Source of the DNA: Paraburkholderia sp. BL23I1N1
GTDB taxonomy: Bacteria > Pseudomonadota > Gammaproteobacteria > Burkholderiales > Burkholderiaceae
Length of the DNA stretch: 64,000 nucleotides
Reading direction: 5' to 3'
NCBI RefSeq assembly: GCF_003610295.1
Contig: NZ_RAPV01000002.1
Location: 1,054,001 to 1,118,000, forward strand
Under the pieces are notes generated by a model. That model was not told where the DNA came from. It did not search any database and saw only the letters and a program-made list of their open reading frames with translations. The position numbers were made by a program, and so were the translations under genes. This document shows, one piece after another, positions 1-64,000 of the stretch. Positions within the stretch are counted from its first letter, which is position 1, and every line of letters starts with the position of its first letter.

Positions 1-614
1 ACAGACGCGTGAGGTCGTAACCCGCCGACGACTTGCGCGCTCGCGTGCCGGTTTTGATCACGCGGCCGTCGGCGAGGACCACCGTCAGCCCGAGTACGTT
101 TTCGCGCATCGTGCCGTAGCGCACGGCATTGGTGCCCGAGGCGCGCGTGGCCGACATGCCGCCGATGCTCGCGTCAGCACCCGGGTCGATCGGGAAAAAA
201 CAGGCCGGTGTCGCGTAGCGCTTCGTTCAACTGCTTGCGCGAGATGCCGGGTTCGACGGTGACGGTCAGGTCTTCGGCGTTGATCGACAACACGCGGTTC
301 ATTTCCGACAGGTCGATCGATACGCCGCCCTGGACCGCCAGCAGATGTCCTTCGAGCGACGAACCGTTGCCATAGGGAATGACCGGTACGTTGTATTGGC
401 CGCACAGCTTGACGATGGCTTGCACGTCTTCCGTATTGCGCGCGAATACGACGGCGTCGGGAAGTTGGGGATCGAAGGGTGATTCGTCGCGGCCATGGTG
501 GGTACGCACGGCTTCTGCCGTGGACACGCGTTCGCCGAAAGCGGCTTTGAGGGCGCTCAGCAACTCGGCGGGAAACGGTCGGCGCAGCGGCGCCGGCGGC
601 ACGGGATGATTCAC
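1..614 (-). pseudogene. FAD-linked oxidase (glycolate/D-lactate dehydrogenase GlcD type), N-terminal part, frameshifted
   Basis: The 5' part of an FAD-binding_4 (PCMH-fold) oxidoreductase enters from the left edge on the minus strand. Residues 50-110 hold the FAD-domain signature, including PVIPYGNGSSLEGH, typical of GlcD and D-lactate dehydrogenases, which oxidise 2-hydroxy acids. Translation from 614 runs to RDTGLFF and then hits a stop near 174. The expected continuation ([19 protein letters not shown] and onward to position 1) is present in the next frame. The shift falls at 192-200, where the plus strand reads GGG followed by six A, one base too many. Either the gene is inactivated or the run was miscalled in sequencing. 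The rest lies outside the window. Confidence 0.8.
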
Positions 615-752
615 GCATGTCTCCTGATATTGCGGCAGAGCTGTTCTGCAGCTTGTGCTTCATTTTACGCCGATCGCCCGTGGGCCGGCGTCGGGGGTGG
701 CTGCCGCTCCTATAATGGCGGTGGCCTCACGATGCGCGCAATATGGATAAAC

Positions 753-812
753 GCGGTGGTGAATAGGGTGGTGAATAGGGTGGTAAATGGGGCGGCTAAT
801 AGGGTGGCTTAT
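753..812. repeat. Five imperfect 12-bp tandem units
   Basis: The gap between the oxidase and the adenosyltransferase holds five head-to-tail 12-bp units of the form AGGGTGGTGAAT; units 2 and 3 are nearly identical and units 1, 4 and 5 are degenerate. A plus-strand frame reads through as VVNR repeats but has no sign of being a gene. It is probably a slippage-derived minisatellite in the upstream region of the next gene. Confidence 0.6.
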
Positions 813-886
813 TAACCCGATTCGCCTTATGGAATCACCGGCGCCGCGTTGACGCATCGTCACTGAATGAATGCATGGGAGACATC

Positions 887-1456
887 ATGGGCAACCGCTT
901 GAGCAAGATCGCCACTCGTACGGGCGACGACGGCACCACCGGTCTCGGCGACGGCCGCCGCGTGCGCAAAGACAGCGCGCGCATTGCCGCGATCGGCGAC
1001 GTCGATGAACTGAACTCGAACCTCGGCGTGTTGCTGTGCGAAACGCTGCCTGACACCGTGCGGGCGGCGCTGGTTGCGATTCAGCATGATCTGTTCGATC
1101 TCGGCGGTGAGCTTTGCATCCCCGGTCACACGATGATCACCGACAAACAGCTCGGCCAGCTCGACGACTGGCTGGCCGACTACAACGCTGCCCTGCCGCC
1201 CTTGAAGGAATTCATTCTTCCGGCGGGCTCGCGCGCGGCCGCGGTAGCGCACGTGTGCCGTACGGTGTGCCGGCGCGCCGAGCGGTCGATCGTCGCGCTG
1301 GGTGAAAGCGAGGCGATCAACGAGGCGCCGCGCCAGTATGTGAACCGTTTGTCCGACCTGCTGTTCGTGCTCGCACGCGTGCTTAATCGCGCGGACGGCG
1401 GCAGCGACGTGCTGTGGCAGCACGATCGTAGCGCGCCGGCTAACCCCGCGTTTTAG
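887..1456 (+). CDS. ATP:cob(I)alamin adenosyltransferase, PduO type
   Basis: This protein of about 189 residues transfers the adenosyl group of ATP to cob(I)alamin, giving adenosylcobalamin. The N-terminus has the ATP-binding TRTGDDGTTGL motif and then RVRKDS. The C-terminal half has CRTVCRRAERS and YVNRLSDLLFVLAR, the conserved trimer-interface and active-site segments of the family. An ATG at 875 is in frame, but the one at 887 is preferred because GGGAG sits about five bases ahead of it. It is monocistronic here, with hmp following after 85 bp. A stand-alone PduO enzyme is usual in this lineage. Confidence 0.9.
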   Translation: MGNRLSKIATRTGDDGTTGLGDGRRVRKDSARIAAIGDVDELNSNLGVLLCETLPDTVRAALVAIQHDLFDLGGELCIPGHTMITDKQLGQLDDWLADYNAALPPLKEFILPAGSRAAAVAHVCRTVCRRAERSIVALGESEAINEAPRQYVNRLSDLLFVLARVLNRADGGSDVLWQHDRSAPANPAF

Positions 1457-1502
1457 CTCCTTCAAGCGGTGCGACAATCTGCCCGGGTCAAAACTTGTCT
1501 TT

Positions 1503-1527
1503 AAAAATGTATTGTAAATGCATCTTT
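1503..1527. promoter_or_regulatory. NsrR-type operator upstream of hmp
   Basis: An imperfect palindrome has left arm AAAAATGTATTG and right arm TAAATGCATCTTT, centred near 1514. It matches the known NsrR half-site AAGATGCATTT in both arms. It lies 15 bp before the hmp start codon and just ahead of the ribosome site AAGGAG. NsrR is the nitric-oxide-sensing Rrf2 repressor of hmp in many proteobacteria, so NO-inducible expression is inferred. Confidence 0.7.
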
Positions 1528-1541
1528 AAGGAGAAGTAGTT

Positions 1542-2747
1542 ATGACCACGCTCACCGCCGACCAGATCGCCCGCGTCAAAGCCACCGTGCCCGTGCTCGC
1601 CGTACACGGCACAACCATCACCAAACACTTCTACAAGCGCATGTTCGCGCATCATCCTGAGTTGAAGAACGTGTTCAACCAGACTCACCAGAAGAGCGGC
1701 AATCAGCCGGAAACGCTCGCGAAGGCGGTGTATGCGTATGCCGCCAATATCGACAACCTCGGCGCGCTGGGCCCGACCGTTTCGCGAATCGCTCACAAGC
1801 ACGTGAGTCTGAATATCCGGCCGGAGCAGTATCCGATCGTGGGCCGGCATCTGTTGGGTGCAATCGTTGATGTGCTTGGCGATGCGGTCGATCAGGAGAC
1901 GCTTGGCGCATGGGAAGCCGCTTATGGGCAGCTCGCGAATATCTTCATCGGCACGGAGGTCAAGCTCTACGAAGGCGCCGCGTGGAGTGGCTTCCGGCCG
2001 TTCAAGGTTGCGCGCAAGGAAGTGGAGAGCGATGAAATCACGTCGTTCTATCTGACGCCCGCCGATGGTTCGCCGGCCTGCGGCTTCGAGCCCGGCCAAT
2101 ATCTGAGCGTGAAGCGTTTCGTGGATGAACTCGGCGTAGATCAGCCGCGGCAGTACAGCTTGTCGGATGCACCGAACGGAAACTGGCTGCGTATTTCGGT
2201 GAAGCGCGAGGCTGGCGGCGAAGATATGGCGCCAGGCCATGTATCGAACCTTCTGCACGCCGGTGTGGAAGTGGGCACGGTGGTGCACGTCAGCGCACCC
2301 ACGGGCGATTTCACGCTGGACCGCAAGAAGACGACGCCCGTGGTGCTGATAAGCGGCGGCGTGGGCGTGACGCCGATGACCTCGATGCTGTCCACGTTGC
2401 TCGCCGACCGGAGCGAGCGCAGCGTGACCTTCGTGCATGCCTGCCGCAATGGCCGTGTGCATGCGTTCCGGCAGTGGCTCAACGATACGGTCGCAGCGCA
2501 TCCCAACGTTACGCGCGCGGTGTTCTACGAAGCCATTGAGGCGAGTGATCGCGCCGGCGTGGACTACGATTTCGAAGGCCGCCTCGACCTCGCGAAAATC
2601 GCCGGCAAGGTGATGGTTTCCGATGCCGATTACTACATCTGCGGGCCGGTGCCGTTCATGCGCGCGCAATGCGACGCATTGGCCTCGCTTGGGGTCGATG
2701 CGGCGCGAATTCACACCGAAGTGTTCGGTTCAGGCGCGGTGCAGTGA
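1542..2747 (+). CDS. hmp: Flavohaemoglobin, nitric oxide dioxygenase
   Basis: This 401-residue protein has the full Hmp layout: an N-terminal globin (about 1-140) with the proximal-histidine region RIAHKHVSL, an FAD domain with RQYSLSDAPN (about 150-255), and a C-terminal NAD(P)H domain with ISGGVGVTPM and YICGPVPFM. It oxidises NO to nitrate with O2 and NAD(P)H in the cytoplasm. The start is fixed by AAGGAG eight bases upstream and by the globin N-terminus. The NsrR-like palindrome directly upstream suggests control by NO. Confidence 0.96.
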   Translation: MTTLTADQIARVKATVPVLAVHGTTITKHFYKRMFAHHPELKNVFNQTHQKSGNQPETLAKAVYAYAANIDNLGALGPTVSRIAHKHVSLNIRPEQYPIVGRHLLGAIVDVLGDAVDQETLGAWEAAYGQLANIFIGTEVKLYEGAAWSGFRPFKVARKEVESDEITSFYLTPADGSPACGFEPGQYLSVKRFVDELGVDQPRQYSLSDAPNGNWLRISVKREAGGEDMAPGHVSNLLHAGVEVGTVVHVSAPTGDFTLDRKKTTPVVLISGGVGVTPMTSMLSTLLADRSERSVTFVHACRNGRVHAFRQWLNDTVAAHPNVTRAVFYEAIEASDRAGVDYDFEGRLDLAKIAGKVMVSDADYYICGPVPFMRAQCDALASLGVDAARIHTEVFGSGAVQ

Positions 2748-2802
2748 AACAAGGGCGCATGGCGAGCTACGAGTGAATGCACACGAAGGCGTGCCGTGCG
2801 TC

Positions 2803-3135
2803 TTACCCAATCGCCAGCGTGACCGGTTTGCCGATCCGGCTCATCATTTCGACCAGGGTGTCGATCGTGAACTTGGTGGTCTTCTTGTTGACCACGTCTG
2901 ACACGCGCGGACGCGACACCATCAGAATCTCGGCTGCCTCGGCCTGCTTCAGATGATGCTGTTCGATCCAGCTGGACAGCTCGGTCATCAATTGCTCCTT
3001 GAGCAGCCGCGTGTCGTTGATCTGTTTTTGCGACGCGGCGTGCAAGCGCTTCGCCTCTTCGGCGGAAAAACCGAGTTCGAGGAACAGGTTTGCGCCGGGC
3101 CTGGTTACGTGACGGATTTTCGTGTCGATCGTCAT
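2803..3135 (-). CDS. XRE-family antitoxin of a HigBA-type module
   Basis: A 110-residue protein with a C-terminal helix-turn-helix (about 50-105; LKQAEAAEILMVSRPRVSDVV). This is the HTH_37/HigA-like domain that pairs with RelE/Gp49-type toxins. It starts three bases after the toxin gene ends, so the order is toxin first, as in higBA loci. It should neutralise the toxin and repress the shared promoter. The N-terminal 45 residues are less conserved and may form the toxin-binding part. Confidence 0.8.
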   Translation of the reverse strand: MTIDTKIRHVTRPGANLFLELGFSAEEAKRLHAASQKQINDTRLLKEQLMTELSSWIEQHHLKQAEAAEILMVSRPRVSDVVNKKTTKFTIDTLVEMMSRIGKPVTLAIG

Positions 3136-3138
3136 TTG

Positions 3139-3477
3139 TTAAGTTTTCCTGTCATTAATGATGGCGCGGTACCGCATCTCGGCAATCTTTCTATCCTGCG
3201 GCCCTGGCTTCTGGGTTTTCTTCTGGAAACAATGCAGCACATAAAGCGCTTCCACGAACTTGGTGACATACATCACGCGGTAAATGCCGTCAGCTTCTCT
3301 GATGCGAAACTCGCGCGTTCCAGCGCCGATCCAATCAAAGGGCTTCCAGTCGTCGGGGTCTAGTCCTGCCTGAATCTTGCCAAGCTGAAATCCGGCCCGG
3401 CGACGCGGCTCTTCGGGAAAGGCGAGTAAATCGTGATAGCTGGAGCCCATCCAGCGAATTTCTTTTTCCTGCTCCAT
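3139..3477 (-). CDS. Phage-derived Gp49-like/HigB-type toxin
   Basis: A 112-residue protein of the Gp49-like (DUF891) branch of the RelE superfamily. Diagnostic segments are REFRIREADGIYRVMYVTKF and LYVLHCFQKKTQK, the beta-sheet core with basic residues used in ribosome-dependent mRNA cleavage by relatives. It is the first gene of the pair, with the antitoxin three bases downstream. A palindromic promoter lies immediately upstream (3491-3526). Function is inferred from family and operon structure. Confidence 0.8.
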   Translation of the reverse strand: MEQEKEIRWMGSSYHDLLAFPEEPRRRAGFQLGKIQAGLDPDDWKPFDWIGAGTREFRIREADGIYRVMYVTKFVEALYVLHCFQKKTQKPGPQDRKIAEMRYRAIINDRKT

Positions 3478-3490
3478 AGCCGCCTTTCAT

Positions 3491-3526
3491 GTACAAAATC
3501 TTATACGCGACTCTCAACCCGGTCAA
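3491..3526 (-). promoter_or_regulatory. Promoter and palindromic operator of the HigBA-type module
   Basis: The 16-bp imperfect palindrome GTACAAAATCTTATAC (3491-3506) covers a minus-strand -10-like TATAAG. A -35-like TTGACC lies at 3526-3521. The toxin start codon follows at 3477. Autorepression by the toxin-antitoxin complex is the usual arrangement and is inferred here. Confidence 0.55.
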
Positions 3527-3601
3527 GTCCCATTCGACCCGGCAACGAGTTGTTACGGTACAGAGGCGGCGCGTGAAGCACCATTCGTCCGTTCGGCTAA
3601 T

Positions 3602-3633
3602 AAAAAAAACCCGGCTCGTCGAGCCGGGTTTTT
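3602..3633 (-). terminator. Rho-independent terminator of aroG
   Basis: The stem CCCGGCTCG/CGAGCCGGG is flanked by A8 on the left and T5 on the right of the plus strand, so it can work in both directions. It lies 45 bp past the aroG stop codon and separates aroG from the toxin-antitoxin locus. Confidence 0.85.
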
Positions 3634-3677
3634 CGATGAAGCTGCTATAGCAATCGCGCACGTGCGCGAAGCGGAAT

Positions 3678-4751
3678 TTAATTGCCGCTGCCGCGCGTCA
3701 CACGCCGTTGCTTGACTGCTTCAGCGAGACCCTCCAGCACGGCGACACTTTCGTCCCAGCCGATGCAGGCATCGGTGATGCTCTGGCCGTACGTCAGCGC
3801 GCAGCCTTCCTGCAGATCCTGGCGGCCCGCGATCAGGTGCGATTCCACCATCACGCCGACAATCCGTTCGTCGCCCGAAGCAATCTGGCGGCCGATGTCC
3901 GCGCACACCGGAATCTGGTTCTCGTGCTTCTTCGAGCTGTTCGCGTGGCTCGCGTCGATCATCAGACGCGCCGCGAGACCTGCCTTGCCGATGTCGGCAC
4001 ACGCCGCATTGACGCTGTCGGCATCGTAGTTCGGCGTCTTGCCGCCGCGCAGGATGATGTGGCAGTCCTCATTGCCGGCGGTCGAGACGATCGCCGAGTG
4101 GCCGCCCTTTGTGACGGACAGGAAATGGTGCGGTTGCGATGCGGCCTTGATCGCGTCGACGGCGATCTTGACGTTGCCGTCCGTGCCGTTCTTGAAGCCG
4201 ACCGGGCACGACAGTCCCGACGCCAGTTCGCGATGCACTTGCGATTCGGTCGTGCGCGCGCCGATTGCACCCCACGAGATCAGATCGGCGATGTACTGCG
4301 GGCTGATCATGTCGAGGTATTCGGTCCCGGCCGGCAGCCCGAGTTCGTTGATACGCAGCAGCAACTCGCGCGCGGTGCGCAGGCCGTCGTTGATCTTGAA
4401 GCTGTTGTCCATGTGCGGGTCGTTGATGAGACCCTTCCAGCCCACCGTCGTACGCGGCTTTTCGAAGTACACCCGCATCACGATTTCGAGCTCGCCGGCG
4501 AAGCGCTTGCGCTGTCCGACGAGACGCCCGGCGTATTCCATCGCCGCCTTCGTATCGTGAATCGAGCACGGTCCGATGATGACGATCAGACGGTCTTCCA
4601 TGCCGTGCAGGATGCGATGCATTGCGTTGCGCGAGTTGTAGATCACGTCCGACACCGTTTCGTCGCACGCGAATTCGCGGATCAGGTGAGCGGGCGGCGT
4701 GAGTTCTTTCAATTCGCGGATACGGACATCGTCGGTGTTGTGCGGGGGCAT
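3678..4751 (-). CDS. aroG: 3-deoxy-7-phosphoheptulonate (DAHP) synthase, class I
   Basis: A 357-residue class I (AroFGH type) DAHP synthase. It condenses phosphoenolpyruvate and erythrose-4-phosphate, the first step of the shikimate pathway. Signature segments include IIGPCSIHD, MRVYFEKPRTTVGWKGLINDP, VGFKNGTDGN and IMIDASHANSSKKHENQ, which carry the substrate and metal ligands. The start at 4751 has AGGAG seven bases upstream and matches the family length; a longer frame to 4817 lacks this. The gene sits behind a 300-nt leader with what looks like a complete aromatic amino acid attenuator, so it is probably controlled by charged tRNA supply. Confidence 0.95.
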   Translation of the reverse strand: MPPHNTDDVRIRELKELTPPAHLIREFACDETVSDVIYNSRNAMHRILHGMEDRLIVIIGPCSIHDTKAAMEYAGRLVGQRKRFAGELEIVMRVYFEKPRTTVGWKGLINDPHMDNSFKINDGLRTARELLLRINELGLPAGTEYLDMISPQYIADLISWGAIGARTTESQVHRELASGLSCPVGFKNGTDGNVKIAVDAIKAASQPHHFLSVTKGGHSAIVSTAGNEDCHIILRGGKTPNYDADSVNAACADIGKAGLAARLMIDASHANSSKKHENQIPVCADIGRQIASGDERIVGVMVESHLIAGRQDLQEGCALTYGQSITDACIGWDESVAVLEGLAEAVKQRRVTRGSGN

Positions 4752-4888
4752 GCTTGTTCTCCTGAATCGGGTCGTAGCGTGTTCGCGCGGGCAACGAAGG
4801 CTGCGATCGGACAGCAATCAGGCAGCGATGCCAGGGCGGACAACAATCAAAAAGATTTCAACGGCAAAAGGTTCAAAGGCGTGAGGCG

Positions 4889-4916
4889 AAAAAAAAACCG
4901 CCAGGCTAGCTGGCGG
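4889..4916 (-). terminator. Attenuator terminator in the aroG leader
   Basis: Read on the minus strand, CCGCCAG, a five-base loop, CTGGCGG and nine U form a textbook intrinsic terminator. It lies 30 bp after the leader peptide stop and about 140 bp before the aroG start. Its 5' arm can instead pair with the identical CTGGCGG at 4970-4964 inside the leader peptide gene, forming an antiterminator. It lies too far from tldD, and within the aroG transcript, to be only a tldD terminator, though it could serve both. Confidence 0.8.
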
Positions 4917-4946
4917 TTTTCGTGAATTCTGGGTGTCTTGCGTGCA

Positions 4947-5015
4947 CTAACACCCCTCTCGATCCGCCAGCGGTCTGAGATGCCAAAAAAAGTAAAAGTA
5001 AAACTTGGCGGACAT
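4947..5015 (-). CDS. Aromatic-rich leader peptide of aroG (attenuation)
   Basis: A 22-codon ORF, ATG to TAG, with start MSAK, then codons 5-11 encoding Phe-Tyr-Phe-Tyr-Phe-Phe-Trp, and ending ADREGC. Seven consecutive aromatic codons covering all three end products of the pathway are hard to explain by chance. Segment 1 (CCGCC at codons 2-4) can pair with segment 2 (CTGGCGG at codons 16-18). Segment 2 can also pair with segment 3 (CCGCCAG, 4916-4910), and segment 3 with segment 4 of the terminator. Stalling at aromatic codons should free segment 2 and block termination. The ribosome site upstream is weak, which is the main reservation. Confidence 0.75.
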   Translation of the reverse strand: MSAKFYFYFFWHLRPLADREGC

Positions 5016-5051
5016 GGCGAAATAGGTCGCTGGTCAAAAAGGGTGAGTGAC

Positions 5052-5080
5052 TTTATAACCCGTGCAAGCTCGGCTGACAA
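5052..5080 (-). promoter_or_regulatory. Sigma-70 promoter of the aroG leader
   Basis: On the minus strand TTGTCA (5080-5075), a 17-bp spacer and TATAAA (5057-5052) make a near-consensus housekeeping promoter. The predicted start near 5045 would give a leader peptide 5' UTR of about 30 nt. Confidence 0.7.
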
Positions 5081-5155
5081 GCTGTAGGGGTTAAAAATGC
5101 GGTAAATCCGCATACTTAGAGCATTGTATGCACGAAGTATGCGTCTACATCTCAA

Positions 5156-6622
5156 TCAGGCCGTGCCGCCCACCGTCATCCGGTCGATGCGCAGCGTCGG
5201 CTGACCGACGCCCACCGGCACGCTCTGGCCTTCCTTGCCACATACGCCAACGCCCGAATCGAGCTTCATGTCGTTGCCGATCATGCTGACGTACTTGAGC
5301 GATTCCGGGCCGCTGCCGACCAGCGTCGCGCCCTTGACCGGGTAGGTGATCTTGCCGTTTTCGATCATGTACGCCTCGGAGGCCGAGAACACGAACTTGC
5401 CGTTCGTGATGTCGACCTGGCCGCCACCGAAGTTCACCGCGTACAAGCCGCTCTTCACGGACGCGATGATTTCTTGCGGGTCTTTGTCGCCGTTGAGCAT
5501 GTACGTGTTGGTCATACGCGGCATCGGCAGGGCGGCGTACGATTCGCGGCGCGCGTTACCCGTGACCGGCATTTTCATCAGGCGCGCGTTCAGCGTGTCC
5601 TGGATGTAACCCTTCAGAATACCGTCTTCGATCAGCGTCGTGCACTGGGTCGGATTGCCTTCGTCGTCGATATTCAACGAGCCGCGGCGATTCGGCAGCG
5701 TGCCGTCGTCGACCACCGTCACGCCCTTCGCCGCAACCCGCTCGCCGATTTGACCCGCGAACGCCGACGATCCCTTGCGGTTGAAGTCGCCTTCGAGGCC
5801 GTGGCCGATCGCTTCGTGCAGCAGCACGCCGGGCCAGCCCGGTCCAAGTACCACAGACATCGCGCCGGCCGGAGCCGGACGGGCGTCGAGGTTCACCAGC
5901 GCCGCATGCACAGCGTCGTCGACATAGCTCGACAGTACTTCGTCAGTGAAATAGCCATAGTCGAAGCGGCCACCGCCGCCGCCGCTGCCGATTTCGCGGC
6001 GGCCATTCTGCTCGGCGATCACCGTGACCGACACGCGCACGAGCGGCCGGATATCGGCCGCAAAGCCGCCGTCGCTGCGCGCGACCAGCACCACGTCGTA
6101 TTCACCGGCGAGGCCCGCCATGACTTGCTGGATGCGCGGATCGCGGCCGCGCGCGATCTGTTCGATGCGCTCGAGCAGCTTGACCTTGGCGGTCGCGTCG
6201 AGCGAGTGCAGCGGATCGGCAGGCAGGTACAGATCGCGCCCGGCAATGCCGGTCAGCGACGTGGCCACCTTGATCTTCTGCTTGCCGCCGCCCGCCTTGG
6301 CAATCGAACGGGTGGCGAGCGCCGCCTGACGGATCGCTTCGGGCGACAGGTCGTCCGAATAGGCGAAGGCCGTGCGGTCGCCTGACACGGCGCGCACGCC
6401 GACACCCTGGTCGATACTGAAGCTGCCCGACTTCACGATGCCTTCCTCGAGACTCCACGCTTCGCTGCGCGTGTACTGGAAGTACAGGTCGGCGTAGTCG
6501 ATCTTGTGCGTGAAGATTTCGGCGAGCGTGCGGGTGAGCAGGGATTCGTCGAGACCGTAGGGCGTCAGGAGGATGTCCTTGGCGGTGGCGAGATTACGGA
6601 TACCGGGTTCGATGATGTTCAT
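5156..6622 (-). CDS. tldD: Metalloprotease TldD
   Basis: A 488-residue PmbA/TldD-family protein. The zinc motif [11 protein letters not shown] (HExxxH) is in the middle, followed by [18 protein letters not shown]. The C-terminal beta-rich half ends in the family's usual [19 protein letters not shown]. TldD works with TldE/PmbA, which is not in this window, as a cytoplasmic protease that degrades unfolded peptides and processes microcins and CcdA in other bacteria. It ends about 75 bp before the aroG leader promoter on the same strand. The next gene upstream, the amidase, starts a separate unit about 96 bp away. Confidence 0.95.
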
Positions 6623-6718
6623 GCGAAGTATGTTCTGCTCGATACGAAGGATTCGGTTAGCGCTTGCATCACCACTATATGAGTGACGCGCGCCGCACTT
6701 TCAATGTCAGCTAATACA

Positions 6719-7597
6719 TCAGCAGCTCAGCACGCGGTGACGCCAGGCCGGCAGGCTCTGCCGGACTTCGTCGATGCGCGCACGCTCGAGGTTGCCGGCC
6801 ACCACGCCGGGGCCTTCGTCGCGCACCGCGACGATGTCGCCCCACGGGTCGATCAGCATGCTGTGGCCCCATGTCCGGCGGCCATTTTCATGTTTGCCGC
6901 CTTGCGCGGCTGCCAGCACGTAACACTGGTTTTCGACCGCCCGGGCGCGTAGCAGCATCTCCCAATGCGCGCGGCCGGTGGTGTAAGTGAACGCCGAGGG
7001 CACCACGATCAGCGCGCAGTCGCCCATGCGCCGGTACAGCTCCGGAAAGCGCAGATCGTAGCAGACCGACAGGCCGACCCGGCCGAACGGCGCCTCGAAG
7101 GTGCGGACTTCTCCGCCGGGGCAGATGGTGCGGGCCTCGTCGAACGATTCCTCGGCCTTTTCGAAGTTGAACAGATGGATCTTGTCGTAGCGCGCGGCCT
7201 CGCGGCCCTGCGGGTCGAACACCAGCGTGGTGTTCAGCACGCGCGCCGGTTCCTGCGACATCAAGGGCAAGGTGCCGCCGATCACCCACACCTTGTGGCG
7301 GCGCGCGGCATCGGCGAGAAAGCGCTGGATCGGGCCGTCCTGGTAGGGCTCGCGCACGGCGAGCTTGTCGGTGTCCTTGAAGCCCATGAAGCAGAAGTAC
7401 TCGGGCAGCAAGACGAGTTGCGCGCCGTCGGCGGCGGCTTCGGCGATCAGGCGTTCCGCTTCGGCCAGATTGCGCTCGCGATCCGGCGTGCTCACCATTT
7501 GCAGCGCCGCAACGCGGAAGGCGCTTTCGGAAGATCCGCTGGACGCCGCAATGGGCGACGCGGTGGAGGAGGATGGAGAGACGTGTGTTTCGCTCAT
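6719..7597 (-). CDS. Nitrilase-family amidohydrolase, Nit1-like (deaminated glutathione amidase type)
   Basis: A carbon-nitrogen hydrolase of about 292 residues with the Glu-Lys-Cys triad visible: Glu in LLPEYFC, Lys in RYDKIHLFN and Cys in VGLSVCYDLRFPELYR. The last motif and RAVENQCYVLAAAQ are typical of the Nit1/YbeM group, which repairs deaminated glutathione; nearby omega-amidases look similar. Start 7597 (MSETHV) is chosen because the frame further upstream, to 7705, is not nitrilase-like. It lies just downstream of the very large yhdP gene, with a gap of about 120 bp, and may be co-transcribed. Confidence 0.88.
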   Translation of the reverse strand: MSETHVSPSSSTASPIAASSGSSESAFRVAALQMVSTPDRERNLAEAERLIAEAAADGAQLVLLPEYFCFMGFKDTDKLAVREPYQDGPIQRFLADAARRHKVWVIGGTLPLMSQEPARVLNTTLVFDPQGREAARYDKIHLFNFEKAEESFDEARTICPGGEVRTFEAPFGRVGLSVCYDLRFPELYRRMGDCALIVVPSAFTYTTGRAHWEMLLRARAVENQCYVLAAAQGGKHENGRRTWGHSMLIDPWGDIVAVRDEGPGVVAGNLERARIDEVRQSLPAWRHRVLSC

Positions 7598-7720
7598 GAG
7601 CGTTTCGAAAAACTCCCGGCAAGGCGGCGGCGCGAACCGCTGGCGCCGCATACGTCGTTCAAGGCTGGCTGGGGTCCATGGTGCGGCGCTCTTCTGATCA
7701 AACAACAGATCGGATTGGGC

Positions 7721-10700
7721 TCAATTCGCTTCCACGGTCGAAGCCGGAGCGTCCATCTTACCGCGATCGCCCTTCACCCGCTCGATGTGCGGTTTCGACC
7801 ACGAACCGGTGATCGCGTACTCGCGCGCAAACGCCGTGGAGACCGATTTGCTGAAGGCCAGGTCGGCCACCAGCGCGCCAAGCCCGAGGAACGGATTGAT
7901 CACGGTCGCGGCGATCACGGCGGCGCCGGCGCTGATGGTCGGCACGATCTGCACGTGCAGATCCTGGGTTTCCTGCGCCAGATCCACCGAGCCCTTCATT
8001 TCAGCGCGGGCCGGCGCCGTCACCATCTCGAAGTTCTCGGTGCGGCCAATGCCGTTGTGGATCTCGCCCGTGCCGGTGACGTGCTCGAAAGGCAGCCCTT
8101 CGCCGATCACGTCGCGGAAATTGAGCGTGGCGAAGCGCGCGAGGCTTTGCAGGCTGAGCACGCCCAGCAGTTTCGCGACGCCCGGGTCGACCTTGAGAAT
8201 CTGCCCATGGCGCAGATCGACGGCCAGATTGCCGTTGAGCGTCGGGTAGTCGATGGCGGTGGGGCCGCCGCGCCACACGACCTTGCCCGACAGCGTGCCG
8301 CTGCCGGCCTTGATCGTGTGCGGCTGGCCGAAGCGCTCCAGCAGCCCGCCGGCGTCCTTGATGTCGAGTTTGAAATCGAACACGGTACGGCGCGGCGTCG
8401 CTTCGTCGGCCGTATTGCCAAGGCCCGTCGACGTGCGCCAGTTCGCGGTCGCGGTCAGCGTGGCAGCGGGGTTGGTGATGTCGAGTTTGTCGAGTTGCCA
8501 GACCGGCACGCCGTCTTCTTCGAAGTTGTGCGCGTCGACCTCGAGCCGGCCAATGTTGCGATCCCGCACGATCAACTCGTTGACCACCAGATCGATCGAC
8601 GGCATGTTCTGAGCCGGCGCGGACATGGCCTGGCCAAGCAGATCCTTGTCCGTGGCCGAGGGAATCACCACGCGGGCAAAGCGTGCCTGCAGCGTGCCCG
8701 GCGATTCCTTATTGGCGCCCGGCAGCCAGGAAACGTGGCCCGACACCTGGTTCGACGCGATATTGGCTTGCCATTTGCTGTCCGCATGCGACGCGCCGAC
8801 GATCACGCTGTCCCAATGCCGCTTGAGCAGCGTCAGGGTCCCGATGTGCAGCGCGAAGCGGTTCGGCAGGAATTGCGCGAGGGTCGGGTTCGGCGCAGCC
8901 GGCGCTGCCGTGGCGCTGGGCGCGGGCGTTGGCGCTTCCTTGTTGCGCATCTGCGTGATGAGCGCGCGCCAGGCGTCGGCGTCGAACGTTTCGAGGTCGA
9001 CGGCGGCGATCACGCCATCGGACGGCAAATCGGCGGGCTTGTTGACGCCGATCGCGCCGCTCACGACCGTCGGCGGTGTTTTGGGCTGGTAACGCAGCAG
9101 GTAGGTGGCGGCGATCGGGCCAAAGGTGAGATCGGTGCGTTCCAGACCGGCTTCGCTCGCGTCGGTGGAAGGGCGGACCGCGAAGTGCAGCGGCATCGGC
9201 GTGCCGACCGGTTTGTCGAACGGCGCGGGGAAATCGAGCGCAAGGCCGCTCAGATCGGAGTTCGCCGTGACCTCCGGCAACCGCCCCTTGGCGCCGCGCA
9301 CATTGAGCGCGTAGGGCGCGGTGCCGCTCATGCGTGTCAGCACCTGGGCGGCCGGGCCATGCAGATTCAGGCCGCGCGCGGCATCGGCGGCGATGTGGCC
9401 GCCGAGGGCGAGTGCATACGTGCCGTCCTGCTTCAGGCCACCATTCGCATGCACGTCGCCGCCGAGGAACTGGCCCGAGAGCCGGTCGAGCTGCGCCGTA
9501 TGTTCGGTAAAGCGCACCTTGCCGTTCAGTTGCGACAACGGCGGCACGTTATCGACAGTCAAACGATTGTTCTGGAAGCCCACCGCGCCTTCCACGCCGA
9601 TATGCGGCTTCGGCGTGCGCGGCACGGTCAGTTTGAGCGCCAGCGCGGCGGGGCCTTCGGCGTGCACTTTCTCGGTCGCATGTTTGGACATGATGCCGAG
9701 CGAGCTTTCGTTGACGTAGTCGAGCATGTCCGCAAGCGGCCCGCGACCGTTACCCGTGATGACGAGGTCGGACGCCTTGGTGCCGAGGTCGTCGATCCTG
9801 CCGTTCACCTTGTTCAAGGCGACCTGCTTGTAACGGGCGCGGTCGACATCGAAGCGCAGCACGTTCTGCTTGAGCTCGAACACGCCGTCGATGCCATCCA
9901 GCGGCGGCCACACGTTCGGCGTGCCGTTCTTCATCTTGCGCGGCGGGTACGGCGAAGGGTCGAACTTGCCGCCCTTGAACGGCGCGACGATATGGAAGAT
10001 CCCGGCTTCCGGGGCGCGGGAGTAGGGGAATTTGGTCAGATCGCCGTGGATTTCGATCGTCGCGCCGTGCGATACGCCGGCTTGCAGCCCATGGCCGAGA
10101 TAGATGCGCAGCTTTTCGCTGATGCTGGTCGGCAGATAGCGGACGATGCGCGCGACTTGCGCCCGGTGGAAGTCGGCCTTCAGATCGAGCGAGCCGCGCC
10201 CATGGCCCGGGTTGCTGTAATCGGCGGTGGCGGTGGCGTCGGCGTCCGCGTTCGAGATGCCGAAGTCGGCCAGTTTGACGGCGAACGCACGGTGATTTTC
10301 GCCCGGCGCTTTCGGCGAGATGGTCCAGTCGGCCCGGCCGTGCATGCGGTCGAGCTTCAGGCGCGGGTCGTCGAACACGCCCGGCAGCGTAATCGCGACG
10401 TTGGAAGTGTCGAGCGTGGCGGTGCCGTGGTTTTCGTCGGCGTCGACCGTGCCCCACAGGTTTTCGATGCCGGGAATGCCGGCGCGCGGGTGATTCAGCG
10501 GGGTGAGCCCCGGCGGCGGTTCCTGCGCGGCGATGCTGATGCCCCGCAGGTCGCCCTTGAAGCGATAGCGCTCGATCGGCTCGGCGCCGCTCGGCCGGTG
10601 GTCACTGCCCGCTTCGCCGGATTCGGGTTTGCCGCGTTCGATTTCGATCACGTAGTTCGCCACCATGCCACGCGGATTGAAGCGCACCAGATTGTTCAGC

Positions 10701-11920
10701 AAGGGGCGCGGGAACGGCAGCGCGCGGGCGAATTCGGCGAGGATGCCCAGGTCGACGCGGTCGCCATTGACGCTGACGAGTTGCCCATGCTGCAGCGAGG
10801 CGGTCCGATAGTGGCCGTTCAGCGTGGTTAGCGCGAGGGTGCGGGTGAGCGGCGTACCGTCGTCGAGCGGCGGCTGGCCGAGTTCGGCGTGCAAGTTCTT
10901 CAGTTGCAGCGTGTAGTCGCCCTGGTTGACCTCGACACGCCATGAGAAACTGGCGATCGGCACCACCAGCTTGGGCTGGGTCGGGCGCACCCGCATCGAG
11001 ACGTCCGTGCCGGCCAGCTTGCCGCTTGCCGACGTCATGTGGCCATCGGCGAAGTCAGCCCAGATCGCATTGTCGATGCGGCCGGCGAACGTCTCGATCG
11101 GGAAATTGATGTAACGCGCGAGGGTCGGCAGATCGACCGGACCGGTCGACATATAGACCTGGCCGGCCCAGTTGACCGGCTTGCCGATCGCGGAGAGCCG
11201 GGCGTGTTTGAAATGCGTGCGGAAGTCGATCGGCCCGTGCAGGACCTGGCCGTCGGCGGGCGCTTGCAACGCGAGCCGGTGATCGTAGCCGTCGTTGAGA
11301 ATCGCGATCCGGATGTCGCGCAGGGCGAGTTCCGGCGCGTCATGCTGGGCATCGCGCCAGCGCAGCACCCCGCCACGCACGACGATCGCCTGTTGGCGCA
11401 AGAGCCAGGTGGACAGCGTGTCGTTGCCGCTGTGCCGGGTGGGCACCGGCACGCCCGCCACCGAAATCACGCCGTCGCTGCTGCGCGACACCAGCACGTC
11501 GGGCTGATCGACGATCAGGCTGGAAAGCGCGGGATGGAATTGCCAGAGCGACTTCCACGAAAGCGAGGCGGTGGCGTGCGGAATAGTCAGTGCCGCTTTG
11601 CCTTCATGGTCGCGGATGACGATATCGGTGACGTCGAGGCCCGGTTGAAAACCGCTCCAATGCGGCGCCAGCTTGCCGATGGTGAACTGCGTGTGCAGCT
11701 TCTCGGAGACCGTGGCTTCGATGCGCGGGCGGAACGAGTCGACGCGCGGCAGCACCACGTAACGCAAGCCAAGAAAGAGCGCCGCCGCGATGAAGTAAAA
11801 GGCGAGTGCGAACGCCAGCAGCACATGGGACGTCCGATGCAGCACCACGTGGGCGCTTCCGCTCGCGGGCCGGACCTGCCTGGTTTCGTGCGGGTCGGCG
11901 GATTCGTTTCGCTCGGACAT
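7721..11920 (-). CDS. yhdP: YhdP-family AsmA-like protein (DUF3971/AsmA2)
   Basis: A very large protein of about 1,399 residues from the start MSERNES. One N-terminal membrane helix (about residues 30-52, LLAFALAFYFIAAALFLGL) is followed by a long beta-rich periplasmic region. A C-terminal AsmA-like part contains KVDPGVAKLLGVLSLQSLARF and INPFLGLGALVADLAF, which are characteristic of YhdP. Family members form bridge-like proteins that move phospholipid towards the outer membrane. It is divergent from glnE, and the stretch between the two starts (186 bp) must hold both promoters. A Gly/Ala/Pro-rich linker near residue 1,000 is low complexity. Confidence 0.88.
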   Translation of the reverse strand: MSERNESADPHETRQVRPASGSAHVVLHRTSHVLLAFALAFYFIAAALFLGLRYVVLPRVDSFRPRIEATVSEKLHTQFTIGKLAPHWSGFQPGLDVTDIVIRDHEGKAALTIPHATASLSWKSLWQFHPALSSLIVDQPDVLVSRSSDGVISVAGVPVPTRHSGNDTLSTWLLRQQAIVVRGGVLRWRDAQHDAPELALRDIRIAILNDGYDHRLALQAPADGQVLHGPIDFRTHFKHARLSAIGKPVNWAGQVYMSTGPVDLPTLARYINFPIETFAGRIDNAIWADFADGHMTSASGKLAGTDVSMRVRPTQPKLVVPIASFSWRVEVNQGDYTLQLKNLHAELGQPPLDDGTPLTRTLALTTLNGHYRTASLQHGQLVSVNGDRVDLGILAEFARALPFPRPLLNNLVRFNPRGMVANYVIEIERGKPESGEAGSDHRPSGAEPIERYRFKGDLRGISIAAQEPPPGLTPLNHPRAGIPGIENLWGTVDADENHGTATLDTSNVAITLPGVFDDPRLKLDRMHGRADWTISPKAPGENHRAFAVKLADFGISNADADATATADYSNPGHGRGSLDLKADFHRAQVARIVRYLPTSISEKLRIYLGHGLQAGVSHGATIEIHGDLTKFPYSRAPEAGIFHIVAPFKGGKFDPSPYPPRKMKNGTPNVWPPLDGIDGVFELKQNVLRFDVDRARYKQVALNKVNGRIDDLGTKASDLVITGNGRGPLADMLDYVNESSLGIMSKHATEKVHAEGPAALALKLTVPRTPKPHIGVEGAVGFQNNRLTVDNVPPLSQLNGKVRFTEHTAQLDRLSGQFLGGDVHANGGLKQDGTYALALGGHIAADAARGLNLHGPAAQVLTRMSGTAPYALNVRGAKGRLPEVTANSDLSGLALDFPAPFDKPVGTPMPLHFAVRPSTDASEAGLERTDLTFGPIAATYLLRYQPKTPPTVVSGAIGVNKPADLPSDGVIAAVDLETFDADAWRALITQMRNKEAPTPAPSATAAPAAPNPTLAQFLPNRFALHIGTLTLLKRHWDSVIVGASHADSKWQANIASNQVSGHVSWLPGANKESPGTLQARFARVVIPSATDKDLLGQAMSAPAQNMPSIDLVVNELIVRDRNIGRLEVDAHNFEEDGVPVWQLDKLDITNPAATLTATANWRTSTGLGNTADEATPRRTVFDFKLDIKDAGGLLERFGQPHTIKAGSGTLSGKVVWRGGPTAIDYPTLNGNLAVDLRHGQILKVDPGVAKLLGVLSLQSLARFATLNFRDVIGEGLPFEHVTGTGEIHNGIGRTENFEMVTAPARAEMKGSVDLAQETQDLHVQIVPTISAGAAVIAATVINPFLGLGALVADLAFSKSVSTAFAREYAITGSWSKPHIERVKGDRGKMDAPASTVEAN

Positions 11921-12106
11921 GCTGCGGCGGGTGGGCGTATGGTAGTTTTGCGAATTAACGACGAAATGTAACACACGGGAAAGCGTCGGCGAACTTCCGG
12001 CAAACCCTTTGTGCATGCCGTCTCGCGAGCTGCGCGAGGCCGCCGGACCCGTGTGTTGCAGCGAACCGAACAACGCCGATCAGGCAACGAGCGAGCCAGA
12101 CCCTTG

Positions 12107-14899
12107 ATGACTGACGCCACACTCCTGAGTTCCAGCTATTCGCATTACGCGGCGCGCGCCGCGGCGGCCCGTCCGCAAATCGTGGCGCACGTGGCGGCGC
12201 TCGCGTCCGCACCCCTTAGCCGCGAACGGATCGACGCGCGCTTTGACGTGTTATGCGCCGAGGCAGCAGGCGCGGGCGGCGGCCCGTTGAGCGAGGATGC
12301 GCTCAAACGCGCCTTGCGCCAATTGCGCACAGAGGTTTTTTGCGCCGTGATGGAGCGCGACCTGGCGGGCGAGGCGGATGTCGCCGAAGTCACCGGCGCG
12401 ATGACCGATCTGGCGGAGACGACGATCCAGCGGGCCTTGGCCGTGGTGTCCGCCGAGCTCGAAACGCTTTACGGCGAGCCGCGCGGACCACAGGGCGAGC
12501 GCCTCGCGCTTGGCGTGGTCGGGATGGGCAAGCTGGGCGGACGCGAATTGAATGTTTCGTCGGATATCGACCTCATCTTCGTGTATGAAGAAGACGGTGA
12601 GACTGCGGGCGGTCAGCGTTCGCCGATCGCCACTCAGGACTTTTTCACGCGTCTGGGCAAACGCCTGATCGGCGCGTTGGCCGAGGTGACCGCCGACGGT
12701 TACGTGTTCCGGGTCGATATGCGCTTGCGGCCGAACGGCGATTCGGGGCCGCTCGTGTGCAGCCTCGGCATGCTCGAAGAGTATTTCTACGTGCAGGGCC
12801 GCGAGTGGGAGCGCTATGCATGGATCAAGGGCCGGCTCGTGTCCGAATGCGCGAGCGAGGCGGCAGTGCGGCTGCAGAAGCAGCTCGACGCGATCGTCAC
12901 GCCGTTCGTCTATCGGCGTTATCTCGACTTCGGCGTGATCAGCGCGATTCGCGCGCTGCATTTGCAGATTCGCCAGGAAGCGCAGCGGCGCGCCTCGATG
13001 CGGCCCGACAAGGCCGACGACATCAAGCTGGGTCGCGGCGGCATCCGCGAAATCGAATTCAGCGCTCAGGTCTTTCAGCTGATCCGGGGCGGCCAGGATG
13101 CCGGCTTCCGGGTGCGTCCGACGCTCGCCGTGTTGCGCCACGCGGCCACGCATGGGCTGATCGATACCTCGGTCTGCGTGAAGCTTTCACAGGCGTACCG
13201 CTTCCTGCGCGAACTCGAGCACCGCCTGCAATACCGCAACGACGCGCAAACCCACGCGATGCCGGTCGATCCTGAGGAACGTGCGGCACTCGCGCACGCC
13301 ATGGGTTGCGACGACTATGCCGCGTTGATACTCAAGCTCGACGCGCATCGCGAGTTGGTCGAGCAGCAGTTCGACCAGATTTTTGCCGACAAGGTGAGCG
13401 GCCGCGACGGTTGCGGCGCACCGGAAGACGGCGCGGCGGCGTGGGTCTGGAGCAGCGCGCTCGCCGACGACAGCGCTGACGACGCGCTTCAGGCGCGCCT
13501 GGTCGAACTGGGTGTGTCCGGGCCGGGCGAGTTGCTGACGCGCCTGCGCGCGGTCTGGCAGTCGTCGCGTTACGCAGGGCTTGCCGAGCGTAGCCGGCAG
13601 CGCTTCGACATCGTCGCGCAGCGTGCGCTGGAAGCCGCGCGTACGCTGGAGCCGCCTGAACGGCGCGGCGATACGGTGGCGCGCTTCTTCGACCTGCTCG
13701 AAGCCGTGAGCCGGCGTGGCGCGTACCTTGCACTGCTGACGGAATATCCGCAGGCGCTGCATCGGGTGCTGTCGGTGCTGGGCGGTTCGCGCTGGGCCGC
13801 CGGCTATCTGATCCGCCACCCGCAATTGCTTGACGAACTCCTCGACGACGAGGCGATGGACAGTCCGTTCGATTGGCCTGAGTTCAAGCGCACGCTGCGC
13901 TTGCGGCTGGCCGCAGCGGACGGCGTCGAGCAGCAAATGGATCTGCTGCGTCACGCGCACCAGGCCGAGGTGTTCCGCATTCTGTTGATCGATCTGGCCG
14001 GCAGGCTGAGTGTCGAGCATGTGAGCGACCGTCTGTCCGAACTTGCCGACGCTGTGCTCGACGTCACGCTCGAAGCCGTCTGGAATCAATTGGCCAAACG
14101 CCACCGCGAGGTGCCGAAGTTTGCGGTGATCGCGTACGGCAAGCTGGGCGGCAAGGAGCTCGGCTACGCGTCCGATCTCGACGTCATCTTCCTCTACGAC
14201 GATCCGGACGATGCCGCCGCCGACGTTTATGCCACCTACACGCGCCGTCTCATCACCTGGCTCACGACGGCGACCGGCGCGGGCACCTTGTTCGACGTCG
14301 ACTTGCGGCTGCGGCCGAACGGCGAGTCGGGCCTGCTCGTGACCGATCTGGACGCGTTCCGCCGTTATCAACTGCGCGAAGGCGATGCCGCCAATACCGC
14401 CTGGGTGTGGGAGCATCAGGCGTTGAGCCGCGCGCGTTACTGCGCGGGCGACGCCGAAATCGGCGCGAAATTCGAGCAGATTCGCGAACAGGTGCTGACC
14501 ACGCCGCGTGAAGCCGGGCCGCTCGCGAAGGAAATCGTCGAGATGCGCGAACGCGTCGAGGCGGGGCATCCGAACCATACGGCGCTGTTCGACCTGAAGC
14601 ATGATCGCGGAGGCATGGTCGATATCGAATTCACCGTGCAGTACTGGGTGCTGCTGCATGCGGCGAGCGATCCTGAACTGATCCGCAATACCGGCAACAT
14701 TGCGTTGCTGCGTGAGGTGTCGCGCTTCGGCCTGATGAGCGAGGCGGAAGCGGAGACGCTCGGCGCCGCTTACCGGATTTACCGGAAGTTGCAGCACAAG
14801 CTGCGGCTGGACGGGATGGAGAAGGCGCGCGTCGATCCGGAGCTGGTGGTGACTCAGCGAGAGGCGGTATTGGGGCTTTGGACGCGGGTGTTTGGCTGA
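12107..14899 (+). CDS. glnE: Bifunctional glutamine synthetase adenylyltransferase/deadenylylase
   Basis: A 930-residue protein with two nucleotidyltransferase domains, as in all GlnE proteins. The N-terminal deadenylylase has GMGKLGGRELNVSSDIDLIF and the C-terminal adenylylase has YGKLGGKELGYASDLDVIFLYDD. Each is followed by a helical domain with RGGIREIEF or RGGMVDIEF. It adenylylates glutamine synthetase to switch it off when nitrogen is plentiful, under PII control. Start 12107 (MTDATLL) matches the family N-terminus; a longer frame to 12011 overlaps the opposite gene's leader. It converges with recN with a single base between the stop codons. Confidence 0.96.
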   Translation: MTDATLLSSSYSHYAARAAAARPQIVAHVAALASAPLSRERIDARFDVLCAEAAGAGGGPLSEDALKRALRQLRTEVFCAVMERDLAGEADVAEVTGAMTDLAETTIQRALAVVSAELETLYGEPRGPQGERLALGVVGMGKLGGRELNVSSDIDLIFVYEEDGETAGGQRSPIATQDFFTRLGKRLIGALAEVTADGYVFRVDMRLRPNGDSGPLVCSLGMLEEYFYVQGREWERYAWIKGRLVSECASEAAVRLQKQLDAIVTPFVYRRYLDFGVISAIRALHLQIRQEAQRRASMRPDKADDIKLGRGGIREIEFSAQVFQLIRGGQDAGFRVRPTLAVLRHAATHGLIDTSVCVKLSQAYRFLRELEHRLQYRNDAQTHAMPVDPEERAALAHAMGCDDYAALILKLDAHRELVEQQFDQIFADKVSGRDGCGAPEDGAAAWVWSSALADDSADDALQARLVELGVSGPGELLTRLRAVWQSSRYAGLAERSRQRFDIVAQRALEAARTLEPPERRGDTVARFFDLLEAVSRRGAYLALLTEYPQALHRVLSVLGGSRWAAGYLIRHPQLLDELLDDEAMDSPFDWPEFKRTLRLRLAAADGVEQQMDLLRHAHQAEVFRILLIDLAGRLSVEHVSDRLSELADAVLDVTLEAVWNQLAKRHREVPKFAVIAYGKLGGKELGYASDLDVIFLYDDPDDAAADVYATYTRRLITWLTTATGAGTLFDVDLRLRPNGESGLLVTDLDAFRRYQLREGDAANTAWVWEHQALSRARYCAGDAEIGAKFEQIREQVLTTPREAGPLAKEIVEMRERVEAGHPNHTALFDLKHDRGGMVDIEFTVQYWVLLHAASDPELIRNTGNIALLREVSRFGLMSEAEAETLGAAYRIYRKLQHKLRLDGMEKARVDPELVVTQREAVLGLWTRVFG

Positions 14900-14900
14900 T

Positions 14901-16571
14901 CTAAGCCGCCAGCATTTCCTTCGCGTGCTTGCGGGTGGTCGCGGTGATCTCCAGCCCGCCGAGCATTCGCGCGACTTCTTCGACGCGGCTCGCGCGGTCG
15001 AGCGAGGTCACGCTGCTCACCGTGCCGCCCTTGCCGTTACCCGCTTTCGCCACCTGGAAATGATGGTCGCCACGCGCGGCAACCTGCGGCAAGTGCGTGA
15101 CGCACAGCACCTGACGCGCCTGCCCCAGTTGATGCAGCAACCGTCCAACCACTTCAGCGACACCGCCGCCGATCCCCGTATCCACTTCGTCGAAGATCAG
15201 GGTTGGTGTCGGACTCGCGGCACTCGCAATGACCGCCAGGGCGAGACTGATCCGCGCCAGTTCTCCACCTGAGGCAACTTTCGCGAGTGGCCGCAACGGC
15301 ACGCCGGCATGACCGGCGACGCGGAATTCGATCTGCTCCAGCCCATGTGCGCCGCCTTCCGGCAGTTGCACCAACGCCACTTCGAAGCTGCCGCCTTTCA
15401 TTGACAGTTCCTGCATGCCGGTGGTCACGGCGGCGCCTAGAGATTTGCCGGCCTTGGCGCGCGCCTTCGACAGTTTTTTTGCTTCGGTGAGGAAAGTTTC
15501 TTTTGCTTTGGCAACCGCTGCGTGCAGGCTGTCGAGATCCGCTGCGGCGTCGAGCGCGGCGAGTTGCGCGCGGCGCGCCTCGTGTTCCTCCGGCAGCGTT
15601 TCCGGCTTCAAGCGGAATTTGCGTGCGGCCGAGTGCAGCGCGTCGAGACGCTTTTCGACCTGGGCGAGCCGGTCGGGATCCAGTTCGAGCTTCTGCGCGT
15701 AGTGGCTGAGCGAATAGGCCGCTTCCTGCAACTGGATCTCGGCCGGTTCAAGCGCCGCCAGCACATCGTTCAGCGCCGGGTCGATCTCAGCGAGGTCGCG
15801 CACCTTCGAGACGATCGAGGCGAGATGCGTGATCATCGCCTCGTCCGATTCGGACAGCGCGCCGAGCGCCCCTTGAACGCCGTCGATCAGATTGGCTGAA
15901 TGCGACAGGCGCCGATGCTCGGTGTTGACCTCTTCCCATTCGCCCGGTTGCGGCGAAAGTTTGTCCAGTTCGGTGAGCTGCCAGGCGAGGCGCTCGCGCT
16001 CCAGCTGCAGTTCGCGGTCGCGTGTTTGCGCATGCTCGACGGCCTGAACCTTTTCCCGCCATGACCGCCATGCACGAGTGACGGCTGCCGCGGTTTCCGT
16101 GAGGCCGGCATGGGTGTCGAACAGTTCGCGTTGCGCGTCCGGGCGCATCAGCAACTGGTGCGCGTGTTGCCCGTGAATATCCACCAGCATCTCGCCGACT
16201 TCGCGCAACTGCGCGAGCGTCGCCACCGTGCCGTTGATGAACGCCCGCGAGCGGCCGTTCGCATCTACCACGCGACGCAGCATCACCGTGCCGCCATGAT
16301 GGCCTTCGTCGGCGGTCACGCCGAGCGCCTGCTCGTCGAGCCATTGATCGACCTGCGCATGCGTGTCGAACTCCGCAGTGACGTCGGCGCGGCTCTCGCC
16401 GGTGCGCACCACGTTCGCATCGGCACGGGCGCCGAGCGCTAGCGCTAGCGCGTCGATCAGGATCGACTTGCCGGCGCCTGTTTCGCCGGAGAAAACGGTA
16501 AAGCCGCTGTCGAATTCGAGATCGAGCGCGGCGACGATGACGAAGTCGCGTATCGAGAGGTGGCGAAGCAT
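14901..16571 (-). CDS. recN: DNA repair protein RecN
   Basis: A 556-residue SMC-like ATPase. Walker A GETGAGKS is near residue 30, a long coiled-coil middle follows (about 160-370), and near the C-terminus are SGGELARISLALAV and Walker B LIFDEVDTGIGG. RecN assists recombinational repair of double-strand breaks. The N-terminus MLRHLSIRDFVIV is the canonical family start. It is convergent with glnE and lies downstream of nadK on the same strand, 108 bp away. No LexA box was identified. Confidence 0.96.
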   Translation of the reverse strand: MLRHLSIRDFVIVAALDLEFDSGFTVFSGETGAGKSILIDALALALGARADANVVRTGESRADVTAEFDTHAQVDQWLDEQALGVTADEGHHGGTVMLRRVVDANGRSRAFINGTVATLAQLREVGEMLVDIHGQHAHQLLMRPDAQRELFDTHAGLTETAAAVTRAWRSWREKVQAVEHAQTRDRELQLERERLAWQLTELDKLSPQPGEWEEVNTEHRRLSHSANLIDGVQGALGALSESDEAMITHLASIVSKVRDLAEIDPALNDVLAALEPAEIQLQEAAYSLSHYAQKLELDPDRLAQVEKRLDALHSAARKFRLKPETLPEEHEARRAQLAALDAAADLDSLHAAVAKAKETFLTEAKKLSKARAKAGKSLGAAVTTGMQELSMKGGSFEVALVQLPEGGAHGLEQIEFRVAGHAGVPLRPLAKVASGGELARISLALAVIASAASPTPTLIFDEVDTGIGGGVAEVVGRLLHQLGQARQVLCVTHLPQVAARGDHHFQVAKAGNGKGGTVSSVTSLDRASRVEEVARMLGGLEITATTRKHAKEMLAA

Positions 16572-16679
16572 GGAGGTCGTCTGGTGAGCTTGAATTTCAG
16601 GGTTCGGCAGCGGCGGCGTTCGTGTTCCGATCTTCCGGCCGTCTGGCGTTCCGGCGTTCCGGCGGCCCGTCCGGGCCGC

Positions 16680-17582
16680 TCAGGGCTTGGTATCTTCTTC
16701 GTGCGACGGGTATTCGTTCCAGTGCAGCTTTTTGCGCAGCGTGGCGTAGTGGCTGTAGCCGACCGGGTGCAGCATCGGCACCGTATGACGCGAGCGGCGC
16801 ACTTCGATCGTGTCGCCCAATTCCAGCGAGGTGAACGACTGCATGTCGAAATTGACGTTCACTTCGCGGCCCGAAACGATCTGGATGCTTACCTTCGAGT
16901 CGTCCGGCAGCACGATTGGCCGGTTCGACAGCGCATGCGGCGCGATCGGCACCAGCACGATGCCTTGCAATTGCGGGTGCAGGATGGGCCCCTGCGAAGA
17001 CAGCGCGTAGGCGGTTGAACCCGTAGGCGTGGCGACGATCAGGCCGTCCGAGCGCTGGTTGTACATGAATCGCCCGTCCACCGAGACATGCAGTTCCGCC
17101 ATGCCCGAGAAACCGCTGCGGTTGACCACTACGTCGTTGAAGGCAAGCGCGTGATAGATCGGGTTGCCGTCGCGCATGATGCGCGCTTCAAGCAGCATGC
17201 GCTCTTCGCGCTCGAAGTTGCCGGAGAGCATTTGCGGCACGATCTCGCGCATGTCGGAGATCGGAATGTCGGTAATGAAGCCGAGCCGCCCGTGGTTGAT
17301 GCCGATCAGCGGCGTGCGGTAGGGCGCAAGCTGGCGGCCAATGCCCAGCATCGTGCCGTCGCCGCCCAGCACCACCGCAACGTCGGCACGCGCGCCGATC
17401 TCGGCGGGACGCAGCGCCGGATAGTCGGTGACGCCGATTTCGGCGGCGGTGTCGGCTTCGAACACGACCTCGAAGCCGCGCCTCGCGATGCACGAGGCGA
17501 GCTCGGTCAGCGGCTCGCCAATGCCCGGCGTATTGTTGCGCCCGACGAGCGCGACGGTCTTGAACTGGCTAGTCACTTGCAT
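16680..17582 (-). CDS. nadK: NAD kinase
   Basis: A 300-residue NAD kinase that makes NADP+ from NAD+ and ATP. It shows the GGDGTML motif, [13 protein letters not shown], and the NAD-binding [17 protein letters not shown] with [16 protein letters not shown]. The length and the N-terminal VALVGRNN strand fit the bacterial family. It is divergent from hrcA across a 213-bp spacer and is followed by recN, the usual order in Burkholderia relatives. Confidence 0.96.
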
Positions 17583-17795
17583 GCCGGCATTACACCATAG
17601 GTAGGGCCTGAAAAGAACCGCAGACAGACCCGGTAGCGAGCCTGCTCAAGCGGGCGCCAGCGGCTTGGGCGATTATCGTTAGAATGGTGAAATCTTGATG
17701 ACATGCGCGCCGGATCTAGTCCGGCGGCGCGATAGTCAGGGGGTGGCGCCGTTAGCGCTCGCTGTAGTCGTGTCATTGAGCTAAAATTTTCCGTC

Positions 17796-18815
17796 ATGCT
17801 AGATCCCCGCGCACAAACCCTCCTCAAAACGCTGATCGAGCGCTACATCGCCGAAGGTCAGCCGGTCGGCTCGCGCACGTTGTCTCGTTATTCCGGCCTC
17901 GAACTGAGCCCGGCGACGATCCGCAACGTGATGTCCGACCTCGAGGACCTGGGGCTCGTGATCAGTCCGCATACGTCAGCGGGCCGCATTCCGACGCCGC
18001 GTGGCTACCGGCTGTTCGTGGATACCATGCTGACGGTGGAATCCGCCGCGGACGAAGAAGCGGTGATGCGTATCGTCAAGACAACGCTGCAGGCGGGCGA
18101 ACCGCAGAAAGTCGTCGCCGCGGCGGCCAGCGTGCTGTCCAATCTGTCGCAGTTCGCCGGTGTGGTGCTTACGCCGCGCCGCAGCCACGTGTTCAAGCAG
18201 ATCGAATTCATGCGCCTGTCGGACAAGCGCATCCTGCTGATCATCGTGACGCCCGAGGGCGACGTGCAGAACCGCATCATGGCGACCCAGCGCGACTTCT
18301 CGCCTTCGCAGCTGGTGGAGGCCTCCAATTACATCAACGCGCACTTCGCGGGCCTTTCGTTCGACGACGTGCGCCGCCGCTTGCGCGAAGAAATCGACGA
18401 GTTGCGCGGCGATATGACCACGCTGATGCACGCTGCGGTCACGGCCAGCACGGATGAATCCGATACCGGCGAGACCGTGCTGATTTCCGGCGAGCGCAAC
18501 CTGCTCGAAGTTGCCGACCTTTCGTCGGACATGGCGCGCTTGCGCAAGCTGTTCGATGTGTTCGACCAAAAGACCAGTCTCCTTCAGTTGCTCGACGTGT
18601 CGAGTCACGCCGCGGGCGTGCAGATTTTTATCGGCGGCGAGTCGAATCTCGTGCCGATCGAGGAAATGAGCGTGGTGACCGCGCCTTACGAGGTGAACGG
18701 CAAGATAGTCGGCACGCTCGGCGTGATCGGGCCGACCCGCATGGCCTACAACCGCGTGATTCCGATTGTCGACATCACCGCGCGGCTGCTTTCCCTCACG
18801 CTGAGTCAGCAGTAA
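17796..18815 (+). CDS. hrcA: Heat-inducible transcription repressor HrcA
   Basis: A 339-residue protein with an N-terminal winged helix (about 1-75; [29 protein letters not shown], then SAGRIPT) and a GAF-like dimer domain ending in [18 protein letters not shown]. HrcA represses heat-shock genes by binding CIRCE elements and depends on GroE for activity. No good CIRCE copy was seen near its own start or near grpE/dnaK, so its target, typically groESL, is probably elsewhere. Confidence 0.95.
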
Positions 18816-19018
18816 CCCAGCAATCCAGTAGCAGCCGGCAGTCGCTCCCGCTCACCGCTGGCTGCGGCACTCCATGCAGCAAATGATGCGCGACCGCGCG
18901 CGGCTTGCCAATTGGCCGAATGGCCAGGGGTCCCTGGCGGACCTCGCAACGGACCGCGCCGCTATAATGAATTCCACCTGAACCGACTCTCCGCCCCAAG
19001 CGGTTATCTCTGTTGCCT

Positions 19019-20089
19019 ATGCGCTTCGACCTCGAGCGGCCTTCACAGAACGCCACGTCACACCGTGTCGCCGTGCTGCTGATCAATCTCGGCACGCCCG
19101 ACGCGCCGACGCCGCGCGCGGTCCGTCGCTATCTTGCGCAGTTCTTGTCCGATCCCCGCGTGGTCGAAATTCCGGCGCTGCTCTGGCAGGTGATGCTGCA
19201 GGTGCTGATTTTGCCGTTCCGCAGCCGTGCGTCGGCGAAGAAATACGCGGCTGTGTGGATGCCGGAAGGCTCGCCGCTGCGAGTCTTCACGGCGAAGCAG
19301 GTAGAAGGTTTGCGCCATCTGCTGCAATTGAACGACTATACGGTGCTGGTTGACTATGCCATGCGCTATGGCACGCCCGGCATTCCGGCCATGCTGAACC
19401 AGCTCAAGCTGGCGGGCGCCGAGCGGGTGTTGCTGGTGCCCATGTATCCGCAATACTCGTCGTCGACCACGGCCACGGCCTTCGACGACGCCTTTTCGGC
19501 TCTCCGGCGCATGCGCAATCAGCCGGAAATCCGCACAGTGCGGCAGTACGCCGATCATCCGGCGTATATCGCCGCGCTTGCCGCTCAGGTGCATCACTAC
19601 TGGCATCAGCACGGCCGGCCGGATTTCGCGGCAGGGGACAAGCTGGTGCTGAGTTTTCACGGCGTACCCAAGCGCACGATGGATCTCGGCGATCCGTACC
19701 ACGAGCAATGTCAGCAGACCGGCGCATTGTTGATGCAGGCGCTGGGATTGACGCAGGTGGAATGCCGCATGACGTTTCAGTCCCGGTTCGGCAAGGCCGA
19801 ATGGCTGCAGCCATACACCGCCCCCACGCTGAAGGAATTGGGCTCGGCGGGCGTGCGGCGTGCCGACGTGTTCTGTCCGGGCTTTACCGCCGATTGCCTT
19901 GAAACGATTGAAGAAATTGGCATGGAAGTCCGCGACGAGTTCCTGCATGCGGGTGGCAAAGAGTTTCATCGGATTCCCTGCGTGAACGCCTCGCAGCCGT
20001 GGATCGCCGCGCTGGGCGAAATCGTCGCTCAGAATCTGCAGGGCTGGCCCGTGCAGGCGGTGCCGGTGCCGTACACGACTGGGGCGTAA
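19019..20089 (+). CDS. hemH: Ferrochelatase
   Basis: A 356-residue enzyme that inserts Fe2+ into protoporphyrin IX in the last step of haem synthesis. It carries INLGTPDAP at the N-terminus, [18 protein letters not shown], the catalytic-histidine segment LSFHGVPKR and, near the C-terminus, [16 protein letters not shown]. Start 19019 (MRFDLERP) is preferred over an in-frame TTG two codons upstream. A clear -10 TATAAT lies at 18963-18968, but no good -35 is visible. The Hsp15-like gene follows after 8 bp. Confidence 0.95.
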
Positions 20090-20097
20090 GCAGGCTC

Positions 20098-20476
<379 letters not shown>

Positions 20477-20505
<29 letters not shown>

Positions 20506-20638
20506 ACAATTGTTCCATCGTCGCATGCACACCGCCGTACTCGGTGGTGTGATCGTTGACGGCCCCGGACATGCAGATGGTCGTGGTGCCCGCGATCAGT
20601 ACCAATGCGACCACTGATATTGCAAAGGTCAGTTTCAC
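20477..20638 (-). CDS. Small hydrophobic-N-terminus protein (53 aa), unknown
   Basis: This ORF has a GTG start preceded four bases upstream by AAGGGGAG, a strong ribosome site. The product begins VKLTFAISVVALVLIAGTTT, a short basic start and hydrophobic helix that looks like a signal peptide or membrane anchor. A Cys occurs at residue 22, followed by SGAVNDHTTEYGG, and the protein ends at residue 53. It resembles other tiny exported proteins of this group, but no family is recognised. It overlaps the 3' end of the Hsp15-like gene. Confidence 0.45.
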
Positions 20639-20866
20639 GGTGCTCCCCTTGGGAAGATTCAGAATGAAAACGGGCGAATCAGGTGGAATTGAAAAATGTC
20701 GGTAAGGTTTACGTTAGATTAGGGTTAACGCGTCTTTTCCGATGCTTTATTGGAGGATAGGCCACTTGTGGAGCGCACTCAATCTCAATCTGATTGCGAC
20801 GCAATAATGGTTGTAACCGGGCATTTCTGTCACGCGCGCTCGGCGCGAAAAGTTCCGCGAGAGGCG

Positions 20867-20894
20867 CTTGAAATGGGTCTTTCCGGCCCCATCT
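20867..20894 (+). promoter_or_regulatory. Sigma-32 heat-shock promoter of grpE
   Basis: CTTGAA (20867-20872), a 14-bp spacer and CCCCATCT (20887-20894) match the RpoH consensus almost perfectly. The predicted transcript starts about 125 bp before the grpE start codon. The 20639-21028 gap contains no other gene that can be supported. Confidence 0.85.
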
Positions 20895-21028
20895 CCCGTT
20901 TCGATCCGCGCTGACGCGTCAGGTTGTGCGCCAGGTTGTCTGTCGCAATTTTGCAACGCACAAATGGCGCTAGCTTAGACGCGTTGCCGCCACCGTTAGC
21001 TTTAACTTTTTTTACGACTTTCAGCGAC

Positions 21029-21613
21029 ATGGAAAACACGCAAGAGAACCCGACGAGCCAGAATCCCACGCCCGCCGACGAAACCGCGCGCCAGGCCGCC
21101 GAGGCCGCGGCGCCCCAGCAGGAAGCGGCGGCAAACGCTGCTCCTGAAGCACCGGCAAGCGGTGCTGAAACTGCATTGGCCGAAGCGGAGGCGAAGATCG
21201 CCGACCTGCAGGAGAGCTTCCTGCGGGCGAAGGCTGAGACTGAGAACGTGCGCCGCCGCGCCCAGGAAGATGTCGCCAAGGCCCACAAATTCGCGATCGA
21301 AAGCTTCGCTGAGCATTTGCTGCCGGTGGTCGACAGCCTCGAAGCGGCCGTTGCCCACTCGTCCGACGACCTGCAAAAGGTTCGTGAAGGCGTCGAACTC
21401 ACGCTGCGCCAGCTCTCCGGCGCGCTGGAGAAGGGCCGCGTCGTTGCGCTGAACCCGGTCGGCGAGAAGTTCGATCCGCACCGTCACCAGGCTATTTCGA
21501 TGGTGCCGGCCGACCAGGAGCCGAACACCGTTGTCGCCGTGCTGCAAAAAGGCTTCGTGATCGCCGACCGCGTGCTGCGTCCGGCCCTCGTGACCGTCGC
21601 GGCGCCGAAGTAA
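21029..21613 (+). CDS. grpE: Nucleotide exchange factor GrpE
   Basis: A 194-residue co-chaperone that releases ADP from DnaK. An acidic, Ala/Glu/Gln-rich N-terminus (about 1-50) leads into a long coiled coil ([32 protein letters not shown]) and then the beta domain with [29 protein letters not shown]. The start at MENTQENP is chosen; frames further upstream run into the leader. It is driven by the sigma-32 promoter upstream and stands apart from dnaK by 489 bp. Confidence 0.95.
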
Positions 21614-21784
21614 GCATCGCGAGCCGCAGCACAAGCTCGCGTCGCACGCCGCGTCTCAAGCCGAATTTCAGCCGTTCCGCCTGACAGGCCCCGTGATGGC
21701 CAATATTCCCGTCGGCGCCACTGCGTTCGCCGTCTTCGGCATGCAGGAGTTCAGCGCCGGGTAATTCGGCGCCTGGCTGGCCGA

Positions 21785-21949
21785 ATGGTTTTTGATTCAC
21801 AGGGCAAGCGCCTCGGCCAGGCAACCGGCTGGCGCGTCTTTGGGCAATTCGAGCCGGCGTTCGCGGCCGCGCGAGACGAGATCCGGGCGGCCAATGTGGT
21901 CGGTAGCACGGCAAGTGGTGAAAAAAGCGGCAAAAGTTCGACCGATTGA
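21785..21949 (+). pseudogene. Possible remnant of a thioredoxin-like gene between grpE and dnaK
   Basis: In the 489-bp grpE-dnaK gap a 54-codon frame starts MVFDSQGKRLGQATGWRV and continues FGQFEPAFAAARDEI, with host-like codon use. It reads like the C-terminal strand-strand-helix end of a thioredoxin-fold protein. No CxxC part is present and no good start exists. A second frame just upstream (21696-21764) ends in AFAVFGMQEFSAG and a stop. Together they may be a decayed gene. The family assignment is a guess; the coding-like composition is what can be seen. Confidence 0.3.
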
Positions 21950-21962
21950 AAAAAATTAAAGA

Positions 21963-22008
21963 CCGCATCGTAAAAGAGGTCTTGAAAACGATGCGGACGC
22001 ACTTATGT
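21963..22008 (+). promoter_or_regulatory. Inverted repeat and weak sigma-32-like promoter before dnaK
   Basis: Perfect 8-bp arms CCGCATCG (21963-21970) and CGATGCGG (21989-21996) enclose a CTTGAA (21981-21986). Fourteen bases later ACTTATGT (22001-22008) partly matches the sigma-32 -10. The -35 is perfect but the -10 is poor, so promoter activity is uncertain. The repeat could act as an operator or an RNA hairpin. Confidence 0.4.
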
Positions 22009-22102
22009 TGAGTGCAGGTAGGAATTGAGAGCGGATCGCCGTACCGCCAGATGGGCAAAAACGGCGATTCCCGCAGCGATCAAAGTCAGGAGATTAGTAA
22101 AA

Positions 22103-24061
22103 ATGGGCAAAATCATCGGCATCGACCTCGGTACGACCAACTCGTGCGTGGCGATCATGGAAGGCAATTCGGTCAAGGTGATCGAGAACTCGGAAGGTGC
22201 GCGCACCACGCCGTCGATCATCGCTTACATGGAAGACGGCGAAATTCTCGTCGGCGCGCCGGCTAAGCGTCAGTCGGTCACGAACCCGCGGAACACGCTG
22301 TACGCCGTCAAGCGCCTGATCGGCCGCCGCTTCGAAGAAAAAGAAGTGCAGAAAGACATCGGTCTGATGCCGTACAAGATCATGAAGGCCGACAACGGCG
22401 ACGCATGGATCGAAGTGCGCGACCAGAAGCTCGCACCGCCGCAAATCTCTGCGGAAACGCTGCGCAAGATGAAGAAGACCGCTGAAGATTACCTCGGCGA
22501 GCCGGTCACGGAAGCTGTGATTACGGTTCCCGCGTACTTCAACGACAGCCAGCGTCAGGCAACCAAAGACGCAGGCCGCATCGCCGGTCTGGAAGTGAAG
22601 CGGATCATCAACGAACCGACCGCAGCGGCATTGGCATTCGGTCTGGACAAGGCTGAAAAGGGTGACCGCAAGATCGCCGTGTTCGACCTGGGCGGCGGCA
22701 CCTTCGACATTTCGATCATCGAAATCGCCGATGTTGACGGTGAAATGCAGTTCGAAGTGCTGTCCACGAACGGCGACACGTTCCTCGGCGGTGAAGACTT
22801 CGACCAGCGCATCATCGATTACATCATCGGCGAGTTCAAGAAGGAGCAAGGCGTCGACCTGTCGAAAGACGTGCTCGCACTGCAACGCCTGAAGGAATCG
22901 GCTGAAAAGGCGAAGATCGAACTGTCGTCGAGCCAGCAAACCGAAATCAACCTGCCGTACATCACGGCCGACGCGTCGGGTCCGAAGCACTTGAACCTGA
23001 AAATCACGCGCGCCAAGCTGGAAGCGCTGGTTGAAGAGCTGATCGAACGCACCATCGAACCGTGCCGCACGGCGATCAAGGACGCAGGCGTGAAGGTCGG
23101 CGAGATCGACGACGTGATTCTGGTCGGCGGTATGACCCGTATGCCGAAGGTGCAGGACAAGGTTAAGGAATTCTTCGGCAAGGATCCGCGCCGTGACGTG
23201 AACCCGGACGAAGCCGTCGCCGTTGGCGCCGCGATTCAAGGCCAGGTTCTGTCGGGCGACCGCACGGACGTTCTGCTGCTCGACGTGACCCCGCTGTCGC
23301 TCGGCATCGAAACGCTCGGCGGCGTGATGACGAAGATGATCAACAAGAACACGACGATCCCGACCAAGCACGCACAGGTCTACTCGACGGCTGACGACAA
23401 TCAGGGCGCCGTGACGATCAAGGTGTTCCAGGGCGAACGCGAAATGGCAGCGGGCAACAAGCTGCTGGGCGAGTTCAACCTCGAAGGCATTCCGCCGGCA
23501 CCGCGCGGCACGCCGCAGATCGAAGTGAGCTTCGACATCGACGCGAACGGCATTCTGCACGTCGGCGCGAAAGACAAGGCGACCGGCAAGGAAAACCGCA
23601 TCACGATCAAGGCGAACTCGGGTCTGTCCGAAGCCGAAATCGAAAAGATGGTGAAGGACGCCGAAGCGAACGCGGAAGAAGATCACAAGCTGCGTGAGCT
23701 GGCTGATGCCCGCAACCAGGGCGACGCGCTGGTCCACAGCACGAAGAAGGCGCTCACCGAATACGGCGACAAGCTCGACGCCGGCGAGAAGGAAACGATC
23801 GAAACCGCGCTGAAGGACCTCGAAGACACGCTGAAGAGCGGTTCGAGCGACAAGGCCGCGATCGAAGCCAAGATCGAAGTGGTGGCGACCGCCTCGCAGA
23901 AGATGGGCGAGAAGATGTACGCCGACATGCAGGCAGCGCAAGGTGCCGAAGCAGCGGCAGCGGCAGCGGGCGCGGCAGGTGCGGGCGCATCGGCGAACGG
24001 CGCGAGCCAGCCGCAAGACGACGTGGTTGACGCCGAGTTCAAGGAAGTCAAGAAAGACTAA
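22103..24061 (+). CDS. dnaK: Molecular chaperone DnaK (Hsp70)
   Basis: A 652-residue Hsp70. The ATPase domain begins [15 protein letters not shown] and contains [26 protein letters not shown] and [13 protein letters not shown]. The hydrophobic linker [13 protein letters not shown] precedes the substrate domain, and the tail ends [14 protein letters not shown]. An Ala/Gly-rich stretch sits before the tail. The start has AGGAG ten bases upstream, and longer frames add a leader not found in the family. It works with GrpE and DnaJ, which flank it. Confidence 0.97.
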
Positions 24062-24086
24062 AGCCAGGTCGCATTTCGACCGTAAA

Positions 24087-24110
24087 GCCGCACACAACTC
24101 TGTGTGCGGC
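24087..24110 (+). terminator. Strong hairpin between dnaK and dnaJ without a U-tract
   Basis: GCCGCACACA, the loop ACTC and TGTGTGCGGC form a 10-bp perfect stem 26 bp after the dnaK stop. There is no following T run, so it is probably not a full terminator. It may reduce read-through into dnaJ or protect the dnaK mRNA 3' end. Confidence 0.5.
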
Positions 24111-24328
24111 CCGGCTGCACTGGGGACTGCGTCCATTCGGGCAGCAGGAACGTGCAAGAGCGGTTATCACGCCTGGCGAGCCTTTGCGGCTCTCCGGGCA
24201 CATTTGTTTTATGGAGGGCGTTGTTTGAACCGCCTGAAAGCGGTGTGAACAACGGCCGGACGAGTCGCAAGACTCCAGCATTCAAGAGGAGCCACCGCGT
24301 CGCATTGCGCGAGTGGCGTTGAACCGAT

Positions 24329-25468
24329 ATGGCGAAACGGGATTACTACGAGGTTCTGGGCGTCGCAAAGAACGCGAGCGACGACGAAATCAAGAAGGCT
24401 TATCGCAAGCTTGCGATGAAGCACCACCCCGACCGCAATCCGGGCAACAAGGATGCGGAAGAGCATTTCAAAGAGGTGAAGGAAGCCTATGAAATGCTGT
24501 CGGACTCGCAAAAGCGTGCTGCGTACGATCAGTACGGCCACGCGGGCGTCGATCCGAACATGGGCGGAGCCGGTGCGCAAGGCTTCGGCGGTTTTGCCGA
24601 TGCGTTCGGCGATATTTTCGGCGACATCTTCGGCCAGGCGGCCGGCGGTGCCGCACGCGGCGGCGGCCGTGCAGGCCCGCAGGTGTATCGCGGCGCCGAC
24701 CTGCGCTACAGCATGGAAATCACGCTGGAACAGGCCGCGCACGGCTACGACACGCAGATTCGCGTGCCGAGCTGGGTGTCGTGCGAAATCTGTCACGGTT
24801 CGGGCGCGAAGCCCGGCACCAAGCCGGAAACTTGCCCGACCTGTAGCGGCTCGGGTTCGGTGCGGATGTCGCAGGGCTTCTTCAGCATCCAGCAGACCTG
24901 CCCGAAGTGCCACGGCACGGGCACCTATATCCCCGATCCGTGCGGCCACTGCCACGGCGCGGGCAAGGTGAAGGAAACCAAGACGCTGGAAGTGAAAATC
25001 CCGGCAGGTATCGACGACGGCATGCGTATCCGCTCGGCCGGCAACGGTGAGCCGGGTATCAACGGCGGTCCGTCGGGCGATCTGTACGTCGAGATTCACA
25101 TCAAGCAACACTCGGTGTTCGAGCGCGACGGCGACGACCTGCATTGCCAGATGCCGATTCCGTTCACCACGGCGGCGCTCGGCGGCGAAATCGAAGTGCC
25201 GACCCTCGCGGGCCGCGCGAGCTTCACGGTGCCGGAAGGCACGCAGTCGGGCAAGACCTTCCGTCTGCGTGGCAAGGGTATCAAGGGGCTGCGTTCGAGC
25301 ATTGCCGGCGATCTGTACGTGCACGTGCAAGTCGAAACGCCTGTCAAGCTCACCGAGCCGCAGCGCGAGTTGCTTCAACAATTCGAGAAGGCACTTGTAG
25401 AGGGCGGCGCGCGGCACAGCCCGCAGAGCAAGAGCTGGTTCGATCGGGTGAAGAGCTTCTTCGATTAA
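24329..25468 (+). CDS. dnaJ: Chaperone DnaJ (Hsp40)
   Basis: A 379-residue type I Hsp40. The J domain (1-70) has MKHHPDRN. The Gly/Phe region contains [18 protein letters not shown]. Four zinc-finger repeats follow: [24 protein letters not shown] and CGHCHGAG. The C-terminal substrate-binding domains are complete. It stimulates the DnaK ATPase and delivers substrates. It lies 267 bp after dnaK on the same strand. Confidence 0.97.
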
Positions 25469-25492
25469 TCGCGGTTTGATTTGGCGGTAAGC

Positions 25493-27382
25493 ATGAGGGC
25501 AGATGAGCGCGACGCAGTGTTCGCGTTGCTCGACGATTGCGACGCGACGGCGGCGCGCCGTTCGAGTCGTCTGTACATGGGTTTTGTGCATGAACGGGTT
25601 TGCGCGGACGCCGCGCAGCTTGAAGTCGTGTGCGAGACCGTGGCCGCGGATACGCGGCGTGGTCTGCATGCCGTCGTGCTTGCTGACTACGAGTTTGGCC
25701 GGCGTCTTCTCGGCGGCGACCATTCTCACCGGGCATTGAAAGAAACGCAGCGTGGCGATGCCACGCTGCGTTTTTTATTGTTTGAACGTTGCGAGAAACT
25801 GTCGCGCGACGACGTCGATGCGTGGCTCGTGGGACGCGACGGTGGCGCGACCGAGGCGTCGGTGGCGGGCACGGCGAACGTGCGCGCGAGCGTCGATCCC
25901 AAGCAATTCAACGAAGCGATCGACGCGATCCATGCCGCTCTGCGCGCGGGCGATTCTTATCAGGTCAACTACACGTATCGACTTGGTTTCGATGTATTCG
26001 GCTCGCCGACCGCGCTTTATCGGCGCCTGCGGGTCCGTCAGCCGGTGCCGTACGGTGCGTTGATCGCGTTGCCGGGAGACGCGTGGGTCCTGTCGTGCTC
26101 GCCGGAGTTGTTCGTCGAGAAGGAGGGCCCCATGTTGCGCGCCCGGCCGATGAAAGGCACGGCGCCGCGATCAGCCGATCCCGTGGCCGATCGTCATGCG
26201 GCCGAATTCCTCGCAAACGACCCGAAGAATCGCGCCGAGAACGTGATGATCGTCGACCTGTTGCGCAACGATCTGTCGCGCGTGGCGCAGACGGGCTCGG
26301 TTCACGTGCCGGCGCTGTTTTCGGTCGAGCCGTATGCGTCGGTCTGGCAAATGACGTCGACGGTGCATTCGACGTTGCGCGCCGGCACGTCTTTCGCCGA
26401 GATCATGCGCGCGCTCTTTCCATGCGGCTCGATCACCGGTGCGCCCAAGCACCGCACAATGCAATTGATCGACGCGCTCGAAAGCACGCTGCGTGGACTC
26501 TACACGGGCGCAATCGGCTGGCTTGATGCACCCTCGACGGCCACCAGCGAAGACGGCTGCGGCGACTTCTGCCTGTCCGTTGCGATCCGTACGTTGACTT
26601 TAAGCCCGGCCGCGCAGCCGGGTGAGCTGCAAGGCAAGATGGGCGTTGGCGCAGGCATCGTGCTCGACAGCGTCGCCGCCGACGAATATGCGGAGTGCCA
26701 ATTGAAGGCCAGCTTTCTGACCGGCGCGGAGCCGGGTTTCGAGCTCTTCGAGACGATGTATGCGACGCAAGAAGCAGGCGTGCGCTATTTGTCGCGCCAT
26801 CTCGCACGACTCTCGGCGAGCGCCGCGACGCTGGGTTTCAAACTCGACAGCGAAAACGAAATTCGCGCGCAAATCGCGGAGAAATGTGCGGCCTTGCCGA
26901 CGCAAACCCCGCACCGTATGCGCCTCGCATTGAGCAAAAACGGCGCGGTGCAAATAGCAGCCGCAGTGCTGGCGCCGCTGGCCGGCGAGACCGTCGGAGT
27001 GCTGCTCGGGCCGGACCACGCGTTCCCCGCGATGCAGGCCGATGATCCGCTGCTGCTGCACAAAACCACACGCCGCACCGAATTCGATCGCGGCTGGCGC
27101 GAAGCGGAAGCGAAGGGTGCTTTCGACACGCTGTTTTTTAATGAACGCGGCGAGTTGACCGAAGGCGGCCGGTCGAATGTGTTTGTGAAGCTGGAAGGGC
27201 GGTGGTGGACGCCACCATTAACGTCAGGCGTACTGCCCGGGATCATGCGGGGTGTGCTGCTTGAGGATCCCGATCGTCACGCGGCTGAACGCGTGCTGAA
27301 TCGAGTCGATGTGCTAAATGCCGAAGCGCTTCTGGTGTGCAACGCACTGCGAGGGGCGATACAGGCGCACGTGCTGGGCTAG
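25493..27382 (+). CDS. pabB: Aminodeoxychorismate synthase component I fused to aminodeoxychorismate lyase-like domain
   Basis: A 629-residue fusion. Residues about 95-415 form the chorismate-binding domain, with DSYQVNYTYRL, RPMKGTAPR, NRAENVMIVDLLRNDLSRV, PCGSITGAPK and GVGAGIVLDS. Residues about 425-629 form a class IV aminotransferase-like PabC domain, with LFETM near its start and FNERGELTEGGRSNVFVK. The pair would convert chorismate to p-aminobenzoate for folate when partnered with a PabA glutaminase, which is not in this window. Start 25493 is an ATG; a TTG four codons upstream is also possible. It follows dnaJ by 24 bp. Confidence 0.92.
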   Translation: MRADERDAVFALLDDCDATAARRSSRLYMGFVHERVCADAAQLEVVCETVAADTRRGLHAVVLADYEFGRRLLGGDHSHRALKETQRGDATLRFLLFERCEKLSRDDVDAWLVGRDGGATEASVAGTANVRASVDPKQFNEAIDAIHAALRAGDSYQVNYTYRLGFDVFGSPTALYRRLRVRQPVPYGALIALPGDAWVLSCSPELFVEKEGPMLRARPMKGTAPRSADPVADRHAAEFLANDPKNRAENVMIVDLLRNDLSRVAQTGSVHVPALFSVEPYASVWQMTSTVHSTLRAGTSFAEIMRALFPCGSITGAPKHRTMQLIDALESTLRGLYTGAIGWLDAPSTATSEDGCGDFCLSVAIRTLTLSPAAQPGELQGKMGVGAGIVLDSVAADEYAECQLKASFLTGAEPGFELFETMYATQEAGVRYLSRHLARLSASAATLGFKLDSENEIRAQIAEKCAALPTQTPHRMRLALSKNGAVQIAAAVLAPLAGETVGVLLGPDHAFPAMQADDPLLLHKTTRRTEFDRGWREAEAKGAFDTLFFNERGELTEGGRSNVFVKLEGRWWTPPLTSGVLPGIMRGVLLEDPDRHAAERVLNRVDVLNAEALLVCNALRGAIQAHVLG

Positions 27383-27401
27383 GGTAGGGCCAATGCGCTG
27401 C

Positions 27402-27437
27402 GGGCTTTAGGGGCGTTAGGGGCGTTAGGGGCTTTAG
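27402..27437. repeat. Four 9-bp tandem units GGGCKTTAG
   Basis: GGGCTTTAG, GGGCGTTAG, GGGCGTTAG and GGGCTTTAG lie head to tail just after the pabB stop. They are a short slippage repeat in the 356-bp pabB-panB gap, which otherwise holds only the small ORF below. Confidence 0.65.
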
Positions 27438-27461
27438 GCGTTGCGTGCCGCAGCCAGCTGC

Positions 27462-27602
27462 TCAACTGTGGCGAACACGCAGCAGGCGGGCCACCCAGGC
27501 GAACAGGCGTGCGTGCAACGTGGATTCCCGCCCGTCATGCGGTGCGGTGGCGTGTTTGCGGATTCCCGCTACGTCGATCAGGCAAAAGGGGCTCATGGTC
27601 AT
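27462..27602 (-). CDS. Small hypothetical ORF (46 aa)
   Basis: A minus-strand frame of 46 codons begins MTMSPFCLIDVAGIRKH and ends in a basic segment, FAWVARLLRVRHS. GAAGAGAG lies directly upstream, best placed for the second ATG (MSPFC). Codon third positions are GC-rich like the neighbours, but the length is short and no family is recognised. Confidence 0.25.
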   Translation of the reverse strand: MTMSPFCLIDVAGIRKHATAPHDGRESTLHARLFAWVARLLRVRHS

Positions 27603-27738
27603 CTCTCTTCGGCAAGCGGCAGAGCCGCGTTAACAAGGTAGACGAAGATAGACGACCAGGTTTCAAGGTGATATCAGACGGGTCCCAAAACAGACGCGAA
27701 TGGGCCCATTTGATGTGATCCGCCAGCAGACCGGGTGC

Positions 27739-28554
27739 TTAAAACGTGTGCTCCGGCCCCGGAAACGAGCCGTCCTTCACCGCATGCACATACGCTTCCA
27801 CGGCGGCCTGGATGTTCGGCTGCCCCTGCAGGAAATCCTTCACAAAGCGCGGCCGCTTGCCGGGGAAAATCCCCAGCATGTCATGCAGCACGAGCACCTG
27901 ACCCGAGCACTCAACGCCCGCGCCGATGCCGATTGTCGGAATCCGCAATTGCTTCGTGACTTCACTTGCGAGCAGCGTTGGGATCGCTTCCATGACGATC
28001 AGTTGGGCGCCCGCATTCTGCACGGCGAGCGAGTCACGCAACAACTGGCTCGCGCCGGCCTCGGTCTTGCCCTGCACCTTGAAGCCGCCAAACGCATGCA
28101 CCGATTGCGGTGTGAGACCGACGTGCGCACACACCGGAATCGACCGTTCGACCAGAAAACGCACCGTATCCGCGAGCCACTCACCGCCCTCGAGCTTCAC
28201 CATCTGCGCGCCGGTGCGCATGAGTTCCACCGAGCTCCTGAAGGCGTCCTCCGGCGTGCCGTAGGTGCCGAACGGCAGGTCGGCGACCACCAGCGCCGAG
28301 GGCCGCGCCCGCGCGACGCTTGCCGTGTGATACGCGATCTCGGTAAGCGTTACCGGCAGCGTCGTAGTCTGGCCTTGCAGCACGTTGCCGAGCGAGTCAC
28401 CGATCAACAGCACGTCGACACCCGCGCGATCCAGCAGCGCGGCAAAGCTCGCGTCGTAACAGGTCAGCATGGCGATCCTTTCGCCGGCGTCGCGCATTGC
28501 CTGCAGTTTCGGCACGGTGATGGCGTTCCGGCTCGCTTCCTGCAAATAGGTCAT
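27739..28554 (-). CDS. panB: 3-methyl-2-oxobutanoate hydroxymethyltransferase
   Basis: A 271-residue PanB that makes ketopantoate from alpha-ketoisovalerate and methylene-tetrahydrofolate, the first step towards pantothenate and CoA. Motifs include [40 protein letters not shown] and [14 protein letters not shown]. It is the last gene of a minus-strand series with dgk, folK and pcnB and lies 36 bp after dgk. Having a folate-dependent enzyme next to folK is the common Burkholderia arrangement. Confidence 0.96.
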
Positions 28555-28590
28555 GGGGAAAATCCGTTGGAAAAAGAGGAGGCGCGCCGC

Positions 28591-29271
28591 TTAAAGCGAC
28601 GTGCCTTTAACAAAGAATTCCTTGCGGCCACGCATGGTTTCGATGCGTTCGGCGAGTAGCGCAAGGTCCGCGTCCGAGTCGAGCGGATTCAGATGTTCGG
28701 CATTGACCGTCAGCACGGGCGTGCGGTCGTAATGATAGAAAAATTCGTTGTAGGCGTCGCAGAGCGCGTGCAGATATGCATCGGAAATCTGCAGTTCCAT
28801 TGGCACGGCGCGTTTCTGGATGCGTGCGAACAGCACTTCGGGACTGGCTTGCAGGTAGACCACGAAATCTGGCGCCGGCGCGCTCACGTCGATTCGCGCG
28901 GCGAGGGCGCGATACAGATGCCACTCGTCTTCCTGCAGGGTCAGACGCGCGAAGATGTCGTTCTTCTGCGTCATGAAATCGGCGATCAGCGGTGTGCCCG
29001 CCACGTGCGCGGCCGCCACGTCCTGGGCCTGCTGCGCGCGCTGCAAGGCGAAGTGCAATTGCGCGGGCAGCGCGTAACGCGCGGTGTCGCGATAAAAGCG
29101 CTCGAGAAAGGGATTGTCCTGTGGCCGCTCGAACAGTTCCTGCATCGACCAACGCTGAGCGAGCCGCCGCGCGAGCGATGTCTTGCCGACGCCGATTGGA
29201 CCTTCAATCGCAAGATAGCCGAAGGGCGGGCGCAGTTGCGGTGCGGTGACGGTGAGCGGTGGTGAATTCAT
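28591..29271 (-). CDS. Deoxynucleoside kinase
   Basis: A 226-residue P-loop kinase of the deoxyadenosine/deoxyguanosine kinase family. Walker A is IEGPIGVGKTSLA near residue 20. ERFYRDTARYALPAQLHFALQR and the lid-region arginines (ARIQKRAVPME) fit dNK enzymes, which phosphorylate salvaged deoxynucleosides. Its ATG overlaps the folK stop as ATGA, indicating translational coupling. Confidence 0.88.
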   Translation of the reverse strand: MNSPPLTVTAPQLRPPFGYLAIEGPIGVGKTSLARRLAQRWSMQELFERPQDNPFLERFYRDTARYALPAQLHFALQRAQQAQDVAAAHVAGTPLIADFMTQKNDIFARLTLQEDEWHLYRALAARIDVSAPAPDFVVYLQASPEVLFARIQKRAVPMELQISDAYLHALCDAYNEFFYHYDRTPVLTVNAEHLNPLDSDADLALLAERIETMRGRKEFFVKGTSL

Positions 29272-29816
29272 TCGCAATGGCCCTTGTCGCCTGCAGGGGC
29301 GCCGCCAGGCAATGCATTGAGCATTGGACACTGGCAGGAGCCCTTGACCTTCTCGATACGTTGATCGCTCACGCCGTCAAGCAAGGTCTCGGCACGGCCG
29401 TATTGCGGGATGATCAGCGCCGCGTCGATCTCGACGAGCGGCACGAGTGCAAAGGCGCGTTCGATCAAACGCGGATGCGGCACGATCAGATCGGCTTCGT
29501 CGATCGATTGATCGCCGAACAGCAGGATGTCCAGATCGAGCGTGCGCGGGGCGTTGCGAAACGGCCGTTCACGGCCGAACTGATGCTCGATCTTGTGGCA
29601 CAGCGCGAGCAGATGCCGCACGGGGAGTGTCGTATCGACCTTCACGACACAGTTGAAATAATCGTCACCACCCGCGTCGATCGGGGCGGTGCGATACAGG
29701 CTCGACTTGGCGAGCACGGTGATGGTGTGCTGTTGGGCCAGGCACACCACCGCGTCTTTCAGGGTCTGGCGCGCGTCCCCGAGATTCGCGCCGAGGCCGA
29801 GATAAGCAACCGTCAT
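29268..29816 (-). CDS. folK: 2-amino-4-hydroxy-6-hydroxymethyldihydropteridine pyrophosphokinase
   Basis: A 182-residue HPPK that transfers pyrophosphate from ATP to the pterin in folate synthesis. The start is MTVAYLGLGANLGD, and the signature RTLDLDILLFGD and VPHPRLIERAFALVPL are present. The last 25 residues are an unusual tail rich in Gly, Ala and Pro. It is coupled to dgk through an ATGA overlap and follows pcnB by 48 bp. Confidence 0.95.
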   Translation of the reverse strand: MTVAYLGLGANLGDARQTLKDAVVCLAQQHTITVLAKSSLYRTAPIDAGGDDYFNCVVKVDTTLPVRHLLALCHKIEHQFGRERPFRNAPRTLDLDILLFGDQSIDEADLIVPHPRLIERAFALVPLVEIDAALIIPQYGRAETLLDGVSDQRIEKVKGSCQCPMLNALPGGAPAGDKGHCE

Positions 29817-29864
29817 GGCATAACTTCCTGCAACTATCGTTCGACGGCAACCGCCAACGCCGTG

Positions 29865-31451
29865 TCAGTCTTCGTGCGAGCCGTCATGGCCCGCGTCGTT
29901 GGCTGTGCGTTCTGGCGTGCCGCCCTCCATTCCGTCGCCCGGTTTGCGGGTCCTGGCGCCACTGCTGCGCCGCCGTCGTTTTCTGGGGCTTCGGTCCTTC
30001 CCGCCTTGCGTGAGCAAGGTCTCACGCGCAGCGACGTCTCCTTCGATGAACTCCGTCCACCACGCACCGACCGACTCGTCGAGTTCGCCCGATTCGCAGC
30101 GCAACAGGAGGAAATCATACCCCGCTCTAAATCTTTGGTGTTCCAGCAGCTTGAGCGCACTTCTACCCGAGCGTTTCTCGAGGCGCAGCTGCAGGCCCCA
30201 GATCTCGCGCATATCCGACGAAAAGCGCTTGTGGATCGCGAGTTTCTCGGTTTGCATGTCGAGGACGTCGTCCATCGCGTGATGCAGGGCCGGCACCGGA
30301 TATTCGCCGTTCGCTTCAAATTGCTGCGAGCGCGTCTGGACGTCGTGCCACAGCAGTGTGGCGAACAGGAAGCCCGGCGAAACCGGCTTGCCGGCGCGCA
30401 CGCGGGCGTCCGTATTGGACAGCGCGAGCGTGATGAATTTCTCGCCGATCGGCTGCTCCAGCACCACGTCGAGCAGCGGCAGCAGGCCATGATGCAGGCC
30501 TTCCTGGCGCAGACGCTTCAAACAGGCAAGCGCGTGGCCCGACAGCATCAGCTTGAGCATCTCGTCGAACAGACGCGCGGCCGGCACGTTGTTGATCAGA
30601 TCGGCCATTTTGGCGATCGGCGCGCGGGTCGTGTCTTCGATCTCGAAGTCGAGCTTGGCGGCAAAGCGCACCACGCGCAGCATGCGTACCGGATCCTCGC
30701 GATAACGCGTGGCCGGGTCGCCGATCATGCGCAACAGACGCGCGCGCATGTCGGCCATGCCGTTGTGATAGTCCAGCACGGTTTGCGTGGCCGGATCGTA
30801 GTACATCGCGTTGATCGTGAAATCGCGGCGCGTGGCGTCTTCGTGCTGTTCGCCCCAGACGTTGTCGCGCAGCACGCGGCCGCTGGCGTCCACCGCATGC
30901 GTGCGGCGGTCGAGCTCGTCGCGCTTCAGGCGGCGCGGCGGCGCTGCGTCGGCCGCGGGCGGATCGACCAGCGCACGGAACGTCGAGGTTTCGATGATTT
31001 CCTGGCCGAACTGCACATGCACGATCTGGAACCGGCGACCGATGATGCGCGCGCGGCGGAACAGCTTCTGCACCTGTTCGGGGGTGGCGTCGGTCGCGAC
31101 GTCGAAGTCTTTCGGCTTGATTCCGAGCAGGAGATCGCGCACCGCACCGCCGACGATAAACGCGCGGTGCCCCGCCTCCTGCAGGCCTTCGGTAACGCGA
31201 ATCGCGTTCCTCGAGATCAGCGATTGATCGATGCCATGCACGTCGTGCGGAATGATGACCGGCACGTCGGGGTCACGCACGGCTTTGGCCGCTGGGCGTG
31301 CCGGTTTGCGGCGCGCTTTGCTGGCGCTGGACGCGTTGCGTGCCGGCGCGGAGCCGGCTTCGTCTGCTTCGGCTTCGGCTTCGGCCGGCGGGGTGTCGTC
31401 AGCGGGCGCCGAGTCCTGGCCGAATAGCTTGCGGATAAGTTTTTTGATCAC
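29865..31451 (-). CDS. pcnB: Poly(A) polymerase I
   Basis: A 528-residue class II nucleotidyltransferase that adds poly(A) tails to RNA, promoting decay. The catalytic head has FIVGGAVRDLLLGIKPKDFDVATDATPEQ, then RRFQIVHV and RRDFTINAMYYD. Both ends are extended: an Ala/Glu-rich N-terminal linker (residues 15-60) and a basic Arg-rich C-terminus, as in other PcnB proteins. The start is GTG, overlapping the stop of the HAD gene as GTGA. Confidence 0.93.
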   Translation of the reverse strand: MIKKLIRKLFGQDSAPADDTPPAEAEAEADEAGSAPARNASSASKARRKPARPAAKAVRDPDVPVIIPHDVHGIDQSLISRNAIRVTEGLQEAGHRAFIVGGAVRDLLLGIKPKDFDVATDATPEQVQKLFRRARIIGRRFQIVHVQFGQEIIETSTFRALVDPPAADAAPPRRLKRDELDRRTHAVDASGRVLRDNVWGEQHEDATRRDFTINAMYYDPATQTVLDYHNGMADMRARLLRMIGDPATRYREDPVRMLRVVRFAAKLDFEIEDTTRAPIAKMADLINNVPAARLFDEMLKLMLSGHALACLKRLRQEGLHHGLLPLLDVVLEQPIGEKFITLALSNTDARVRAGKPVSPGFLFATLLWHDVQTRSQQFEANGEYPVPALHHAMDDVLDMQTEKLAIHKRFSSDMREIWGLQLRLEKRSGRSALKLLEHQRFRAGYDFLLLRCESGELDESVGAWWTEFIEGDVAARETLLTQGGKDRSPRKRRRRSSGARTRKPGDGMEGGTPERTANDAGHDGSHED

Positions 31452-32134
31452 GAGGGTTGAAAGAGTTCGAGGATGCGCCAGCCTTTGGCCTGCGCATGGG
31501 CGCGCAATGTGTCGTCGGGATTGGTCGCGATCGGATCGGTGACCTTTTCGAGCAGCGGGATGTCGTTGTGCGAGTCGCTATAGAAATAGCTGTGCTCGAA
31601 GTCGCTCCAGGTCTTGCCGAGCGAAGCCAGCCACGCCTCGGTACGGATGATCTTGCCTTCCTTGTAGCTCGGCGTGCCGGTGGGGCGGCCGGTATACGGC
31701 GAATGCGGCTGGCCGTCCACGGTTTCCGCTTCGCAGGCGATCAGCGCGTCGACACCGAACGCCTGAGCGATCGGGCGGGTGATGAATTCGTTGGTTGCGG
31801 TGACCACGCAGCAAAGATCGCCGGCTTCGCGGTGCTCCCTGACCAGTTCCAGTGCGACCGGGAAGATCGCCGGCTTGATCACTTCATGCATGTACTGCGC
31901 GTGAAGGTCGGCAAGCTGAGCGCGCGTGTACTTCGAGAGCGGCGTGAGCATGGCGATCAGATACGCGTGAATGTCCAGCTTGCCGGCTTTGTAGTCGGCG
32001 AAAAAGCGGTCGTTTTCACGGGCGAAATTTTCCGCGTCGACCATGCCTTGTTTCACCATGAAGCGGCCCCATTCGTGGTCGCTGTCGGTGGGAATGAGGG
32101 TGTGGTCGAGGTCGAAGAGTGCGAGGTTAGCCAT
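31448..32134 (-). CDS. HAD-superfamily IB phosphatase (SerB-like)
   Basis: A 228-residue HAD hydrolase. Motif I is LFDLDHTLIPTDSD, motif II is VVTATNEF, and motif III/IV is YFYSDSHNDIPLLE. It belongs to the IB group with phosphoserine phosphatase and CicA, but the substrate is not evident. It sits between hda (8-bp overlap) and pcnB (GTGA overlap), so the three genes are probably one transcript. Confidence 0.88.
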   Translation of the reverse strand: MANLALFDLDHTLIPTDSDHEWGRFMVKQGMVDAENFARENDRFFADYKAGKLDIHAYLIAMLTPLSKYTRAQLADLHAQYMHEVIKPAIFPVALELVREHREAGDLCCVVTATNEFITRPIAQAFGVDALIACEAETVDGQPHSPYTGRPTGTPSYKEGKIIRTEAWLASLGKTWSDFEHSYFYSDSHNDIPLLEKVTDPIATNPDDTLRAHAQAKGWRILELFQPS

Positions 32135-32915
32135 GGGGGCCTATTTTACTTGAAGCGGCGGCGGCGGGGGACGTGGATGAAGCGGCGGGTGACCCGGACG
32201 AGGCGGGTGCGGTTCGCCGATCGTCGGCGTCAGGCGAGGCCAGCATGGTGCGTAAAAGCGGCAGCGTGACCGCGCGTTTCTGTTCGAGCGAGAAGCGGTC
32301 GAGCGCGTCGAGCAACGCCATCAGGCTCGGCATGTCGCGGCGAAAATGCGTCAACAGGTAGGCGGGGACGTCGTCGGCCAGCATGATGCCGCGCTCGCGC
32401 GCCGCGTGTTTCAGCACGGCGGCCTTGCCTTCGTCCGGCAGTGGGGCGAGGTGGAACACGAGGCCCCAGCCGAGGCGTGTGCGCAGATCTTCGCGCACCG
32501 TCATGCCGATCGGCGGCGCATTGCCTGCGGCGACGAGCGCGCTGGTGGGATGCGCGCGCACTTCGTTGAACAGGTTGAACACGGCAATCTGCTGCGCGGC
32601 GGACAGGCCGTCGCAATCGTCGATCGCATACAGCGCGACGCGCGGGTCGAATGTGAAGGCGGCGAGGCTGCTCTGCGGACTGGCAAAGCGCGCATGGCCC
32701 GGCGGCGCTTCGTGGACCAGCGCCTGCAGCAGATGCGTGCGACCGCTGCCGGTTTCGCCCCAGATGTAGAAGGTGCGATCGGCCACTGGCCCGGCCGCGA
32801 GCGCGTTGTCGAGCTCGCGCAGGCGCGTGACCAGCTCGGCGTTGGCGCCGGCGAAGAAATTGTCGAATGTCGATGGCGGCGGGGTGCCGAGATCGAGCGT
32901 CAGTTGACGAAGCAC
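32127..32915 (-). CDS. hda: DnaA regulatory inactivator Hda (DnaA-like AAA+ protein)
   Basis: A 262-residue DnaA paralogue without the DNA-binding domain IV. It begins MLRQLTLDLGTPPPSTFDNF, with the clamp-binding-type QLTLDL segment. Walker A is degenerate, GETGSGRTH rather than GKT, and ALYAIDDCDGL takes the Walker B place. Hda with the sliding clamp promotes ATP hydrolysis by DnaA after initiation. The start is GTG with a poor ribosome site. The C-terminus is an Ala/Ser/Pro-rich tail. Upstream lie helically phased GTCAA repeats. Confidence 0.9.
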   Translation of the reverse strand: MLRQLTLDLGTPPPSTFDNFFAGANAELVTRLRELDNALAAGPVADRTFYIWGETGSGRTHLLQALVHEAPPGHARFASPQSSLAAFTFDPRVALYAIDDCDGLSAAQQIAVFNLFNEVRAHPTSALVAAGNAPPIGMTVREDLRTRLGWGLVFHLAPLPDEGKAAVLKHAARERGIMLADDVPAYLLTHFRRDMPSLMALLDALDRFSLEQKRAVTLPLLRTMLASPDADDRRTAPASSGSPAASSTSPAAAASSKIGPHG

Positions 32916-32977
32916 AGTAGGTTAATGCCGAAAATGAGGCTTAGGCTGCAAATGGCCCGGACCTCGGGCCCTAAAAC

Positions 32978-33025
32978 GTCAATAAAAAGTCAACGAGCGG
33001 TCAACGAGCAGTCAATGAACGTCAG
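32978..33025. repeat. Phased GTCAA repeats upstream of hda
   Basis: GTCAA occurs at 32978, 32989, 33000 and 33011, exactly 11 bp apart, with a fifth related GTCAG at 33021. On the minus strand this reads as TTGAC every helical turn. A GC-rich hairpin, GCCCG/CGGGC, lies between the repeats and hda (32954-32969). The array lies in the 114-bp gap ahead of hda and directly after the permease gene. Confidence 0.6.
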
Positions 33026-33029
33026 TGAC

Positions 33030-34106
33030 TCAGTTGTTGTAAAGCGTGCTCGTCAGATAGCTCTGACGCAACTCGCGCATCGCGACCGACAGAATCGCGC
33101 TGACCGGCAGCGCCAGCAGCACGCCGAAAAAGCCGAACAGCTGACCGAACGCGAGCAACGCGAAGATGACCGCGAGCGGGTGCAGGCCGATCCGTTCGCC
33201 GACGAGGCGCGGCGTGAGATAAAAGCTCTCCACGATCTGGCCGACGCCGTAAATCAGCGCGACCGCGCCGAAGCCGTACCAGTCGCCGAACTGTAGCAGT
33301 GCCGCGAGCAGCGCCAGTGCGAGCCCGGTTGCAAAGCCGATGTACGGGATGAACACGGCGAGGCCCGTGAAAATACCCACCGGCAGCGCGATCTCGAAGC
33401 CCGCGATCGTCAGCGCAATCGCATAGTAGACCGCGAGGACCCCCATCACGAGCAACTGGCCGCGCAGGTATTGCGACAGCATCTGGTCCATGTCGCGCGC
33501 GAGCTGCAGCGTTTTGTCGAGCCAGCGGCGCGGCACTACGATCTGCAGGCGAGCGAGCATGCGGTTCCAGTCGTACAACAGATAAAACAGCACGAGCGGC
33601 ACCATCACGAGGTTGCCGACCACCGTCATCATCACGTTGCCGCTGGTGCGGATCGAGGTCCATGCATAAAGCGCGACCTGCTGTGCGCTGCCTTCGAGCT
33701 GCCCCATCACGAGATCGCGGATACTGGCGAAATCGAGCGAGTCGGCGAGGCCCAGCATCGCAAGCTTGGGCTGCAGCCAGGCGCTCACGTGCGCAAACAG
33801 CACGGGCACTTGCTGCTTCAGCTGCGGCCCTTCTTTCTGGATGACGGCCAGCACCAGCAGTACGAGCATCGTCATCAGCAACGAAAACAACAGCATCATC
33901 AGTAAGGCGGCGAGTCCGCGCGGCACGCGCCGGCGCACCATCCACGCGACGCCCGGTTGCAGAATGTACGCGAGAATGGCGCCGAGCAGGAAGGGCGTGA
34001 GGACGGGACTCAGTAGCCAGAGCAGAATGCCGACAACCAGCGCAATCGCCAGCCAGATGAACGCGCGGCGCTGTACAGGTGTCAGGATGGAGGAGTTCTG
34101 TTGCAA
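33030..34106 (-). CDS. AI-2E family transporter/permease (PerM-like)
   Basis: A membrane protein of about 358 residues with seven to eight helices: a pair at the N-terminus (IWLAIALVVGILLWLLSPVLTPFLLGAILAYIL), a central soluble stretch, and a C-terminal group with IPYIGFATGLALALLAALLQ and the family signature YGVGQIVESFYLTPRLVGERIGLHP. Family members range from AI-2 exporters to Na+/H+ antiporters; the substrate here is unknown. The start is uncertain: TTG at 34106 is chosen, but ATGs at 34166 and 34181 are in frame and would leave little room for the divergent purM promoter. Confidence 0.85.
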   Translation of the reverse strand: MQQNSSILTPVQRRAFIWLAIALVVGILLWLLSPVLTPFLLGAILAYILQPGVAWMVRRRVPRGLAALLMMLLFSLLMTMLVLLVLAVIQKEGPQLKQQVPVLFAHVSAWLQPKLAMLGLADSLDFASIRDLVMGQLEGSAQQVALYAWTSIRTSGNVMMTVVGNLVMVPLVLFYLLYDWNRMLARLQIVVPRRWLDKTLQLARDMDQMLSQYLRGQLLVMGVLAVYYAIALTIAGFEIALPVGIFTGLAVFIPYIGFATGLALALLAALLQFGDWYGFGAVALIYGVGQIVESFYLTPRLVGERIGLHPLAVIFALLAFGQLFGFFGVLLALPVSAILSVAMRELRQSYLTSTLYNN

Positions 34107-34206
34107 AGTTGTTTCCCAGGTGTCGTCAGAACCGGACGATTCAAATTCCAGCCGGACGGCCGGCATCGGGTAAAATCGCATTTTACCGACCTTCGAGCTC
34201 TTCCCC

Positions 34207-35274
34207 ATGAATCAACCGAAATCCGCCCAGCATTCAACTGATTCGGCCCAAGGTTTGTCGTATCGCGACGCCGGCGTGGACATCGACGCGGGCGACGCCC
34301 TTGTCGACGCGATCAAGCCCTTTGCCAAAAAGACGATGCGCGACGGCGTGCTGGGTGGCATCGGCGGGTTTGGCGCGCTGTTCGAAGTGCCGAAGAAGTA
34401 CAAGGAGCCGGTGCTGGTTTCGGGCACCGACGGCGTCGGCACCAAGCTGCGCCTCGCGTTCCAGCTGAACAAACACGACACGGTCGGCCAGGATCTGGTG
34501 GCGATGAGCGTGAACGACATTCTGGTTCAGGGTGCCGAGCCGCTGTTCTTCCTCGATTATTTTGCTTGCGGCAAGCTGGACGTCGGTACCGCGGCAACGG
34601 TCGTGAAGGGTATCGCGCATGGCTGCGAACTGTCGGGCTGCGCGCTGATCGGCGGCGAGACGGCCGAAATGCCAGGCATGTATCCGGACGGCGAATACGA
34701 TCTGGCCGGTTTTGCGGTCGGCGCGGTGGAAAAGAGCAAGATTATCGACGGCAGCACGATCGCCCCGGGCGACGTGGTGCTGGGCTTGGCTTCGAGCGGC
34801 GTCCATTCGAACGGTTTTTCGCTGGTGCGCAAAATCATCGAGCGTGCACAACCTGATCTGAATGCGGATTTCGATGGCCGAACGCTCGCTGACGCGTTGA
34901 TGGCGCCTACGCATATTTACGTGAAGCCTTTGCTGGCCTTGATGCAGCAGATCGCCGTCAAGGGTATGGCGCACATCACCGGCGGCGGGCTGGTCGAGAA
35001 TATTCCGCGTGTTCTGCGCGAAGGTCTGACGGCCGAGCTGGATCACCGCGGCTGGCCGATGCCGCCGCTGTTCTCGTGGCTGCAGAAGCACGGTGGCGTG
35101 GCGGATGCGGAAATGCACCGCGTGTTCAACTGCGGGATCGGCATGGCGGTGGTTGTTTCCGCGGCCGATGCCGACGCTGCGATCGCGTCTTTGTCGGCGG
35201 CTGGCGAGCAGGTCTGGAAAATCGGCGTGATTCGCGAGAGCGCGGCCGGCGAAGCTCAGACGGTCGTCATCTAA
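34207..35274 (+). CDS. purM: Phosphoribosylformylglycinamidine cyclo-ligase (AIR synthetase)
   Basis: A 355-residue PurM, fifth step of purine synthesis, converting FGAM to AIR with ATP. It shows [70 protein letters not shown] and [14 protein letters not shown]. It is divergent from the AI-2E permease and ends 70 bp before the convergent miaA. Confidence 0.96.
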
Positions 35275-35345
35275 CCAGCCAGTTTGACCACAGGCTGGTT
35301 TGCCTGCGCGGCGTACGGAAGGTAAGCGCCGCGCGGGTAAAAACC

Positions 35346-36294
35346 TCACTTCATCGCTTCAATCAAGCTGACGACCTGCGCAGTCGCGCCGGGATCGCAG
35401 CAATCAACCACCACCCGCTCCGTCATGCTGCGCAACCACGTGAGTTGCCGCTTGCACAATTGCCGGGTGGCAAAGACCCCTTTATCGCGCATGGTCGGGT
35501 AGTCGACGGTTCCGTCGAGATATTCCCAGACCTGCCGGTATCCCACGCAGCGCATGGACGGCATCTCGGGCAATAAATCCCCGCGCTCGCGCAATGTCAC
35601 GACTTCGTCGATAAAACCGTTGGCCAGCATGGCGTCGAAGCGTTTTTTCGATGCGCGTATGCAGCACGCTCCGCTCGGATGGCTCGAGCGCGATAGGCAC
35701 GAAACGCCACGCCAGAGCGGCGTCATCCGTTCGAGCGGGCGCGGCCAGCAAAGTGGACATTGCTTGCCCCGTCAGCATGAAAACCTCGAGCGCCCGCTGA
35801 ATTCGCTGCGAATCGTTTGGCGCGAGGCGCGCAGCCGTAACGGGATCGACGGCGGCGAGCCGTGCGTGCAGCGCCGGCCAGCCTTCGCATGCGGCGTCGG
35901 CATCGAGCGTTGCGCGCACGTCGGCATCGGCGGCGGGCAGGTCGTTCAGGCCCTGCGTGAGCGCCTTGTAGTACAGCATGGTTCCGCCGACCAGCAAGGG
36001 TAGCCGCCCGCGCGCACTGATCTCGCCGATCAGGCGCAACGCGTCGCTGCGGAATTCGGCCGCTGAATATGCGTCGGCCGGATCGACGATATCGATCAGG
36101 TGGTGCGGCGCCACTGCGCGTTCTTCCGGCGTCGGCTTGGCGGTGCCGATATCCATCTCGCGATAAACCAGCGCCGAATCGACACTGATGATTTCCACCG
36201 GCCGCCGTGCGGCCAGCGCTAGGGCTGCAGCGGTTTTACCGGATGCGGTCGGGCCGAGCAGGCAAGGGATCGGTGCGGGAATGTGTGACGTCAT
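35346..36294 (-). pseudogene. miaA: tRNA dimethylallyltransferase MiaA, frameshifted at a homopolymer
   Basis: MiaA adds the isopentenyl group to A37 of tRNAs reading UNN codons. The start is [21 protein letters not shown], with P-loop GPTASGKT; then [26 protein letters not shown] and [12 protein letters not shown] are intact. After TRIEK the frame shifts; the expected [28 protein letters not shown] and the end at 35346 are all present in the next frame. The shift coincides with six T on the plus strand (35643-35648), one more than needed: the span is 949 nt, one base over a 315-residue gene. Either it is a true mutation or a homopolymer sequencing error. Confidence 0.88.
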
Positions 36295-36337
36295 AGGCAA
36301 GACCGTGCGCGCCAAATTAGCGTAATCAGGCGCACCG

Positions 36338-38386
<2,049 letters not shown>

Positions 38387-38560
38387 GGCGAAATTATAGC
38401 GATTCGGCGCGAGCAGTTTTTTAATCGCACCCGGGCACTTTCGGTATGATGACGCGGTCAATTTCCGGCAGCGAGCACGCGCGCTCGCCGCTCATCGCCC
38501 GCGAGGCTGTTCGCGCGGCCGCTCCCGCTACGGTCACATTCGTTTAATAAAGGACGCTTT

Positions 38561-39232
38561 TTGGACACGTTGCTACACTTCGTCAACCTTGTCTTGCATA
38601 TCGACAAGTTTCTGGGCGACTTCATCCACGTGTACGGCACCTGGGTCTATGCGGTGCTGTTTCTTATCGTGTTCTGTGAAACCGGGCTGGTCATTCTGCC
38701 CTTTCTGCCGGGCGATTCGCTGCTGTTCATCGGCGGCGCTTTTTGCGCAAGCGGTGAAATGAATCTCGGGCTGCTGATCGTTCTGCTGCTGGTTGCCGCG
38801 GTCACCGGCAATACGGTCAACTACATGATTGGGCGGGCCATCGGACCACGGGTGTTCAATTCGCACATCCCTTTTCTTGAGCGCTTTCTCGATCGGACCG
38901 CGCTGCAGAAGACCCATAACTTCTATGAAAAGCATGGCGGCAAGACCATCGTGCTGGCGCGTTTCATTCCGGTGGTGCGTACCTTCGCGCCGTTCGTCGC
39001 CGGTGCCTCGGAGATGACGGTGAGCCGGTTCCAGCTTTTCAACATCCTCGGCGCGCTGTTGTGGGTATTGCTGCTGGTGTTGCTCGGCTACTTTTTCGGC
39101 AACATTCCGTTCATCCGTCAATATCTGAACGTGATCGTGCTGGTGGGTATCGGCGCGGCCGTGGTGCCGGTGGTGCTTGGCGCGCTGTGGAAGATGACGC
39201 GCAAAAACGCATACAAGGCGGGTGGCCGCTAA
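38561..39232 (+). CDS. DedA-family inner-membrane protein
   Basis: A 223-residue SNARE-associated/VTT-domain protein with about five hydrophobic helices. It has the DedA signatures FCETGLVILPFLPGDSLLFIGG and GGKTIVLARFIPVVRTFAPFVAGASEM. DedA proteins act in phospholipid (undecaprenyl phosphate or PE) flipping and membrane homeostasis. The start is TTG at 38561, supported by AGGAC seven bases upstream. It is divergent from mutL and converges on mscS at a shared terminator. Confidence 0.9.
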   Translation: MDTLLHFVNLVLHIDKFLGDFIHVYGTWVYAVLFLIVFCETGLVILPFLPGDSLLFIGGAFCASGEMNLGLLIVLLLVAAVTGNTVNYMIGRAIGPRVFNSHIPFLERFLDRTALQKTHNFYEKHGGKTIVLARFIPVVRTFAPFVAGASEMTVSRFQLFNILGALLWVLLLVLLGYFFGNIPFIRQYLNVIVLVGIGAAVVPVVLGALWKMTRKNAYKAGGR

Positions 39233-39260
39233 CGCTTCAGCTAGTACGGAGCAAGACGAA

Positions 39261-39293
39261 AAAACGGCGTCGCGAGATTCGCGACGCCGTTTT
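39261..39293. terminator. Bidirectional terminator between dedA and mscS
   Basis: A perfect stem of about 15 bp, AAAACGGCGTCGCGA with its complement, has a three-base loop, A-rich on the left and T-rich on the right. It serves the convergent dedA and mscS genes. Confidence 0.88.
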
Positions 39294-39296
39294 CTT

Positions 39297-40109
39297 TTAC
39301 GTCACCGCGCGCGGCGCAAGCGGCGTTTCCGGTGTTGGATAGCCGGCTTCCTTGAAGGTCTGAACGATCGCGCGATTGGTGTCGAAGTAGACCTGCCAGT
39401 AATGCTCGTTGTTTGTATAGGGCCGCACGCACAACAACGGTCCCTCCGGCGTGAAGCTCAGCACTTCGATATCCGGCGCGGGGCTTTCCGCCACGTTCGG
39501 AATCTTCGTGACAGCCGCCTTTAGCCGACTCATCGCATCCGTCGGGTCGACGCCGTTGGCAATCTTCGCTGTCAACTCGACGCGCCGCACGGGCAATATG
39601 CTGTAGTTCGAGATCGTGTCGGAGAAGATCTTGTTGTTGCCGACGATGGTCGTCACGTTGTCCGGCGTCACGATGGTCGTGCCGAACAGCCCCAACTCGG
39701 AGACCGTGCCGGTTACGCCGCCCGCGGTAACAAAATCACCCACCTTGAACGGCCGCAGCACCTGCATGAAGATGCCTGCCGCGAAGTGGGCGAGCAAGCC
39801 GCCCCACGCAGTGCCGATCGCAAGGCCGAGGCCGGCGAGCAAGGCGGCGAACGAGGTCGTCTGGACGCCGAACACCTGCAGGATAGCGAGGATCAGCAGC
39901 AGGTTCAGCAATGCGCCGAGAATCGAACCGAGGTAATGAGCGAGTGTGGGATCGACGCGGCCGTTTTTTGCCAGCAGTTTGCGAAGCAGGCCGGTGATCA
40001 GGCCAATGACCCAGCGGCCGACGATCCACAAGACGATCGCACCGAGTACCTTGGTGCCGATGTCGATGCCTCGGGTCATGATGAATGCGCGTACGGTTTC
40101 GAGATCCAA
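39297..40109 (-). CDS. Small-conductance mechanosensitive channel, MscS family
   Basis: A 270-residue MscS channel. Two helices (about 17-40 and 58-82) precede the pore-lining TM3, SFAALLAGLGLAIGTAWGGLLAHFAAGIFMQ. The beta domain has FKVGDFVTAGGVTGTVSELGLFGTTIVTPDNV, and the C-terminal cytoplasmic domain is complete. It releases solutes under hypo-osmotic shock. Length and motifs match the E. coli MscS type rather than larger paralogues. Confidence 0.93.
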   Translation of the reverse strand: MDLETVRAFIMTRGIDIGTKVLGAIVLWIVGRWVIGLITGLLRKLLAKNGRVDPTLAHYLGSILGALLNLLLILAILQVFGVQTTSFAALLAGLGLAIGTAWGGLLAHFAAGIFMQVLRPFKVGDFVTAGGVTGTVSELGLFGTTIVTPDNVTTIVGNNKIFSDTISNYSILPVRRVELTAKIANGVDPTDAMSRLKAAVTKIPNVAESPAPDIEVLSFTPEGPLLCVRPYTNNEHYWQVYFDTNRAIVQTFKEAGYPTPETPLAPRAVT

Positions 40110-40300
40110 GATGTTCCTCGCTGGTTAAGTTGCCTTCGACTGATTGAACGGCGGGAGTGCAATACAGCGGCGAATGCCCAGTGGCGGGTGCAGATGGTAA
40201 CTCTTGATCTTCGGAAGTTATACGCGACGGCGCGCCCATACGCAAGGTCCGTTCCTGATGATGCGGATTGCGTCAAGAGGAGAAAATGGGCCGCGTGGGC

Positions 40301-40681
40301 TTACATCGGCAGATGCGATTCGGAATACGGGGACGTGCGAATGACCAGCGTGTTGGCGTTCGGTTTGGCGGGACGCACACGACGCGCACGACGTGCCGCG
40401 AACTGCCACGCCAATGCGGCGACTGCTGCCAGCATGTACGCGCTGGCGCGTTCGAAGAATGCCCCCGACGTACTGAACTTGCCATAGCGGTTCTGCGCAT
40501 CGGCGAAGACGAGAAAGGTCAGCGCGGCATCGAGCAGCAGCGCGGCTGATGCCAGCGCGACGAAAATGTGCGCGCCATTGAGCGCGGCGCCGGGCACGAA
40601 CCGGTTGCACAGTTGACACGCGCTTAGCACGATAGCCAGCAAGGCAAGGTTCGAGACAAAGCCGAACAGAAAATTGGTCAT
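40301..40681 (-). CDS. Hypothetical three-helix membrane protein
   Basis: A protein of about 126 residues starting MTNFLFGFVSNLALLA. Three hydrophobic segments are visible: about 3-25, 38-60 and 85-105. A polar loop (ADAQNRYGKFSTSGAFFERAS) lies between the second and third, and the tail is basic. No family is recognised. The gap from here to etfA (40682-40992) holds only AT-richer DNA with a short CTGTGAGAAT direct repeat at about 40890-40910. Confidence 0.55.
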   Translation of the reverse strand: MTNFLFGFVSNLALLAIVLSACQLCNRFVPGAALNGAHIFVALASAALLLDAALTFLVFADAQNRYGKFSTSGAFFERASAYMLAAVAALAWQFAARRARRVRPAKPNANTLVIRTSPYSESHLPM

Positions 40682-40992
40682 AGTGACGGAATGAAAGCGC
40701 AGGGATCTGCGGCGTTGCCAGAGCGTTTGCTCACGCAGAGCAACAGCGTGATTCGCAGAATCGGCGGCGATCATTGCACGTCTTTATGTCTCAATAAATA
40801 ACAATGTTCGGAGTCCGTTGTATATGTTCGGTGTCGAAGAAGTGTGACGTAAGAATGTCACCGTGCATGCGTGGGGCGTGATGAATCTCGCTGTGAGAAT
40901 CTGTGAGAATGTTGCGACGCTCCGTCGTCGTCGCTGCACGCCGCGCGCGATGGTTCAAGTGACACCGCCGCCGTTTGCCTACGAATCGGGCG

Positions 40993-41943
40993 TCATTGGC
41001 TCGCGCTCCCTGCGCTGACTTGCGTTTCGAGCGCATCGACTACTTCGAACAGGTCGCCCACAAACCCAATGTCCGCTACCGAGAAGATCGGCGCGTCCGG
41101 ATCTTTATTGATCGCGACAATGGTCTTCGAGTCCTTCATGCCGGCCAGATGCTGAATCGCGCCGGAGATCCCGAATGCCAGGTAGACGTCGGGGGCGACC
41201 ATCTTGCCGGTTTGCCCAACCTGCGCCGTATTCGGGGCATAGCCGGCATCTACAGCGGCGCGCGAGGCGCCGAGCGCCGCGCCCAAGCTTTCGGCGAGTT
41301 TGCCGAGCCGGTCCATGTTGTCTTTCGATGCCAGACCGCGCCCGCCCGCGACGACAATTCGCGCGTCAGCCAGCTCGCGGCCGGCCTGTGCCGATGCCTG
41401 GCGTTCAACGAGCCGCGTCCTGCTAAAGCCAGTAATGGGTTCGAGCGTCACGCGGTGACCGTTGCCACCGCTGTCGGTCGCGGGCGCGAACGACGATGGC
41501 CGAATCGTCGAGAACGTCACGGCGCTGGCCGAGGCCACATTGGCGACGACACTTCCCGCGTAGAGGCTGCGCATATAGGAGCTATCGCCTTCCACTGCGA
41601 TTACATCCGGAATGAACGCGCCGCCGGCCAGCGCGGCGGCGCGCGGCAAGGCGCTGCGGCCGAGCGTCCGATGGCTCGCTGCGATCAGCGAATACGGTCC
41701 GTGCGTCGCGTGCACCGCGTGCAATTGCGCGGCGAGTATTTCAGGCACAAAGCACTCGCTCGCGGCGCTTGCCATCACCAGAACGCGCTCCACTCCGGCA
41801 ATCTTTTCGACCGAGGATGCAAGCGCGGCATCCGGTAAGAACACATCGACCGGCAATCCGCGTTGCACGACCGCGGTGATGACGCGAAGCGTCGCATCGG
41901 CAACGCGGCCATTTTCGCTTTCAGCTACGACAAGGCTTCTCAT
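40993..41943 (-). CDS. etfA: Electron transfer flavoprotein alpha subunit
   Basis: A 316-residue EtfA starting [12 protein letters not shown]. The C-terminal FAD domain has [37 protein letters not shown] and [13 protein letters not shown], the standard FAD-binding signature. Together with EtfB it carries electrons from a flavin dehydrogenase to ETF-ubiquinone oxidoreductase. Its start overlaps the etfB stop by four bases, and the unit begins with a FAD amine oxidoreductase. It is therefore probably a dedicated rather than the housekeeping ETF. Confidence 0.93.
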
Positions 41944-42719
41944 GCGGGGACTCCTGCTTGATCGAACACGCACCGTTCCGTGAGCGCGGAGATTAGCGCG
42001 GCGCTGTCGGCGAACTTGATGCCAGCTTGGCGAACCGGCGGATCGCTGAGCCTGACGATCTGGCTCCGGGGCGTCAGGTCGACGGCCAGCGTGGCGGCGT
42101 CCACAATCGCAAGCGGCTTCTGCTTCGCCTTGACGATGCTCGGCAAGGTTACGCGGCGCGGGTCGGCGAGGCGCAGATCGGCGCTGACGACAGCCGGCCC
42201 CTCGAGCAGCCACGTCGTCGTGCCGGCGTCGTCGCCGCAAGTGACGGACCAGCCTGTGCTATCCACTGAGAGTGCGCAGGAATTCAACGCCTGCGGCCAG
42301 TCGAGCAGGGCGGCGAGCATCGCGGCGACGCCGCCGATATCGCCGTCGATCGCCTGCTTGCCGCACAGCACGAGGCCGTATGCGCGACTCGCCATATGGG
42401 CGTTCAGCAGGCGTGCGACGGCCAGCGAATCCAGCGTGGAAGTCGCCGCGGAGGTATCGATCAGCATGGCATCGTCCGCGCCCATCGCCAGGGCGGTGCG
42501 CAGGACGTCCTGGCTGGTTTGCGTGCCGCAGGTGATCACCGTGACCTTCGATGCCGCGCCGGCTTCCCTCAGTTGCAATGCCTTTTCGAGCGCGCATTCG
42601 TCGAACGGATTGAGCGACATCTTGAGGCCGGTGGTATCGATCGAACCGTTCGCGGCGACCCGCACGCGCACGTTGGCGTCCACCACGCGCGTGACTGGAA
42701 CCAGAATGTTGATTGTCAT
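41940..42719 (-). CDS. etfB: Electron transfer flavoprotein beta subunit
   Basis: A 259-residue EtfB starting MTINILVPVTRVVD. It shows NPFDECALEKALQLRE, VITCGTQTSQDVLRTALAMGADDAMLID and the AMP-binding-region signature LVLCGKQAIDGDIGGVAAMLAALL. It is translationally coupled to etfA (four-base overlap) and begins 25 bp after the FAD oxidoreductase gene. Confidence 0.93.
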   Translation of the reverse strand: MTINILVPVTRVVDANVRVRVAANGSIDTTGLKMSLNPFDECALEKALQLREAGAASKVTVITCGTQTSQDVLRTALAMGADDAMLIDTSAATSTLDSLAVARLLNAHMASRAYGLVLCGKQAIDGDIGGVAAMLAALLDWPQALNSCALSVDSTGWSVTCGDDAGTTTWLLEGPAVVSADLRLADPRRVTLPSIVKAKQKPLAIVDAATLAVDLTPRSQIVRLSDPPVRQAGIKFADSAALISALTERCVFDQAGVPA

Positions 42720-42744
42720 GATTGAAGCATCCTTCGATCGGAAA

Positions 42745-43932
42745 TCAGGAGACCGCGCCGGAGCCATATTTGCCCACCAGCAGCGCGCCGCTGGCGAACC
42801 GGTCGAGCGCGTAGGGCGCGAGAGAAACATCGGTGGGCTGACCGAGCGCGTGCTGCGCGAGGATCTTGCCGATGCCAGGCGACAGCTTGAAGCCGTGCCC
42901 GGAGAAGCCGAAACCGACCACGAGCCCTTCGATATCGGCGACTTTGCCCAACACCGGATTCCAGTCCGGCGTCACGTCGTAAACGCCGGTCCACGACGAA
43001 GCCAGCCCTGCGATTTCGTAAGCGGGGAAGCGTTCGGCGACCTGCGCGCCGACCTCGGCGACATAGTCGAGCGAGATATCGCCCTGTTCCGTTTCCGGCG
43101 AGTTAAGCGTCTCGCCGACCACGCCTTCGGACACGAGCATCTGGCTGCCGCCGTAGCTGCGGTAATAGAGCATGCCGGCCGAGCCCAGGTCCTTGAACGC
43201 CGGCATCTTGAACGAGTAGGCGGCGCCCTCGCATTCGAGCGCGAGCACGGTGTGACGCTCCGGCTTGACCGGCAGCGGCACGCCGATCCAGCCGGCGAGT
43301 TCCGGCGTCCAGATGTTCTGCGTGCTGATCAGCGTGCCGCAGCTGAAGTTGCCCGCGCTGGTTGCGACGCCGGTGACCCGGCGTCCTTCGCGGACAACGT
43401 CCGTTACCTTGACGCCTTCCATGATCCTGACGCCGCGCCGGCGCGCCGAACGGGCAAAACCCGTCGCGACCAGATAAGCGTCGGCAAAGCCCGCTTCCGG
43501 CTCGAAGCCGATCAGCGCGGCGTCGTCAAAGCTCGCGATCGGCAGGCGCTCGTGCGCCTCGCCCTTGTCGAGCAACCGCACCTCGATGCCCATATCCTGC
43601 TGCGCGGCGAGCGAGGCGTGCAGCGGCTCCAGCTTGTCGCCCTCGGGCGAGCAGATCAGATAACCGCATTTGACGAGGCCGCAGGATGCTTCGTCGTCGC
43701 CGACATATTCGGCGAAATTATTGAACGCCCACCACGACGAGCGCGCGAGCTCCACATTCTGGCGCACGGAGTAATGCGTGCGCAGCAGGCCGGACGACTG
43801 CGAGGTGGTGCCCGCGCCGATCGTGCCCTGCTCGATCACCAGCACGCTCTGCGCGCCTTGCGCGGCGAGATGATGGGCGACCGACGTACCGATGACACCC
43901 GCGCCGATCACGATGAAATCGTAGTGGCTCAT
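42745..43932 (-). CDS. FAD-dependent amine oxidoreductase (sarcosine oxidase/dimethylglycine dehydrogenase-like)
   Basis: A 395-residue DAO-family flavoprotein. The Rossmann motif is FIVIGAGVIGTSVAHHLA, followed by GTTSQSSGLLRTHY. The C-terminal half has SWTGVYDVTPDWNPVLGKV and VVGFGFSGHGFKLSPGIG. This layout is shared by sarcosine oxidase, the SoxB/NMG dehydrogenase FAD subunit and DadA-like enzymes. It is the first gene of a unit with etfB and etfA, so it likely passes electrons to ETF rather than to O2. The substrate is not known; a secondary N-methyl amine or amino acid is inferred from context. Confidence 0.85.
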   Translation of the reverse strand: MSHYDFIVIGAGVIGTSVAHHLAAQGAQSVLVIEQGTIGAGTTSQSSGLLRTHYSVRQNVELARSSWWAFNNFAEYVGDDEASCGLVKCGYLICSPEGDKLEPLHASLAAQQDMGIEVRLLDKGEAHERLPIASFDDAALIGFEPEAGFADAYLVATGFARSARRRGVRIMEGVKVTDVVREGRRVTGVATSAGNFSCGTLISTQNIWTPELAGWIGVPLPVKPERHTVLALECEGAAYSFKMPAFKDLGSAGMLYYRSYGGSQMLVSEGVVGETLNSPETEQGDISLDYVAEVGAQVAERFPAYEIAGLASSWTGVYDVTPDWNPVLGKVADIEGLVVGFGFSGHGFKLSPGIGKILAQHALGQPTDVSLAPYALDRFASGALLVGKYGSGAVS

Positions 43933-43990
43933 ATGGACCTCTGTATGGGCAATGAGGCGAATTCTAGGAACACACCCGGCGCGGCAATTT

Positions 43991-44022
43991 TGTATTAGGC
44001 AAACTTATGGCGACCTAATGCA
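43991..44022. promoter_or_regulatory. Inverted repeat in the lysR/oxidoreductase divergent promoter
   Basis: TGTATTAGG-N14-CCTAATGCA, with arms matching at 8 of 9 bases, sits 59 bp upstream of the oxidoreductase start and about 97 bp from the LysR start. Spacing and dyad symmetry fit a LysR-type regulator binding site. Confidence 0.6.
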
Positions 44023-44118
44023 ATTTCTCATCCTGAACACCGGTCCCGCAAACCTCGGCACTATGCTTTCGTGCCGCACAGGATGACCGGCAAGTCACCA
44101 ACGCGAGCGGAGCTTTCC

Positions 44119-45084
44119 ATGAGACGAACCCCGACCCCGATCGATCTGCGCGCGCTGCAGGCTTTCGTCGCCGTGTGCGACAGCGGTTCGATGACGGGCG
44201 CCGCAAAGCAGCTGGGCGTGAGCCAGAGCGCGGTGAGCCAGTCGATCGCCGCGTTGGAGCGCGACCAGGGCCTGACGCTGTTCGACCGCGAGAGCCGCCC
44301 GCCGCGGCCGAACGTAGCGGGGCGCGCACTGCTCGAACTGGCGGGCCCGTTGATCGAGCATGCGCAGATGGTCAGCGCCCGTATCGGCGATGCGTCGCAT
44401 ACGGGCAAGATGCCGGTGCGGCTGGGCTGTGTCGACTCGTTTGCAGCGACCGTCGGCCCCGAATTGATTCGCGCGGTGTCGAATTCGGAGCGGCAGATTT
44501 CGATGTGGTCCGGCCTGACGCCGGGCCTGAGCAAACAACTGCACGATCGCGAACTGGATATGGCGGTCTGCACGCAAACCACACTGAACGACGCACGCAT
44601 TGTCGAAGTGCCGTTGTTTTCCGAGGCGTTTGTCGTCGTGGTCGCGCGCAGCCATGTGAGCGGGCGCCGTAATATCGACTGGCGCACGCTCGCATCGGAA
44701 ATGCCGCTGATCCGCTATACCGCGCGCTCGGTGATCGGTCAGCAGATCGAACGTTTCGCGCGGCACCTGGGCATCAACAGTCCGCGGCGTTACGAGTTCG
44801 ACGCGACCGACCCGCTGCTGAGTCTGGTGGCCGCGCGCGTAGGTTTTGCGATCTCGACGCCCTTGTGTTTGTGGCAGGCCCGCCACTATCTGGACGATAT
44901 CGCGGTGATGCCGTTGCCGCCGAGCCGTCTCGGGCGGCGCGATTTCTTTCTGCTGCACCGCCAGGGTGAATGGGATCGATTCGCGAGCGACATCGCCATG
45001 CTGACGCGCGGCCTGCTGGATAACGCAATTCAGCCGTCGCTGGCGCGTGCGCTGCCCGATTTGCCAGACGACGCGTTGCGCTGA
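44119..45084 (+). CDS. LysR-family transcriptional regulator
   Basis: A 321-residue LTTR. The N-terminal winged helix has LRALQAFVAVCDSGSMTGAAKQLGVSQSAVSQSIAALERD. The C-terminal effector domain (about 95-300) is complete. Start 44119 has GGAG seven bases upstream. It is divergent from the FAD oxidoreductase-etfBA unit, which it most likely activates in response to the amine substrate or a product. A dyad lies between the two starts. Confidence 0.9.
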   Translation: MRRTPTPIDLRALQAFVAVCDSGSMTGAAKQLGVSQSAVSQSIAALERDQGLTLFDRESRPPRPNVAGRALLELAGPLIEHAQMVSARIGDASHTGKMPVRLGCVDSFAATVGPELIRAVSNSERQISMWSGLTPGLSKQLHDRELDMAVCTQTTLNDARIVEVPLFSEAFVVVVARSHVSGRRNIDWRTLASEMPLIRYTARSVIGQQIERFARHLGINSPRRYEFDATDPLLSLVAARVGFAISTPLCLWQARHYLDDIAVMPLPPSRLGRRDFFLLHRQGEWDRFASDIAMLTRGLLDNAIQPSLARALPDLPDDALR

Positions 45085-45088
45085 TTCA

Positions 45089-45109
45089 GGCGCTATAGCG
45101 CCCGTTTTT
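45089..45109 (+). terminator. Terminator of the lysR gene
   Basis: The palindrome GGCGCTATAGCGCC followed by CGTTTTT lies four bases after the lysR stop. The remaining gap to 45344 holds a weaker CCGGTC/GACCGG hairpin near 45315-45332 that may end the cupin regulator transcript; no gene was seen. Confidence 0.8.
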
Positions 45110-45344
45110 ATAAGCGTTGCTTCTGACGCTGTTTAACCGCACACCTCGTTGTTGTGCAAGGTCGCACCAGCCACAACGACGATATGCACCGTAGTCAAGC
45201 CAGCGTGTGTTTCAGTCTGAATTGCGCCGCGAACCCGTTGCGCGCAAAGCGTTTATTGATGGGAATTTTTGATTCACATGGATAAACATGGCACAAACGT
45301 TGCATTGGTTTACCCGGTCGGTCGTGACCGGTAGCAATAACCGA

Positions 45345-45947
45345 TCAATCCGCACTCGACTGCGGATACACAAAGATCGACAGAAATTGAATGGGCGTCT
45401 TGATCAGACGCTCGGGACCGTGCGGGATCTCACCCTGGAAGGTGAGCGTGTCGCCGGGGTGAAGGATGTAGGTCTGCTGCCCGTGGCGGTATTCGATCAC
45501 GCCTTTAAGCATATGGATGAATTCGGTGCCCGGATGCTCGAACACGGGAAAGCGTTCGGCTTCGTCCTCCATCGTGATCAGGAAGGGTTCGAAGAGCTTG
45601 CGCGGACCCTGGTCGTAAGCAAGCAGGTGATAGGTGTGCCCGCGTTTGGTGCCTTTGCGGACCACCTCCATGCCGCCGCCTTTTTTGACGAGCTGTGCGC
45701 CGCCTTGCGGCACGTCGAAATTGCGGAACAGTGTGGAGAGCGAAACGCCGAGCGCCTGAGCGATGCGGTTGAGCACATCGAGGCCTGCGGAGGTTTGCGC
45801 GTTCTCGATCTTCGAAAGCATGCCGCGGCTGATGCCGGCCTGCTCGGAGACCTGGGCGATCGTCAGGCCGTGGCGCTGGCGTAGTTCGCGGATGGTGATG
45901 CCGAGGTAGCGTTCAAGCGGCGTTTTATTGTCTTCACCGGTTTGCAT
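45345..45947 (-). CDS. XRE-family regulator with C-terminal cupin domain
   Basis: A 200-residue regulator. The helix-turn-helix is IRELRQRHGLTIAQVSEQAGISRGMLSKIENAQTSAGLDVLNRIAQALG (about 15-70), and the cupin (about 115-190) has FEHPGTEFIHMLKGVIEYRHG and LHPGDTLTFQGEIPHGPE. Such HTH-cupin proteins (PuuR type) often control polyamine, amine or amino acid catabolism and sense a small ligand in the cupin. Start 45947 has GAGG upstream. It is divergent from the glutamine-synthetase-like operon across 225 bp. Confidence 0.9.
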   Translation of the reverse strand: MQTGEDNKTPLERYLGITIRELRQRHGLTIAQVSEQAGISRGMLSKIENAQTSAGLDVLNRIAQALGVSLSTLFRNFDVPQGGAQLVKKGGGMEVVRKGTKRGHTYHLLAYDQGPRKLFEPFLITMEDEAERFPVFEHPGTEFIHMLKGVIEYRHGQQTYILHPGDTLTFQGEIPHGPERLIKTPIQFLSIFVYPQSSAD

Positions 45948-46172
45948 GTAGGCCTCACGGAAAAGAAAAGCGTAGCAGATTGCAGCGCCGAGTCGTGCGC
46001 GAAGAGTTTCACCAGGAGAATCTTTGTTACTCCCCAATAAAGCTCCCGTTTGATGGAAGACGAGCTTGAAGCGCGCCGCAACCGGCGCTCGAAAGCGTGT
46101 TGTATGGCCTGGTCACATGCGTTGCGTGTGGCTTTTCCAAACCTCCGAAGGATGTTGTTGCAAGGAGTGGCG

Positions 46173-47561
46173 ATGAACCTGAACGATGCGAGCAAGCTGC
46201 CGGTCAACGAACTCGGATGCGTGCCCCGCTTCGGCTCGGCGGAAGAGGCGCAAGCCTATCTGACGCAGCAGGGCGTGAAGTACGTGCTGGCGCAGTTTGT
46301 CGATATTCACGGCGTGGCGAAAGCGAAGTCGGTGCCGGTTGCGCACCTGAAAAGCGTGTTGAAAGCGGGCGCCGGTTTCGCGGGCTTTGCGATCTGGGGT
46401 GTCGGCATCGAGCCGAACGGTCCGGACTATATGGCCGTCGGCGATCTGGCGACACTCACGCCGGTGCCGTGGCAGCCGGGCCTCGCACGGATCGTCTGCG
46501 ACGGTCATGTCGACGGCGAAGCGTGGCAATACGATTCGCGCGTGACCTTGAAGAAACAGGTCGCCCGGATGACCGAGCGCAACTGGACGCTGTTCACGGG
46601 TCTGGAGCCGGAATTCTCGCTGCTGCGCCGTTCGGCGTCGGGCACGTTGGAGCCGTGCGATCCGAGCGATACGCTCGCCAAGCCGTGCTATGACTACAAG
46701 GGTCTGTCGCGTACGCGCGTCTTTCTGGAAAAACTCACCGAGTCGATGCGCGCGGTCGGTATCGACGTCTATCAGATCGATCACGAAGACGCGAACGGTC
46801 AGTTCGAAATCAACTACACATATACCGATTGCCTGACGTCGTGCGATCACTACGTGTTCTTCAAGATGGCGGCCTCCGAGATCGCCAATGAACTCGGCAT
46901 GATCTGCTCGTTCATGCCGAAGCCGTTCGCGAACCGTCCGGGCAACGGCATGCATATGCATATGTCGATCGGCGACGGCGAACGCAATCTGTTCTCGGAC
47001 AAAAGTGACAGGCTCGGCATGGGACTCTCATCGCTCGGCTACCAGTTCACGGCCGGCCTCCTCGCGCACGCCCCCGCGCTGACCGCGCTGTGCAATCCCA
47101 CGGTGAATTCGTACAAGCGCCTCGTGGTCGGCCGCTCGCTGACGGGCGCGACGTGGGCGCCGGCCTACGTCAGCTACGGCGACAACAACCGCTCGACGAT
47201 GGTTCGCATGCCCGGCGAGCGCATCGAACTGCGCCTGCCGGATGGCGCATGCAATCCCTATCTCGCGACGGCCGCGGTGATTGCCGCGGGACTGGACGGC
47301 ATCGACCGCGGCATGTCGCCGGGCGAACCGGCCAACGAGAACCTGTACGAGTGGTCGCCCGCGAAACTCGCCGAACACGGTATCGGCGTGCTGCCGCAAA
47401 ACCTCGAGCAGGCGCTCGACGCGCTCGAAAGCGATCGCGTGATCTGCGATGCACTCGGCCCGCTTGCCGATGAATTCCTCAAGCTCAAACGGATGGAGTG
47501 GCTCGAATACATGCGCCACGTTTCCGACTGGGAGCTGAAGACTTACCTCGAATTTTTCTAA
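46173..47561 (+). CDS. Type III glutamine synthetase-like ligase (GlnT/gamma-glutamylmethylamide synthetase family)
   Basis: A 462-residue GS-fold ligase starting MNLNDASK, with AAGGAG upstream. Metal and substrate segments include [52 protein letters not shown] and [26 protein letters not shown]. It is shorter and differently ordered than the GlnA of ammonia assimilation and matches the GlnT/GmaS group, which joins glutamate to ammonia or methylamine. It heads an operon with three glutamate-synthase-like subunits, the context seen for gmaS-mgsABC. The exact amine is not deducible. Confidence 0.85.
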
Positions 47562-47572
47562 GGAGAACCACC

Positions 47573-48481
47573 ATGTGCGGAATCGTAGGCTTGCTGGTGA
47601 AAACGCCGGCACTGCGCGAGCGGCTCGGCGAACTGATGGTGCCGATGCTGATCGGCATGACCGAGCGTGGGCCGGATTCGGCGGGACTCGCGGTATTCGG
47701 CAACCCGGTCGATGCCAGCCAGCGCAAGCTGAGCATTTACGCCGGTTTCACCGAAGAAGGCGCGGATTTCGCGTGGCAACCGTTGCAGGAGACACTGAAC
47801 GCGGCGATGGACGTCACCGCGCGCATCGACGCAAAGGGCAATCACGCGGTGCTGACGGTGCAAGGCAACGTCGAGCGCGTGAAGACGTGGCTTCGCGAAC
47901 GTTATCCGAAGCTGTATCTGCTCTCAAGCGGCCGTTCGATCGATCTGTACAAGGATATCGGCTCGCCGTCGCAAGTCGCTGAGCGTTATGACTTCGCGAA
48001 CCTGAAGGGCTCGCATCTGGTCGGGCACACGCGCATGGCGACGGAGTCGGCGGTGACGCCCGACCGCGCGCATCCGTTCACGGCGGGCGACGACTTCTGT
48101 CTGGTGCACAACGGTTCGCTGTCGAACGCGCACGGCGTGCGCCGCAAGCTCGAACCGCAAGGCATTCACTTCGACACCGACAACGATACCGAAGCCGCCT
48201 GCCGTTTTCTCGAGTGGCGGCTGCGTGAAGGCGACACGCTGCCGGTCGCCTTGCAGAAGGGTTTCGAAGAACTCGACGGCTTTTACACCTTCCTGATGGG
48301 CACCTCGACCGAACTTGCATTGATTCGCGACCCGTTCGCGTGCAAGCCGGCGGTGGTCGCGGAAAACGACGACTACGTCGCGATCGCGTCCGAGTTCCGC
48401 TCGCTCGCGCATCTGCCCGACATCAAGAACGCCAGGGTCTTCGAACCCGCACCTGAGGAGATGTATGTATGGAAAGCCTGA
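47573..48481 (+). CDS. Class II glutamine amidotransferase subunit (GlxB/MgsA-like)
   Basis: A 302-residue Ntn-type amidotransferase. The catalytic cysteine is Cys2 (MCGIVGLL), exposed after Met removal. MTERGPDSAGLAVFGN, GHTRMATESAV, HPFTAGDDFCLVHNGSLSNAH and DTDNDTEAACRFLEWRL follow the GltB/GlxB pattern. It matches only the first domain of a split glutamate synthase. AAGGAG lies just before the start, 12 bp after the ligase stop, and its end overlaps the next gene by 13 bp. Confidence 0.9.
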   Translation: MCGIVGLLVKTPALRERLGELMVPMLIGMTERGPDSAGLAVFGNPVDASQRKLSIYAGFTEEGADFAWQPLQETLNAAMDVTARIDAKGNHAVLTVQGNVERVKTWLRERYPKLYLLSSGRSIDLYKDIGSPSQVAERYDFANLKGSHLVGHTRMATESAVTPDRAHPFTAGDDFCLVHNGSLSNAHGVRRKLEPQGIHFDTDNDTEAACRFLEWRLREGDTLPVALQKGFEELDGFYTFLMGTSTELALIRDPFACKPAVVAENDDYVAIASEFRSLAHLPDIKNARVFEPAPEEMYVWKA

Positions 48482-49158
48482 CTTTCGATCTGGAGCATAC
48501 GACGGTCCGTGAGCTGAATCAGTTTTTGCACAAACCGGCTAGCGAACTGGAAGGGCATGTGGTCGCCGTGGTCGCACCGAACGGCGCGCATAACCTTGCA
48601 GTGGGTGTGGATGCGCCGGTGAAAGTGAAGATCGCCGGACACGCCGGCTATTACACGGGCGGCATGAACAAACACGCGACGATCGAGATCGACGGCAGCG
48701 CGGGCACTGGCGTCGCGGAAAACATGATGAGCGGCAAGGTGCACGTGAAGGGTTTTGCATCGAACGGCGCGGGCGCTTCGGCACACGGCGGCCTGCTGGT
48801 GATCGACGGCGATGCGGGTCTGCGTTGCGGTATTTCGCTGAAGGGCGGCGACATTGTGGTGGGCGGCTCGGTGGGCAGCTTTTCTGCATTCATGGCTCAG
48901 GCCGGGCGCATGGTGATCTGCGGTGATGCAGGCGACGCGCTTGGCGACTCGCTTTACGAAGCGGTGCTGTATGTGCGTGGCGAAGTGAAATCGCTTGGCG
49001 CGGACGCGCAATACGAACCGATGACACAAGCCGATCTCGACGCCGTGCGCGCATTGCTCACCGCTGCCGGCATGGACCACGACCCCGCGTCATTCAAACG
49101 GATCGCCTCCGCTCGCACGCTCTATCGCTGGAACGCCGACGCGAACCAGGAATATTGA
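48469..49158 (+). CDS. GXGXG-domain subunit of a split glutamate synthase (GlxC/MgsB-like)
   Basis: A 229-residue protein made of the right-handed GXGXG beta-helix found at the C-terminus of GltB. Repeats such as GHAGYYTGGMNKHATIEIDG, GTGVAENMMSGKVHVKG and GLRCGISLKGGDIVVGGSVG define it. It has no catalytic site of its own and structures the complex. GAGGAG precedes the ATG at 48469, and the gene overlaps its predecessor, indicating coupled translation of a fixed-ratio complex. Confidence 0.9.
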   Translation: MESLTFDLEHTTVRELNQFLHKPASELEGHVVAVVAPNGAHNLAVGVDAPVKVKIAGHAGYYTGGMNKHATIEIDGSAGTGVAENMMSGKVHVKGFASNGAGASAHGGLLVIDGDAGLRCGISLKGGDIVVGGSVGSFSAFMAQAGRMVICGDAGDALGDSLYEAVLYVRGEVKSLGADAQYEPMTQADLDAVRALLTAAGMDHDPASFKRIASARTLYRWNADANQEY

Positions 49159-49183
49159 ACACACGCTCTTGAAGAAGGTCCTC

Positions 49184-50545
49184 ATGGAAGCCAAACCCGT
49201 TCACTTCGCCCGCTTGCAACAGGAAGAGTCGCAAGGCTACGACCGCAAGACGATCGACTATATCCACTCGGCCGCGCAACGTGGCCTCTACGAAATTCGC
49301 GGTCTGGGCGCGAAACGCCGCGTGCCGCATTTCGACGATCTGCTGTTTCTCGGCGCCTCGCTGTCACGCTATCCGCTCGAAGGGTATCGCGAGAAATGCG
49401 CGACGCAGACAGTGCTCGGCACGCGCTTCGCCAGAAAGCCGGTGGTGCTCGACATTCCGATCACGATTGCCGGCATGAGCTTCGGCGCATTGTCTGCGAA
49501 CGTGAAGGAAGCGCTCGGCCAGGCCGCGACCGCGATGGGCACCTCGACCACTACTGGCGACGGCGGCATGACGCAGGAGGAGCGCCGCTCGTCGAAGACG
49601 CTGGTCTATCAGTGCCTGCCGTCGCGCTATGGCTTCAACCCGGACGACGTGCGCCGTGCCGACGCGATCGAAATCGTAATCGGCCAGGGCGCGAAACCGG
49701 GTGGCGGCGGCATGCTGCTCGGGCAGAAGGTCAATCCGCGCGTCGCGTCGATGCGCACGTTGCCGGCCGGAGTCGATCAGCGTTCGGCGAGCCGTCATCC
49801 GGACTGGACCGGCCCGGACGATCTGGCGATCAAGATTCAGGAATTGCGCGAAATCACAGATTGGGAAAAACCGATCTACGTGAAGGTCGGCGCAACCCGC
49901 ACGTTCAACGACGTGAAGCTCGCAGTGCATGCGGGCGCGGACGTGGTCGTGATCGATGGCATGCAGGGCGGTACCGCAGCGACGCAGACCTGCTTCATCG
50001 AGAACGTCGGCATTCCGACGCTGGCCGCGGTTCGCCAGGCGGTGGACGCGCTCGAAGATCTGAATATGAAAGGCCAGGTACAACTGATCGTTTCGGGCGG
50101 CATCCGCACCGGCGCGGACGTGGCGAAGGCATTGGCGCTCGGTGCGGACGCGGTGGCGATCGGGCAGGGCATGCTGATGGCGCTCGGGTGCAACAGCGAT
50201 ACGTACTTTCAGAGCGGTGCGTTGCATTCGGCGGCAGCGGACTACGCGGCGCTGAACACGTCGCCGGGTTTCTGCCATCACTGCCACACGGGCAAGTGTC
50301 CGGTCGGCGTAACCACGCAGGACGCGGTTCTCGAACAACGTGTCCAGCCGGATGAAGGGTCGCGCCGCGTGCGCAACTACCTGAAGACGCTGAACATGGA
50401 ACTGACGACGATTGCGCGTGCGTGCGGCAAGCAGAACGTCCATCACCTCGAACCGGAGGATCTGGTCGCGCTGACGGTCGAGGCAGCGGCGATGGCGCGC
50501 ATTCCGCTCGCGGGTACCTCGTGGATTCCCGGATGGACCCGGTGA
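49184..50545 (+). CDS. FMN/Fe-S glutamate synthase-like subunit (GlxD/MgsC-like)
   Basis: A 453-residue subunit of the GltB FMN-barrel family. FMN-site segments are IAGMSFGALSANVKEALGQAA, KPGGGGMLLGQKVNPRVA, VVVIDGMQGGTAAT and VSGGIRTGADVAKALALGADAVAIG. The cysteines CHHCHTGKCPVGV form the 3Fe-4S ligand motif. With the two preceding subunits it would rebuild a glutamate synthase or an N-methylglutamate synthase. Start 49184 (ATG) is preferred to an in-frame TTG at 49169. Confidence 0.92.
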   Translation: MEAKPVHFARLQQEESQGYDRKTIDYIHSAAQRGLYEIRGLGAKRRVPHFDDLLFLGASLSRYPLEGYREKCATQTVLGTRFARKPVVLDIPITIAGMSFGALSANVKEALGQAATAMGTSTTTGDGGMTQEERRSSKTLVYQCLPSRYGFNPDDVRRADAIEIVIGQGAKPGGGGMLLGQKVNPRVASMRTLPAGVDQRSASRHPDWTGPDDLAIKIQELREITDWEKPIYVKVGATRTFNDVKLAVHAGADVVVIDGMQGGTAATQTCFIENVGIPTLAAVRQAVDALEDLNMKGQVQLIVSGGIRTGADVAKALALGADAVAIGQGMLMALGCNSDTYFQSGALHSAAADYAALNTSPGFCHHCHTGKCPVGVTTQDAVLEQRVQPDEGSRRVRNYLKTLNMELTTIARACGKQNVHHLEPEDLVALTVEAAAMARIPLAGTSWIPGWTR

Positions 50546-50625
50546 ATTGAGTTGTTTCGAGATTTTTGACTGTGGAAAAGTTGAGCGCATTCAACCTTGA
50601 TTCACCAATCTTTTAGGAGCCCAAC

Positions 50626-52071
50626 ATGAGCATTCCGCAAAGCAGCACGCAAGTCGCGCCAGCAGCGCCAGCACCATCCGGCGGTCTGCGCGCCGGTACG
50701 TTAGGTTTTCCCGAGGTCATTGGTCAATCCATCGCGAACCTTTCGCCGACCTTCACGCCGTCGATCAACGTGACCGCGATTGCGGCGCTGGCCGGCGCGG
50801 GGACCTGGTTGATTTATGGTCTTTCGACGCTCGGGCTCCTGCTGGTGAGCATGAGCATCATTGCGCTCTCGAGCCGGATCGCGTCGGCGGGTTCGTTCTT
50901 TATCTATATCTCGCGCGCGCTTGGGCCGATGGCGGGCGGCATTGCCGGCTGGGGTTTGATCGCGGCTTACGTGGGCACTGCAATGGGGGTGGGTGCCGCT
51001 GGCGTGGTGTTCGTGCAGAACGCTTTTTCGGCCTGGGGTATCAATATCGCGTCGTGGGCGGTCTACACGATCTTCGTCGGCCTGGCCTGGTTCTTCTCTG
51101 CGCGGGACGTGAAGCTCTCCTCGCGCCTGTCGCTGGGAATCGAAGCCGCTTCGGTGGTGATCGTGGGCGGTGTGCTGATCTATGTGCTCGCACTGCATCC
51201 CGACCATATCGTCGACCATACGCAACTGGGGCTGCAGGGCGTGAGCGGCAAGGGCATGGCGCAGGGCATGGTGCTCGGCATCTTCTCGTACGTGGGTTTC
51301 GAAAGCGCGGCCTCGCTCGGCCAGGAAACCAGGAATCCGCTGCGCGTGATTCCGCGCGCGGTGATCTGGTGCGTGATCCTGTCGGGCCTGTTCTTCATGT
51401 TCGTGGCCTATTCGATGACGATCGCGTACCACGGCGATACGGCCAAGCTCGGTGCCGATTCGGCTGTGCTCAGCACCCTGCTCACGAGCGTCGGCGCCTC
51501 GCCGCTCGGTCCGGTGTTTTATCTGATTGCCTCGGTCAGCGCGTTCTCGTGCGTGCTTGCGTGCATCAACTCGTCCAGCCGTCTGCTGTATTCGATGGGC
51601 CGCTACCAGTTCGTGCACCGCTCGATGGGCATGGTTCACCGCACGCACCAGACGCCGTACCTGGCCGTGGCGTTTTCCTCGATCGTGACCTTCGTGGTGT
51701 GCATTGCGATGCTCGGCACGGGTCCGCTCAACACCTTCGGCTATACCAGTACGTTTGCCACCTTCGGTTTCCTGGTCGTTTATTTCCTGGTCGCAATCGC
51801 GGCACCGGTCTATCTGAAGAAGCAGGGCGAGCTCAAGACGATCAACGTCGTGTGGGGCGTGCTCGGCGCACTGGCGATGGTCGGCGCGGTAATCGGCAGC
51901 GTGTATCCGGTGCCCGACTATCCGTATAACATCCTGCCCTATCTGTTCATTGCGTATATGCTGGTTGGCGCAGTCTGGTTGTTGGTGCTCAAGAAGCGCT
52001 CGCCGCAGGTGCTCGAGAAGATCGAACACGATCTGGAAACAAGCGACGTGATGACCCACGGCAAAAAGTAA
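50626..52071 (+). CDS. APC-superfamily amino acid/amine permease
   Basis: A 481-residue transporter with about twelve hydrophobic helices. It has the APC core GFPEVIGQSIANLSPTFTPSINVTAI and the conserved FSYVGFESAASLGQETRNPLRVIPRAV segment of helix 6 and its loop. It is a cation- or amine-type APC permease by overall look; the substrate is likely the one fed to the ligase upstream. AGGAG precedes the start, 80 bp after the FMN subunit. The next gene starts at the base after its stop. Confidence 0.9.
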   Translation: MSIPQSSTQVAPAAPAPSGGLRAGTLGFPEVIGQSIANLSPTFTPSINVTAIAALAGAGTWLIYGLSTLGLLLVSMSIIALSSRIASAGSFFIYISRALGPMAGGIAGWGLIAAYVGTAMGVGAAGVVFVQNAFSAWGINIASWAVYTIFVGLAWFFSARDVKLSSRLSLGIEAASVVIVGGVLIYVLALHPDHIVDHTQLGLQGVSGKGMAQGMVLGIFSYVGFESAASLGQETRNPLRVIPRAVIWCVILSGLFFMFVAYSMTIAYHGDTAKLGADSAVLSTLLTSVGASPLGPVFYLIASVSAFSCVLACINSSSRLLYSMGRYQFVHRSMGMVHRTHQTPYLAVAFSSIVTFVVCIAMLGTGPLNTFGYTSTFATFGFLVVYFLVAIAAPVYLKKQGELKTINVVWGVLGALAMVGAVIGSVYPVPDYPYNILPYLFIAYMLVGAVWLLVLKKRSPQVLEKIEHDLETSDVMTHGKK

Positions 52072-53889
52072 ATGAGTGAACCCTTCTCACCGGAAAGCTT
52101 GTCCGCACCGAACAGCGGCCGGATGCCAGGCGATCCAGAGGGAAGGCCCGCTAGCCGTCGCGGAACGGGCGGTCAGGAAATCGACCTGCAGTTGCGGCCG
52201 GAGCTCGGCGAGTGCGCCGCGCTCGAGATCGGTTGTGTTTCTAGCCCTGCCCGCGCCCGCGGGCAGGATCACATCAACGAAGACTACGTCGGCGTAATGC
52301 TCGGCGATCTGGCCGCGCGCGCCGCGCGTGGCAGCGTGATCGCTCTCGCCGATGGCGTGAGCGGCAGCAAGGCTGGGCGGGTCGCGGCCGAACTCTCGGT
52401 GCGAACCTTTATCGACGCCTATTACGCGCTCCCCGACACCTTGCAGCCCGGCGTGGCGGCTGCGCGCGCGCTCGAGGCAATACATGGCTGGCTGCATCAG
52501 ATCGGTCGAGTCGATCCCGCACTGACGCAGATGGCCGCGTCCTTTGCGGCGCTGATCGTGCGCCGCGCTACTGCGTATCTGGTGGCGGCCGGCGATGTGC
52601 GCCTCTATCTGCTGCGCGATGGTCAACTGACCCAGCTCGGCGACGACGACGTCGTGCCGGTCGCCTTCGGTTCTTATGTGGCGCATGCGGTCGGCATGCT
52701 GCCGACGCTGGTGACCCGCATCGAAACGCTTGAACTGCGCGAGGGCGACCGCCTGCTGATGTGCTCCGACGGGCTCTATCGCCGCGTGCCGATGCGCGAG
52801 CTGCAGACGGTGCTGGCGGCGCGCAGCGGTGCGCTCGACACTGCACGCCGGCTCGGCGCGCTGGCGGTGACGCGTGGCTCGCAGGACGACGTGACGAGCG
52901 CGGTGCTCGATGTGGGCAGCCTGCCCCTGCTCGATGTCGGTTACCTGGAGCGAGTGGTCGGCGCCTTGCCGATTCCGGCCGTGCCCGACGCCGGCGATGT
53001 GGTCGATGGATATCTGCTCAAGAGCGTGTTGAGCGACGGCTTCTATTCGCGGATTTTCGCCGGCTACGATCTGGCCGATCCGAACACGCCGCTGGCGCTC
53101 AAGTTTCCCAAGCCGCGTGTCGAGCAGGATGAGAACGTGCGCCAGTCGATCGTGCGCGAGCGATGGCTGGCCGGCAAGATCGGCGACGAAGGCGTGCTCG
53201 CGCCGATGCCGGTCGATGCCGACCGGCAAACCCGGCTCTATGTGGTGATGCCGCTCGGCGCAGGTGTCACGCTCGAAAAACTGCTGGCGGCGCCTCAGCC
53301 CGTGGCGTTGCCACGTGCGTTCAAAATCGCGCGGCAGTTGGGCCATTCGATCGACGCGCTGAATCGCCGCGATATTTTCCATCGCGATATCAAACCCGAG
53401 AACGTGCTGATCATGCCGGGCGATAGCACGCGCCTGCTCGATCTTGGTTTCGCTTATATGCCGGGTATGCAGGTGCCGGGCCCCCACACCGCACCGGGCT
53501 CGCCCGCGTATATGGCGCCTGAGTTGATGAAGGGCGCACAGGGTGATGCGCGCTCCGAGGTGTTCGCGTATGGCGTGACCCTGTACCGGCTGTTTAGCGG
53601 CGGCAAGCTGCCCTACGGCTTCAATGGCCGTGTGCCGCTCTATCAGTACCGTCCCGACGCGCCACTATGGCTTGACCTGGTGCTGGAGAAAGCGCTGCAG
53701 CCCGATCCGGCGCGCAGGTATCAGGACGTGCTCGAAGTCTGCGCTGATCTCGAACGTTTTTCGACCGGGCGGGACGCGATGACGCCGATGCGGCGCAAGC
53801 CTTTGCTCGAGAGCGATCCGGTGCTGTTCTGGCAGGTGGTCGTGGTGCTGTTGCTGGCGCTGCTGTTGTGGTCCTTGATGCGGCGTTGA
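52072..53889 (+). CDS. Bifunctional PP2C phosphatase/Ser-Thr protein kinase, membrane-anchored
   Basis: A 605-residue fusion. Residues about 55-285 are a PP2C phosphatase: DHINEDYVGV, IALADGVSGSKAGR, LLMCSDGLYRR and SQDDVTSAVLDV supply the metal-binding acids. Residues about 305-570 are a Hanks kinase: FYSRIFAGYD, LALKFPKPR (ATP lysine), IFHRDIKPENVL, LDLGFAYMP (DLG in place of DFG) and GSPAYMAPELM. One C-terminal helix (WQVVVVLLLALLLWSL) anchors it. TAA-ATG abutment with the permease implies co-translation and suggests the permease or the amine pathway is its target. That role is inferred. Confidence 0.9.
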   Translation: MSEPFSPESLSAPNSGRMPGDPEGRPASRRGTGGQEIDLQLRPELGECAALEIGCVSSPARARGQDHINEDYVGVMLGDLAARAARGSVIALADGVSGSKAGRVAAELSVRTFIDAYYALPDTLQPGVAAARALEAIHGWLHQIGRVDPALTQMAASFAALIVRRATAYLVAAGDVRLYLLRDGQLTQLGDDDVVPVAFGSYVAHAVGMLPTLVTRIETLELREGDRLLMCSDGLYRRVPMRELQTVLAARSGALDTARRLGALAVTRGSQDDVTSAVLDVGSLPLLDVGYLERVVGALPIPAVPDAGDVVDGYLLKSVLSDGFYSRIFAGYDLADPNTPLALKFPKPRVEQDENVRQSIVRERWLAGKIGDEGVLAPMPVDADRQTRLYVVMPLGAGVTLEKLLAAPQPVALPRAFKIARQLGHSIDALNRRDIFHRDIKPENVLIMPGDSTRLLDLGFAYMPGMQVPGPHTAPGSPAYMAPELMKGAQGDARSEVFAYGVTLYRLFSGGKLPYGFNGRVPLYQYRPDAPLWLDLVLEKALQPDPARRYQDVLEVCADLERFSTGRDAMTPMRRKPLLESDPVLFWQVVVVLLLALLLWSLMRR

Positions 53890-53960
53890 GCGGCGGCGTA
53901 TGCATCGAAACGGATCGACGTCGCCCGAAAATGCCTGCACTGCGCCTACACGGGTGGCAC

Positions 53961-53998
53961 AAAAGGAAAAGGGCTTACATGCATTCGCATGTAAGCCC
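53961..53998 (-). terminator. Terminator downstream of the tRNA-Lys remnant
   Basis: On the minus strand GGGCTTACATGC, a four-base loop and GCATGTAAGCCC are followed by TTTTCCTTTT. It lies 10 bp past the CCA end of the tRNA-Lys fragment, so it is the native terminator of that tRNA gene. It also lies at the 3' side of the kinase gene. Confidence 0.8.
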
Positions 53999-54008
53999 TC
54001 GAATCTTT

Positions 54009-54055
54009 TGGTAGGCCGTACGGGATTCGAACCTGTGACCAACGGATTAAAAGCC
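54009..54055 (-). tRNA. 3' half of tRNA-Lys (TTT): integration-site remnant
   Basis: On the minus strand the sequence from the anticodon loop CTTTTAA (54053-54047) to the CCA end (54011-54009) is a tRNA-Lys 3' half, with TTCGAAT in the T-loop. The 5' half is missing: upstream bases do not complete the anticodon stem beyond two pairs, and there is no D-arm. One T-stem pair (A51-C63) is mismatched. This is what is left when an element integrates into a tRNA gene and the intact copy is rebuilt at the element's far end. Confidence 0.75.
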
Positions 54056-54084
54056 AGATCAAGCAGCTTTTAGGTTATAGCCAA

Positions 54085-54327
54085 TCACTTGAATTTACAA
54101 GGAATTTGTTGATTGACGATCACCGGAGATTCCTTGGACTCACCAGTCATTTCCGGCAAATTTCCGGCAGGAGTCTCAAAAATGGGCCAAGTTTCGCAGC
54201 GCATCATCTTGGCCATCTCGCGGGAGTACAGGGAAAATTGTTTCCAAAATTCTTCCGGGTCAGAAGATCGCGTCGCGGCATCCGAGACTGTCTTTCCAAT
54301 GGCATACCATACCGCCCTATGCAGCAT
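54085..54327 (-). CDS. Hypothetical 80-residue ORF next to the attachment site
   Basis: The minus-strand ORF begins MLHRAVWYAIGKTVSDAA and continues with DPEEFWKQFSLYSREMAKM, a plausible amphipathic helical segment. The same frame is open for about 20 more codons upstream, reading EFTTFSFNLICDGALE, but without a start codon. It may be the C-terminal part of a decayed gene. No family is recognised. Base composition is more AT-rich than the core genes, as expected for acquired DNA. The stretch 54328-54558 shows no other gene. Confidence 0.35.
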   Translation of the reverse strand: MLHRAVWYAIGKTVSDAATRSSDPEEFWKQFSLYSREMAKMMRCETWPIFETPAGNLPEMTGESKESPVIVNQQIPCKFK

Positions 54328-54558
54328 CTCGAGCGCGCCATCGCAAATCAGATTGAATGAGAAAGTGGTGAATTCGCCCGCGTTTCAGCGTGCATTTTAA
54401 CCGTTCACGGTCCATCCACAGCTTGCGCGATCCTCCTATCGTCAGAATCGTCGAGCGAAAGCCCAATGTCGAAGCGGCTGCACGTTGATGACCCCCAGGA
54501 AGGTGCGGCTCGCAGCATTTTGTTTGATCCTTGAAGGGTGGGAATGAGGTAAATGCAA

Positions 54559-54590
54559 ATGTCCGAAATTTGCATACAAATATCGGACAT
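54559..54590. promoter_or_regulatory. AbiEi operator-like palindrome 1
   Basis: A 32-bp imperfect palindrome has arms ATGTCCGAAATTTG and CAAATATCGGACAT. It shares the TGTCCGA/TCGGACA core with palindrome 2, centre to centre 47 bp. AbiEi proteins are known to bind paired inverted repeats to repress their operon. Confidence 0.75.
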
Positions 54591-54605
54591 TTTTGACGTT
54601 GACTC

Positions 54606-54637
54606 TTGTCCGAAAAAAGTATACAAATTTCGGACAA
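54606..54637. promoter_or_regulatory. AbiEi operator-like palindrome 2, over the promoter
   Basis: A 32-bp palindrome with arms TTGTCCGAAAA and AATTTCGGACAA. It contains a TATACA/TACAAA -10-like element, and a TTGACT at 54599-54604 serves as a possible -35. It ends at the ribosome site of the antitoxin gene, so occupancy would block transcription. Confidence 0.75.
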
Positions 54638-54646
54638 GGAGTTTTC

Positions 54647-55369
54647 ATGTCAGATATCGGTACACAGATAATTTCCATCATCAGCGCGGCAGCCCCCGGC
54701 TCCGTCTGGGTACCTGCCGATTTCGCGCACTTGGGCTCTCGCGACGTGATTGACAAGACATTGCAGCGATTGGTCTCCAGCGGCCAACTTCGACGGATAG
54801 ACCGAGGTCTCTATGACCTGCCAGCGACCAACAAGCTGACGCGTCGACCGACAGCCCCGGATTATCGGGCCGTGCTCGATGCAATTGCTCGTCGTGATCA
54901 ATTGCGGCTGCTGGTCGATGGAATGACGGCGGCCAACGACCTCGGCCTGACGGACGCCGTACCTGCCCGCGTGACCATTCACACTGACGCCCGTCGCCGT
55001 GCCGTCCAACTGGACAATCTGCTTATCGACTTCAAGCAGACAGCGCCCAGCCGCCTTTACTGGGCGGGACGCCCCGGCATGCGTGTCGTGCAGGCGCTTC
55101 ACTGGCTGAAAGACACCTTGCCGGTGGACGGAGATCGGGTCCGCGCGCGCCTTCAGTCGGTCCTCGCGGACCCAAAGCACGGCAAGTCGATTGCCTTTGA
55201 CCTTGCGCAGGGTTTCGCGCACCTGCCAACTTGGATGCAGGAGTTCCTGCGGTCTGTTCCAGCTTTTGATCCCGGACTTGTCGCCTCTTCTTCTCCACGG
55301 GCATACGCGAGTTCAGGCCAAGCGCCCGTTGCTCCGGTCAGGGACGATGCTGATGGAGGTCCGCGATGA
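54647..55369 (+). CDS. AbiEi-family antitoxin/autorepressor (type IV TA)
   Basis: A 240-residue protein of the DUF6088/AbiEi group. An N-terminal winged helix (about 1-60; PGSVWVPADFAHLGSRDVIDKTLQRLVSSGQLRRIDRGLYDLP) precedes an antitoxin domain. It should repress its own operon through the two palindromes upstream and counter the AbiEii nucleotidyltransferase. The start at 54647 has AAGGAG six bases upstream. It overlaps the toxin start by four bases (ATGA). No integrase or other defence gene was seen beside it. Confidence 0.88.
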   Translation: MSDIGTQIISIISAAAPGSVWVPADFAHLGSRDVIDKTLQRLVSSGQLRRIDRGLYDLPATNKLTRRPTAPDYRAVLDAIARRDQLRLLVDGMTAANDLGLTDAVPARVTIHTDARRRAVQLDNLLIDFKQTAPSRLYWAGRPGMRVVQALHWLKDTLPVDGDRVRARLQSVLADPKHGKSIAFDLAQGFAHLPTWMQEFLRSVPAFDPGLVASSSPRAYASSGQAPVAPVRDDADGGPR

Positions 55370-56400
55370 ACGATGCTTACCGCGAAATCATTGCGGCCAG
55401 CGAGAATGACCGTCGAGACCTGTTTGTCGGCACAGCAACGCGCCTCGGCACGGCAGTGCAAAACGTCGAGAAAGACTTCTGGGTTTGCTGGGTTCTGGAT
55501 GCTTTGTTTAACGGCTTGCCTGCGGGCGGTCCCCGCCTTCTCTTCAAAGGCGGCACCTCGCTGTCGAAGGGGTTCGGGCTGATCTCCCGCTTTTCGGAAG
55601 ACATCGATATCACTGTATTTCGCGATGACCTCGGCCAGCACGTCGAACCGGCAGACCTTGAGGTGCTGAGCGGCAAGCAGCGTCGCATTCGCCTCGATGC
55701 AATACGGGCGGCTTGCCAAGACTTCATTCAAGGGGATTTCCAAGCCGGATTGCGCGCACGCGCTGAGGAATTTATTCCTCAAGGCTTTACGCTCGAACCG
55801 GACCTTGATGACGCCGACGGGCAGAGTCTCCTTTTCTGGTACCCGGCGGCGACGGCCCGGCAGGACGAGTACATTCGCTCTGCCGTCAAGATTGAGTCCG
55901 GGGCGAAATCAGCGTTGGACCCTCACACGATGGCGATCATCAAGCCCTATGTTGCAGACGACTTGCCTCACCTTGACCTAAGCGTGGCGAACGTCACAAC
56001 CGTTCAGCCGGAACGGACGTTCTGGGACAAAATCGTCATCCTGCATGGCCTGCGGCAATGGTTTGAGCGTCGCGGAGAGCTTCGCCATGGTGGTCAGCGG
56101 GTATCGCGGCACTACTACGATGTCTACCGGCTTCTTGCCGCCCCTGATTCCGCGCGGTGGATGAAAGACCGTGAGCTGGCGGCGGATTGCGCCCGCCATG
56201 CGCGGCTGTTCTTCGGTAGCGCCGATCTGGGGCTGGACACGGCAAGCCACGGCACATTCACTCTCCTGCCGTCTGCAGGAATGCTTGACGTGCTGCAACG
56301 TGACTACACTGCCATGACGGGCATGATCTTCGATGATGTTCCGGAATTGAGCGATGTGCTGGCAAGCGTCGGGCGGGCAGAGGCAACCATTAACGCTTGA
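55366..56400 (+). CDS. AbiEii-family nucleotidyltransferase toxin
   Basis: A 344-residue AbiEii/AbiGii toxin. The nucleotidyltransferase signature is LLFKGGTSLSKGFGLISRFSEDIDI, with the GGTS loop and the paired aspartates. ERTFWDKIVILHGL and SRHYYDVYRLL are the other family motifs. Relatives transfer nucleotides to tRNA acceptor ends and arrest growth on phage infection. It is translationally coupled to the antitoxin. All catalytic motifs look intact. Confidence 0.9.
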   Translation: MNDAYREIIAASENDRRDLFVGTATRLGTAVQNVEKDFWVCWVLDALFNGLPAGGPRLLFKGGTSLSKGFGLISRFSEDIDITVFRDDLGQHVEPADLEVLSGKQRRIRLDAIRAACQDFIQGDFQAGLRARAEEFIPQGFTLEPDLDDADGQSLLFWYPAATARQDEYIRSAVKIESGAKSALDPHTMAIIKPYVADDLPHLDLSVANVTTVQPERTFWDKIVILHGLRQWFERRGELRHGGQRVSRHYYDVYRLLAAPDSARWMKDRELAADCARHARLFFGSADLGLDTASHGTFTLLPSAGMLDVLQRDYTAMTGMIFDDVPELSDVLASVGRAEATINA

Positions 56401-56452
56401 CGGCGGCATTCGACCATCTTCCATCAGACACGAAGCGGCTTGCCAACGTTAG

Positions 56453-57790
56453 CAGGTTGCGGAAATACCGACGACAGCAAGTCAGCGGATGAGCGGGTCG
56501 AAACGTTATGCTGAGGAAGCCACTACCCTGAGAAATGATGCGCGGCGCCGACACCTTCACCGAGAGTTTGTTCACCCTGCGTAAGCTGGAAGACTTTGTT
56601 CCGGCCGATCACCCGCTGCGCGCGATTCGCAAGATGGCCAACGCGGCGTTGGCGAAGATGAACGGCCTGTTTGCGGGCATGTATGAAGCTGAGGTCAAAG
56701 GCGGCCGGCCGAGCGTAGCGCCGGAGAAATTGTTGCGGGCGATGTTGTTGCAAGTGCTGTACAGCGTGCGCTCCGAGCGGCAATTGATGGAGCAGGTCCA
56801 ATATAACCTGCTGTTCCGCTGGTTCATTGGGCTGTCGATGGACGATAGCGTGTGGGTGCCGACCGTGTTCACCAGGAACCGGGAACGGCTGATTAAACAT
56901 GACGCGGTCATTGAGTTCTTCAACGAGGTGCTGGCCATTGCGCAGCAGAAGGCCTGGCTATCAGGAGAACACTTCAGTGTTGACGGTACGCTGATCCAGG
57001 CCTGGGCCGGGCATAAGAGCTTTGTGCGCCGTGACGATGACGACCAGGCCAACGGCGATGGGGGCAACTTCAAAGGCGAGAAGCGCAGCAACGACACCCA
57101 TGAGTCGAAGACCGATGCTGATGCACGGCTCTATCGTAAAGGCGGCACGGCCAGTGAATTGCGCTACATGGGCCATACCTTGAGCGACAACCGCCACGGT
57201 CTGGTGGCCAATGCCGTGGTGACGATTGCTGACGGTTATGCCGAACGCGAAGCCGCCAAGGCCATGATTAACGATGCGATGCGAGACAGGCGCTTGATGA
57301 CCCGGCGCGTGAGATCACGCTCGGCGCTGACAAGGGCTATGACGCGCAGGAATTCGTGGACGCCTGTGTGGACATGAAGGTCACGCCGCATGTGGCGCAG
57401 AACAATTCAGGACGCGATTCGGCGGTGCCGGAGGCGATCGCCAGAAGCGCGGGCTAGGCCGTCTCGCAGCAAAAGCGCAAACTGATCGAACAAGGCTTCG
57501 GTTGGGCCAAGACGGTTGGCGGCATGCGTCAGGTGATGGTGCGTGGTTTGAAGAAAGTGGATCAGATGTTTGTGCTGACGATGGCAGCGTACAACCTGGT
57601 TCGCATGCGCACCTTGGGACAAATCCGTGCGCAGGTGGCGCAATAAGCTAAATCGGGGCTAAAAACGGCACCGATTAGCCACCAGAGGCGGGGATCGGGC
57701 AATCAATTCCCGGATGGTGGAAAAAACGACTCCAGCTTCCCCTTCGGGAGGAATGCCGCTCCTGATTGCTTCGGGTATTTCCGCACCCTG
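56453..57790 (+). mobile_element. IS5-family insertion sequence, decayed copy
   Basis: The element is bounded by inverted ends: left CAGGTTGCGGAAATACC and right (inverted) CAGGGTGCGGAAATACC, with one difference. Flanks are TTAG on the left and CTAG on the right, both YTAR targets as IS5 elements prefer, but not identical. Its first 240 bp are repeated without visible change at 62132-62372. It inserted downstream of the AbiE genes and ends 47 bp before the GGDEF-EAL stop codon. Confidence 0.8.
56535..57646 (+). pseudogene. IS5-family transposase with frameshift and internal stop
   Basis: DDE transposase of the IS5 family: MMRGADTFTESLFTLRKLED, then KGGRPSVAPEKLLRAMLLQ, the first Asp in EHFSVDGTLIQAWAGHKSF, the second Asp in LGADKGYDAQ and Glu in LIEQGFGWAKT. 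Two defects separate these. About 57283-57286 there is an extra GA that shifts the frame after MINDAM. At 57455-57457 an in-frame TAG replaces a sense codon in the third reading block. The protein cannot be made in full, so this copy is not self-mobile. Confidence 0.85.
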
Positions 57791-57837
57791 CTAGCGCTGC
57801 CCCCGGTTTTGACTGCACTCGCGCGCGGTGAGCCGCG

Positions 57838-60783
57838 TCAGACTGAGCTTTCGCGCTCTATGCGCTGGTCACCAGCGGCGCGGCGCAGCGTCTGCTGTGC
57901 CTTCAGATAGCGTGTGAGCTCGGCGTTAGTCACGAAGCTCGCGGCGGAGGAGGCCACAAGAATGTCCTTGGCCTCTTGCGGTTTCGCTATCACGAAGCCC
58001 TGTACGTAATCGACGCCCAGTTCATTCAGCGCGCGCAGGGTCTCGAGGTCTTCCACCCATTCCGCAATACTGCGCATGCCGAGATTGCGTGCGAGGGTAA
58101 TGATCGCCTCGACGATCGCGATGTCGGCCGGATGGTTACACATCGTGCGCACAAACTCACCGTCGATCTTTAGTGCATCGGCCGACAGCTTCTTCAGGTA
58201 GCGTAACGAGGTCTGACCCGCGCCGAAATCGTCGATCGCGATCTTTGCACCCATGTCGTGGACGCGTGCGATGAAGCGCTCTGTATGCTCGAGATCGTGC
58301 AGCGCGACGCTTTCGGTGATTTCGATGCACAGGTAATGGATAACGTCCTCGTGACGCGAGAACAGCGCGAACAGTTCATCGAGGAATTGCTCGTCGTTGA
58401 GCGAACCACCGCTCAGGTTCACGCACACGAAGCGAGTGCTGGAGAGCGACGCGCGGTTGTCCCTGAGCCATGCGAGCGTCGTCGAGAGCACCCAGCGGTC
58501 GATCGCGGTGATGGTGCCGGAGTCCTCCGCGGCGGCGATCAGCTTCGCGGCGGTCGCCACCGCGCCGTTCGGCATGCGCAGACGCAGCAGCACTTCGAAG
58601 TCGAGCGCTTCTGCCGGTCCGCGCATCGACATGATCGGTTGCATCACGAGGAACAGCCCCTCGGGCAGCCGGCTCTGTCCCAGCGCCTCGATCAGACTGA
58701 TCTCGGCGGCGCGCTCCTCGAAGGCCGGCGCGCCCTTGCGCAGTGCGACGAGCCGCGCATTGCCGCCGCGTTTCGCGGCGCGACACGCGCGGTCGGCATA
58801 GGCGAGGGCGTCGAGGACGCGCTCACCTTGCGAGCACTCGACTACGCCGATCGATCCTCTGATCTGGAACGCTCGCGTGTCGACATGAACCGGTGCGGAG
58901 TTCAACGCCGTGACGAGTTCACGGCAGCGCGCGATTGCATCGTCGATCGCCATGTTCGCGAGCACGCACACGAATTCGTCACCACCGATGCGCCCGATCG
59001 GCACGTCGGAGCCGAGACGCTCGACGAGGCGCGCAGCGACGTGCCGCAGTATTTCGTCGCCGGTCCCGTGGCCGAACAGGTCGTTTAGCAGCTTGAAGCG
59101 GTCGAGATCGAGATACGCGAGTGCCCACGGGCCGCTTTCGCCGCTCTGCCCGCCGATTGCATGCTCGATGCCGCGACGGTTCAGGAGGCCGGTGAGTGGG
59201 TCGTGCTCGGCCAGGAAGTGCAACCGCTCCACCGCTTTCGAACGGTCCGTCACGTCCTCGAGCGAGCCTTCGATGAAGCCGTTCGCACGAATTGCCCGCA
59301 GCGAGTAGCGCCGCGTCTCTGTCTTCGTACCGGCTGTGCCCTCGATTTCGATCGACGCCGAGTCGTCGCGCTCCAGGAGTTCAACCAGCGCACGCTCGGC
59401 GCCCGGAGCGAAATAGTCGGCCCAGCGTTGCGCGCCGTGATGCTGTTGAGGCAGGCCCAGCATCGAGTGCAGCGCCGGATTGGCGCGCACGAAGGCGCTG
59501 TCGCCGTTCAGCGTGAAGAGACCGATAGGCGTGACGTCATACGTGTTGCGCAGCTCGATCTGCATTTGCCGGCGGCGCTCGCGCTCTTCGCGCATACGTT
59601 CCGCAATAGCGAACGCGCAAAGCATGCTCGACGACAGCGCCGTCACTACGGGGCTCAGCTCGCCCGCCAGCGCTTTCACGCCTAACGCGGCAGCGAGCAC
59701 TTGCGACAGCGTCGCGAACAGCACGATGGCCATTGACGCGACATACCAGAGCACGGTGCGCGAGCGCGCCTTGATGAACAACTGTACGAGGAAGTAGGTC
59801 AGCACCAGTATGCAGAAGCTGGCGCATGCCCACAGCACCGGAATGAAGTGCGCGTAACTCAGCGTAAATGCGGCGACCATCAGCAGGCAGCCGCCATACC
59901 GCACGGCGTGCAGGCTCCAGCGCAGGCCGATTGCTTTCAGTTCGCGGCGGAACAGCTCCACAAAGAGCGTCGTGGTCAGCACGTAATAGGAAGCGAACGT
60001 GAATTCCCGCAAAAACGCGATATGGTCGGGCGGGATGAGCCAGCCCATCCATTCGGTATCGAAGCCCATTGCGTTGGCGCTCAACCGGAGATTGCCGACG
60101 AGCCAGGCGGCAAAGATCACGTAAGTCCATTCGCGATTGATGATTGCCGTAACAAACACGAAGATCGCGAGCGTCAGCAGGCCGCCGGTGATCAGCGACG
60201 CGCTCTGGTTGAAGTCGAGGGCGGATACCTCGAGCCTGTCGGAATTCGTTGCGGATGCGGTGATATACGCGGGTCCGGAGAAGGTGCCTCGGCACAGGAT
60301 CTGCGTCTGGGGGGCGTGCTCGTCGAGCCTGAGCGCAAAGCCGGCCTTGTTGGCGCGCATCTCGCCGCTCGTGCCGTGGCGGTCGGCCGCGCCGAGCAGC
60401 GTCAGGACGGGGCCGGTCCGCCAGCAGGAAAGCGTCTGCGCGTGCCGCGACGGCAGGTCGATGAATGTGGGGCCTTCACCGGCGAGAGCAGGCGCGGTGA
60501 GCATGAACCAGAAGGGCGTTTCCGCGAGATGGGTGCTGAAACGTGCCGTGGGCGCGGTGTCGCGCAGGCGGGCGATGGCGATGGCGGGTGACAGCGTCGC
60601 CGACGGATCCGCAATCACAGGAAAGCTGAGCGTGACCGTTCCCGTAGTATCGAATTGGCGCGGCGCCCAGAGCATGACTGCGGCGCTGCCAAGCACAATC
60701 ACAAATGGCGCTACGTATACTGAGAACCGCTGGAATGCCCAGCCGGTTAGTCGGTCCCGAAACGTCCACTTTACGCTTGTCAT
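57838..60783 (-). CDS. Membrane GGDEF-EAL protein with periplasmic and 7TM sensor region
   Basis: A 981-residue c-di-GMP enzyme. One helix (about 21-40) and a periplasmic domain (about 45-190) lead to about seven helices (about 195-395), a 7TMR-DISM-like layout. A PAS domain (about 410-525), GGDEF (about 540-700, intact RIGGDEFVCVL) and EAL (about 715-955) follow. The EAL motif reads EVL but keeps the metal and catalytic residues in CVNLSGG, CIEITES, IAIDDFGAGQTSLRYL, LKIDGEFV and VDYVQGF. Both activities look possible. It lies 129 bp downstream of the acyl synthase on the same strand, probably one operon. Confidence 0.9.
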   Translation of the reverse strand: MTSVKWTFRDRLTGWAFQRFSVYVAPFVIVLGSAAVMLWAPRQFDTTGTVTLSFPVIADPSATLSPAIAIARLRDTAPTARFSTHLAETPFWFMLTAPALAGEGPTFIDLPSRHAQTLSCWRTGPVLTLLGAADRHGTSGEMRANKAGFALRLDEHAPQTQILCRGTFSGPAYITASATNSDRLEVSALDFNQSASLITGGLLTLAIFVFVTAIINREWTYVIFAAWLVGNLRLSANAMGFDTEWMGWLIPPDHIAFLREFTFASYYVLTTTLFVELFRRELKAIGLRWSLHAVRYGGCLLMVAAFTLSYAHFIPVLWACASFCILVLTYFLVQLFIKARSRTVLWYVASMAIVLFATLSQVLAAALGVKALAGELSPVVTALSSSMLCAFAIAERMREERERRRQMQIELRNTYDVTPIGLFTLNGDSAFVRANPALHSMLGLPQQHHGAQRWADYFAPGAERALVELLERDDSASIEIEGTAGTKTETRRYSLRAIRANGFIEGSLEDVTDRSKAVERLHFLAEHDPLTGLLNRRGIEHAIGGQSGESGPWALAYLDLDRFKLLNDLFGHGTGDEILRHVAARLVERLGSDVPIGRIGGDEFVCVLANMAIDDAIARCRELVTALNSAPVHVDTRAFQIRGSIGVVECSQGERVLDALAYADRACRAAKRGGNARLVALRKGAPAFEERAAEISLIEALGQSRLPEGLFLVMQPIMSMRGPAEALDFEVLLRLRMPNGAVATAAKLIAAAEDSGTITAIDRWVLSTTLAWLRDNRASLSSTRFVCVNLSGGSLNDEQFLDELFALFSRHEDVIHYLCIEITESVALHDLEHTERFIARVHDMGAKIAIDDFGAGQTSLRYLKKLSADALKIDGEFVRTMCNHPADIAIVEAIITLARNLGMRSIAEWVEDLETLRALNELGVDYVQGFVIAKPQEAKDILVASSAASFVTNAELTRYLKAQQTLRRAAGDQRIERESSV

Positions 60784-60912
60784 TTGCTGCCCTTTCCCAA
60801 TGACTTCATTCTCGATTTCATTGCGATGCTGCGATAGTCAGCGGCGAAAGCACGACTGCGCTGATGCCACCGACTCTTGTCCGCCCGAATGCCTTCGGGT
60901 GGACATCTTGTT

Positions 60913-61707
60913 TTACGCTTCGCTCAGCGACCGCAGGCGGCCTGAGGCGCTGCTCGGCGGGCCGTCGCACTGAGTGCCGTGGCCGGTTTCACCCTGCTTC
61001 GATGCAACGCTGACGTCGATGTCGGGGTGATTCGTTTCAAAAAAGAATCCGACGAACGGATGGTTGACCTTCTCCCAGCGCTGACGGACTAAAGCAACCG
61101 GTTTCGCCATCACCCGATGTGGCAACCCGCCAACGTGCGCCATCGGCAGGAATTCGTTCTGGCCGTATACATCACCGAACAGCATCGCTTCGTATTCCCG
61201 ATCGAGCGGTGAACGCGCCGTAATTAACATCCAGTCGACCCCGTTCTGCGCGCAAAACATGAAAAACGCCTTGCACAGCGCCACCTTCACCATCCGGCCG
61301 ATCGCACCGCGCGCGACGCCGAGCCGCGTCGCCTCGGCGAGGCGCGCCTGCCCCAGCCAGTCCGGCAGGCGGACCGATTGTTCGACGGCAAGCGGACTGA
61401 ATGCATTCGTCTGGACCCGCATGGTGCCGAGCGGGCCGCCATCCAGCCGCGACTGCGCGAGCAGCACGGCCGTGCCGGGCGCGCCATCCAACGCTTCGAC
61501 GCCCATGGTCACGGCGAATTCCGGCAAGTGGCGCCGATAGGCCGCGCGGCGCATCTCGACGGCCTGGTCGAGGTCCGCCAGATTACTTACCACCTTTATC
61601 GTAAACGGCAACCTTTCCGTTTTCTTTACGGTGCCCTGATTAAAGCGTTCTCCGAGCGACGTATAACCCGTATTTTGCGACAAAACGACTGAATCGATGC
61701 GGTCCAT
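60913..61707 (-). CDS. FeeM-like N-acyl amino acid synthase (GNAT/LuxI-like fold)
   Basis: A 264-residue protein of the FeeM domain family, which uses acyl-ACP to N-acylate an amino acid; the fold is shared with LuxI autoinducer synthases. Typical segments are VEMRRAAYRRHLPEF, GTMRVQTN, RLAEATRLGVARG, AFFMFCAQNGVDWMLITARSPLDREYEAMLFGDVYG and LPHRVMAKPVALVRQRW. The C-terminal 30 residues are a low-complexity tail. The ribosome site GAGG is seven bases from the ATG. Immediate linkage to a membrane c-di-GMP protein suggests the product may be a signal or membrane lipid tied to that sensor; this is inference. Confidence 0.8.
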   Translation of the reverse strand: MDRIDSVVLSQNTGYTSLGERFNQGTVKKTERLPFTIKVVSNLADLDQAVEMRRAAYRRHLPEFAVTMGVEALDGAPGTAVLLAQSRLDGGPLGTMRVQTNAFSPLAVEQSVRLPDWLGQARLAEATRLGVARGAIGRMVKVALCKAFFMFCAQNGVDWMLITARSPLDREYEAMLFGDVYGQNEFLPMAHVGGLPHRVMAKPVALVRQRWEKVNHPFVGFFFETNHPDIDVSVASKQGETGHGTQCDGPPSSASGRLRSLSEA

Positions 61708-61737
61708 TTCAACCTCGTAGATAAATGAGAAAAAAGT

Positions 61738-61776
61738 CTGTCGCTTTCGAAGCGGCAGAGTCGCTGTTAACGCGAC
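61738..61776. promoter_or_regulatory. Two adjacent dyads upstream of the FeeM-like gene
   Basis: CTGTCGCTT/AAGCGGCAG (61738-61758) and GTCGC-N7-GCGAC (61760-61776) lie side by side 31-69 bp before the acyl synthase start. They could be operator sites or a 5' UTR structure. The remainder of the gap to 62131 contains no gene that can be supported. Confidence 0.45.
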
Positions 61777-62131
61777 AAACTAGATTCTCATGAACGCAAA
61801 CGCGGTGATATGCATAGCCGGGAAAATCCGGAGAGCGAGGTTAGAAAAGGGAGTTTTTGGAATCCGAAAAAATATCGTCCCGGAGATCCCGAATCGACTT
61901 TCTGACTGTGGCGGCGACCGCAAACCTGCGTTTGAGGGAAGATCGGATCGATATTCCGCGGACGTCCGGAGGAAACGCGAAAGTTGTGGCGCGCCGCGCG
62001 CCGGTAACTGTTGCACACGCCGAGCTTCTGGGTTCGGCCGAATCACCCGACGGCTGAGACAACTCAAGAATGACCGTTGAACTTTGGAAGCGGCCGCCGG
62101 GGAAAAGGTCTTGGTCTATGGCTTCCGTTAG

Positions 62132-62372
62132 CAGGTTGCGGAAATACCGACGACAGCAAGTCAGCGGATGAGCGGGTCGAAACGTTATGCTGAGGAAGCC
62201 ACTACCCTGAGAAATGATGCGCGGCGCCGACACCTTCACCGAGAGTTTGTTCACCCTGCGTAAGCTGGAAGACTTTGTTCCGGCCGATCACCCGCTGCGC
62301 GCGATTCGCAAGATGGCCAACGCGGCGTTGGCGAAGATGAACGGCCTGTTTGCGGGCATGTATGAAGCTGAG
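62132..62372 (+). mobile_element. Left-end fragment of a second IS5-family copy, cut by an IS6-family element
   Basis: The first 241 bp of the element at 56453, including the left inverted end and the start of the transposase (62214 onward, MMRGADTFTE to GMYEAE), appear again in the same orientation. By eye the copies are identical. The sequence stops at GCTGAG, where the IS6-family end begins. The left flank again reads TTAG. Confidence 0.9.
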
Positions 62373-63205
62373 GGGCTTTGTCAACTTGACGAGCACAGGC
62401 TATGCCCCTATCTAAACGTAGGTATCCTGATCAGATAGCAGGCTCGACTTTAGCATCGACGGTCCAACCATGCCAAACGGCGAGGCGTTTCTTGAGTATG
62501 GCGCGATGACATGCCGCGCTCATCTGATGTCTGGGCAAGGCGAAGTGCTGCCGGATCGGGCCAAAGCATGAGAGAAACGCCTGCGTGCGACGTGCATCGC
62601 GAAAGCCGCACATGTGTCGTTCGCGCCTGCGGGTCGGCTGATGGCTGTTCTCGGCGCGATTGTTCACGCGTGCCGCCGCCTTGACGAATACGTGCTTCAC
62701 CTGGGCGAGTTCGGGAATATCAGCCTTCGCTGCCGGGTAACTGCGCAACTGGTCCGTAACGATCCTGCGCGGCACCGGGTTCGAACGCAGCACCCGCCGG
62801 AAAAAGCGCTTTGCCGCAGCCTTGTCGCGCCGCTTTTGCACCAGCACATCCAGTTCGGCGCCATGTTCGTCGACCGCACGCCACAACAGATACGGCTCCC
62901 CGCGCAGCGCCACGAACATCTCGTCGAGGTGCCACGTGCTACCCGTTTTGCGCCGCACCGCCCTGGCGCGCTGAGCGAATCCGGCACCGAATTTGTCGCA
63001 CCAGCAACGGATCGTTTCGTATGTGACTACGACACCGCGCTCGAGCAGCAATTCCTCGATGTCGCGCAGGCTCAGGCTGAACCGGAAATACCAGCGAACA
63101 GCACAGCTGATGACGACAGCGGGGAACCGGTGGCCGTGATAAAGCGATTTCATCTTCTTCATTGCATCATTCTACCGCCGCCGGTCCGCTAACCTGACAG
63201 CGCCC
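62373..63205 (-). mobile_element. IS6-family insertion sequence
   Basis: About 833 bp with related ends, GGGCTTTGTCAACTTGACG on the left and GGGCGCTGTCAGGTTAGCG (inverted) on the right. The two flanking 8-mers, AAGCTGAG and TCGCCGCC, differ, so there is no target duplication. It joins the IS5-family fragment to a truncated IS21-family gene, as replicative IS6 transposition with adjacent deletion would. Confidence 0.8.
62431..63162 (-). CDS. IS6-family DDE transposase
   Basis: A 243-residue transposase. RHFPAVVISCAVRWYFRFSLSLRDIEELLLERGV-like start (here GHRFPAVVISC), then VTYETIRCWCDKFG, the first Asp in TWHLDEMFV, the second in IVTDQLRSYPAA and Glu in NRAENSHQPTRRRERHM, complete the DDE triad. 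The length is near the family norm of about 235-240, and no internal defect was seen, so it may be active. It fills most of the element. Confidence 0.92.
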   Translation of the reverse strand: MKKMKSLYHGHRFPAVVISCAVRWYFRFSLSLRDIEELLLERGVVVTYETIRCWCDKFGAGFAQRARAVRRKTGSTWHLDEMFVALRGEPYLLWRAVDEHGAELDVLVQKRRDKAAAKRFFRRVLRSNPVPRRIVTDQLRSYPAAKADIPELAQVKHVFVKAAARVNNRAENSHQPTRRRERHMCGFRDARRTQAFLSCFGPIRQHFALPRHQMSAACHRAILKKRLAVWHGWTVDAKVEPAI

Positions 63206-63735
63206 TCGCCGCCCTCGACTACGTAGGCATACTCCCAGCGTGAGAACGCCAGCACGAAGTGGTACAGCCGGTGCGCGAACGGTGCGCCGCCAATCGTCAC
63301 GCACAGCTTGCTCATATCGGTGAAGTCCGACAGCCCACGCACGCCGGGCTGATGCTCCTGGGGGAAGAAGATCTCCTGACTGGGGCCCTCAAGCGCCCGC
63401 CATTGATGAATGCGTCGCTCCAGCGTGCGGCGCATGCTGTCGGGATAGCGCTCCGGGTGATCCTCCTGCAGCTTGCGCAGGATCGTAATGCCCATCAGAT
63501 GGGGAGCGTTACGCAGTAGCGGTAAAACTTCGCTATCCCAGACATCGGCGAACTGATCGGGACGGGTGCGCCAGGAGCGCCGAGGCTTCTGGGATGGCAG
63601 AGTCGCGTCACGCTCGATGCGGCGTGCGGAACGCACGCTTATTCCGGCCTTGGCGGCCGCGACTTCCTGCGGATGGTGTTTGCGCTTGGTCATGTAAAGA
63701 CGAACCTGTTGGTCGGTAATGCGGGTTCCAGACAT
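63206..63735 (-). pseudogene. IS21-family transposase IstA, 5' fragment
   Basis: The N-terminal part of an IstA protein: start MSGTRITDQQVRLYMTKRK, a helix-turn-helix (QEVAAAKAGISVRSARRIERD), then SEVLPLLRNAPHLMGITILRKLQEDHPERY and GGAPFAHRLYHFVLAFSRWEYAYVVEGGE. It is cut within the catalytic core at VVEGGE by the IS6-family end; the last codons of the open frame come from that element. Most of the DDE domain and istB are missing. Confidence 0.85.
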
Positions 63736-63848
63736 GAGCTGACGGCTTCTTCTTAAAGCTTCGATCAGCCCATCCTAAAGCCCCGCCGACGCGGCGCCGC
63801 CGGTGGTTCGTCGTCTCCGGCGGCTACGCCGCCTCCGACTCCTCACCA

Positions 63849-63890
63849 CCGGCCAAAACAATCGTCAACGACCGGCCAAGATAATTGTCG
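63849..63890. repeat. Tandem terminal repeats of the IS21-family element
   Basis: ACCGGCCAAAACAATCGTC (63849-63867) and ACCGGCCAAGATAATTGTC (63872-63890) are 23 bp apart and differ at three places. IS21 elements carry such multiple transposase sites inside their ends, so the element's outer end is probably just past 63890. From there to 64000 no gene could be recognised. Confidence 0.6.
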
Positions 63891-64000
63891 GTGTGCCAAG
63901 AAGGAAAGCGACAGTACGTCGCTGTACATGCTGTATCCGTGATGAGGGCCGGCCCCTCGGTGTCGCCGATCAGGCGGTGATACCAAACCACCCAGAGCTG

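Follow-up and report, generated by a model that had tools for sequence, protein, structure and literature searches.

All aromatic amino acids draw on carbon committed by DAHP synthase, whose transcriptional regulation is understood chiefly from E. coli with its regulators TyrR and TrpR. Leaders holding codons of several amino acids together are known from the ilv and thr operons, i.e., branched-chain or Thr/Ile codons and not aromatic ones. The Phe leader attenuators (pheA, pheST; RF01859) share with the element described here a Phe leader peptide (some with Tyr), a terminator and an antiterminator. However, their target gene is another one, and the aroG leaders show prominent Tyr and often Trp codons. 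The trpL/rnTrpL leader of Sinorhizobium meliloti is likewise a ribosome-mediated attenuator, and its leader mRNA is leaderless in the excerpts of PMC7298713 and PMC10117765. It senses Trp and controls trpE, whereas the leader of the present locus is not leaderless by promoter position.

Attenuation has also been proposed for DAHP synthase genes, and these proposals come closest among the published ones. A Phe-coding upstream ORF, uORFC-13-1, was described as attenuating the DAHP synthase gene aroF of Acholeplasma (PMC8632094, in part). It belongs to other organisms, comes with a ribosome site and one or more Phe codons, and is likened to our leader by its description in that excerpt only. For E. 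coli aroF, an attenuator was hypothesised and listed as sensing Tyr-tRNA (excerpt of PMC2659441). Putative attenuators before DAHP synthase-tyrA operons, e.g., in Vibrio, are given in Merino's database. The published table likewise predicts attenuation where a DAHP synthase gene opens the operon and, in the excerpt, is limited to operons with tyrA (PMC1173090). No aroG attenuator of the groups treated here was found in the literature searched, and earlier notice is possible in Vitreschak 2004, Merino and Yanofsky 2005, and Merino's database.

The window, i.e., the whole stretch of 64,000 nucleotides analysed from Paraburkholderia sp. BL23I1N1, carries an aroG gene on the minus strand, and the features upstream of it are listed in Table 1. 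Among the solved structures closest to this AroG is the Phe-regulated DAHP synthase of E. coli, and its best-ranked named relative among the matches listed was that of Paraburkholderia domus, which is 99% identical and has an identical leader peptide. The first-pass annotation had placed a promoter, a 22-codon ORF with aromatic codons at positions 5-11, pairing segments and a terminator with nine U in front of the gene, and all of these were borne out by the sequence. Its aroG start at 4752 was off by one, since the ATG lies at 4751-4749. The promoter was unlisted in a consensus scan of the window, which demands the final T that TATAAA lacks, and the hairpin was likewise unlisted. The leader RNA (4889-5046) folded better than 200 of 200 shuffled sequences (z -3.48), and in the full-length fold the terminator was formed, with the 5' UTR bound to the region of segment 2.

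Table 1. Elements of the aroG locus in the window (all on the minus strand)
Feature	Position	Strand	Description and basis
Promoter TTGTCA-17-TATAAA	5052..5080	-	TTGTCA 5080-5075, 17-nt spacer, TATAAA 5057-5052; predicted from sequence
Stretch from -10 box to leader ATG	5016..5051	-	no Shine-Dalgarno-like site; partly complementary to segment 2 region
5' UTR of leader	within 5016..5051	-	about 30 nt, given a start about 7 nt past the -10 box
Leader ORF, 22 codons	4947..5015	-	MSAKFYFYFFWHLRPLADREGC; ATG 5015-5013, TAG 4949-4947
Aromatic codons 5-11	4983..5003	-	Phe-Tyr-Phe-Tyr-Phe-Phe-Trp; sequence
Segment 1	5006..5012	-	TCCGCCA; pairs with segment 2, weak
Segment 2	4963..4971	-	GCTGGCGGA; sequence and relatives
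Segment 3 (terminator 5' arm)	4909..4920	-	AAAACCGCCAGC; sequence and pairing in relatives
Segment 4 (terminator 3' arm)	4894..4904	-	CTGGCGGTTTT; sequence and pairing in relatives
U-run	4889..4897	-	nine U, expected transcript end; sequence
aroG	3678..4751	-	type I-alpha DAHP synthase, 357 aa; NCBIfam NF006723 AroG, 594 bits (cut-off 568)

The leader element is single-copy in this genome, i.e., no second copy was found below E 0.1. A second DAHP synthase gene (G000:C1:4989535-4990575), 58% identical in the AroG search, had neither an aromatic leader nor a terminator upstream. In Rfam, no match was found for the window leader region or for seven further aroG leader loci, and the RF01859 Phe_leader covariance model likewise matched none of them. 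The Rfam hits rnk_pseudo, NsiR1 and anti-hemB at 3599-3713 were below the gathering score (E 0.13-0.45), lie on the downstream terminator of aroG and were discarded as chance.

Conservation was studied in 80 aroG loci, among the matches listed, out of 587 relatives. The aromatic leader ORF was kept in 79/80 and the terminator 3' arm with its T-run in 80/80, an outcome that the first-pass annotation had named as supportive. The motif CCGCTGGCGGA of segment 2 was identical in 76/80 (exceptions L042, L065, L080 and L081). In two loci that retain aroG the element is damaged. A frame shift in L053 runs the leader ORF through the terminator, and in L065 the peptide is shortened to MLAKFYFIF and the terminator is imperfect. 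These are entered as Candidatus symbionts, i.e., Candidatus Burkholderia humilis and Candidatus Vallotia cooleyia.

The six codons FYFYFF were compared with their consensus in 46 leaders, counted without requiring the amino acids, as restriction to peptides starting MSAKFYFYFF would be circular and exclude amino acid changes. Of the 66 differences, 55 were synonymous and 11 were nonsynonymous, and 58 fell on third positions. FYFYFF was read in 39 of the leaders. This synonymous excess argues for leader translation, and the leader ORF appears to be under selection as a translated sequence.

For the codon, duplex and Shine-Dalgarno (SD) tests, 125 of 163 loci were kept by the rule that aroG, ORF and terminator arm be present, which left out the real-looking leaders L020, L044, L052, L097, L099, L105, L108, L110 and L122. 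The set sizes vary with the deduplication key (near: 71, 67, 53, 51 or 47; far, in the same order: 44 or 43), and the ORF of L065 is misplaced in the near sets.

Pairing between the segments was followed by alignment and by a comparison of duplexes. In 75 close leaders, 99.6% of the cells of the 3:4 terminator were paired, and two pairs had double changes, in 13 cells. None of 500 shuffles reached the cell count and 68/500 reached the pair count. The 2:3 antiterminator was paired in 97.7% of cells with no double change among these leaders, and 1:2 in 91.6%, where a single cell held the one double change. In a more varied set of 59 leaders, double changes were seen at 11 of the 18 pairs modelled (1:2 and 3:4), a number reached by 0/500 shuffles, in an alignment fitted to the model, which favours this result. 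An alignment of 77 matches from 59 sources (A2), containing reverse-strand and junk rows, was replaced by a third one (A3) with a stricter cut-off.

The duplex test is alignment-free. Own partners were compared with swapped partners in 2000 permutations, with the nearest ATG as start, in 53 near leaders, 43 far leaders and the 96 of both sets together (all). The leaders are related, so the permutation counts are not probabilities. The own 3:4 pairing beat 2000/2000 permutations in all three sets. The own 2:3 pairing beat all 2000 in the far and all sets, and 55/2000 reached its mean in the near set. For 1:2, the own mean was reached by 367/2000 (near), 893/2000 (far) and 2/2000 (all), i.e., duplex coevolution was not significant within near or within far leaders. 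The terminator and antiterminator pairings thus coevolve, as judged from these sequence comparisons, and the 1:2 arm is the weak part of the attenuator. Of the three pairings proposed in the first-pass annotation, 3:4 and 2:3 are upheld by coevolution and 1:2 is weak. The compensatory stem changes it anticipated in relatives were seen in the terminator. Its view that antiterminator and terminator exclude each other is favoured by the 2:3 coevolution in the far and combined sets, the close set having no double change.

For a duplex between the 5' UTR and the segment 2 region, the own pairing was reached by 0/2000 permutations in near, 1205/2000 in far and 0/2000 in all leaders. The Paraburkholderia UTR motif CACCCUUUUU and the Burkholderia motif CAACUUUUUU match GAGAGGGGUG and GAGAGGGUUG past segment 2, and in the window the partners are 5016-5051 and about 4953-4971. 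This match is possibly a compensatory extension of the 1:2 arm.

These features suggest that the aroG leader is a ribosome-mediated transcription attenuator, with a probability of about 0.9. An ORF of aromatic codons stands before a biosynthetic gene, followed by an intrinsic 3:4 terminator and an excluding 2:3 pairing. The relatives support this earlier reading, as aromatic codons, U-run and terminator are kept and 3:4 shows compensatory changes. The parts, their conservation, the codon constraint and the coevolution of 3:4 and 2:3 are present in the sequences themselves, to which we add, by inference, ribosome stalling, termination and the dominant amino acid. The polymerase would first transcribe the tiny aromatic leader ORF. 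If tRNA-Phe or tRNA-Tyr in charged form is scarce (or tRNA-Trp, in leaders that have its codon), the ribosome would pause on the aromatic codons and free segment 2. The 2:3 pairing would then form in place of the terminator, and transcription would run into aroG. If aromatics are plentiful, the ribosome would reach the stop codon and cover segment 2, so that the 3:4 terminator forms and the transcript ends near 4889.

The proposed states were modelled by folding the RNA through segment 3 with a ribosome masking the stretch from 18 nt before the A-site codon to 12 nt after it. Results were obtained for 94 leaders (51 near, 43 far), and 2 of 96 gave none. With the ribosome on at least one aromatic codon, the 2:3 probability exceeded 0.5 in 94/94 leaders. 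In L002, whose UTR and peptide equal those of the window, it was about 1.0 with the ribosome on any of the seven aromatic codons and 0.08 with it at the stop. The picture was less uniform at the other positions. The probability was still above 0.5 with the ribosome at the stop in 22/51 near and 13/43 far leaders, and with the ribosome on the last aromatic codon in 18/51 near and 36/43 far leaders. The distance from the last aromatic codon to the GGCGG core of segment 2 had a median of 14 nt in near leaders (range 11-166, with a misplaced ORF at the extreme) and of 11 nt in far leaders (range 7-17). Without a ribosome, the 2:3 probability exceeded 0.5 in 28/51 near and 19/43 far leaders, L002 included. 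The modelled equilibrium folding of the untranslated RNA would therefore often favour the antiterminator, which is against the simple attenuator picture.

A weak ribosome site of the leader peptide had been named as a soft spot, and this is true but general and not a defect of this copy. An SD-like site was found upstream of the leader ORF in 0/71 near and 4/44 far leaders, and upstream of aroG in 70/71 near and 25/44 far loci, the true aroG start of the far loci not being fixed. This survey took the most upstream ATG, which is wrong for some loci, and its UTR z-scores (mean -0.78) were set aside. A -10-like hexamer (>2 bits) was found 6-11 nt before the leader start in 30/44 far leaders (at other distances 6-13/44) and in 24/38 leaders of other orders (at other distances 1-11). 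Because this site adjoins the leader start, the leader mRNAs of many distant lineages look leaderless by their sequence, a state also described for trpL of Sinorhizobium meliloti. In Burkholderia s.l., it lay 6-11 nt before the leader ATG in 2/67 and 36-41 nt before it in 44/67, and the window leader, with the 5' UTR of about 30 nt of its lineage, is not leaderless by promoter position.

A covariance model of the leader (R1, E<=0.01) gave 73 matches, spread over 67 of the 300 genomes covered in the order Burkholderiales. The 30 best of the 73 were all upstream of aroG. Of the remaining 43, another 25 preceded aroG and one (L136) preceded a type I-beta DAHP synthase gene, while 16 showed no aroG and one had a DAHP synthase gene on the opposite strand. 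The reverse approach started from the gene in 90 genomes of the order, of which 65 had 84 AroG matches. A leader was flagged, i.e., an ORF with at least five aromatics in nine residues plus a terminator, before 19/56 AroG genes of at least 60% identity and before 0/28 matches of less than 60%. The control on the reverse complement, in which no terminator was required, found such an ORF in 2/56. By eye, the flagged L188 was spurious and the unflagged L198 real. These counts mean that the leader is common yet far from universal, and it was seen on AroG-like genes only and not on more distant paralogues. In L099 and L105, the attenuated aroG is followed directly by a second AroG-like frame, and in one genome (G022) the second AroG copy had no leader of its own.

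Outside the order, a second model (R2, E<=0.001) matched 7/274 genomes of the class and 20/200 of the phylum, samples that overlap and include the own order. Among 19 loci examined, 15 were before aroG (two in the own order), one was a pheS leader (L265) matching RF01859 at 84.3 bits, and three were neither. In the orders of two of these hits, 14/150 and 22/101 genomes matched, and 25 of 27 new loci were before aroG. The aromatic runs differ in sequence between lineages yet stay aromatic. The element is thus not confined to Betaproteobacteria but also stands before aroG in other orders of the phylum.

The most serious competing view is that the leader senses Phe alone, or Phe together with Tyr, and that the Trp codon is incidental in the lineage of the window, which we regard as somewhat doubtful though well worth keeping in mind. 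Among distinct near leaders, the core peptide has Phe in 47/47, Tyr in 47/47 and Trp in 33/47 (33/46 without the misplaced L065), and far leaders of the same order have 43/43, 39/43 and 18/43. Trp is therefore missing from 14/47 near and 25/43 far leaders, a count that includes the misplaced L065, while Phe is present in 90/90 and Tyr in 86/90. Trp codons also lie near segment 2, and the modelled 2:3 probability of a ribosome stalled on them is lower (mean 0.62) than for Phe (0.86) or Tyr (0.87). On the other side, all three aromatics occur in 38/38 leaders of other orders, and in L002 stalling at Trp would give about 1.0. The earlier proposal of one leader sensing Phe, Tyr and Trp fits the other orders, where every one of the 38 leaders has all three codons, and is weaker near the window, where Trp is not conserved.

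It is also conceivable, but improbable, that the terminated leader RNA or peptide acts in trans in addition, as with rnTrpL/peTrpL of Sinorhizobium meliloti (excerpts of PMC7298713 and PMC10117765). This analogy is what speaks for it, and the loss of the peptide tail upon frame shift speaks against it. In L012, L015 and L036, the frame changes just past the aromatic run with the RNA segments intact (sequencing error is possible), which suggests, as far as the sequences go, that the leader tail is conserved as RNA and not as protein.

A further view holds that the leader binds a protein or a metabolite as RNA and that the aromatic ORF is incidental. The untranslated RNA is able to adopt either structure, and no ribosome site precedes the ORF. 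Against these points stand the constraint on the aromatic codons, the frame-shifted tails of L012, L015 and L036 with the aromatic run kept, the runs that vary in sequence between lineages with the aromatics kept, and the lack of any Rfam match. We consider this view very unlikely. Finally, the hairpin might merely terminate the upstream tldD-like gene, whose ORF on the same strand has its stop near 5156, the aromatic ORF being due to chance. This is hardly credible, because a promoter lies between that gene and the hairpin, the antiterminator coevolves, and an aromatic ORF was near only 1 of the 17 R1 matches without a same-strand DAHP synthase gene downstream.

Around L136, a search for type I-beta DAHP synthase genes in 60 genomes from a single family of the order gave 27 hits in 26 of them. 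An ORF with at least four aromatics in nine residues was found at 24 of the 25 loci having 300 nt upstream. The exception is L319, a distant paralogue with no aromatic ORF upstream, and L317 and L318 were left out for want of upstream sequence. Of the 24, 21 reached five in nine, 20 had a terminator and 18 had both, and the five-in-nine ORF was found on the reverse complement in 0/24. In L293 and L296-L300 (within L293-L316), the leader ATG is preceded by TATACT at a distance of about 6-8 nt. We infer that the type I-beta aromatic leaders are of separate origin, since the enzyme family and the terminator sequence are different.

Taken together, the aroG attenuator as seen in sequence is real and conserved, with an unusual mix of sensed amino acids and a wide spread, and a widespread version on aroG seems undescribed although the mechanism is classical. 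TyrR and TrpR are conserved in many gammaproteobacterial groups and missing from other classes (PMC5343134, in part), and no TrpR match was found in the genome of the window. There may be an even chance that one element, in several orders of at least two classes, pools the charging of tRNA-Phe, tRNA-Tyr and tRNA-Trp at the shikimate entry in place of TrpR/TyrR-type repression, arose separately on type I-beta genes and is leaderless in most distant lineages.

The apparently leaderless leader ORFs are material for studying how a ribosome keeps pace with the polymerase without an SD site. As a natural sensor, the aroG leader would report on two or three amino acids, and the conserved attenuator gives a testable answer to how the entry of the pathway is tuned in these bacteria.
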